A DNA stretch of 37,184 bases, from contig DUEX01000008.1 of the NCBI GenBank assembly GCA_011170325.1, forward strand, positions 18,690 through 55,873. Reading direction: 5' to 3'. This stretch comes from Dehalococcoidia bacterium (lineage in GTDB: Bacteria > Chloroflexota > Dehalococcoidia > GIF9 > UBA5629). Shown here one piece after another: positions 1-37,184 of the stretch; within the stretch, counting starts at the first letter, position 1, and every line of letters starts with the position of its first letter. Under the pieces are notes generated by a model. That model did not search any database. It saw only the letters and a list, made by a program, of their open reading frames with translations, and was not told the DNA's origin. The translations under genes and the position numbers were made by a program.

Positions 1-2
1 CC

Positions 3-1166
3 GAGGGTATTTTCAGGCAGATGGAATCATCTATACCAGAAATATCCTCTGTAGCCTGGAGTTCCATCATCACTGGGGTTAATCCCGGTGAGCATGGCAT
101 ATTCGGATTCACTGACCTGGCTCCCCAAACCTATAGAACTACTTTCCCCAATTTCAATTCGCTTAAGGCACCCCCTTTTTGGCAACGGGATAAGGCCACA
201 CGGTCAATCATCATCAATGTGCCATCTACCTATCCTGCCAGAAGGCTGAACGGCGTTTTGATTGCCGGCTTTGTAGCTTTAGATTTGGAGAAAGCGACCT
301 ATCCACCATCGCTAGTCCCTCAGCTAAAAAGTATGGACTACCGCGTAGACGTTGATTTCCAGCGGGCAAATGAGTCCGTGAGCTTCTTCCTAAGTGACCT
401 CAACAAGACTTTTCAGGCTCGTATCTCAGCCTACCGCTACCTCTGGCAAAACGAGGACTGGACTGTCTTCATGCTAGTATTTACCGGCACTGACAGACTA
501 ATGCACTTCTTATGGAATGCCTATGAAGATGAGGCTCACGCCTATCACTCTGCTTTTTTAGACCACTTCCATCAGATAGATGAAGTCATAGGAGAGATAA
601 CGCAGAGAATGCGGGACAATGATTCCATAATACTGCTTTCCGATCATGGCTTCGAACGGCTAGATAAAGATATATATGTAAACTTTGTATTAAAGCAAGA
701 CGGGATGTTGAAATTGGAAAATGAGCTGCCTTTAAGCCTTAAGGACATTGCAGAAGGTACAAGGGCATTTGCTCTTGACCCTGGCAGAATATATATCAAT
801 CTCAAAGATAAGTATCCACGAGGCTGCGTTGGGTCTCAGGAGCGAGAGTCCGTGCTCAAAGAACTGGAAAGCATTTTTGGCTCTCTGAAGCTAGATAGCA
901 AGAGAGTGATAAGACGCTGCTACCGAAAAGAAGAAATTTATGAAGGGCCATTTCTACCCCAAGCACCGGACATGGTGCTCCTGGGCAATAAGGGCTTGAA
1001 CCTTAGAGGCAGCATTAAAGCTAAGAAGCTCTGGGAAAAGGGGGCTCTAGCTGGCAAGCATTCTCAGCCTGATGCTTTCTTGCTGGTAAGAGGCAGCTTT
1101 GATAGAATGATTATGCCAGAAAGGCCTCGCGTATCTGATGTGGTTGGCATAATGAATGAATTGTAA
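3..1166 (+). CDS. Alkaline-phosphatase-superfamily phosphodiesterase/nucleotide pyrophosphatase-like protein, 5' partial
   Basis: The reading frame is open from base 3, so the true start lies before the window; the ATG at 21 is internal to a conserved block. Visible hallmarks are PEISSVAWSSIITG followed by NPGEHGIFGF, which matches the nucleophile region of type I phosphodiesterase/nucleotide pyrophosphatase proteins with Ser where Thr is common. Further on are TDRLMHFLW (metal-ligand Asp and His), SDHGFERL (the DHG metal site) and a late GKHSQPDAF His motif. Family members hydrolyse or transfer phosphodiesters, sulfates or phosphonates; the substrate here cannot be read. It ends 12 bases before the SqdB-like gene, so the two are probably co-transcribed. 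A second gene of this superfamily starts at 36657. Family call is firm, function is not. Confidence 0.85.
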   Translation, partial: EGIFRQMESSIPEISSVAWSSIITGVNPGEHGIFGFTDLAPQTYRTTFPNFNSLKAPPFWQRDKATRSIIINVPSTYPARRLNGVLIAGFVALDLEKATYPPSLVPQLKSMDYRVDVDFQRANESVSFFLSDLNKTFQARISAYRYLWQNEDWTVFMLVFTGTDRLMHFLWNAYEDEAHAYHSAFLDHFHQIDEVIGEITQRMRDNDSIILLSDHGFERLDKDIYVNFVLKQDGMLKLENELPLSLKDIAEGTRAFALDPGRIYINLKDKYPRGCVGSQERESVLKELESIFGSLKLDSKRVIRRCYRKEEIYEGPFLPQAPDMVLLGNKGLNLRGSIKAKKLWEKGALAGKHSQPDAFLLVRGSFDRMIMPERPRVSDVVGIMNEL

Positions 1167-1178
1167 GGAGGAGCGTGT

Positions 1179-2678
1179 ATGAGTTTGCACAACGCAAACC
1201 TCACCTGCTGGAATTGCCCGGCTATTGACTTGGCGGGAAAGGTAGATTTTCGAGCCTGTGGTCAAGCAGTGGAGAAATTTCAAAAGAGCCTGGGTGAGAA
1301 CTCAGAAGTTCATATTATGGCAGAGTGCAAAAGGCGCCCTGAGCTAGGTATCTTCGACCCAATGTCAATCACCTTCGAGGAATGCCCTGAATGGAAAGAG
1401 ACCCCCTTCGGATACATACTGAAAGACATGAGGGTGATGATTCTAGGGATAGATGGATATCTCGGTTGGACGCTTGCCCTTTGGCTAGGCAGTATCGGAT
1501 GCCAGGTCAGTGGGATCGACAACTATAATCGCCGCGACTGGGTAATGGAAAGGGGGGCTCATAGTGTTATTCCCATTGCCAGGATGACGGATAGGCTTCA
1601 TGCTGCCAGAGAAGTTTTGGGAATCGACATCAATTTTCGCAAGATGGACATTATGGACCGCTCTCATCTCAAGGAATTCCTTGAGGAGGTAAAACCAGAG
1701 GCGATTGTCCATTACGCTGAATGTCCCAGTGCTCCATATAGTATGATAGATGCCGACCATGCTATCTTGGTACAGCAAAATAATGTCCTGGGGACATTGG
1801 GGCTACTATTCCTTATGCGAGATATTTGCCCAGAGACTTCACTGCTCAAACTTGGTACCATGGGCGAATATGGTACACCTTTAACTGGTCGCCCGCTCTT
1901 TGAAGGCATATTCCCCGCCGATGCTGTCCTTCACTGGCACGACCAGGAATGGAGCTTGGGTGGAGAACTCACCCCCAGAGACCCGGTCAGCTTTTATCAT
2001 GTGAGCAAGGTGCAAGATACTTTCAATGTTTACGAAGCCTGCAAGTACTGGTGGTTACATTCATACGACATAATGCAGGGTGTCATTTACGGTGTACGCA
2101 CTGAGCAGGTGGCTGCTGACCCAAGGCTACGCACTCGACTCGACATTGATGAATGGTTTGGCACAGTAATGAATCGCTTCGTGGCTCAGGCAGTGGTTGG
2201 CATACCCCTAACCCTTTACGGTGCCGGGGAACAGCTACGAGGCTTCATTGCTCTGGAGGATGCTATGCAATGTATGACACGGTTGATTTGTTCCCCACCG
2301 GAACCGGGACAGTATGCAGTTGTCAACCAGATGTCTGGCTACTACAGTTTGAGAGAATTGGCTGAAACGGTGACTAGAGTGGGACGGAAAGAGTTTCATC
2401 TGCCGGTAAAAATCCAGCGAGTGGAAAACCCACGGGTAGAAGCTGACCGGCATCCTTTTGTACCTATATACGAAAGGCTACCAAAGGACTTTGGCTTTGA
2501 GCCTAAGGTCCCACCTGAGGAAGCCATATACAACATGTTCGAGTTGCTAACTCAGCCCGAAATCAAAGAGAGAATCGAACAGAAGAAGCATCTGATTCTG
2601 CCTCGAACCTGGTGGTCAGGAGTAAAGAAGCAGGTGGAGAGCATAGAAGTCCTTGAGGAGGTTGAAGTACCAGATTAA
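1179..2678 (+). CDS. sqdB: UDP-sulfoquinovose synthase-like SDR enzyme (SqdB family) with Cys-bearing N-terminal extension
   Basis: Residues 84-499 resemble SqdB/SQD1, which makes UDP-sulfoquinovose from UDP-glucose and sulfite using bound NAD. Seen: Rossmann start MRVMILGIDGYLGW (about 84-97), CPSAPYSMID (182-191; SqdB proteins have a very similar SAPYSMID), GTMGEYGTP (226-234) with the family Thr, and YHVSK (273-277) as the catalytic Tyr/Lys pair. The first 83 residues are extra: they carry CWNC (10-13) plus Cys27, Cys50 and Cys69. The start at 1179 has a strong AAGGAGG site, whereas the internal ATG at 1428 has none, so the extension appears to be translated. A thioredoxin gene follows 20 bases after the stop. 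SqdB-like enzymes also act in surface glycan synthesis (for example Agl3 of Sulfolobus), which fits this locus better than sulfolipid. A related sugar-modifying SDR with another nucleophile remains possible. Confidence 0.85.
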   Translation: MSLHNANLTCWNCPAIDLAGKVDFRACGQAVEKFQKSLGENSEVHIMAECKRRPELGIFDPMSITFEECPEWKETPFGYILKDMRVMILGIDGYLGWTLALWLGSIGCQVSGIDNYNRRDWVMERGAHSVIPIARMTDRLHAAREVLGIDINFRKMDIMDRSHLKEFLEEVKPEAIVHYAECPSAPYSMIDADHAILVQQNNVLGTLGLLFLMRDICPETSLLKLGTMGEYGTPLTGRPLFEGIFPADAVLHWHDQEWSLGGELTPRDPVSFYHVSKVQDTFNVYEACKYWWLHSYDIMQGVIYGVRTEQVAADPRLRTRLDIDEWFGTVMNRFVAQAVVGIPLTLYGAGEQLRGFIALEDAMQCMTRLICSPPEPGQYAVVNQMSGYYSLRELAETVTRVGRKEFHLPVKIQRVENPRVEADRHPFVPIYERLPKDFGFEPKVPPEEAIYNMFELLTQPEIKERIEQKKHLILPRTWWSGVKKQVESIEVLEEVEVPD

Positions 2679-2698
2679 CCTTTGAGGGAAATGAAAGT

Positions 2699-3022
2699 GT
2701 GAACGCGCCGCTGCGTCTTACAGATGCTACTTTTGAGGAAGAGGTGCTTGAGTCAAAGATTCCTGTCCTGGTTGATTTTTGGGCTTCTTGGTGTCCACCA
2801 TGCAAGATGGTTGAACCGGTGATAGCAAACTTAGCCCAAGAGTATGATGGCAAGATAAAAGTCGCCAAGCTACATGTAGACCAGAACCTAAAGATGGCTT
2901 CTAAGTACCAGATAGTGGGAGTGCCTACTTTTATCTTGTTCGATTCAGGTAAGGAGGTCCAGCGGCGAATAGGAGCACAGTCGAAAGAGCAACTAAATCA
3001 AATGGTAATACAAGCACTGTGA
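2699..3022 (+). CDS. trxA: Thioredoxin
   Basis: A 107-residue protein of normal thioredoxin length, cytoplasmic, with the active site WASWCPPCK at residues 28-36 (Cys32 and Cys35) and the cis-Pro region VGVPTF. The usual Gly of WCGPC is Pro here, a common variant. Translation probably starts at GTG 2699, since GAGGGA lies 9 bases upstream; the nearby ATG at 2691 meets a stop after three codons. It lies between the SqdB-like gene and a glycosyltransferase whose GTG start overlaps its stop, so it belongs to the glycan operon. A role in keeping the SqdB cysteines reduced, or in supplying reductant for sulfite formation, is an inference from position only. Confidence 0.9.
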   Translation: MNAPLRLTDATFEEEVLESKIPVLVDFWASWCPPCKMVEPVIANLAQEYDGKIKVAKLHVDQNLKMASKYQIVGVPTFILFDSGKEVQRRIGAQSKEQLNQMVIQAL

Positions 3023-3663
3023 CTGTCTCAACAGTCATCCCTGCCTACAATGAAGCACGGCGCATTGGTGAGGTGATAAAATCAGCAGCTCAATATGCAG
3101 ACGAGGTCTTGGTTGTTGATGATGGCAGCAGTGATAGCACAGCCAAAGCAGCTAAAGATGCAGGAGCTCTGGTAATATGTAAAGAGCATGGTGGCTACAT
3201 CAGTGCCATCAAGCGAGGCTTCAGTGAAGCCAAAGGTGATACTATAGTGATGATGGACGCAGATGGGGAACATTGTGCTGAAGACATCCCACGATTGGCA
3301 GCACCTATCTTATTCGGAGATGCCGACCTAGTTTTAGGCTCACGACCTCATATCGACCGTCTCTCCGAGCGCTTCATCAACTGGCTGACGAGCTTCAGAG
3401 TGAAGGTAAAAGACTGCGGCAGTGGCTTCCGTGCTATCCGGAGGGACTCAGCTTTAAAGTTAGAGCTGTCAGGTAAATGTACCTGCGGTGTCTTTGTCTT
3501 GGAAGCAGCTTCCCTAGGTTTGCGCATAACTGAGGTACCCATCAACCTTCATTCAATTTCGAAAAGAAGGAGAATTCTCTGGTCCCACTTTCAACAGTTA
3601 TTCTACATATTACATTGGCTGATAAAGTCTCCGGTTCGAAAGTCAGCAGCCAACAGTAGATAG
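3019..3663 (+). CDS. Family 2 glycosyltransferase (dolichyl-phosphate-mannose-synthase-like)
   Basis: A 214-residue GT-A fold enzyme. It shows the N-terminal VIPAYNEARRIGEVI motif, VVDDGSSDSTA for nucleotide binding, MMDADGEH as the DXD-type metal motif, and DCGSGFRAIRRD as in the DPM/DPG-synthase group. No clear membrane segment follows the catalytic domain. The start is a GTG at 3019 overlapping the thioredoxin stop, so translation is probably coupled. The last few codons (RKSAANSR) run into sequence resembling the inverted form of the heptamer repeat described at 3643-3816, so the native C-terminus may have been altered. Donor and acceptor sugars cannot be told. Confidence 0.88.
   Translation: MTVSTVIPAYNEARRIGEVIKSAAQYADEVLVVDDGSSDSTAKAAKDAGALVICKEHGGYISAIKRGFSEAKGDTIVMMDADGEHCAEDIPRLAAPILFGDADLVLGSRPHIDRLSERFINWLTSFRVKVKDCGSGFRAIRRDSALKLELSGKCTCGVFVLEAASLGLRITEVPINLHSISKRRRILWSHFQQLFYILHWLIKSPVRKSAANSR
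3643..3662 (-). repeat. Short heptamer-type repeat, inverted copy
   Basis: The sequence around TCAGCAGCCAACAGTAGATA reads on the - strand as CTACTGTTGGCTGCTGA, the same CTG/GACT-rich heptamer style found at 3772-3816 and 3931-3967. It overlaps the end of the upstream glycosyltransferase gene. The copy is short and degenerate, so it could be coincidence. Confidence 0.35.
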
Positions 3664-3688
3664 TTGTGGTCTAAACCTAATGTCAAGA

Positions 3689-3772
3689 ATGAAGGAATTC
3701 AAAGATATGAAGGTTTGGCAAAAGGCAAGGGGGCTAGCAAAGTGCGTCTACTTAAGGGAAACTAACCAATGA
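3689..3772 (+). pseudogene. Truncated four-helix-bundle (23S rRNA intervening-sequence, S23/IVP type) gene remnant
   Basis: Twenty-seven codons reading MKEFKDMKVWQKARGLAKCV and then YLRETNQ before a TGA. The opening MKxFxD(L/M)KVWQKAxxLAxxVY is the very characteristic N-terminus of the roughly 120-residue four-helix-bundle family found in rRNA intervening sequences and related to the Avd protein of diversity-generating retroelements. The rest is missing: the sequence passes straight into the heptamer repeat, and the TGA overlaps the next ATG. It is therefore either a decayed gene or a short peptide. Such genes travel widely in uncultured bacteria, so this is a sign of past insertion in the glycan operon. 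Confidence 0.65.
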
Positions 3773-4743
3773 CTGCCAATCGCCGGCTACCGACCGCTGA
3801 CTGTCGACTATCGACTATCTTAGTCACTGGCGGCTGTGGTTTTATAGGCACCAACTTGGTGCGGTATTTATTTAGCAAAGGCTACAAAATCAGAGTCCTC
3901 GATAACCTATCCACTGGCAAAAAGGAGAACCTGCTGACTGCTGATTATCAACTGCCGACTGCCGACTTGATAGTAGGAGACATTCGAGACAGAGATGTAG
4001 TCGAAAAGGCTGTGGAAGATATAGATGCTGCCATTCACCTAGCAGCCCACACCAGCGTAGTGGAATCATTAGACAACCCAGAGGAAGATTGGAATATTAA
4101 TGTCACAGGCACACTTAACCTTCTGGAAGCTTGCTGCCTCAAAGGAGTGAAGAAATTTATCTTTGCTTCCTCCAACGCTGTGCTGGGCGAGCAGCCTCCT
4201 CCAGTTGACGAAATGAAAATTCCCAAACCACTTTCTCCCTACGGAGCTTCTAAGCTAGCCTGCGAAGCCCTATGTTCCGCCTATTACCACTCCTTCGGCT
4301 TAAACACCATCTCTCTCCGCTTCGCCAACTGCTACGGTCCTTATTCTGAGCACAAGGCCAGCGTGATTGCTAGATTTATGGACTGGGCAAGACAAGGCAA
4401 ACCCCTTATAATCTACGGTGATGGCAAACAGACTAGAGATTTTATCCATGTGGACGATGTCTGCCAGGCAATCCATCTCTGCCTAACAGCTGCTGACTCG
4501 ATAGCTGGTAAGATTTTCCAGATAGCCAGTGGAGTCGAGACCAATATTGATGAACTTGCCAAGATGATAAAGGAGATAATAGAAAGGAATGTGCCGACTA
4601 TTTATGAGCCGAAGCGAAAAGGAGAAATTGAGAGAAACTACTCTGACATAACCAAAGCAAGGAGAGTGCTAGGCTTCAAGCCCAAAGTCACACTTAAACA
4701 AGGGCTGCACGATTTGTGGGAACGCTATACAGTCCAAGATTAG
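3769..4743 (+). CDS. NAD-dependent sugar-nucleotide epimerase/dehydratase (extended SDR) carrying repeat-encoded insertions
   Basis: A 324-residue extended SDR. The Rossmann motif TGGCGFIG lies near 20-27, the catalytic YGASK near 158-162, and RFANCYGPYS plus TRDFIHVDD downstream match UDP-glucose 4-epimerase-like enzymes. Two pieces do not belong to the family fold. Residues 2-16 come from heptamer repeat copy 1, and residues about 56-66 (LTADYQLPTAD) come from copy 2, sitting between the STGKKENL loop and LIVGDIRD where homologues have a short variable loop. The frame is preserved through both, so the enzyme may still fold. The start ATG overlaps the stop of the preceding remnant. Which epimer it makes cannot be read. 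Confidence 0.85.
   Translation: MTANRRLPTADCRLSTILVTGGCGFIGTNLVRYLFSKGYKIRVLDNLSTGKKENLLTADYQLPTADLIVGDIRDRDVVEKAVEDIDAAIHLAAHTSVVESLDNPEEDWNINVTGTLNLLEACCLKGVKKFIFASSNAVLGEQPPPVDEMKIPKPLSPYGASKLACEALCSAYYHSFGLNTISLRFANCYGPYSEHKASVIARFMDWARQGKPLIIYGDGKQTRDFIHVDDVCQAIHLCLTAADSIAGKIFQIASGVETNIDELAKMIKEIIERNVPTIYEPKRKGEIERNYSDITKARRVLGFKPKVTLKQGLHDLWERYTVQD
3772..3816 (+). repeat. Heptanucleotide tandem repeat, copy 1, translated as epimerase N-terminus
   Basis: About 45 bases built of diverged seven-base units of the GACTGCC/GACTACC type, for example GACCGCTGACTGTCGACTAT. Because three units make seven codons, the translation is heptapeptide-like: TANRRL, then PTADCRL. It provides the start region of the epimerase and directly follows the four-helix-bundle remnant. 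Confidence 0.7.
3931..3967 (+). repeat. Heptanucleotide tandem repeat, copy 2, inside the epimerase gene
   Basis: The units CTGCTGA CTGCTGA TTATCAA CTGCCGA CTGCCGA CTT show a clear seven-base period. The stretch is in frame in the epimerase and encodes LTADYQLPTAD. It is the same family as the copy at 3772-3816, so this gene was hit twice or the repeat spread locally. Confidence 0.8.
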
Positions 4744-4755
4744 CTAGGAGAAGAT

Positions 4756-5370
4756 ATGACTTTGAAAAGGTTTGAGGCTCTTAAGCCATGGATAGAAGGA
4801 AAAAGGGTACTTCACATAGGTTGTGTGCAGCATAATTGGCAGAAGTCCTTGACTAATAGCTGGATTCACGCTTATATAGTAAAACAATCAAGAGAAGCAA
4901 TGGGGATAGACATCTTGGAAGAAGGTGTAAGAGAACTTGCAGAAGGAGGTTATAAAGTTGAAACGGCAGATGCTGAAAACTTCGACTTGAATGCAGAGTT
5001 TGATGTAATTTTTGCCGGAGAATTAATTGAACATCTCGAAGACCTTGGAGGGTTCCTTGATAGTTGTAAAAGACATATGGGAGCCGAATCTAAACTGATA
5101 ATAACGACTCCAAATAGTTTTGGAATAGTTTATTTCATCACGCGTCTGTTTGGAATCAGGTTCGTGAATCCTGAACACACATGCTGGTTCGACGAGCAAA
5201 CGATAGGACAGCTTCTTAATCGTCACAGTCTAGAAGTCATCGAGAGGAAATTCCTGCCTATTTATTCTACGAACTTAAGTCGAACTCAGAATGCCGTCTT
5301 GCAAGTAATTGAAAGTCTATTCCCAAAGAGATTTCGAGCCACCTTATTTATGGTAAGCCAAAAGCAATAG
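4756..5370 (+). CDS. Class I SAM-dependent methyltransferase
   Basis: A 204-residue protein with motif I variant KRVLHIGCVQHN (about 15-26), an acidic motif II GIDILEEG, then DAENFDLNAEFDVIFAGELIEHL cut as DVIFAGELIEHL, typical of methyltransferase type 11/23 proteins, and IITTPNSFG for motif III. It probably methylates a sugar of the glycan or a glycan precursor, judged only by position among glycosyltransferases. TAGGAG lies just before the ATG, 12 bases after the epimerase stop, so it is in the same operon. Confidence 0.85.
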   Translation: MTLKRFEALKPWIEGKRVLHIGCVQHNWQKSLTNSWIHAYIVKQSREAMGIDILEEGVRELAEGGYKVETADAENFDLNAEFDVIFAGELIEHLEDLGGFLDSCKRHMGAESKLIITTPNSFGIVYFITRLFGIRFVNPEHTCWFDEQTIGQLLNRHSLEVIERKFLPIYSTNLSRTQNAVLQVIESLFPKRFRATLFMVSQKQ

Positions 5371-5433
5371 TAAAGAGAACATTGTAGAGAAGTCAGGGCA
5401 TAAACATTTCACCAAAATGGAAAGAGGAACCGA

Positions 5434-6114
5434 ATGAAAGTCTGTGCAGTCATCCCAGCATATAATGAGGCACATACTATCGGCAGGATTATACAAGAGA
5501 CCAGGAAATATATTGATACCGTCTTTGTAGTGGATAATGGCTCCAGTGACAATACTGCTGAAGTAGCTCGTCAGAGCGGTGCTGAGGTCATCGATTATTC
5601 TGCTAAACGGGGTTACGGAGCTGCCCAGTACGCTGGACAACAAGTGGCGATACAGAACGGTTTTGACTACATTCTACAGTTAGACGCTGATGGACAACAC
5701 GACCCAATCTATATCCCAAAGCTCCTAGAGGCAATGCAAAGCGGCGATTATGACATAGTTCTCGGCAGCAGATTCCTGACTAAAAGTGATAAGAATTCAG
5801 ATTTCAACAGAAAGATTGGTATCGTCTTTTTCTCTAAGGTTGTTAGCTTTCTAGGCCATGCTGAGATTACAGATGTTACCTCAGGATTTAAAGTCTATAA
5901 AGCTAGCAGCCTCAAGAAACTAAGCAAGCCATGTGACACGCACCCCGCAGTAGAGCAGATGCTAGAGATAGCTAAAAGAGGTATGAGCATAAAAGAAGTG
6001 CCAATTGAAATGCCAGCTCGGAATACAGGTGAATCACACCTTACCTTAGTAAAATTCGCATTCTATCCTTTCAGGGTAATTTGGTTACTTTTGAAAGCTA
6101 TGCTTTTTAAATAA
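5434..6114 (+). CDS. Family 2 glycosyltransferase (DPM/DPG-synthase group)
   Basis: A 226-residue GT-A enzyme starting MKVCAVIPAYNEAHTIGRII, with VVDNGSSDNTA, LQLDADGQHDP (DXD metal site), VLGSRFL and DVTSGFKVYK, all typical of polyprenyl-phosphate/sugar transferases in this group. No membrane domain is present. AGAGGAA precedes the ATG. It resembles the glycosyltransferase at 3019 in type, and the two may act one after the other or on lipid-phosphate donors; that is inference. Confidence 0.88.
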   Translation: MKVCAVIPAYNEAHTIGRIIQETRKYIDTVFVVDNGSSDNTAEVARQSGAEVIDYSAKRGYGAAQYAGQQVAIQNGFDYILQLDADGQHDPIYIPKLLEAMQSGDYDIVLGSRFLTKSDKNSDFNRKIGIVFFSKVVSFLGHAEITDVTSGFKVYKASSLKKLSKPCDTHPAVEQMLEIAKRGMSIKEVPIEMPARNTGESHLTLVKFAFYPFRVIWLLLKAMLFK

Positions 6115-6125
6115 GCCAATTTAGA

Positions 6126-6293
6126 ATGTCAGAAACACAGAGCTCTTTTGAAACAAGAGGTGACTTAAATCAAAATCACAAAGTTCCTTTAGCAGAATTA
6201 ACTTGGTTACTGAGAAAATGCTGCATTAAGATGAAAGAAGCTCGCTGCACTTCAATCTCTTACGGAATAGAATCGCTAGGAATGGAATTATGA
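6126..6293 (+). CDS. Possible small protein of 55 residues, unknown
   Basis: An ATG-to-TGA frame fills nearly the whole gap between two glycosyltransferases. It begins 11 bases after the upstream stop, and its TGA overlaps the next ATG in an ATGA arrangement. The product starts MSETQSSFETRGDL and contains WLLRKCCIKMKEARCTSIS; it has two adjacent Cys and no membrane segment. There is no good ribosome-binding site, so it may be translated by coupling, be a decayed N-terminal piece of a lost gene, or be chance. I do not recognise a family. Confidence 0.35.
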   Translation: MSETQSSFETRGDLNQNHKVPLAELTWLLRKCCIKMKEARCTSISYGIESLGMEL

Positions 6294-7528
6294 ATATCCT
6301 TTTTGTGCATGAGGTGGAGTGGATTAAGAAGGTTGTGTTTGAAATGCACAACCTTGCGGAAGCTTTATCATTATTGGGTCATCAGGTTTATGCTATCGAT
6401 TACGCGAATAGGTGGGTTAGGGCTAAGCCTCTCGATTTCGGAAGCTTGAGAACAACGGAATTTAAAAACATGGCTCGGGCTTATCCTGAGGCCTCTGTAT
6501 GCTTGAGGAGACCCGGCTTCATTAAAATTCCTGGCTTAAGCCGCTTATCTGCTGCTTTTACCCACTATCTGGAAATCCAGAGAACTATCAAAGAAAAGAA
6601 TATTGATGTTATTGTACTTTACTCTGTCGCTACCAATGGACTACAGACTATCCATTTAGCCAGGAAGTTTGGAATCCCCATAGTGTTCAGGTCCATAGAC
6701 ATACTGAATCAACTTGTACCCTATCCCCTGTTGCGCCCCCCAACTAGGATTTTTGAGAAAAAGGTGTACTCGAGCGTAGATATGATTTTAACAATTACCC
6801 CCAAGCTCTCCAGTTACGTGATCAACATAGGCGCTAATCCAGACAAGGTGAAATTGCTTCCGGTATTGGTGGACACAGATTTATTCCACCCATCGCCTGA
6901 CCCCACTGAAATGCGCCAGAAATGGGGGTTTGGTGAAGATGATCAAATCACTGTTTATATTGGCACTTTATATGAATTCAGCGGCCTTGATACAGTTATC
7001 CGCCAATTCCCTAAGGTTATAGAACAAATCCCAGGAGCGAAATTACTGATTGTAGGTGATGGTTCCCAACGCCTGAAATTGGAAGCAATCGTCGCCGAGT
7101 TGGGCTTAAAAAAACATGTCATCATGACCGGGCTGCAACCTTACCACACCGTACCGCAATACATAAACCTCGCTGCTATATGTATAACTCCCTTCCTTAT
7201 TACTGATGCCACCAGGGACATATTCCCCAGCAAGATAGTACAATATCTTGCTTGTGGGAAGGCAGTAGTAGCGACACCGCTCCCGGGTACGTTAGCTGTA
7301 ATCCCTGGCGAGCAGCAAGGGGTGGTATACACAGATGGTGCAGATGAAATGGCAAATGAGATAATTTCCTTACTTAGGTCGGCAGAGCATAGGCAACAAC
7401 TGGAACGTGCTGGCTTAAACTATGTGAAGCAAGTACACAGCCATGAAACTATAATCCGTCAGCTTGAGGCAAGGCTGGAGGAGTCTATCAAGGGAAAACA
7501 TAGTGGAGAATTATCTAAACGAGTATAA
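6290..7528 (+). CDS. Family 4 glycosyltransferase (GT-B)
   Basis: A 412-residue GT-B retaining glycosyltransferase. The N-terminal half begins MNILFVHEVEWIKK and holds the acceptor domain. The C-terminal half shows VYIGTLYEFSGLDTVI, LLIVGDGSQRLKLE and FPSKIVQYLACGKAVVATPL, the usual nucleotide-sugar-binding region (an EX7E-like site in which the first Glu is not obvious). AGGAATGGA precedes the ATG. Cytoplasmic or membrane-associated by family; sugar unknown. Confidence 0.88.
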   Translation: MNILFVHEVEWIKKVVFEMHNLAEALSLLGHQVYAIDYANRWVRAKPLDFGSLRTTEFKNMARAYPEASVCLRRPGFIKIPGLSRLSAAFTHYLEIQRTIKEKNIDVIVLYSVATNGLQTIHLARKFGIPIVFRSIDILNQLVPYPLLRPPTRIFEKKVYSSVDMILTITPKLSSYVINIGANPDKVKLLPVLVDTDLFHPSPDPTEMRQKWGFGEDDQITVYIGTLYEFSGLDTVIRQFPKVIEQIPGAKLLIVGDGSQRLKLEAIVAELGLKKHVIMTGLQPYHTVPQYINLAAICITPFLITDATRDIFPSKIVQYLACGKAVVATPLPGTLAVIPGEQQGVVYTDGADEMANEIISLLRSAEHRQQLERAGLNYVKQVHSHETIIRQLEARLEESIKGKHSGELSKRV

Positions 7529-7700
7529 TGGTTAGAATATAACTTATCATTGGTGGTGCAGGTGCATCAGCAGTGATTCTGATACGGTATTACTCCGCAA
7601 CATTTGCGCTGTTGACACAAATTATGCTGCTTGGCCAAGGCCTAAGCTAGCGCAAGGTATGTTTAATATCAAGACAATTAACAAAGGGTAACTTAATTCT

Positions 7701-8633
7701 ATGCTAAAAAATGCACGAATACTTGTAACCGGTGGTGCTGGGTTTATCGGCTCTCATCTTGTAGATAGGCTCTCCTCTGAAAATGAAGTAATTGTATTGG
7801 ACAACCTAGCTTCAGGCTCACTGGCAAATTTGGAACAAAGCAAAGATCACATTACCCTCATAAAAGGAGACATCCTGGATAAACCAATGATAGAAAGTAT
7901 AGTCGCTGATGTAGAATTTATCTTTCATCTAGCAGCAAATGTAGGGAATATTAAATCAATCGAAGACCCTTATTTTGATATGGAAGTGAATATAAAAGGG
8001 ACATTGAACCTTCTGGAAGCATGTTTGAACTCAAACGTCAGAAAATTTGTATACTCATCTTCGGCAGCTATATACGGGGATGCCATATATCTACCTATTG
8101 ATGAAAGCCATCCCCTAAATCCGGAATCCCCATATGCAGTAAGTAAACTAGCGGCAGAGAAATATTGTTTTGCCTTTCATAAGGTTCACGGTATCCCAAC
8201 AATCGCATTGAGATACTTCAATGTGTATGGTCCAAGACAAGGAAGTAGTCAATATGCTAATGTTATTCCAATTTTCTTTCGCAGAATCAGAGATAAGGAA
8301 CCTCTTACCATCTTCGGGGACGGTAATCAAACCAGGGATTTTATCAATGTAAAAGATGTAGTAGCCGCCAACATCCTGGCAGCTGAGACCGAAGAGGTGC
8401 TTGGAATATTCAATATCGCCAGCAGCAAGTCTACTTCAGTGAATGAATTAGCCGACTATGTTATTGATATTACAAATTACCAAACTAAGCGTATCTATGC
8501 TCCACCTCGGAAAGGCGAGGTATTGCACAGCTTGGCAGACATCAGCGCGTCAAAAAGGTCTCTGGGATTCAGTCCCTCGATGAACATTGCAGATGGTCTA
8601 CGGCAATATTTTGAATACTTAAAAGCACATTAG
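7701..8633 (+). CDS. NAD-dependent epimerase/dehydratase, UDP-glucose 4-epimerase-like
   Basis: A 310-residue extended SDR: TGGAGFIGSHL near 10-20, YSSSAAIYGD, YAVSK catalytic pair near 148-152, RYFNVYGPRQ and TRDFINVKDVV. This combination is usual for GalE-type 4-epimerases of UDP-sugars, although related C5 or C6 modifying enzymes share it. It is separated from the previous gene by 172 bases and starts a new run of sugar-nucleotide genes. AAAGGG lies about 12 bases before the ATG, a little far. Confidence 0.86.
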   Translation: MLKNARILVTGGAGFIGSHLVDRLSSENEVIVLDNLASGSLANLEQSKDHITLIKGDILDKPMIESIVADVEFIFHLAANVGNIKSIEDPYFDMEVNIKGTLNLLEACLNSNVRKFVYSSSAAIYGDAIYLPIDESHPLNPESPYAVSKLAAEKYCFAFHKVHGIPTIALRYFNVYGPRQGSSQYANVIPIFFRRIRDKEPLTIFGDGNQTRDFINVKDVVAANILAAETEEVLGIFNIASSKSTSVNELADYVIDITNYQTKRIYAPPRKGEVLHSLADISASKRSLGFSPSMNIADGLRQYFEYLKAH

Positions 8634-8662
8634 ACCCTATGCAAATTGAATGGAGGTCGTTG

Positions 8663-9544
8663 GTGAAAGTCCTAATTTTAGGCATTACTGGAATGTTAGG
8701 GCATAAGTTATATCAACAGTTAGTAACAACATTCGATGTAATTGGCACACTTAGAGGTGGTTATAACAGTATCAGCAGATACGGTTTCTTCCAGGAATCT
8801 GATATAATCCCTAATATCAATGCTCTGAGAATTTCTCAGATAGAGGAGGTAATTGGGAGAATTAATCCGAATGTGGTAATCAACTCTATAGGGATAATAA
8901 AATCTGTGAGGGAAGCGCAAGATAGGTTACTTAATATTTGGGTAAATTCGCTGTTCCCACATCAGCTATACCAAATCTGCAAAAGAAAAGAAATACGACT
9001 GATTCATATTAGCACGGATTGCGTATTCTCTGGCAAAAAGGGTAACTACCGGGAAACCGATCCATCCGACGCAGAGGATATCTACGGAAAGACCAAATAC
9101 CTCGGCGAGGTAAGTGAAGAAAGGGCACTAACTATAAGGACTTCGCTTATCGGCAGGGAACTGTCAACTGCAAATAACTTGGTGGAATGGTTTCTATCCA
9201 ACCAAGGAAGCAAAGTCAATGGTTTCACCAATGCCATATTCAGCGGCTTCCCCACCATTCGCTTCGCCCAAATTATGGCTAACATAATTGCGAAAGAGCA
9301 AAATCTAAGCGGTGTTTACCACATATCATCCAAACCAATTAGCAAATTCAAGCTTCTTACCCTTATACGGGAAAGGATGAATCTCGATATTGAGGTTGAA
9401 GAATACACCGATTTTTGCTGTGATAGAAGTCTAGACTCAACACTCTATCGAGATAAAACTGGCTTTGAGCCTGCCTCTTGGGGGGAAATGATTGATGAAT
9501 TTGCCCAGGACGCCCAACAATACCAACAATGGAGAGCAAAATGA
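8663..9544 (+). CDS. RmlD-like NDP-sugar reductase (SDR), likely the reductase of an L-FucNAc/L-QuiNAc-type pathway
   Basis: I choose the GTG at 8663 over the ATG at 8639 because GGAGG lies 6 bases before it and the protein then begins at the Rossmann strand VKVLILGITGMLGHKL. The 293-residue product has ISTDCVFSG and the catalytic YGKTK, as in dTDP-4-dehydrorhamnose reductases. WbjC/CapF reductases of FucNAc synthesis carry an extra C-terminal cupin domain and are near 370 residues; this one stops without it, which is closer to WbvR of UDP-L-QuiNAc synthesis. It overlaps the next gene by 4 bases and sits with a CapE-like and a 2-epimerase gene, so the three probably act in one pathway. The exact product is inference. 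Confidence 0.82.
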   Translation: MKVLILGITGMLGHKLYQQLVTTFDVIGTLRGGYNSISRYGFFQESDIIPNINALRISQIEEVIGRINPNVVINSIGIIKSVREAQDRLLNIWVNSLFPHQLYQICKRKEIRLIHISTDCVFSGKKGNYRETDPSDAEDIYGKTKYLGEVSEERALTIRTSLIGRELSTANNLVEWFLSNQGSKVNGFTNAIFSGFPTIRFAQIMANIIAKEQNLSGVYHISSKPISKFKLLTLIRERMNLDIEVEEYTDFCCDRSLDSTLYRDKTGFEPASWGEMIDEFAQDAQQYQQWRAK

Positions 9545-10569
9545 TTTTCCAAGATAAAACGATATTAATTACTGGTGGTACGGGGTCGTTGGGGAAGAAT
9601 CTAGTTCGCAGAATAATGACCGGCAAATTAGGTATGCCTAAGAAGGTTACCATTTTTTCCCGAGACGAAGACAAGCAGTATTCGATGAGACTAGAGTGGA
9701 AAAATATGAAAGTAGCTACTGATGATGTACTTTATCACAATGCTGAAGAGATATTGGATTTTCGCATTGGTGATGTTAAGGATTATGAGTCAATGACAAG
9801 AAGCGTCAAGGAAGCTGAAATAGTAATACATGCTGCAGCACTTAAGCAAGTCCCAGTTTGTGAATACTTTCCCTATGAATCAGTAAAGACAAATCTTTTA
9901 GGAGTGCAGAATATCATCCATACCATTAGGGAAAATGAAAATAGAGTCGAAACAGTCCTTGCCGTCTCCACTGATAAAGCCTGTAAGCCAATCAATGTCT
10001 ACGGCATGTGCAAAGCAATCCAAGAAAGATTAATAATAGAGGCAAACCTCAGATGCCCAGACACTAGATTTATTTGTGCTAGATATGGCAATGTGGCAGC
10101 ATCGAGGGGTTCGGTTATTCCACTTTTCCAAGAGCAGATAAGAAATGGTGGGCCGGTCACCATTACTGTGAGGGAGATGACAAGGTTCTTGCTAACTCAG
10201 GATACCGCTTGTAACATTATCTTCGATGCGATTCGTTTTGGCAAAGCTGGTGATATCTATATTCCAGACCTTCATTCTGCCAATATCATGGATTTAGCGG
10301 AAATAATGATTGGAGACAGGAAGATAGACACCGAATTTATTGGGATTCGACCAGGTGAGAAGATTCATGAGATACTGATTTCCGAAGAAGAGATATCGAG
10401 GACGATTAGAAGAGGCAATTACTATGTGATTCGCCCAATTCTGACGGAAATACGGGGGGGTGAAATTGGTAAACCTGTGTTGACCAAAGAGCTTTCCTCT
10501 GCCGACTGGACAATGAACAAAAACGAATTAAAGGACTTTTTAGAGGACGAAGGGCTATTAGATTTCTGA
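9541..10569 (+). CDS. UDP-GlcNAc 4,6-dehydratase/5-epimerase-like (CapE/WbjB/WbvB family)
   Basis: A 342-residue polysaccharide-biosynthesis SDR. It has TGGTGSLGKNLVRR near the N-terminus, FSRDEDKQYSMRLEW, AALKQVPVCEYFPYE, VSTDKACKPINVYGMCK and REMTRFLLT, which mark the CapE/WbjB/FlaA1 family; the usual Tyr is in VYGMCK. Family members remove water from UDP-GlcNAc (C4-keto, C6-deoxy) and some also invert C5. The ATG at 9541 overlaps the previous TGA and has GGAG upstream, so I prefer it to the ATG at 9529. The next gene follows after one base. Confidence 0.9.
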   Translation: MIFQDKTILITGGTGSLGKNLVRRIMTGKLGMPKKVTIFSRDEDKQYSMRLEWKNMKVATDDVLYHNAEEILDFRIGDVKDYESMTRSVKEAEIVIHAAALKQVPVCEYFPYESVKTNLLGVQNIIHTIRENENRVETVLAVSTDKACKPINVYGMCKAIQERLIIEANLRCPDTRFICARYGNVAASRGSVIPLFQEQIRNGGPVTITVREMTRFLLTQDTACNIIFDAIRFGKAGDIYIPDLHSANIMDLAEIMIGDRKIDTEFIGIRPGEKIHEILISEEEISRTIRRGNYYVIRPILTEIRGGEIGKPVLTKELSSADWTMNKNELKDFLEDEGLLDF

Positions 10570-10570
10570 G

Positions 10571-11668
10571 ATGAAAATGAAGGTTATGACTATATTGGGC
10601 ACTAGGCCTGAGATTATCAGGTTAAGTCTAATCATCAAAAAATTGGACAGATATTGCAGCCATACTTTAGTTCATACCGGTCAGAACTTCGATGACAACC
10701 TCAGTTCGATTTTTTTCAGCGACTTGGGCTTAAGAGAGCCAGACTACTACTTAGGAGTAAGAGCCGACACCTTTGGCGAACAGATAGGAAAAATAATCAT
10801 CGAAACCGAGAAGGTCATCCTGAAGGAAAAACCTGACAGGATACTCATCCTGGGTGACACCAACAGTGGGCTAGTAAGTATTGTCGCTAAAAGAATGGGG
10901 ATACCCACTTTCCATATGGAAGCAGGAAATCGTTGCTTCGATTATCGCGTCCCTGAAGAGGTCAATAGAAAAATTATTGACCATTGTAGCACTATACTTC
11001 TTCCATATACCTATAGGAGCAAAGAGAATCTGCTTAATGAGGGTATCACCAATGAGGCAATTTACGTTACCGGAAACCCCATATATGAGGTCATTGAGCA
11101 CTACTCAAAGGGGATTAAGAGTAGCAAAATACTAAGCAAACTGAAGGTGCAGCCACAGAAGTATTTTCTTGTGACCATGCATCGGGCAGAGAATGTTGAT
11201 GATAAAGATAGGCTTGAAAACATCCTCGCTGGTCTGGACAAGATAACTAAAGAATACAATTTCTACGCTATCTGTAGCCTGCACCCGAGAACACGGAGCA
11301 AAATAGAGCAGTTCAATCTACGGACAAGCAATAAGAACATCTACTTCTCAGCACCGTTCGGTTTTTTTGACTTCATTGCTTTGGAAAAGAATGCGTTATG
11401 CGTCATTACTGATAGCGGAACAGTTCAGGAGGAGTGCTGCATCCTTAGGGCACCCAATATCACCATCAGGGATGTAACTGAAAGACCAGAAACAATTGAA
11501 AGTGGTAGCAACATACTAACCAGCATTTCACCAGATTTGATGTTAAAGGCCGTGGAGATTGTATCGACCGAGAAGCGTGAATGGGAACCTCCAGCAGGAT
11601 ACTTAGATAGAAATGTCTCATCAAAAGTGGTCAAGATCATCCTCGGCTATCTTAGAGATGCAGTATGA
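10571..11668 (+). CDS. UDP-N-acetylglucosamine 2-epimerase-like (WecB/CapG/WbjD/WbvD)
   Basis: A 365-residue non-hydrolysing epimerase-family protein: ILGTRPEIIRLS at the N-terminus, HTGQNFDDNLS, ILGDTNSGLVS, FHMEAGNRCFD with the family His/Glu, MHRAENVDD and ITDSGTVQEECCIL. With the two genes before it, it would invert C2 of the 6-deoxy-HexNAc product, giving UDP-L-FucNAc or UDP-L-QuiNAc (via UDP-L-RhaNAc). Plain UDP-ManNAc formation is possible but less consistent with the neighbours. Its stop overlaps the start of the radical SAM gene (ATGA). Confidence 0.9.
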   Translation: MKMKVMTILGTRPEIIRLSLIIKKLDRYCSHTLVHTGQNFDDNLSSIFFSDLGLREPDYYLGVRADTFGEQIGKIIIETEKVILKEKPDRILILGDTNSGLVSIVAKRMGIPTFHMEAGNRCFDYRVPEEVNRKIIDHCSTILLPYTYRSKENLLNEGITNEAIYVTGNPIYEVIEHYSKGIKSSKILSKLKVQPQKYFLVTMHRAENVDDKDRLENILAGLDKITKEYNFYAICSLHPRTRSKIEQFNLRTSNKNIYFSAPFGFFDFIALEKNALCVITDSGTVQEECCILRAPNITIRDVTERPETIESGSNILTSISPDLMLKAVEIVSTEKREWEPPAGYLDRNVSSKVVKIILGYLRDAV

Positions 11669-13116
11669 AGCTACGTATAATTTTAATTAACCCAAGGCTT
11701 AGAGCATGGAGCCCAACTGTGTTGGTTCCTCTTGGGCTAGCATACATTGCATCTGTGTTGGAAAACGAAGGAAACGATATCGAGATCATTGATATGAACG
11801 CTGAGAAGGTGACCGACGAGCACCTGCAAAGAAGAGTAAGTGATGCCGATGTAGTAGGTATAACCGGCATGATTACCGAATATCAAGAGGTTTTAAGAAT
11901 AACTAATATTATTAAAGAGACAAACAGGCATATAAAAGTGGTTTTAGGAGGTCCACTGGCTACAACAACTCCCCAGGAGTTGCTCCAAATATCCCAAGCT
12001 GATTTTGTAGTCATCGGGGAGGGCGAGAGAACAATAGCTGACCTTGTTTCTGCCATAAAGCAAGGTGACAACTTTGCAGACATTAAAGGGATTGGATGTA
12101 AAGATGGCAACCAAATCTCTATCACCGATCGTCCAGAACCCATCGCTAACTTGAACATCATTCCATTTCCTGCAAGGCACCTCTTAGATATGAACCGCTA
12201 TGTCCAAAATCAGTTTCATAGCTTCAGTTCCAAGATGGAAGGATTCGGCGAAATTAAGAGCACCAATTTGATTACAAGCAGAGGATGCCCTTACAGTTGC
12301 ACCTTCTGTTTTAGAGATATGTGGGGCTATAAATGGAGAGGACGAAGCCCGGAGAACATCGTTGAAGAAATGGAATTCCTATATGCAAAATATGGCATAA
12401 ATGGCTTCTTCTTCAATGATGATACCTTTGTTCTCGACAGAAACAGAGTCTTTGAATTTTGTAACCTATTAAAGGAGAGAAAACTAAATGTAGTCTGGTT
12501 TTGTAATGGTCGAGTAAATCTTATGACAAAAGAGTTGCTTGAAGCTATGTATGAGGCTGGCTGTAAGGAAATTGCCTATGGCATAGAGTCTGGGAGCCAA
12601 AAGATGCTTAACTCACTGAAGAAGAGCATAACCCTTGAGCAAGTAAGAAATACAGTCAAATGGACAAAACAGGCTGGAATCAGTGCTAACGGGTATTTCA
12701 TGATAGGATTACCAGGTGAAACTAAGGAAGATATTCGCCAGACTATTGGCTTTGCTGAGGAACTGGACTTAGGTTTTTACGGGTTTTCCCTGCTGACCCC
12801 ACTCCCTGGCACCGAATTATATAATGCTGCTGTAGAAAAGGGATTAATACAAGCCGATATGGCCTCGCTTAAAGACTGGGCCTTTAACACTAATGTAAAT
12901 TTGACTAAAGATTGTTCCAACGAAGACTTAGTTGCATTCAAGAACGAAATATTCAGGAAGTTTACGCTCAAAAATTTTGGCAAATATTATATGTTCAATC
13001 CGGCTTTCTTAAAAAGGGCAACGAAGGTAGCACTGTCACTGCAAAACATAAATGAAGCCAAAGATTTAGCTAGGAAGACTAAGGGGATTATCCAGTCTTA
13101 CTGGCACAAGGCTTAA
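11665..13116 (+). CDS. Radical SAM enzyme with B12-binding-type N-terminal domain
   Basis: A 483-residue protein. Residues 1-150 form a cobalamin-binding-like Rossmann domain (ILINPRLRAWSPT, then VVLGGPLATTTPQEL and FVVIGEGERTI) but no DxHxxG base-off His motif is seen. The radical SAM core has SRGCPYSCTFCFRD at 206-219, a CxxxCxxC cluster with Cys208, Cys212 and Cys215, followed by FFFNDDTF and AYGIESGSQKMLNSL. Such enzymes include methylases at unactivated carbon or phosphorus and ring-forming enzymes. It is embedded by ATGA overlap between sugar-nucleotide genes and a glycosyltransferase, so a sugar or glycan-lipid modification is likely. The substrate cannot be told. Confidence 0.88.
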   Translation: MKLRIILINPRLRAWSPTVLVPLGLAYIASVLENEGNDIEIIDMNAEKVTDEHLQRRVSDADVVGITGMITEYQEVLRITNIIKETNRHIKVVLGGPLATTTPQELLQISQADFVVIGEGERTIADLVSAIKQGDNFADIKGIGCKDGNQISITDRPEPIANLNIIPFPARHLLDMNRYVQNQFHSFSSKMEGFGEIKSTNLITSRGCPYSCTFCFRDMWGYKWRGRSPENIVEEMEFLYAKYGINGFFFNDDTFVLDRNRVFEFCNLLKERKLNVVWFCNGRVNLMTKELLEAMYEAGCKEIAYGIESGSQKMLNSLKKSITLEQVRNTVKWTKQAGISANGYFMIGLPGETKEDIRQTIGFAEELDLGFYGFSLLTPLPGTELYNAAVEKGLIQADMASLKDWAFNTNVNLTKDCSNEDLVAFKNEIFRKFTLKNFGKYYMFNPAFLKRATKVALSLQNINEAKDLARKTKGIIQSYWHKA

Positions 13117-13119
13117 GCA

Positions 13120-14289
13120 ATGAAGATTTTGCAAGTATTTAGCTTCTTCTCTCTTCCGCATGGCGGTGGAACTGTTGACCTTGTATATAAGCTGTCACAA
13201 GCTCTGATGCATAGGGGGCATGAAGTTACAATCTATGCTAGTAACTTTGAATTAGACCAAGCATATGTAGATTCCTTACAGGGAATAGAGGTTCACCCCT
13301 TTCGCAGCTTTGTTGACTTGCCAGGGCTCCACTTAACGCCAGGTCTGATATTAGAAGCAAGGAGAAAACTTAGAGAATTCGACATCATACACCTGCACGC
13401 CTACAGGTGCTTTCAAAATATTGTTATTGCCCATTATGCGAGAGAATATGGCGTACCCTATGTATTGCAGGCTCACGGCTCGCTTCCAAGAATAATGAGT
13501 AAGCAGAGACTGAAGCAAGTATATGATAGCTTTTGGGGATACAAACTGTTGAGAGATGCTTCAAAGGTAATTGCTATTACCAAAACGGAAGTCAAGCAGT
13601 ACAAGAGCATGGGAATAAGCGAGGATAAAATTGGCATTGTACCTAATGGAATTGACCTATCTGAATTTGAGAATTTGCCGGGAAAAGGCGAATTCAGAAG
13701 ACAATACGGCATAAACGGCAATCAAAAGATAATTCTTTATTTGGGCAGAATACACAGGATTAAGAGTCCTGACCTCTTAGCAGAGGCATTCACCTGTCTC
13801 TCAAAAGATTTTAGTGATGCCAAACTTGCAATTGTCGGACCCGATGATGGGTATTTGCCTTTCCTTAAAGAATTAGTAGCCGATTTGGAAATCGCCGACA
13901 AGGTTTTATTTGCTGGTCCACTGTATGGGCAGGAGAAATTAAAAGCTTATGTCGACGCTGATGTATATGTTCTGCCATCATTTTATGAGATATTCGGCAT
14001 AACCGTTCTTGAAGCACTTGCTTGTGGCACGCCAGTGATAGTGACCGACCGCTGCGGCATAGCCGATGCAATCGATGGTCAGGCGGGGCTTGTCGTTCCT
14101 TACAATAAAGAGCAACTACAACACGCGCTTCTGCGCATGCTGGGTGATGACAGAATGAGACTGGAGTTTAGTGAGAAAGGTAAATTATTGGTGCGCCAGA
14201 AATTCAACTGGGAGAAAATAGCTGGGCAGGTAGAGATTGTATATTTAGGTTGTTTATCATCAATGATTGAGCCATGGCGAATAAACTGA
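13120..14289 (+). CDS. Family 4 glycosyltransferase (GT-B)
   Basis: A 389-residue enzyme beginning MKILQVFSFFSLPHGGGTVD, with HLHAYRCFQN, VPNGIDLSEFE, ILYLGRIHRIKSPDLLAEA, and SFYEIFGITVLEALACGTPV: the EX7E-type donor site of GT4 enzymes is clear here. It is the last + gene of region A and faces the - strand operon after 57 bases, in which I see no good terminator. Confidence 0.9.
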   Translation: MKILQVFSFFSLPHGGGTVDLVYKLSQALMHRGHEVTIYASNFELDQAYVDSLQGIEVHPFRSFVDLPGLHLTPGLILEARRKLREFDIIHLHAYRCFQNIVIAHYAREYGVPYVLQAHGSLPRIMSKQRLKQVYDSFWGYKLLRDASKVIAITKTEVKQYKSMGISEDKIGIVPNGIDLSEFENLPGKGEFRRQYGINGNQKIILYLGRIHRIKSPDLLAEAFTCLSKDFSDAKLAIVGPDDGYLPFLKELVADLEIADKVLFAGPLYGQEKLKAYVDADVYVLPSFYEIFGITVLEALACGTPVIVTDRCGIADAIDGQAGLVVPYNKEQLQHALLRMLGDDRMRLEFSEKGKLLVRQKFNWEKIAGQVEIVYLGCLSSMIEPWRIN

Positions 14290-14346
14290 AAATATAATGC
14301 ACCCAGAAATTTGGACTTTTTTTGACGATTTACACATTGCCCATTC

Positions 14347-15207
14347 TTACAGTTTACCCTTAACCCTTTTGCAATAAAAAGGTATTATTTCATATAAATC
14401 GTCTGCTGAATAAGCAACCAATTTCTTGTTCTTAATTGCCATTGCTTTTACAAGCCCAAATACAAATCCTTTCAATTTTCTAAGAGAAGGTGATTCAGCA
14501 ATTCTGGAATAAGTCGGTTTTCTAGTGAGTATTAACCGACCGTCATAGGTAGAGAGCACATATGTGAAATGTTCTTTTTGCATTAACCTTTCCGGTGTAT
14601 TATCTTCAATATTAAACAGATCAAATAGTTCGCCTAAAACAAATATAGAATTCGTAGCAGTGCAACAGATCAATTCATGTCCTTTTCTCTTAGCAAGATT
14701 GCACAATGCCAGCACTGATGATCCTATGTTCGTATTCCCCTTACAACCTATAGCCTCAATATGAGGTGGAATTGTGGGATTATGTTCGATGACTATTACC
14801 CTTGCCTTGTACTCTCTTATACTCTCCCATATATAGTATTCATTGCCGTCTACGTCTATAGATAACAGATCTATTTGTTTAGGTATATCATGACTTTTTA
14901 GGATATTGTCTAAGGTGCTATTACCTGTACTTTCAATTCTTTTATTAATAGTGAGCACCTTCTTATTACCCCCCCGCCATTTTTCGAAAAGAGATTTATA
15001 CTTTTTCTTATCACTTTCTATATATACACCCTCCCAACCTCTGTTCACTACTAGATTCCATGTATTACTTAAATACTCGCCATCCCAAGCGCCAAACTCT
15101 ACACACCTTTTGCTTCCTTCTCCTATTACACTAAATATATATTCAAGAATGCCGTCTTCACCATCCTGCGATTTGATATTTTTACCGTACTTGCTTAGTG
15201 TATTCAT
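14347..15207 (-). CDS. FkbM-related SAM-methyltransferase-fold protein
   Basis: A 286-residue protein. Motif-I-like CVEFGAWDGEYLSNTW, an acidic YIESDKKKYKS at the end of strand two, and LLSIDVDGNEYYIWESI, which resembles the DVDGYE signature of FkbM methyltransferases. The opening KYGKNIKSQDGEDGIL is typical of a conserved glycan-locus family often left hypothetical. An AGAGG site precedes the ATG, within the end of the upstream gene. It is the last gene of the - operon. O-methylation of a sugar is likely but not shown. Confidence 0.7.
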   Translation of the reverse strand: MNTLSKYGKNIKSQDGEDGILEYIFSVIGEGSKRCVEFGAWDGEYLSNTWNLVVNRGWEGVYIESDKKKYKSLFEKWRGGNKKVLTINKRIESTGNSTLDNILKSHDIPKQIDLLSIDVDGNEYYIWESIREYKARVIVIEHNPTIPPHIEAIGCKGNTNIGSSVLALCNLAKRKGHELICCTATNSIFVLGELFDLFNIEDNTPERLMQKEHFTYVLSTYDGRLILTRKPTYSRIAESPSLRKLKGFVFGLVKAMAIKNKKLVAYSADDLYEIIPFYCKRVKGKL

Positions 15208-15209
15208 AT

Positions 15210-15784
15210 TTACCTCTTTTCACACTCGACGTTGAGACTTATCAAAATCCCATTCTCTTTATCCATATGGGGAACATACGCCTGAGAATAATCATCGTAA
15301 TCCTTGTGAATTGTTTGTCTCCAATCGTATCTGCGGATGTTTTTGAAGCCCACCTTTGTTAACACCTCAGACAAGTAAGCAAAGTCGAATACTATATAAT
15401 GAGTGTTCTCAGGATAGTCTTGCCTACCGAATAGTGGGCCAAGGATCAGTTTTAGATTTTCGGTTTTGAGATAAACTTCAACTAGCTTTTGAAAATCAGG
15501 GACAGCAACTCGAAGGATACCACCAGGCTTTAGAACTCGATACCATTCTTTTAAGACGTCCTCTGTCTGGTTTCTCCTAAAATGCTCAAGTAGATGGCAA
15601 GCGTAAACTAAATCAACTGAGTTGTCTTCAAACATGTTTAGTTTATCGGCTGAAGTAACAAAGTCCACATGCGGGAGCTCCCTGACATCAGTATGAATGA
15701 AACCAGGTATATATCTGTCTCCGCAGCCAATATGCAGCTTTATCTCTTGAGTAACCTTCTGAGTTCTCTCCTTCGCAAAGTCAT

Positions 15785-15788
<4 letters not shown>
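15210..15788 (-). CDS. Class I SAM-dependent methyltransferase (type 11 family)
   Basis: A 192-residue protein with KLHIGCGDRYIPGFIHTDV (motif I and the acidic residue), DNSVDLVYACHLLEHF, and YRVLKPGGILRVAVPDF. This is the methyltransferase-11-like group common in lipopolysaccharide and capsule loci, sometimes called predicted SAM-dependent methyltransferase. Its ATG overlaps the stop of the FkbM gene by 4 bases, indicating coupled translation. Acceptor unknown. Confidence 0.87.
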
Positions 15789-18655
<2,867 letters not shown>

Positions 18656-18690
18656 TATTCAACCTCCGAATATCCTTTGGCACTATTATT

Positions 18691-19866
18691 TTACACCCGC
18701 AAACCCGACAGATTAACGCCATTTGCTTTAAGCGTTTCCATCAGGTCGACTTCAAACCGCTCCACAAATTTCTCTTTGGTAAAAGGCCGATACTGCTCAG
18801 AGGATAGATATTCCCTTGCAGCCTCTCTAAATGAGGAAATGTCCTCGTCAGATAGATTCGAGAGATAGGTATGCAGCCCTGCATAGTCATCAAAATCACG
18901 CATATCTATAAAACAACTCTTAGGTATATACCTTTCAACATCAGGGGCACCCAGGTAGATAGGAATCGTTCCAACAAAGAGACAGTCAAATAACTTTTCC
19001 GTCATGTAGCCAGGCATTACCATGCTTTCAAAGCAAAGGGCGAATCTATACTGGCTCAATGTCTCGTATTTTGATTTTGCTTGACCTTTATAAATAGCCC
19101 TTAATGCCCTCCTGTTCTTCCAGTACATATATGGGAATCTCTGGCTGTAAGGTAGGTTGTGCAAGATTTGACATAAAGATATGTCCCAACCATAGCCGTA
19201 AAGGTCAACACTTCCAAGGCTTTGAAGTATAACCACTGCCCGGATTCTCTCGGAGTAGAGTCCACTGTCCTTTGCACCCTTATTAACCAGAATCTGCAAA
19301 CTCATATGATTTTGTCCTCTTCTCAATTGCAAATAAGGGGATGCTGTTCTGTTTGAGTTGATCATAGTGAGAAAGCCCCTGTCTTTATTGTTCCAGAGAC
19401 GCTCTATGACCCCATTTTCAACCTTGGGCAAGAAGAGTTTCCGCAAATTCGCTTGGTTGCTAAAGTACCTTTCGTATCCCATCCCTTCCGTATTGTGAAC
19501 ATACACCTTCTCAAAGTACTTCGTTAGACTACCAAGCTCACGATATAGCTGCGGGCTGGTAACTGGGGGCTCCACAACATAGAATGACCCTATAATGATA
19601 TCTTCTCTTTTAACCAGTTTATCATAATTTGTCAGTATTCCAAATGAATAGTAGATATTGTATTGTGCACCTAACTGCCTGTTCACAAGGTAATCCGCTG
19701 TATGAACATCAATACCCTTCGCTGAAAGAGCACTCCTCAATTCAATAAATGGGGAGAGAAAATTATCTCTAATAAGCACGGGATCATCCTCAAAAAGACG
19801 ATCCTGATAAAACCACTGTGACTGCGGATCAATAAATACCATTACATCTTTCGGCAACAGATTCAT
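18691..19866 (-). CDS. Family 10 (alpha-1,3/4-type) fucosyltransferase
   Basis: A 391-residue protein. The C-terminal half has the GT10 signature: YRFALCFES at 273-281, GYMTEKLFDCLFVGT at 286-300 and IPIYLGAPDVERYIP at 301-315. GT10 enzymes move L-fucose from GDP-fucose to GlcNAc or glucose; the gmd-fcl genes directly downstream supply the donor, so this call is supported by sequence and context together. The N-terminal part is more variable and there is no membrane anchor. AGGAG lies 6 bases before the ATG. The linkage made cannot be read. Confidence 0.9.
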   Translation of the reverse strand: MNLLPKDVMVFIDPQSQWFYQDRLFEDDPVLIRDNFLSPFIELRSALSAKGIDVHTADYLVNRQLGAQYNIYYSFGILTNYDKLVKREDIIIGSFYVVEPPVTSPQLYRELGSLTKYFEKVYVHNTEGMGYERYFSNQANLRKLFLPKVENGVIERLWNNKDRGFLTMINSNRTASPYLQLRRGQNHMSLQILVNKGAKDSGLYSERIRAVVILQSLGSVDLYGYGWDISLCQILHNLPYSQRFPYMYWKNRRALRAIYKGQAKSKYETLSQYRFALCFESMVMPGYMTEKLFDCLFVGTIPIYLGAPDVERYIPKSCFIDMRDFDDYAGLHTYLSNLSDEDISSFREAAREYLSSEQYRPFTKEKFVERFEVDLMETLKANGVNLSGLRV

Positions 19867-19875
19867 ACAAATCTC

Positions 19876-20664
19876 CTATTTTCTCAGAACGGCATTTCCC
19901 TTTTTCTGGGAATATTTTAGAAGTTCTTCGCCATTTCTTAAGGGGCTAAATTCTTCGAGTTCTTCCTTCGAAAGTATCATTAATATTTGCTCTCCACTAT
20001 CATTCTTATAAATATTCAACTCAGGCCAGGGAAAGTCACATTCTTTGGATATTTTAGTTGTGTCACCAAAGAAATCATGACTTCCCCAATCTTCTACCAG
20101 AACGATATGATTTGATGATATATTAAACATATTTCTTAGAGCATCAATATGTCTATTACCTCGCTTGATATGCATCAGTACGGCCTGCGTATAAACTAAA
20201 TCAACTCTTTCAAAAGTATTCAATTTGTCCTTCCTGGTAATATCTTGAACTGCCAATTTACAAATATTCTTCAAATCAGGATGCCTGGAAAGAAGAAAGT
20301 CAATTTGATTTTGAGATATTTCTACCCCATAAAATCTTGCCTCGGGAAGCAAAAGGTGTAAATTATGGATATGGTCTCCACCTCCCACACCGACTTCTAA
20401 AATAGACTTCGGATTCAAATGATATATGGTCTCGTAGAGTAATTTGGAATTTGGATGCAATGGCAACAGTGTAGGATTCAATAGGATTTTCCCTTCGATT
20501 ATTTGATACTCGTCTTTAGACAAGACAAGCGTACGCTTTCTGGTAAGATTCATCACTTCACATTCATATACCATGTGGTATTTTCCCCAATTAAAATCAT
20601 CAACTTTGTAAAAGGGATTCAACTTATTGAAGACTGCTCTAAAAATATGCTCCATAATCCTCAT
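19876..20664 (-). CDS. Class I SAM-dependent methyltransferase
   Basis: A 262-residue protein with SILEVGVGGGDHIHNLHLL (motif I), FYGVEISQNQIDFL, VDLVYTQAVLMHI and HIVLVEDWGSHDFF. The first about 70 residues are outside the methyltransferase core and unrecognised. AGAGGTG precedes the ATG. A relic of a broken glycosyltransferase ends only 2 bases upstream, so the original operon had one more gene here. Acceptor unknown. Confidence 0.83.
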   Translation of the reverse strand: MRIMEHIFRAVFNKLNPFYKVDDFNWGKYHMVYECEVMNLTRKRTLVLSKDEYQIIEGKILLNPTLLPLHPNSKLLYETIYHLNPKSILEVGVGGGDHIHNLHLLLPEARFYGVEISQNQIDFLLSRHPDLKNICKLAVQDITRKDKLNTFERVDLVYTQAVLMHIKRGNRHIDALRNMFNISSNHIVLVEDWGSHDFFGDTTKISKECDFPWPELNIYKNDSGEQILMILSKEELEEFSPLRNGEELLKYSQKKGNAVLRK

Positions 20665-20666
20665 CT

Positions 20667-21167
20667 CTACACCTCTTTATACCATTTATAATATCCCCTT
20701 ATTTCAAGTTTTCTCAAGAACAAGCCCGGTTTATAGTTATAGATATCCTTGGCCAACATACCTTATGTAAAGCTCATCCTCCATCTATATAGCTCCAATG
20801 TAAGCCCTTCCCATGACAGCACCCCGAACTCAGGTAAGCCAAACCCAGAAGTATTATACCAAAAATCCAGCAAGCCGGAGGTCTGGGCTTCCTAACGCTA
20901 TGCACAGCAATCCTAGATATAGCAGTGGAAAGCGCTGGCTTCAGCAACATTCTAGCCCCTCCTGGTTGGGCTTTGACTAAGTAGTTTACTGCGCGTGTTA
21001 TCCTATTCAGATTCCTTCAGACTTCATACCTATCCAGAGTACTACGCAGGTATCCAGAACGCTGGACTTGACTGAGAAGTCGTAGCCCATTATGGCGTAA
21101 CGGTCACGGTCTTTCCGGCATTGTAAGTCGGAAAACAGATACTCACCAACGGCTGATAATATAACAT
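20667..21167 (-). pseudogene. Relic of a family 2 glycosyltransferase
   Basis: The 520-base gap between two - strand genes is not blank. At its upstream end an ATG at 21167 begins 25 codons reading MLYYQPLVSICFPTYNAGKT and then VTVTP before TAA at 21090; QPLVSIxxPTYNAGKT is the classic GT2 N-terminus. At its downstream end 20667-20759 reads MLAKDIYNYKPGLFLRKLEI then RGYYKWYKEV and a stop 2 bases before the next ATG, which looks like a genuine protein C-terminus. The roughly 330 bases between are interrupted in all frames. A typical GT2 needs 250 or more codons, so the gene is both shortened and frame-broken. Confidence 0.55.
20768..20953 (-). other. Short open frame with good ribosome site inside the relic gap
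   Basis: On the - strand AGGAGGGG lies 5 bases before an ATG near 20944 that opens a frame of about 58 codons starting MLLKPALSTAISRIAVHSVR, with a hydrophobic stretch CWIFGIILLGLAYLSSGCC and stop near 20770. It may be a membrane peptide or a by-product of the decaying glycosyltransferase gene in which it lies. I recognise no family, and coordinates are approximate by a few bases. Confidence 0.25.
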
Positions 21168-21187
21168 CTATTTACTATCCAACCCAG

Positions 21188-22183
21188 TCATTCAGGGAAT
21201 CCTATCCTGGTAAATAGAGATTGAAAGCGTTGGGCATAGGTATGCTCTCCAAGCGTTCTTTGGTATCCACGATTGGCGATTGCCTCTCGCTCATCGTCAT
21301 GAGCCAGATAATACCCAGCTTTTCGGATTAAATCATCCACATCCAGATAAACGACAATCTCCTGCCCTATCTCATAACAATGCTCTAACCCGTCCACATA
21401 ATGGGATAACTGGAATCCTCCGCATCCGTTGATTTCAAATGGACGGGCTTTCACTTGCTCAACATTCTTTGGTGAGCGAAAAGTGTTATATATTCCCCTA
21501 GGGGATGATATCAGATATCGTAGATCCCAGGAGATGCTATTAGATAGATTCAGGTTAATCTTACTTTGATTAATCACTCGAATCATCTCCTCCTGCGTAA
21601 GATGCCCCGCAGGCCAACCTGAACCCGCAGCGTACACATTAATGTCAGCCTTCTTGAGTTTTCTGATAAGCCATTTTCTATATGGGTGAGCCCCACCAAC
21701 GAAAGATACGTCATATTTCTTGGGAAGACCAAGCTTCTTATGAATTGCAGGGTTGCAGGCATATGGGAAATAGATAGCATTATCATATCCTAAATGGCGA
21801 TACTGCTGAACCCTGTAAGAATCTAGCGTGGTAAACCAGTCAAAATGGCGTGCCCAAAAACGACAGAATTCTACCCGCCACCCATCGTCGTGGAAAAAGC
21901 AGAGTGTTTTCGTATATTTTCTTAAATCGTGCACTATCTCAGGAATAAACTCGTCCGTATAAAGAGAAAACATAACCAAGTCGGGCCTGGACTCTTTTAC
22001 CAAGTAGAGAAGCTCCTGATTCATAAGCTGCTTCCCCTTTTGCTTAAAGAGTGTCATAAAGTCAAACAGGTAGACATCATCATACATCTCCTTTAAAGGC
22101 TGATAAAAATTGTAATATGGATATGAATAGCCTCTTTCCTCAATGCCATAATCATAGAGCGTGGCAACTACAATGATTCTCAT
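21188..22183 (-). CDS. CgeB-like glycosyltransferase (GT-B, glycosyl transferase 1_2 type C-terminus)
   Basis: A 331-residue protein from the ATG at 22183, chosen because AAGGGGG lies just upstream and the protein then begins with the first strand MRIIVVATLYDYG; the open frame extends 31 codons further but those encode an unrelated hydrophobic tail. Seen: LCFFHDDGWRVEFCRFW, YFPYACNPAIHKKLG, YDVSFVGGAHPYRKWLI, and near the end RPFEINGCGGFQLSHYVDGL, the hallmark of CgeB/spore-maturation-type glycosyltransferases. Sugar unknown. It is flanked on both sides by decayed sequence. Confidence 0.82.
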   Translation of the reverse strand: MRIIVVATLYDYGIEERGYSYPYYNFYQPLKEMYDDVYLFDFMTLFKQKGKQLMNQELLYLVKESRPDLVMFSLYTDEFIPEIVHDLRKYTKTLCFFHDDGWRVEFCRFWARHFDWFTTLDSYRVQQYRHLGYDNAIYFPYACNPAIHKKLGLPKKYDVSFVGGAHPYRKWLIRKLKKADINVYAAGSGWPAGHLTQEEMIRVINQSKINLNLSNSISWDLRYLISSPRGIYNTFRSPKNVEQVKARPFEINGCGGFQLSHYVDGLEHCYEIGQEIVVYLDVDDLIRKAGYYLAHDDEREAIANRGYQRTLGEHTYAQRFQSLFTRIGFPE

Positions 22184-22720
22184 CAGACACCCCCTTAATT
22201 TTAACACACCAAACCAGCGGCTCACCATCAGATACTGTGCCACCGCTAAAAGGTTGCCAACAACCGCTAGTACCACAATCGATTGAACAATAAGTGGTCT
22301 ACCCTACAAGTGGACTGCCACCCACAAAGCCAATCAGCAAAGTGCCAGAAAAGGCAAGGGAGATAAATATACAGCAAGGAAAGTTAAAGGCAGCCTCTTC
22401 ATATAACCTTATGGCGAGGGGGGGCTACCATTACGAGCCTGCTATTGCAATGGCTGTTCCTGTCCACACCTAGAACTCCTACAATCATGATGGCACCAGT
22501 CTCGCCTGCTAGCTGCTAGCACTGCCTCAGTATCCACTGGCTTGAGGGTATGCATACGCAGGACACATGCCCCAATCCCCTACTACACGACCAGTATCAC
22601 CAGCATCGTAATATCCACCATAAGTTAGCACTGCCAGATACTTTGCGTTGTTAACGCTTTCAACAAGAATATAGGCATCATAAAAGATATTTTGCAAAAC
22701 CCAAGAAGACGAAGCTATTT
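22184..22720 (-). pseudogene. Probable relic of a membrane protein gene
   Basis: Protein-like pieces in different frames fill this gap. From near 22720 to a TGA at 22527 one frame contains NIFYDAYILVESVNNAKYLA and later GGYYDAGDTGRVVGDWGM. Lower down, MKRLPLTFLAVYLSPLPFL is hydrophobic, and the codons just before the CgeB-like gene read VLAVVGNLLAVAQYLMVSRW, like the last helix of a polytopic membrane protein. Together they suggest a frame-broken, shortened membrane protein, possibly a polymerase or lipid-linked glycosyltransferase. The family is not recognised with certainty. Confidence 0.35.
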
Positions 22721-23533
22721 GATTATGGCTCCAGTACCAGTAAAGTAAATCTCTATCGACCTACGCTTTACTTTTCTGGAGAAATCTCTGAAGGAATTAT
22801 TCCACGATATGTCATGAGAAAGCAATAACCCTCCCTTAGGGAGATAATCCCAGGCTGTGGTATATTCAAACATCATGTTGTCATAGGTATGTTCGCTATC
22901 ATGCAGGAAAATATCAGTCTTACCAATTTCAGTCAAAAGGTTTGGCAATATATCTTTGCTTTTGCCTAATCTTAGAGCCCATCTTGTTTCTAGGCTCTGG
23001 GGGATAGCAAATCCAGGAGCTTTCCCTAAGGATTCCAGAGAGGGAAATAGTTCCGCAGAGCAACCGAGCCTAGACTGCTCAGCTTTAGATAGGTAATTCT
23101 GTGCCCAATAATTAGGGAAATCGATAGAATAGAGGAGGCCTCTTTCGTTATCCTTAAGAGCCTCAAGGATAAGGGCTGAGGATACGCCGGCAGCCACTCC
23201 TGTCTCAACCACTACTGCTGGCTTTAACGTTCGCACTATGACATAGAGGAATTGTGGTGTTTGTAGCTCTCCATAATAAGTCCCTGCCAAGGCTCCATAC
23301 ATATATGCATATAAATCTCGTTTAGAGGCAATCGCTCCCCAATAATCCTTTAAGCTGCTGGTGCTTATTCCCATATATTCCATTAGCTGTTCAATTTGGT
23401 ACTGTATTGCCTTCTGCCCCCCATGAATTACACGCTGGTAAAGAGCTAAAGGACTACTGGTTGCTATTCTTATTGCTTCCTTTATTGCGCTAGCAGTACC
23501 TATTTTTTTCCAGTCTTCTCTAATCCTGTCCAT
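22715..23533 (-). CDS. Class I SAM-dependent methyltransferase (methyltransferase 24 type)
   Basis: A 272-residue protein from the ATG at 23533, which has AGGAAG 4 bases upstream; the ATG at 23578 has its nearest GGAGG about 20 bases away. Core motifs are VVVETGVAAGVSSALILEAL, LLYSIDFPNY and DIFLHDSEHTYDNMMFEY followed by YLPKGGLLLSHDI. This architecture occurs in sugar and antibiotic O-methyltransferases (cephalosporin hydroxylase/TylF-like families). Acceptor unknown. Separated by 224 bases from the upstream glycosyltransferase. Confidence 0.84.
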   Translation of the reverse strand: MDRIREDWKKIGTASAIKEAIRIATSSPLALYQRVIHGGQKAIQYQIEQLMEYMGISTSSLKDYWGAIASKRDLYAYMYGALAGTYYGELQTPQFLYVIVRTLKPAVVVETGVAAGVSSALILEALKDNERGLLYSIDFPNYWAQNYLSKAEQSRLGCSAELFPSLESLGKAPGFAIPQSLETRWALRLGKSKDILPNLLTEIGKTDIFLHDSEHTYDNMMFEYTTAWDYLPKGGLLLSHDISWNNSFRDFSRKVKRRSIEIYFTGTGAIIK

Positions 23534-23618
23534 ACTACTTCCTACTCGGTATAAAAAACAAACGCTTTCATTGAGCAACTAACTGCTGCTCCCTCCCCAT
23601 TTATTCTGAGAGTGCCAT

Positions 23619-23641
23619 ATCACTTGATTCTTTCGAGTGAT
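23619..23641. repeat. Small inverted repeat in a 220-base intergenic gap
   Basis: ATCACT and AGTGAT flank an 11-base loop between the GT2 gene at 23802 and the methyltransferase at 23533. No T-run follows on either strand, so it is not a good intrinsic terminator. The remaining bases of the gap show only short interrupted frames. Confidence 0.3.
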
Positions 23642-23801
23642 GTGATCTAGTCTACCGCGCTTATGAAGCCTTGTCTGGTATCGTCTAATATGACGTCATC
23701 ATCCATTATTTGTCGCGACTTGTTGCCTATGCTTTGTCTAAAGCTCTGGATTCGATAGAATCTTTTTCATCCCCTGCCATAATCGCCCTACGCTCTCAGT
23801 C

Positions 23802-24650
23802 TCAACCACACATCCACTTACCCCATCTTTGATTATAAAGCAATCGGGCAAGAGGTAAAATATACTTGGTTACTCTTATGTATGTCAACAGCTTTACAAC
23901 TGCAATTCGACGGTCAAGCTTGTTGATTCTTTTCCGGTATAGTTCAGGGGCTATGATTCCTTTATCCAACAGCCTTTTGTGCACCATTTTGTCCTGTTCT
24001 AACGCCTCGATGTCCTTTTTCCCACAAGCTCCAGAATGGGCCCTATATTTTACTAAAGGCAGGTCGATATATTTAACCTTATATTTTCTTGCCACCCTTA
24101 GCCATAGTTCATAATCCGGAGCCATGGAAATTTCCGGGCTTTCATCCATCATACCAACATCATTTATAACCTCTTTTCTCACAAGTACCGAGGAGCAAAT
24201 TATGCGGTCACCCCAAATCAGCGATTCGAATGTAAAATCACTATCTTTCAGTTTAGCCTTAATCCTCTTTCCATGTTCACCACCTCTATCAAAATCTATC
24301 GCATTGGTACAAACCAAACCTATTTGACTATCTCCTTCAAACCCGAGCAGTTGCTTTTCCAGCTTCTCTGGCATCCACAGATCATCATCGTCGCAGAAAG
24401 CAACATACTCACCCCGAGCCTTGTCAATGCCATAATTTCTGTTAACTGCAATTAATCCATTATTTCGATGCCGGAAGTACCTTATGCGCTCATCGGTATA
24501 TGCTTTAATTACCTGCTCTGTCTCGTCACTAGAATAGTTGTCCACCACGATCAACTCAAAATCTTTATTAGTCTGGCTTAATATCGAATCTATCGCTTCT
24601 CTTACCATATGGGCTCTATTACACGTCAGAACTATAACGCTTACCGTCAA
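23802..24650 (-). CDS. Family 2 glycosyltransferase
   Basis: A 282-residue GT-A enzyme: VSVIVLTCNRAHMVREAIDS at the N-terminus, IVVDNYSSDETEQVI, AFCDDDDLWMPEKLEKQL for metal and donor binding, and MAPDYELWLRVARKYKV in the acceptor region. The start is a TTG with GGAGG 10 bases upstream; no better start is near. Common capsule/O-antigen type. Sugar unknown. Confidence 0.9.
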   Translation of the reverse strand: MTVSVIVLTCNRAHMVREAIDSILSQTNKDFELIVVDNYSSDETEQVIKAYTDERIRYFRHRNNGLIAVNRNYGIDKARGEYVAFCDDDDLWMPEKLEKQLLGFEGDSQIGLVCTNAIDFDRGGEHGKRIKAKLKDSDFTFESLIWGDRIICSSVLVRKEVINDVGMMDESPEISMAPDYELWLRVARKYKVKYIDLPLVKYRAHSGACGKKDIEALEQDKMVHKRLLDKGIIAPELYRKRINKLDRRIAVVKLLTYIRVTKYILPLARLLYNQRWGKWMCG

Positions 24651-24677
24651 ATAGATCTTTCCTCCCGATAAAAATTC

Positions 24678-25559
24678 TTATTCTTCATTCATACTTTTTA
24701 CAAAGGACCTTATCCCTTCCTCTACATTAGTTAGCTTAGTTTTGCAAAGATTTCGGAATTTCCCAGCATCTAAATTAGATCTCAAGGGTCTTGGAACCAT
24801 ATTATCTGGGACACTCCTCATTTGAATTATCAAAGATTCGTCCCAACCAGCAAATCTGCAAGTTTTTTTCGCCCATTGATATCGGTTGACAAAACTACTG
24901 CCTACCACATGAAATACGCCGTCTATTTCATTTGAACACAGCTCAATTAATGCGGAAGCAAGATCATCAACATAAGTCGGATTTCCCCACAGGAATGATG
25001 GTGCCTTGAATTGTTTGTTATCCTTGATTGCCCTATATAAGCTCATTATATAGTTTGGTGTCACAGTTGTGGGATCCCACCCGAAAACATTGGTCGTTCT
25101 AACTATTGTATATTTAGAGACATTGTTTATTAGCCATTTTTCAGCTTCGAGTTTTAATCTTCCATATATGTTTAATGGGTTGGGCTCATCATCCTCCTTG
25201 TAGGGAGCATTTCGGCCATCAAACACATAATCTGTAGATATGAGTACCATTCTTGAATCATATTTCTCACACAATCTTCCTATTGATATATTGGCTTCTA
25301 GATGAAATTCCTCTGCTAAACCAGGATGACGCTCACAAAAGTCAACTCCGCCAGCCAAGTTTGCACAGTTAACTACACAGCTAGGTTTCACTTCACCGAA
25401 AACTTCCTCCAAACCATTTACCGAAGTTATATCAACACTTATTAAGCTTGGTTCTTTTCTTTTATAATAGGTGCCAAGCCATTCACACTTTCCTTCAAGT
25501 TTTCTGCCGACACTTCTTCCTATAAGGCCATTGGCCCCAAGAACTAAGAATCCGCCCAT
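24678..25559 (-). CDS. RmlD-like NDP-4-keto-sugar reductase (SDR)
   Basis: A 293-residue protein from ATG 25559, so that the Rossmann motif FLVLGANGLIGRSVG lies at the N-terminus; an earlier GTG at 25589 is possible. It shows STDYVFDGRNAPYKE, NIYGRLKLEAE with the Tyr/Lys pair, and TIVRTTNVFGWDP. These fit the RmlD family, but no rmlA, rmlB or rmlC is in the window, so dTDP-rhamnose synthesis is not supported. It could reduce a keto sugar derived from the CDP- or UDP-linked intermediates made by neighbouring genes. Confidence 0.82.
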   Translation of the reverse strand: MGGFLVLGANGLIGRSVGRKLEGKCEWLGTYYKRKEPSLISVDITSVNGLEEVFGEVKPSCVVNCANLAGGVDFCERHPGLAEEFHLEANISIGRLCEKYDSRMVLISTDYVFDGRNAPYKEDDEPNPLNIYGRLKLEAEKWLINNVSKYTIVRTTNVFGWDPTTVTPNYIMSLYRAIKDNKQFKAPSFLWGNPTYVDDLASALIELCSNEIDGVFHVVGSSFVNRYQWAKKTCRFAGWDESLIIQMRSVPDNMVPRPLRSNLDAGKFRNLCKTKLTNVEEGIRSFVKSMNEE

Positions 25560-25616
25560 TTCTTTCACAATTGTTCGCTTTTGTAACACTATCCGCTGAC
25601 TTCGGACGATCTCTTG

Positions 25617-26975
25617 TCATTCTCTGCAATTGTCTAAGCGTCCAAGATAATCTCCGATACCCATATACTCGACTCCAGCTTCCTTTAGCACATCGCCCTT
25701 CAATACTCGACGACAGTCCAATAAAAAAGGGGTTGCCATCAGCCCTTTCCACTGAGCTGGAGCAAAGTCAACAAACTCATCCCAAGCAGTCATGACTAGC
25801 GCAGCTTTAGAATTAGCTATGGCATCCTTCAGAGTCTTACAGAGTTCAAAATTGATACCTCTTTTTTCCAGATGGTCGACATATGGGTCATAAGCTCTTA
25901 CATGCATTCCCATCTCCACTAGCTTGTCAATGAGAGGTATAGAGGGCGACTCCTTGATGTCATCAGTATCAGAATTGAACGTTAGCCCCAAAATAGATAC
26001 CGGCCCAGAGGCTAGGTTTTCCCGGCTCTTAAGTATAGCTATAATATGGTCTAGGCGGTTTTTGTTAATAGCTAATACTGACTTTATAAGCTCTGGGGAA
26101 TACCCCCTTTCAGTTGAGAATTGGACGAGGGCCGCAGTGTCTTTAGGCAAACAGCTGCCACCAAAGCCAGCGCCCGGCTTAAGATAAACTAAGATTGAGG
26201 GCTCTCGACCCAAACACCACTGCCATCGCTTGTCCAGATAAATCCCTTCAAAAACACGATCTAGGTTAATATCTGGTATTAACTCCGCTATGTTAGCCAT
26301 TTCATTGGAAAAGGAAATGAGACTAGCTAAGAGGACGTTATTGGCATATTTTATTAACTCAGCAGTACTAGGGCTAACTTTCAACTTAGGAGAATCAAAA
26401 TGACGGTAGACCTCTTCAAGAAGTTGCTCGCTATGTTGATCCAAGGCACCTAAAATGATGCGATCTTGCTGCATAAAATCAGCCACAGCCTTGCCTTCTC
26501 GGAGAAACTCTGGATTCATTGCCAAGCCGAAGCTATCCGTATCTTTAGCACTCGCCTGTTTAAGAATAGGCAATACTACCTGAATAGTGGTGGTGGGTAT
26601 CACCGTGCTTTTGATAACCACCAGATGATAATCTGGTTTATTCTTAAGTGCTTGCCCTATCTCCCAGGATACCCTCCGAATATGAGTTAAGTCCATATTC
26701 CCTTGAGCGTCGGGCGGGGTATCCACACAGACAAAGGTTACTTCTGTCTGCTCTACCACCTGATTCAGTTCATGGGCAGCCGTAAATAAACCTTTGCGAA
26801 ATACCTGTTGTAGCAGTTCCTCCAATCCCGGTTCGAAGAATGGTACCTCCCCTTTCCTAATTTTATCTAGTTTCTCTGGGTCCGAATCCACTCCTATGAC
26901 TTGATGACCTAGCTCAGCCAGACAAACAGCAGATACTAACCCTACATGTCCCAAGCCGATGACTGAGATTTTCAT
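25617..26975 (-). CDS. ugd: UDP-glucose/GDP-mannose 6-dehydrogenase family, likely UDP-glucose 6-dehydrogenase
   Basis: A 452-residue NAD-dependent four-electron oxidoreductase forming a uronic-acid nucleotide. Seen: ISVIGLGHVGLVSAVCLAEL at the N-terminus, FVCVDTPPDAQGNMDL, MNPEFLREGKAV, LIKYANNVLLA (Lys209, Asn213) and PGAGFGGSCLPKD with catalytic Cys275, then GLTFNSDTDDIKESPS. UDP-glucose is favoured over GDP-mannose or UDP-ManNAc because the gene overlaps by 4 bases with a UDP-glucuronate-decarboxylase-like gene, which would use UDP-glucuronate. The substrate call is therefore context-based. Confidence 0.88.
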   Translation of the reverse strand: MKISVIGLGHVGLVSAVCLAELGHQVIGVDSDPEKLDKIRKGEVPFFEPGLEELLQQVFRKGLFTAAHELNQVVEQTEVTFVCVDTPPDAQGNMDLTHIRRVSWEIGQALKNKPDYHLVVIKSTVIPTTTIQVVLPILKQASAKDTDSFGLAMNPEFLREGKAVADFMQQDRIILGALDQHSEQLLEEVYRHFDSPKLKVSPSTAELIKYANNVLLASLISFSNEMANIAELIPDINLDRVFEGIYLDKRWQWCLGREPSILVYLKPGAGFGGSCLPKDTAALVQFSTERGYSPELIKSVLAINKNRLDHIIAILKSRENLASGPVSILGLTFNSDTDDIKESPSIPLIDKLVEMGMHVRAYDPYVDHLEKRGINFELCKTLKDAIANSKAALVMTAWDEFVDFAPAQWKGLMATPFLLDCRRVLKGDVLKEAGVEYMGIGDYLGRLDNCRE

Positions 26976-28033
26976 TTGAAAAGCTCACCTTTCATCCAGC
27001 TAACCATACGCTCAATTCCCTGGCCGAGACTAACCGAGGGGGAATAACTGAAACGGGATCTAATCTTGCTTAGGTCCGGCCGGCGCCTCTGAGGATTATC
27101 AACAATGTATTCAGAATCCTGGTGAGTCTGATAAACAATCTCCACCTGCGAACCTAAAATATTTCTAACAAGTTGTGCCAGGTCGAGGATGCTGATTTCT
27201 TCGTTGTCGTTTCCTACATTAAAAGCCTCACCATTTTCTTCAGAAAGACCTACTTTGAGAAAACCAATCCAGGCATCGGATACATAACAAAAGCTACGGG
27301 TAGCCCGTCCATCCGAAAAGAGAACAATCTTTCTTTTGAGCAAGCCATCTCGGATCATATCAGAGACTACTCGACCATCACTTGGTTTTAGCCCCGGTCC
27401 GTATACATTAAAAGGTCTGACAATCTTAATAGGTATTCTATATTGCCTGTAGTAGGACAAACAAAGGGTTTCGGCCAATCTTTTTGATTCATCATAGCAG
27501 GCTCGGGGACCAGTAAAGGATACATGCCCCCAGTAAGCCTCAGGTGTAGGGATAAATTGAGGCTCAGGGTCCCCGTATACCTCGCTGGAAGAAAAATAAA
27601 TGAAACTTTGAACCTCATTTTCTTTGGCTAAGTTAAGCAAATTTTTACTGCCTAAGACGCTTACTTCTATCGTCTCTACAGGATGTTTGCGGTACACTAC
27701 TGGCGAGGGTATAGAAGCAAGATGAAATATGAAGTCGACTTTCCAATTAAACTTTAGCTCTCTTAATATATCTGCTTCTATCATCTGAAAATTGGAATCC
27801 GCCAAGAATTGCTCATCCCAGGCTTGATGACCAGAGATAAAATTATCAACCGCCAAAACTTGGCATGGAATCTCCAAAATGTTATCATTGGCACACTTCA
27901 AGATAGCTAGAAGATTATAGCCAAGGAAACCACCGGCACCGGTAACCAGAACCCTTTTACCTTGCAAGCTAAGAATATCTTTGCCCATGACAGAAGTGAC
28001 TCTTTGGGCATCTTCAACCATCATAGGATGCAT
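26972..28033 (-). CDS. UDP-glucuronate decarboxylase-like (UDP-xylose synthase) SDR
   Basis: A 353-residue SDR with VTGAGGFLGYNLL (30-42), HLASIPSPVVYRKHPVET in place of the usual ASPASP loop, SSSEVYGDPEPQF, YWGHVSFTGPRACYDESK with Tyr180 and Lys184, and SDGRVVSDMIRDGL. These last motifs are typical of UXS enzymes that oxidise and decarboxylate UDP-glucuronate to UDP-xylose. The altered SIPSP loop (for SPASP) leaves room for a related activity. Overlap with ugd gives a plausible UDP-Glc to UDP-GlcA to UDP-Xyl pair. A site resembling AGGAG precedes the ATG. Confidence 0.84.
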   Translation of the reverse strand: MHPMMVEDAQRVTSVMGKDILSLQGKRVLVTGAGGFLGYNLLAILKCANDNILEIPCQVLAVDNFISGHQAWDEQFLADSNFQMIEADILRELKFNWKVDFIFHLASIPSPVVYRKHPVETIEVSVLGSKNLLNLAKENEVQSFIYFSSSEVYGDPEPQFIPTPEAYWGHVSFTGPRACYDESKRLAETLCLSYYRQYRIPIKIVRPFNVYGPGLKPSDGRVVSDMIRDGLLKRKIVLFSDGRATRSFCYVSDAWIGFLKVGLSEENGEAFNVGNDNEEISILDLAQLVRNILGSQVEIVYQTHQDSEYIVDNPQRRRPDLSKIRSRFSYSPSVSLGQGIERMVSWMKGELFK

Positions 28034-28059
28034 TTCAGCCTTTCTCCTAATTCATCGAA

Positions 28060-28836
28060 TTACCAGAGCTTCCAAAATGCTTGCCCCTCTTGCCACAATT
28101 TATTCAGATAATCTCTATCACGAACATTATCCATACACTGCCAAAATCCCTCATGGCTATACGCCCGCAGTTCTCCATCTCGAGCCAATTTCTGCAGGGC
28201 ACCAAATTCAAGATCACAGTTTACGTCAGGTGTTAGATATTGCATAAATTCCTTTTTAAACACAAAAAAACCGCCATTGATTGCTCCTGTTCCAAGCTGC
28301 GGTTTTTCTTCGAACTTAATAACCTTATCCCCAGATAACATCAGTTCACCAAATCTGGAAGGAGGTCTTACTGCGGTTAGGGTACCAATACTATTATGAG
28401 AAATATGAAATTTATACAACTCTTTAATATCTACATTTGCAACACAGTCACCATAAGTTAAATGAAAGTTATCTGATTTTATATATTTTTCTAAACGCTT
28501 GATTCTTCCACCTTTCAATGTATCTAATCCTGTATCAACAAAAGTAATTTCCCAATCACACTCATCAGGAACACTGTGAATCTTGGGAGGTTTATGCGGG
28601 TTCATCACTAGAGTAAAATCGCTCGACACTATTCTATAATCGTAAAAATACTTCTTAATATGTTCGCCTTTATACCCCAGTGCCAGAATAAATCTGTTAT
28701 ATCCATAGTGCGAATAGATTTCCATTATATGCCACAGCATAGGCTTGCCACCAATCTCAACCATCGGTTTTGGACGAAATTCAGTTTCCTCCTGCAAACG
28801 CACGCCCCGTCCACCACAGAGAATAATAGTATCCAT
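28060..28836 (-). CDS. rfbF: Glucose-1-phosphate cytidylyltransferase
   Basis: A 258-residue nucleotidyltransferase: ILCGGRGVRLQEETEFRPKP at 5-24, IGGKPMLWHIMEIYSHYG, FVDTGLDTLKGGRIKR, LTYGDCVANVD for the metal site, FGELMLSGDKVIKFEEKP and FWQCMDNVRDRDYLNKLW. These are diagnostic of RfbF, which makes CDP-glucose. Normally RfbG (CDP-glucose 4,6-dehydratase) follows; here the next gene is UXS-like, so the CDP-sugar branch looks incomplete in this window. The ATG at 28836 begins the G-rich loop directly, with GAGGG upstream. Confidence 0.92.
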   Translation of the reverse strand: MDTIILCGGRGVRLQEETEFRPKPMVEIGGKPMLWHIMEIYSHYGYNRFILALGYKGEHIKKYFYDYRIVSSDFTLVMNPHKPPKIHSVPDECDWEITFVDTGLDTLKGGRIKRLEKYIKSDNFHLTYGDCVANVDIKELYKFHISHNSIGTLTAVRPPSRFGELMLSGDKVIKFEEKPQLGTGAINGGFFVFKKEFMQYLTPDVNCDLEFGALQKLARDGELRAYSHEGFWQCMDNVRDRDYLNKLWQEGQAFWKLW

Positions 28837-28950
28837 ATTACAAAACCCTCAGACTTTCCTTAATTCTAACCTCCTCAGGTTGCTACTTCCACAATCCCCT
28901 CCCCTGCCTTTCTATCCCAAAACCTGAGAGAAGTGCCTCTTTTGCCCCTG

Positions 28951-29076
28951 CTATCCAAGATTCTCGAAGATGCTATCTCTGTCAAAGCCGATAACCTTCA
29001 CGCTTTTTACACCCGCGTCAATTAAATGTACAGGCTTGAATCCACAGTTGACTAAAGTCCCCACTAGCTCACCCGC
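28951..29076 (-). other. In-frame open stretch beyond the stop codon of the FkbM gene
   Basis: After the TAG at 29077-29079 that ends the FkbM gene, the same frame stays open for 41 codons to another TAG at 28951-28953. The peptide reads like folded protein: AGELVGTLVNCGFKPVHLID then AGVKSVKVIGFDRDSIFENL. It has no start codon of its own before the Val codons and could be a lost C-terminal extension, a remnant of another gene, or a read-through product. Confidence 0.4.
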
Positions 29077-29817
29077 CTATCTGATGAAGATTGCATCACC
29101 CCATTTTACTTGCCCCTTTCTCGAGCAACAACAATTGTACATATTGAACAATGTGTACCCATAACCAGACAGGAAATTACATATCTCATAAAATAGTGCT
29201 TGCCCTTCGTATATAGGAACAAACAGAATCTCTGTATAGATCAATGAAACGGACCCTTGCCTGAGTTTTTCAGTTGCTCCCTCTAACGCCCTCAGCTCTC
29301 CACCTTGAATGTCCATTTTTAGTATCTGAATTTCATCAATAATCTCTTGTTTGCAAAAGTCATCTATCGTCGTTACAGCGACTTCGATTGTGGCAATATT
29401 TGTGACTAAATCTGGGGTAACCCAGTACCCCACATCATCCACCGTTGGCAATAGGGAGTTTGTGCCACTTGCTTGGTTAACGTAGAACTTCCTTCTACCA
29501 GCTTTGTTCGAAATGGCGAGCTGAATTGGCTTGACTAGACCATTCCCTTTAAACCTCCTGCGAAGCTCCTGAAACGATTCTGGAAACGGCTCAAAACTGT
29601 AAATTGTCGACTCAGGAAATGCGCTGCTGTATCTAACAGCAGTCTCACCAATATGTGCGCCTATATCCAATATTGTTTGTACTCGAGTGCCAGAAAGAAG
29701 CATTTGTTGGTCACGGAATGCATCCCTGCTACCTCTACAAGCCGCCACCATACGCCTTAGCACTGGCTTCGACCAATCAGGCATATGTCTAACCAATCCT
29801 GCTCTCAAAGTATCCAT
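29077..29817 (-). CDS. FkbM family methyltransferase
   Basis: A 246-residue protein: TILDIGAHIGETAVRYSSAF (motif I), IYSFEPFPESFQELRRRF, and ILKMDIQGGELRALEGA, the FkbM DIQGxE signature, ending KWGDAIFIR, which matches the usual wxDALFI end of the family. So it seems complete despite the open stretch after its stop. AAGGG lies just before the ATG. It is the first gene of the long - operon and probably modifies a sugar hydroxyl. Confidence 0.87.
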   Translation of the reverse strand: MDTLRAGLVRHMPDWSKPVLRRMVAACRGSRDAFRDQQMLLSGTRVQTILDIGAHIGETAVRYSSAFPESTIYSFEPFPESFQELRRRFKGNGLVKPIQLAISNKAGRRKFYVNQASGTNSLLPTVDDVGYWVTPDLVTNIATIEVAVTTIDDFCKQEIIDEIQILKMDIQGGELRALEGATEKLRQGSVSLIYTEILFVPIYEGQALFYEICNFLSGYGYTLFNMYNCCCSRKGQVKWGDAIFIR

Positions 29818-29874
29818 TTAACCCTTCCCCTTGTGCAAGAGAAAGTGCAAAATCTTTCCCAATATGGTATCATT

Positions 29875-29903
29875 ATTATACAATATTGTTTATAATCTAT
29901 GAA
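29875..29903 (-). promoter_or_regulatory. Candidate promoter for the - strand glycan operon
   Basis: On the - strand a TATAAT (plus 29875-29880) lies 17 bases after TTCATA (plus 29898-29903; 4 of 6 to TTGACA), upstream of the first gene of the operon in the only divergent gap available. The region is AT-rich, so a chance match is possible. Confidence 0.35.
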
Positions 29904-29971
29904 GCCGCTTCAATGGCAAGGCTGTTCATATTTAGATATCCTCGCTATTCCTTAGGGCAATCTTGGATGAA

Positions 29972-31330
29972 ATGAATTTGATTCTCATAACAATCGATTG
30001 TCTGAGAGCAGACCACCTAAGTTGCCTGGGCTATTCTAAGAGAACAACACCAAATCTAGATTATCTGGCTAGTAACGGTGCGCTTTTCACCCAAGCGATA
30101 TCAGTAAGCGACTGGACTCCGCAATCCTTCGTAGCTATACTTACCTCCACTTATCCCCAAATGTATCGAGGTGAGCTTCACATAACGAATCGCAGAACCA
30201 CCATCGCGCAGGTGCTAAAGGATCATGGTTATCACACAGCAGCATTTCACTCCAATCCATTTCTGTCCTCATATCATGGTTATCACAAGGGGTTTGATAC
30301 CTTTGATGACAGTATCCCGAAGAACCACCGCAAAAGCACACTGAGCAAAGCAAAGGAACTAGCCAAGAGCATAATGGGGACAAGCAGCAAACTGTATAAG
30401 GTTCTAATCCAAATACATGCAGCAACCATGGCCGCCAATCCAAGCGCTAAGGCTCAAGTCCTAAACAAAAAGGCAATATCATGGCTGCATGATAATCCGA
30501 ACAATTTCTTTCTCTGGATACACTACATGGATGTTCATGGCCCATATTATCCGCAAGGAATCATTTCGCCATTTGAGAGGTACCGTCTTTGGAAGCTCAA
30601 CCATCAAAAAGCACATACGCCGGAGGAAATAAATGAGCTTATTCATCTTTATGATGCTGAAGTTAGCTATGTCGATGAGATGATAGGCTCCTTTTGGCAC
30701 ATATTAAAACGAAACAATGTTCTAGACAATACTTTTGTCATCGTAACAGCAGACCACGGGGAGGAATTCATGGAACACGGGCATTACGGACACGGCTCAT
30801 ACCTATACGATGAATTAATCCATGTGCCTTTGATTATCGTTGGACCTGGGCTGGAAGGGCAAGTGATTAGCCAACAGGTCAGTCTCTTGGATTTGGCTCC
30901 GACTATCCTAGATATACTTAAGATCGAGAAACCCAAGGCTTTTCTAGGAAATAGCCTGTTCCCACTGATAAACGGAAATAGGGCAACAACTGGAAATTCG
31001 GAGGCCATAAGTGAGACTCAAAGTGAGCTAGATGTAACTACCAGACGTGGTATGAGACCACAGCTACAACTTGATGCCGAGCGGAGGATGATATCAATTA
31101 GAACCAGTAAATGGAAATACATTTACACTAAAGGCAAGCAAGATCAGCTATATGATTTGGAAGATGACCAAAATGAGACAAAGAATGTAATTGACATTAA
31201 GTCTGAAATCGCAGCAGAACTGAGAGCCAAGATAATGGCTCATATCGAGTTCAAAGATAAGAGCATACCTAACGAAGAAGCAGTAATCAAAGAGCGGGTT
31301 AGGCAATTAAGAGGCAGCGGAAAGATATGA
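29972..31330 (+). CDS. Sulfatase-fold (alkaline phosphatase superfamily) enzyme with Thr at the nucleophile position
   Basis: A 452-residue protein. LILITIDCLRADHLSCLGY has the two N-terminal metal Asp residues, TADHGEEFMEHGHYGHG is the DHG metal site, and DELIHVPLIIVGPG and YDLEDDQNETKNV are sulfatase-like. At the nucleophile the sequence is SDWTPQSFVAILTS: Thr49 stands where sulfatases have the formylglycine Cys of CxPxR, and the Arg is missing. It is therefore more likely a phospho- or phosphoglycerol-type transferase or hydrolase than a formylglycine sulfatase. I prefer ATG 29972 to the TTG at 29963. A lone + gene between two - operons; it could decorate or trim the glycan. Confidence 0.85.
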   Translation: MNLILITIDCLRADHLSCLGYSKRTTPNLDYLASNGALFTQAISVSDWTPQSFVAILTSTYPQMYRGELHITNRRTTIAQVLKDHGYHTAAFHSNPFLSSYHGYHKGFDTFDDSIPKNHRKSTLSKAKELAKSIMGTSSKLYKVLIQIHAATMAANPSAKAQVLNKKAISWLHDNPNNFFLWIHYMDVHGPYYPQGIISPFERYRLWKLNHQKAHTPEEINELIHLYDAEVSYVDEMIGSFWHILKRNNVLDNTFVIVTADHGEEFMEHGHYGHGSYLYDELIHVPLIIVGPGLEGQVISQQVSLLDLAPTILDILKIEKPKAFLGNSLFPLINGNRATTGNSEAISETQSELDVTTRRGMRPQLQLDAERRMISIRTSKWKYIYTKGKQDQLYDLEDDQNETKNVIDIKSEIAAELRAKIMAHIEFKDKSIPNEEAVIKERVRQLRGSGKI

Positions 31331-31449
31331 GTATACGAACTATTTCAATATTTTTAACGGCTCTAAATTTATCGTAACCTTCTTTTCTATAGCTATAAGA
31401 AGCAAATCATTTCTAATCTGACAAACTGAGACAATCAGGCAAATTCAAA

Positions 31450-33006
31450 TTATAGAAATCTACGCAATAACTTTTTTGCTGCCGTCAGGTTCATTCCCAA
31501 TCTTTGCTCTATTGCTAAAAGAAGCATAATATCTTCTTTATCAAAGCTCCTCGTTAACAGTACCGATATGGCATACGCTCCTAGAAACGCAATGAAAAGT
31601 AGTGGCAAAAGCCAGAATGGTATAACGCTAATTAGATTCCTAACCAGTGCATAAATGATGAGGACGAGGACAACCGATGCTATAGCCGGCTTCAGGTAGT
31701 TCTCAGTGAACGGGTGCATTTTAGAAAGCGAATACAGTCTTGCTGACCAGAGAAGGTTTCTCAGGGCAAAAGCCGAGGCTGTAGCGATGGCTGCGCCCAC
31801 TATTCCTAAAGGCGGTATCAGAGCAATATTTAAAGCAATGTTGGCAATTGTACTGATGAGTACTGACCACATTACGAATCGGGTTTCGCCCATAACTACC
31901 AAGGTGCTAATGGCAGAACCCAACACAGTATGAATGAAGAATCCTAACGATAAGATTTGTAAAGCAGAGGCTGCACCGACATAACGATAGCCAAACAGGA
32001 TATTCAGCGTAGCTTCAGGAAACAAGGCAAATATGAGGAAGACAGGCAAAGTGGCTGCGAATATCCACTTAGTTACAACTGCGTAGCTCCTTTTTATGTC
32101 CTCAATTTCATTCTTAGCGTATAACTGCGACATCAGCGGAACATAGAAGAAGCTCATTGCAGTAAAGACTATGGGAAGAGGACGCACGAGGGGTAACGCC
32201 GCATTATAAAGTCCAACATCACCCGGCGTCTTGAAAAAACCGATCATCAATGTATCTGTCCACACTGCCACGCTATTAAGCATAGCTACTGCACAAAGAG
32301 GCAGCGAGAAGAGCAAGAGTTCCTTTGTAACCAGACTAGAGGAAGCGCTTCTTTTCCCCCTCAGAGTCAAAGGCGGCTTCCTGACAGCATATACGACAAA
32401 AGCCATGCAGGTGAGCACAATAGAAGCCACAAAGGCATAGACTACCCCCACAAATTGAAAGTTAAGTAAGACAACTGCAACTAAGAGTAGGGGAAATAGT
32501 GCGCTTATTAAGATGTGTTGGAAATAAACGCTGGGTCCCGCTTTATCGAACCCCCTGAAGATAGAGGTGAGGAGATTGATTAAGACGAAAAAGGGAATGG
32601 CAATACAGAAGACCTTTAGAGGCGTAGACAACTCTGGGCTATGAAATACTTTTATCGAGATGAGGTCTGAGATGAAGAAAAGGACTAGAGAGAGGAAAAC
32701 GCTAGAAATAACAGCTACCTGCAAAGATGAAAGCACGACACCTCTAACCTTCCACTCATCTCCCTTGCCCCTATAGAAAGCGATTTGCCTTGTTGAACCG
32801 GAGTCCAGCCCCAGAGTAGCGATTAGGACTAAGATACTCACTATTACGAAGGCTAAGGAGTAAATGCCATATTCGCCTTGAGTTATATATCTGACAAGCA
32901 TGATTCTGCCGACAAGGCCAAGGAGCATTCCAATCACAGTCCCGATGAAGACTAGCACTGCCCCCTTGGCTATCTTGCGGAGGGCCTGATTCACGATTTC
33001 GGACAT
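31450..33006 (-). CDS. Wzx-type polysaccharide flippase (MOP superfamily)
   Basis: A 518-residue polytopic membrane protein with about 14 hydrophobic segments. It begins with an amphipathic helix (VNQALRKIAKGAVLVFIGTV) and then RIMLVRYITQGEYGIYSLAF, as in O-antigen and capsule repeat-unit flippases, with GLYNAALPLV and GVVYAF-like helices. It would move the lipid-linked glycan across the cytoplasmic membrane. I prefer the ATG at 33006 to the TTG at 33039 because a TATAAT box ends only 10 bases upstream. It is convergent with the sulfatase-fold gene. No Wzy or Wzz is seen near it. Confidence 0.9.
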   Translation of the reverse strand: MSEIVNQALRKIAKGAVLVFIGTVIGMLLGLVGRIMLVRYITQGEYGIYSLAFVIVSILVLIATLGLDSGSTRQIAFYRGKGDEWKVRGVVLSSLQVAVISSVFLSLVLFFISDLISIKVFHSPELSTPLKVFCIAIPFFVLINLLTSIFRGFDKAGPSVYFQHILISALFPLLLVAVVLLNFQFVGVVYAFVASIVLTCMAFVVYAVRKPPLTLRGKRSASSSLVTKELLLFSLPLCAVAMLNSVAVWTDTLMIGFFKTPGDVGLYNAALPLVRPLPIVFTAMSFFYVPLMSQLYAKNEIEDIKRSYAVVTKWIFAATLPVFLIFALFPEATLNILFGYRYVGAASALQILSLGFFIHTVLGSAISTLVVMGETRFVMWSVLISTIANIALNIALIPPLGIVGAAIATASAFALRNLLWSARLYSLSKMHPFTENYLKPAIASVVLVLIIYALVRNLISVIPFWLLPLLFIAFLGAYAISVLLTRSFDKEDIMLLLAIEQRLGMNLTAAKKLLRRFL

Positions 33007-33016
33007 AACAGTGGCT

Positions 33017-33045
33017 ATTATAAGGTAACACTGTGCCAAGGTAAA
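33017..33045 (-). promoter_or_regulatory. Candidate promoter for wzx, implying a near-leaderless transcript
   Basis: On the - strand TTTACC (plus 33040-33045, 4 of 6 to TTGACA) is followed after exactly 17 bases by a perfect TATAAT (plus 33017-33022). The ATG lies 10 bases further, and there is no Shine-Dalgarno site, so transcription would begin at or just before the start codon. Confidence 0.5.
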
Positions 33046-33117
33046 TAGTGCTCTCGTTCAGATAGATAGGTGACATCATGTTACTCAGAATGCAGCACAC
33101 CTTATCCTCGGTCCCAT

Positions 33118-33192
33118 GTCATTGCGAGCGAAGCAATCTTATGGTTGCTCCTCCTTTGAGATTGCTTCAGCACTCGCGTGCCTCGCAATGAC
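33118..33192. repeat. Dispersed imperfect palindrome, GTCATTGCGAG type
   Basis: GTCATTGCGAG at 33118-33128 pairs with CTCGCAATGAC at 33182-33192, and GAAGCAATCT at 33130-33139 pairs with AGATTGCTTC at 33159-33168; a 13-base bulge lies in the right arm. The GTCATTGCGAGCGAAGCAATCT core is a repeat motif I recognise from many bacterial genomes, usually intergenic and non-coding. Confidence 0.8.
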
Positions 33193-33202
33193 AAAAGAGC
33201 AA

Positions 33203-33236
33203 ACGTAGGGACAGACCTTCAGGTCTGTCCCTACGT
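33203..33236. repeat. Perfect 16-base palindrome, possible hairpin
   Basis: ACGTAGGGACAGACCT at 33203-33218 is followed by TC and then its exact reverse complement at 33221-33236. The stem would have about 15 pairs and a 4-base loop. It sits 10 bases beyond the previous palindrome and no T-run follows, so a mobile or protein-binding repeat is more likely than an intrinsic terminator. Confidence 0.8.
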
Positions 33237-33285
33237 CCCTAAAAGAAGAAAGATATGTCAGCAAGTAGCGAACAAGTACACGGGC

Positions 33286-33314
33286 TTGACAAGATGTGTT
33301 TAATGAGATATAAT
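33286..33314 (+). promoter_or_regulatory. Consensus sigma-70 promoter for the sulfate-activation operon
   Basis: TTGACA (33286-33291), 17-base spacer, TATAAT (33309-33314): both hexamers are perfect consensus. Transcription would start near 33321 and run through a leader of about 120 bases into the ribbon-helix-helix gene. A perfect promoter often needs a repressor or an operator close by. Confidence 0.8.
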
Positions 33315-33348
33315 TAACGCTAAGATTGACAGGGCTTGCTGGGGTTAG

Positions 33349-33377
33349 TTAAGAAAGTCATTGCAATGAAATATAAT
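33349..33377 (+). promoter_or_regulatory. Possible second promoter or duplicated -10 region
   Basis: TTAAGA (33349-33354), 17 bases, TATAAT (33372-33377). The stretch AATGAAATATAATTAT at 33365-33380 repeats AATGAGATATAATTAA at 33302-33317 (14 of 16 bases) exactly 63 bases downstream. The -35 is weak, so this may be a repeat or operator copy rather than an active promoter. Confidence 0.3.
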
Positions 33378-33441
33378 TATACATGGGTAGTAAAGACTGC
33401 CGAGTTGGTTAACACTAATCAAGACTCAAAGGAGGTATGCT

Positions 33442-33666
33442 ATGGGTGAAGAGGAAAGGAGGTTTACCACGGTTTCTATACCAACGCCGCTATTCAGGAA
33501 AGTCGAGGAGCGCATTAAGGGGACGGGCTTCACCTCAGTGTCAAGCTATGTTACCTACGTGCTGAGGGAGGTGGTCTCTGAGGAAGAGGAGGAAGCTGAG
33601 CCGTTTACCAAGGAAGACGAGGAGAGAGTAAAGGAAAGGCTGAGGGCGCTGGGATACCTAGATTAA
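33442..33666 (+). CDS. Small ribbon-helix-helix-like protein
   Basis: A 74-residue protein. Residues 6-48 (RRFTTVSIPTPLFRKVEERI, then SSYVTYVLREVV) have the strand-helix-helix pattern of CopG/Arc-type DNA-binding domains. An acidic stretch EEEEEAEPF leads into the tail EDEERVKERLRALGYLD. A strong AAAGGAGG site precedes the ATG. As first gene behind a consensus promoter, it could regulate this operon, perhaps its own; that is inference. The tail resembles the ends of sulfatase/phosphodiesterase proteins, discussed in the findings. Confidence 0.75.
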   Translation: MGEEERRFTTVSIPTPLFRKVEERIKGTGFTSVSSYVTYVLREVVSEEEEEAEPFTKEDEERVKERLRALGYLD

Positions 33667-33670
33667 GGGT

Positions 33671-33697
33671 TAGAGGTCAAAGGTCAAAAGTTAGAGA
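33671..33697 (+). repeat. Short degenerate TTAGAGGTCAAAGGTCAAAAG repeat
   Basis: TTAGAGGTCAAAGGTCAAAAG then TTAGAGATT is a small tandem run of about 8-base units in the gap between the ribbon-helix-helix gene and tauE. It leaves no clear ribosome-binding site for tauE. Similar low-complexity sequence lies between cysD and cysN. Confidence 0.5.
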
Positions 33698-33699
33698 TT

Positions 33700-34494
33700 A
33701 TGGAAAGGTGGGTATCGCTTTCAGTCTTCCTCACCATAGGTTTTTTTGCCCAATTTATTGACGGCACAGTTGGCATGGGCTATGGGGCTTTTTCCGCATC
33801 ATTACTCATCGGCATGGGGATTATGCCGGCTCTTGCCAGTGCCAGCATTCACACTGCGGAGATAGCTGTCTCCTTTTTTTCCGGCGTCTCCCATTTAAGA
33901 TTTGGCAATGTCAAAAAGGAATGGCTCCTGCTTTTAGTCATCCCAGGGGCTGTAGGAGGAGCTCTGGGAGCATATTTCTTAGCTTCCATACCCGGGGGCA
34001 CCATAAAACCTTTCATCGCTGGCTTTCTCCTCCTCATGGGCGTAGTCATCCTTTATAGATTTGTGCCACCAAAGAGGATCCCCTCTCCTTCGCGCCTTTC
34101 TGTAGCTTTATCTAATCCAAAAATTTCCTCTCACAAGATCTCAGCCCTTGGCTTTATCGCTTCTTTTTTCGACGCTGTAGGTGGAGGAGGTTGGGGACCT
34201 ATCGCCACGCCCGGTCTTATTCTTACTGAGAATACAGAGCCGCGGAAGGTCATCGGCACTATCAATCTGGCAGAGTTCTTCATCACCATAGTTATAGCTA
34301 TAACCTTTTTCATAGTTTTGGGGACAGAAGAATATGACTGGAGCATGATTGGCATGCTGCTCATAGGCGGTGCTATGGCAGCACCCTTAGCCGCTTACTT
34401 ATGCAAGAGGCTACCTGCCAGAATGCTGGGTATATTGGTGGGCACAGCCCTTATCGGATTTAATGTGAGAACACTTCTGATAGCGCTGTTATGA
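33700..34494 (+). CDS. TauE/SafE family sulfite/organosulfur permease
   Basis: A 264-residue membrane protein with about eight hydrophobic segments and duplicated Gly-rich halves: GFFAQFIDGTVGMGYGAFSA near the N-terminus and ASFFDAVGGGGWGPIATPGL in the second half are hallmarks of TauE/SafE proteins. Family members export sulfite or sulfoacetate or import sulfate-like ions. Position before cysD suggests movement of sulfate or sulfite; the direction cannot be read. Start ATG 33700 lacks a good ribosome site, so coupling from the upstream gene is possible. Confidence 0.9.
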   Translation: MERWVSLSVFLTIGFFAQFIDGTVGMGYGAFSASLLIGMGIMPALASASIHTAEIAVSFFSGVSHLRFGNVKKEWLLLLVIPGAVGGALGAYFLASIPGGTIKPFIAGFLLLMGVVILYRFVPPKRIPSPSRLSVALSNPKISSHKISALGFIASFFDAVGGGGWGPIATPGLILTENTEPRKVIGTINLAEFFITIVIAITFFIVLGTEEYDWSMIGMLLIGGAMAAPLAAYLCKRLPARMLGILVGTALIGFNVRTLLIALL

Positions 34495-34514
34495 AGTTAT
34501 AGGAGGTAGCTCAG

Positions 34515-35315
34515 ATGTTGGAATTAAAGGACTTAGAAAACAGAAGTATCTATATACTGAGGGAGGCCTATGCCGAATTTAAGAGACCAGCGGTTCTGTG
34601 GAGCACCGGGAAGGATAGCACCGCTACCCTTTGGCTGTGCAAGAAGGCATTCTTTGGCAAGATCCCATTCCCTGTAATCCACATAGACACTACCTACAAG
34701 TTCAAGCAGATGTATGCCTTCAGGAACAATCTGGCCAAGGAATGGGGGATGAACCTGATAGTGGCCAGAAACGAGGAGGCGATTAAAGAAGGGGTTGGCC
34801 CCAAGGATGGGAAATTCGAGTGTTGCACCAGCTTAAAAACACAGGCTTTGATGAGCTGCCTCGAGGAGAACAGGTTTGATGCCTTGATCCTAGCCATAAG
34901 AAGGGATGAGCACGGAATTCGAGCCAAGGAGAGGTATTTCTCCCCCCGGGACGAAGACTTCAAATGGAATTACAAGGACCAGCCGCTGGAGATGTGGGAC
35001 CAATATCAAAGCACAACTGAGGATAAGACCCACACCAGGGTCCATCCCATCCTCCACTGGAGAGAATTGGATGTCTGGGAATATGTAAAGCAGGAGAATC
35101 TCCCGGTAAATCCAATGTACTTTGCCAAGGATGGCAAGAGGTACCGCAGCTTAGGATGCGAGCCTTGTACTTCCACTATCGACTCTGATGCCAAAACTAT
35201 AGAAGAGATAGTGGAGGAACTAAAGGTAACCAAAATAGCAGAGAGGTCTGGCAGGGCTCAGGACAAGGAGAAGGCATTCACCATGCAAAAACTCCGTGCA
35301 TTGGGCTACATGTAG
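34515..35315 (+). CDS. cysD: Sulfate adenylyltransferase subunit 2 (CysD-type)
   Basis: A 266-residue PP-loop ATP pyrophosphatase. PAVLWSTGKDSTATLWL carries the PP-loop (STGKDS at 30-35; SGGKDS is usual), followed by HIDTTYKFKQMYAFRN, AIRRDEHGIRAKERYFSPRD, HTRVHPILHWRELDVWEY and RSLGCEPCTSTI, all typical of CysD. It adenylates sulfate to APS, with CysN supplying GTP energy. The tail ends MQKLRALGYM. GGAGG is close before the ATG. The CysD-like family also includes PAPS reductases, but the CysN partner downstream settles the call. Confidence 0.93.
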   Translation: MLELKDLENRSIYILREAYAEFKRPAVLWSTGKDSTATLWLCKKAFFGKIPFPVIHIDTTYKFKQMYAFRNNLAKEWGMNLIVARNEEAIKEGVGPKDGKFECCTSLKTQALMSCLEENRFDALILAIRRDEHGIRAKERYFSPRDEDFKWNYKDQPLEMWDQYQSTTEDKTHTRVHPILHWRELDVWEYVKQENLPVNPMYFAKDGKRYRSLGCEPCTSTIDSDAKTIEEIVEELKVTKIAERSGRAQDKEKAFTMQKLRALGYM

Positions 35316-35323
35316 GCAAAAGG

Positions 35324-35430
35324 CAAAGGTTAAAGATAAAAATGCAAAATGACAAGTTAAAATTCAAAGGTTCTTCAGGGCTATTTTTCTCTTTTGCATT
35401 GTCATTTCGACTTTTAACTCTTAAACTTTG
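35324..35430. repeat. Long imperfect inverted repeat in the cysD-cysN gap
   Basis: Bases 35324-35355 (CAAAGGTTAAAGATAAAAAT and onward to GACAA) and 35399-35430 are reverse complements at 24 of 32 positions without gaps, around a 43-base loop in which a few more pairs can form. It fills almost all of the 139-base gap before the cysN ribosome site. It is low-complexity and AT-rich, and could form an mRNA hairpin that sets the ratio of cysD to cysN product or be a dispersed repeat. Confidence 0.55.
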
Positions 35431-35454
35431 GTTTAATCTGCAAGGAGGAACAGA

Positions 35455-36660
35455 ATGAATGTAAATGTAGTCATAGTTGGGCACGTAGACCACGGTAAGT
35501 CCACTTTGATAGGCAGGCTCCTCTATGATTCTGACAGCATAACAGAAGGGCGGGTAGAAGAGATACAAAGGCTGGCTGAGGAATATAAGAGGAGGTTTGA
35601 GTTTGCCTACTTCCTCGACTCCTTTGATGATGAGCTAAAGGAGGAGAGGACCATAGATACCACCGGGGTGATGTTCAAAGGCAAAAATTTATATAGTGTA
35701 ACTGATGTGCCAGGCCACAAGGAGTTCATAAAAAACATGCTCACCGGTGCTTCTCACGCCGATGTGGCTGTCTTGGTTGTAGCCGCTGAGGAAGGCATTC
35801 AAGAGCAGACGGGAAGACATGCCTTCCTGATACATATGCTGGGCATAAAGCGGCTCTTCGTAGTGATAAATAAGATGGACGCTGTTGATTACAGGGAAGA
35901 GGCCTTCCAGGATATCAAGAATGAGGTAGCCCAACTCCTAGCTTCGTTTGGTTACCACCACGTGGATTTCATCCCTGGTTCAGCAATGGAGGGAGACAAC
36001 ATTTACAAAAGGTCAAAGCGGATGGAGTGGTACCACGGTCACACTTTAATAGAAGCACTGGACGGAGTGAAGCTAAGTAAGCAGTCCAAACCACTCAGAT
36101 TCGCCGTCCAAGACACATACCTGGTTGACTCTGACAAAGTTATCGTGGGAAGAGTTGAATCCGGTACCTTGCGGAGGGGCGATGAGGTGGTCTTCCATCC
36201 CTCTGAGGTTAAGGGGAAAATAGAGAAGATAAAGATACTCGAGGGTGAGCTGGAGAAGGCAGAAGCAGGGGATAGCATAGGAATCGTCGCCAGCTGTGAG
36301 CCAAAGCGAGGAGATGTTTGTGGGCTGGTGGAAAATCCCCCCGTGCCCACAGAGGAGTTCTTAGGCGAAGCCGTTTTGTTAGATAATAGCGTGAGAAAAG
36401 GCGACGTGGTGGAGTTGAGGTGCGGCACCCGAAGGGTCAAGTGCGAGATAAAAGAGATACAAGAGAAAATAAACTCGGAGACCGGTGAGGTAATGGCTAA
36501 ATACCCTGACTATATAAGCCAGCACGAGGCAGCCACTATCCTCTTTGCCACCGAACCCCTGGTAGTGGAGAAATTCTCTGACATCCCAGAGCTGGGTAGA
36601 TTCGTTCTGGTGCAGGATAGGAATATCGGCGCCGGTGTAGTTTTGGAGGTACCGAAATGA
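35455..36660 (+). CDS. cysN: Sulfate adenylyltransferase subunit 1, GTPase (CysN-type)
   Basis: A 401-residue elongation-factor-like GTPase. G1 GHVDHGKST at 9-17, the switch sequence [12 protein letters not shown]3 DVPGHKEF at 84-91 and G4 NKMD at 139-142 are intact. Typical CysN proteins are about 470 residues, and some carry a C-terminal APS kinase; this one is shorter and has no kinase domain. With CysD it forms APS from sulfate and ATP, driven by GTP. AAGGAGG precedes the ATG; its stop overlaps the next ATG (ATGA), so the phosphodiesterase is translated with it. Confidence 0.93.
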
Positions 36661-37184
36661 TCCTCGTCCTAGGCATAGATGCTGCTACCTGGACAGTTAT
36701 AAGACCAAACCTAGATAAGCTTGAGAGCTTCCGGAAACTCTGCAATATCGGCAAAAGCAAAGAGCTTATCCTCAGAGAGAAGCCGATATCCGCCTCTGTG
36801 TGGTGCAGCATGTTTTGCGGAAAGGCTCCACAGGAACACGGGCATGAAAGCTATGTGGTCAACGGGAATATTGTCAAGCGCGAAGACATAAAGGTGGACT
36901 TCATCTGGGATATCCTACGCCGGGAGGGGAAAGAGGCTAAGGCGTTGAATGTGCCTTTTGTGGTGCCTACTTACTGTTTCGGAGTTAATTTTAGGCCTAT
37001 AGGTTTTGGACTTCCCACCAATGAAAAGGAATGGCAGGAGGAACTTGACAGAATCACCAGGAAGACAAAGGAGTTGCTAGCAGAGAAGCCAGATTTACTC
37101 GTCTCCGTCTACACCCTTTTGGATAGAATCCAGCATTTCCACTGGGGGGAGGATTGTGTTGTGGAATGGTACAAGAAATTAGAT
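36657..37184 (+). CDS. Alkaline-phosphatase-superfamily phosphodiesterase-like protein, 3' partial
   Basis: Translation starts at an ATG overlapping the cysN stop, with GGAGG 7 bases upstream, and runs off the window end after 176 codons. It begins [20 protein letters not shown] (first metal Asp in GIDAA), then has [20 protein letters not shown], matching the nucleophile region with Ser near the conserved Trp, and [13 protein letters not shown] with the Asp and His metal ligands. The same superfamily as the gene at 3-1166. Coupled translation with cysN indicates a job tied to sulfate activation, possibly handling of a sulfonucleotide, sulfate ester or a phosphosugar; that is inference. Confidence 0.88.

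Follow-up and report, generated by a model that had tools for sequence, protein, structure and literature searches.

Heptamer arrays translated in a Dehalococcoidia epimerase gene are probably remains of an S23 element with heptamer arms

Why should degenerate heptanucleotide repeats form part of a protein-coding sequence? The question is raised by a gene for a NAD-dependent epimerase/dehydratase (3769-4743, plus strand; PF01370, E=2e-64) of a Dehalococcoidia bacterium, which lies in a stretch of 37,184 nucleotides from contig DUEX01000008.1, referred to here as the window. The Rossmann motif TGGCGFIG and the YxxxK motif of the enzyme are intact. An earlier note on this DNA had described two in-frame arrays in the gene and had interpreted them as a spreading repeat that became protein sequence. 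The presence of both arrays is borne out by the sequence, the reading frame and the self-similarity at a lag of seven bases: the direct array at 3772-3816 (plus strand) encodes residues 2-16 and the second direct array at 3931-3967 (plus strand) encodes approximately residues 55-67, with lag-7 scores of 20/28 and 19/28, respectively, and peaks of 15-18 at the other tested lags (3-19). The unit of both direct arrays is degenerate and reads about YGACTNN. Downstream of the in-frame stop codon at 3763-3765 and ahead of the first Rossmann strand, the ATG at 3769 is the sole ATG, GTG or TTG in frame, so that the first array has to be translated if the gene is expressed.

Shuffling the order of the residues with local codon usage reached the observed lag-7 score in none of 5000 cases for each array. 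Synonymous resampling equalled it in 168 (3772-3816) and 43 (3931-3967) of 5000 cases, and because the score is so seldom reached, the periodicity of the DNA is somewhat above what the peptide alone requires. Tandem Repeats Finder reported no array at a score of 40 because the units are too degenerate. Elsewhere in the window there are two more intergenic lag-7 stretches, at 33656-33709 (TTAGAGGTCAAAGGTC) and at 35312-35374 (A-rich); the latter has partly complementary flanks that reach to about 35440, with a fold no better than that of shuffled sequences. A palindromic element of a different type is located at 33203-33236; its two 16-bp halves are inverted copies without a mismatch, separated by two bases (ACGTAGGGACAGACCT; RNA fold z=-7.7).

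The sequence upstream of the epimerase gene holds a third array, found by a degenerate pattern match, which is inverted relative to the other two (AACTATCTACTGTTGGCTGCTGACT on the minus strand, 3641-3665). On the plus strand it reads SAANSR followed by a stop codon and forms the 3' end of a family 2 glycosyltransferase gene (3019-3663, plus strand; open reading frame and Pfam). Between this left arm and the first direct array, which represents the right arm, we found the N-terminus of a truncated gene of the S23 or 23S_rRNA_IVP family of four-helix-bundle proteins (PF05635; 3689-3751, plus strand; MKEFKDMKVWQKARGLAKCVY). About 21 S23 codons are left at the locus, and the frame runs on to a stop codon at 3770-3772 that overlaps the ATG of the epimerase gene. 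With an N-terminal profile built from the S23 proteins collected in this analysis, the remnant ranked first among 10,202 open reading frames in 268 kb of its own genome (E=6.9e-9, 34 bits), and a profile of the whole family gave E=1e-4. The match to Pfam PF05635 itself covers profile positions 1-18 and reaches 13.6 bits, below the cut-off of 33.8, so that the remnant is related to the N-terminus of PF05635/TIGR02436 proteins but does not qualify as a full-length member, whereas the S23 protein of the closest relative with the epimerase (L004) does so with 112 bits. The window thus contains a left arm (3641-3665, minus strand), an S23 N-terminus and a right arm (3772-3816, plus strand) in the right order and orientation. 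The duplex of left and right arm has a calculated energy of -24.1 kcal/mol, a value as low as this occurring in 11 of 500 mononucleotide shuffles, and the duplex of the left arm with the loop array at 3931-3967 has -26.5 kcal/mol. A strong RNA hairpin spanning the whole locus was also considered but is not supported, since the fold of the complete locus was not clearly beyond that of shuffled sequences (z=-1.65).

The same architecture surrounds S23 genes in many phyla. At 80 S23 loci, which were found with patterns of one S23 subfamily and some of which are closely related, lag-7 arrays occur at 1.67 per kb within 300 bp of the S23 gene versus 0.10 per kb elsewhere (about 16-fold, p=5e-56), and no other period is enriched there except 14, a multiple of seven. 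Arrays are present on both sides of the gene at 51 loci, where the arms are inverted in 43 (p=7e-7) and direct in eight, and the mean similarity of the two arms of a locus exceeds that of all 300 shuffled pairings. The commonest form, (NNTCAGC)n - S23 - (GCTGANN)n, combines five fixed with two variable bases. The enrichment was repeated at 30 S23 loci on viral contigs (1.72 versus 0.15 arrays per kb). Of the cyanobacterial plasmid loci, six were examined, and each of them has an array on either side of the gene; the arms in two Nostoc are of the type GGGAACA...CTGTTCC, whereas in Pseudanabaena the arms next to the gene are direct, with an inverted array at a greater distance. Closer to the window, L004 has a complete S23 gene with 9-nt arrays directly upstream of the epimerase gene, and a genome of the same family (G003, locus L047) carries an intact S23 gene flanked by CGACTGC-type units like those of the window. 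Two further ideas were dropped: five units per array, matching an S23 pentamer, are unsupported as counts of three and four dominate, and an orientation bias along the replichores is weak in one genome, while the S23 genes of the different loci show none (27 versus 25).

Among known systems, the intervening sequences (IVS) of 23S rRNA, for example in Coxiella burnetii, come closest in that they combine an S23-family open reading frame with inverted terminal sequences, and in C. burnetii tandem heptamers (GACAGAT) lie just upstream of the S23 frame (PMC4990558). In a literature search that was incomplete for subscription papers and preprints this was the sole link between S23 and heptamers, and the novelty of the general pattern is therefore provisional. 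The IVS are located in 23S rRNA helices, whereas the annotated elements examined here, as well as the one in the window, lie between protein-coding genes and have arrays as arms on both sides. The S23 elements with heptamer arms look like an undescribed generalisation of the ribosomal IVS. Heptamers are also known from other bacteria, namely TAACTGA in Beggiatoaceae (PMC4679880), GGGAATC in Xanthomonas and GGGGA(T/C)T in Nostoc (PMC4692102), and share the period of seven, the mostly intergenic position, the variable units and the dispersed distribution with the arrays described here, which differ in their link to S23 genes and in their pairing as inverted arms. S23-related terms were not found when the Beggiatoaceae paper was searched by keyword, and the passages of PMC4692102 drawn on here do not mention an S23 gene. 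Avd, the accessory protein of diversity-generating retroelements (DGRs), has a four-helix-bundle fold related to that of S23, and PF05635 is frequent near DGRs (PMC10053308). However, two intact S23 proteins score 20.9-21.2 bits versus the NCBIfam Avd cut-off of 80, and the S23 elements reach neither an Avd-level match nor an association with reverse transcriptase. Finally, MITEs and REP/REPIN sequences are likewise small and dispersed with ends able to pair, and they include forms without an open reading frame, but the ends of S23 elements are short-period arrays with variable units, there is no association with a Y1 transposase and a cognate enzyme (PF01797 being the family tested) was not found in the genome under study. 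A search with PADLOC gave no match of S23 to a known defence gene.

At several junctions the whole block of arms and gene is present in one genome and absent in a related one. In Calothrix brevissima, arm, S23 gene and arm lie between the stop codon of an integrase gene and the next conserved ATG, a site at which three relatives have 3 bp. Empty sites were found on plasmids of Calothrix/Tolypothrix, Nostoc and Pseudanabaena: the Nostoc site is filled in CCNP1411 and C052, consists of 52 bp in C057 and holds paired arms without S23 in ATCC 53789, and the S23 gene between cas6 and cas4 of Pseudanabaena galeata corresponds to 36 bp in strain ABRG5-3. The type I-D CRISPR-cas operon of the P. galeata plasmid pPg_01 (L242), which carries this S23 gene at cas6-cas4, has in addition an array pair without an open reading frame at cas4-cas1. 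Within one genus the fsa-rho junction measures 15 bp (G119), 13 bp (G216), 39 bp (G167) or 55 bp (G224), contains an intact S23 gene with differing units in G157 and G177 and a truncated one in G105, and in G225 (L183) it is occupied by a TIGR02436 four-helix-bundle gene of a second type (DLEERT...SGSIGANYIEAN), which is flanked by A+T-rich arrays such as ATTAGATATTAGA. At one site in two Poribacteria (L158 and L163) the S23 DNA is 97% identical and the flanks are 86-87% identical, which suggests that the element by itself was recently transferred or converted; in a second Poribacteria pair at this site the arm unit is changed on both sides. A precise deletion is possible in any single case, but vertical inheritance alone fits the presence and absence data poorly. 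The glycosyltransferase-epimerase junction of the window had no orthologous counterpart lacking the element among the genomes searched, and the insertion at this site is therefore proposed by analogy.

Arms of this kind can supply the ends of proteins. The left arm holds the stop codon of the upstream gene at 28 of 61 loci. In Pseudanabaena, a comparison with the relative that has the empty site assigns the C-terminus KRLLAISC* of cas6 to the arm, and the annotated N-terminus of the Calothrix protein is encoded by TACACCC units ahead of the conserved ATG; in the relatives with empty sites these residues are different or missing. At the junction in the window the arms encode the C-terminus of the glycosyltransferase and the N-terminus of the epimerase. 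This part of the original idea, repeat DNA turned into protein, stands for both sides of the junction. A spread of the repeat through this genome was rejected. A degenerate RAYTRYY pattern (25-mer, at most two mismatches) matched six times in the 1.8-Mb genome, every time within about 330 bp of the locus, and the reversed pattern used as control gave zero matches. A stricter pattern added one match in dapA on another contig, which is probably due to chance, and no array with a lag-7 score of at least 21/28 was found in 268 kb of the genome; these counts rest on pattern searches and on the sampled stretches (268 kb). PF05635 gave no match when the genome was searched with it, as S23 is left there in fragments only. 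The second-ranked open reading frame of the search with the N-terminal profile (E=0.002; G000:C1, about 4002-4112, locus L226) is probably the remnant of a second S23 element with a layout like that of the window, as the C-terminus and stop codon of a histidine kinase are made of a heptamer stretch there, and IFEGLVVWQKAH comes next.

The loop array requires a separate look. It does lie in the loop described earlier, which connects Rossmann strand 2 with GDIRD, but the alignment with homologues does not support a fresh insertion: the loop is longer than in other homologues and of equal length in the closest one (L004, 69% identical). An independent 9-nt array (INSTNSINSITPQ) occurs in the same loop of the epimerase homologue L007. 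AlphaFold2, run with a shallow alignment of six sequences, predicted residues 1-9 and 57-61 with low confidence (pLDDT <50 at 57-61), and the model is consistent with exposed, tolerant segments at both positions. Adjoining the L007 epimerase gene is a UDP-GlcNAc 2-epimerase-like gene (L007 2600-3856) with several stretches encoded by short-period repeats (QNQNLNLNLSLSLN, ESQSESQSKSQSESESK).

There are several other ways to account for the heptamers. Polymerase slippage has been proposed as the cause of the excess of heptamers in bacteria (PMC4692102, PMC4679880), and the two separate arrays within one gene could have arisen as microsatellites in the epimerase gene itself, with the S23-like peptide as a coincidence. 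We regard this as very unlikely, since slippage predicts neither the inverted third array nor an S23 remnant between inverted arrays (E=7e-9) nor the 16-fold enrichment beside S23 genes, the units vary at two positions unlike simple slippage products, and for the general pattern slippage is refuted by the empty sites. More weight has to be given to the possibility that the arrays form a dispersed repeat or a regulatory element in their own right, next to which S23 genes insert or are retained without a role in its spread. Most heptamer arrays of G177 have no S23 gene nearby, so that arms either outlast S23 genes or move separately; in 400 kb of this genome no arrays were found at periods 4-6, 8 or 10-13, and 9-nt arrays (AATACTACC) occur alongside the 7-nt arrays at L205 12541-12670 and L209 2745-2810. 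The many solitary arrays of G177, the arm pairs lacking S23 at cas4-cas1 of Pseudanabaena and in Nostoc ATCC 53789, and the regulatory roles suggested for TAACTGA repeats (PMC4679880) would all fit an independent repeat. On the other hand, the empty sites of Calothrix lack both arms and S23 and have 3 bp left, the arms vary between loci yet match inside each locus, and S23 genes are far commoner in genomes with arrays: without correction for kinship among the 197 genomes of the class, S23 is carried by 19 of the 23 with GCTGANN arrays (four have no detectable S23) versus 46 of 174 others (p=2.7e-7). Taken together, we consider an independent repeat possible but rather unlikely.

The remaining alternatives concern the enzyme that would move the element. 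The relationship of S23 to Avd, which shows up as a weak NCBIfam match below the cut-off and has been discussed as homology (PMC10053308), could indicate that an RNA copy is inserted by reverse transcriptase with S23 acting like the Avd of DGRs. We think this improbable: PF00078 is associated neither with S23 (9/25 versus 56/172, p=0.82) nor with the arrays (p=0.74) in the 197 genomes, it was not found in the genome of the window, and it is unmatched in G157 and G177, two complete genomes with S23 and many arrays. Still less probable is that the arrays are non-autonomous elements mobilised by a hairpin-recognising Y1 transposase of the IS200/IS605 or REP-associated type. Small intergenic elements that are able to form hairpins, including forms without an open reading frame, do resemble REP/REPIN in general shape, but PF01797 is not associated with the arrays (8/23 versus 53/174, p=0.64) and is unmatched in G157, G167 and G177 as in the genome studied here.

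We therefore favour the explanation that the arrays in the window once served as arms to an S23 element, which has decayed and lost most of its S23 gene, and consider this highly probable. Such an element is a short insert separating two neighbouring genes, in which an S23/IVP gene stands between two heptamer arrays; one of them covers or adjoins the stop codon of the upstream gene, and the other, usually inverted, lies immediately in front of the next start codon. By analogy with the other loci, it would have inserted between the glycosyltransferase and the epimerase gene; a deletion would then have removed most of the S23 gene, and the ATG next to the right arm may have become the start of the epimerase, which would have turned the arm into residues 2-16. 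A single element does not account for the loop array, which might be a second and possibly older array. With regard to the movement of the element, we rate as likeliest, although as a doubtful proposal, that the arms are bound by an S23 oligomer, which would allow enzymes of the host to copy the element to a new intergenic site. The solved structures of the S23 family (2GSC and 2RLD) contain five chains per entry, and a title cited in PMC10053308 refers to Xcc0516 as five four-helix bundles.

As the annotated N- and C-termini encoded by arms are not ancestral sequence, these elements matter for gene calling and for the origin of new protein sequence. In a wider sense, S23/IVP proteins could be the dedicated factors of widespread, undescribed minimal mobile elements, which would be recognised by their heptamer arms and inserted at the stop codons of genes in operons. 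A large share of the unexplained heptanucleotide repeats of bacteria could be arms, solitary arms or scars of such elements; we put this forward tentatively and do not yet hold it to be the likelier outcome. It would join two old puzzles, the role of the S23/IVP proteins of ribosomal intervening sequences and the abundance of heptamers among the longer bacterial repeats, both of which become directly testable through the association with S23 genes, the inversion of the arms and the empty sites.
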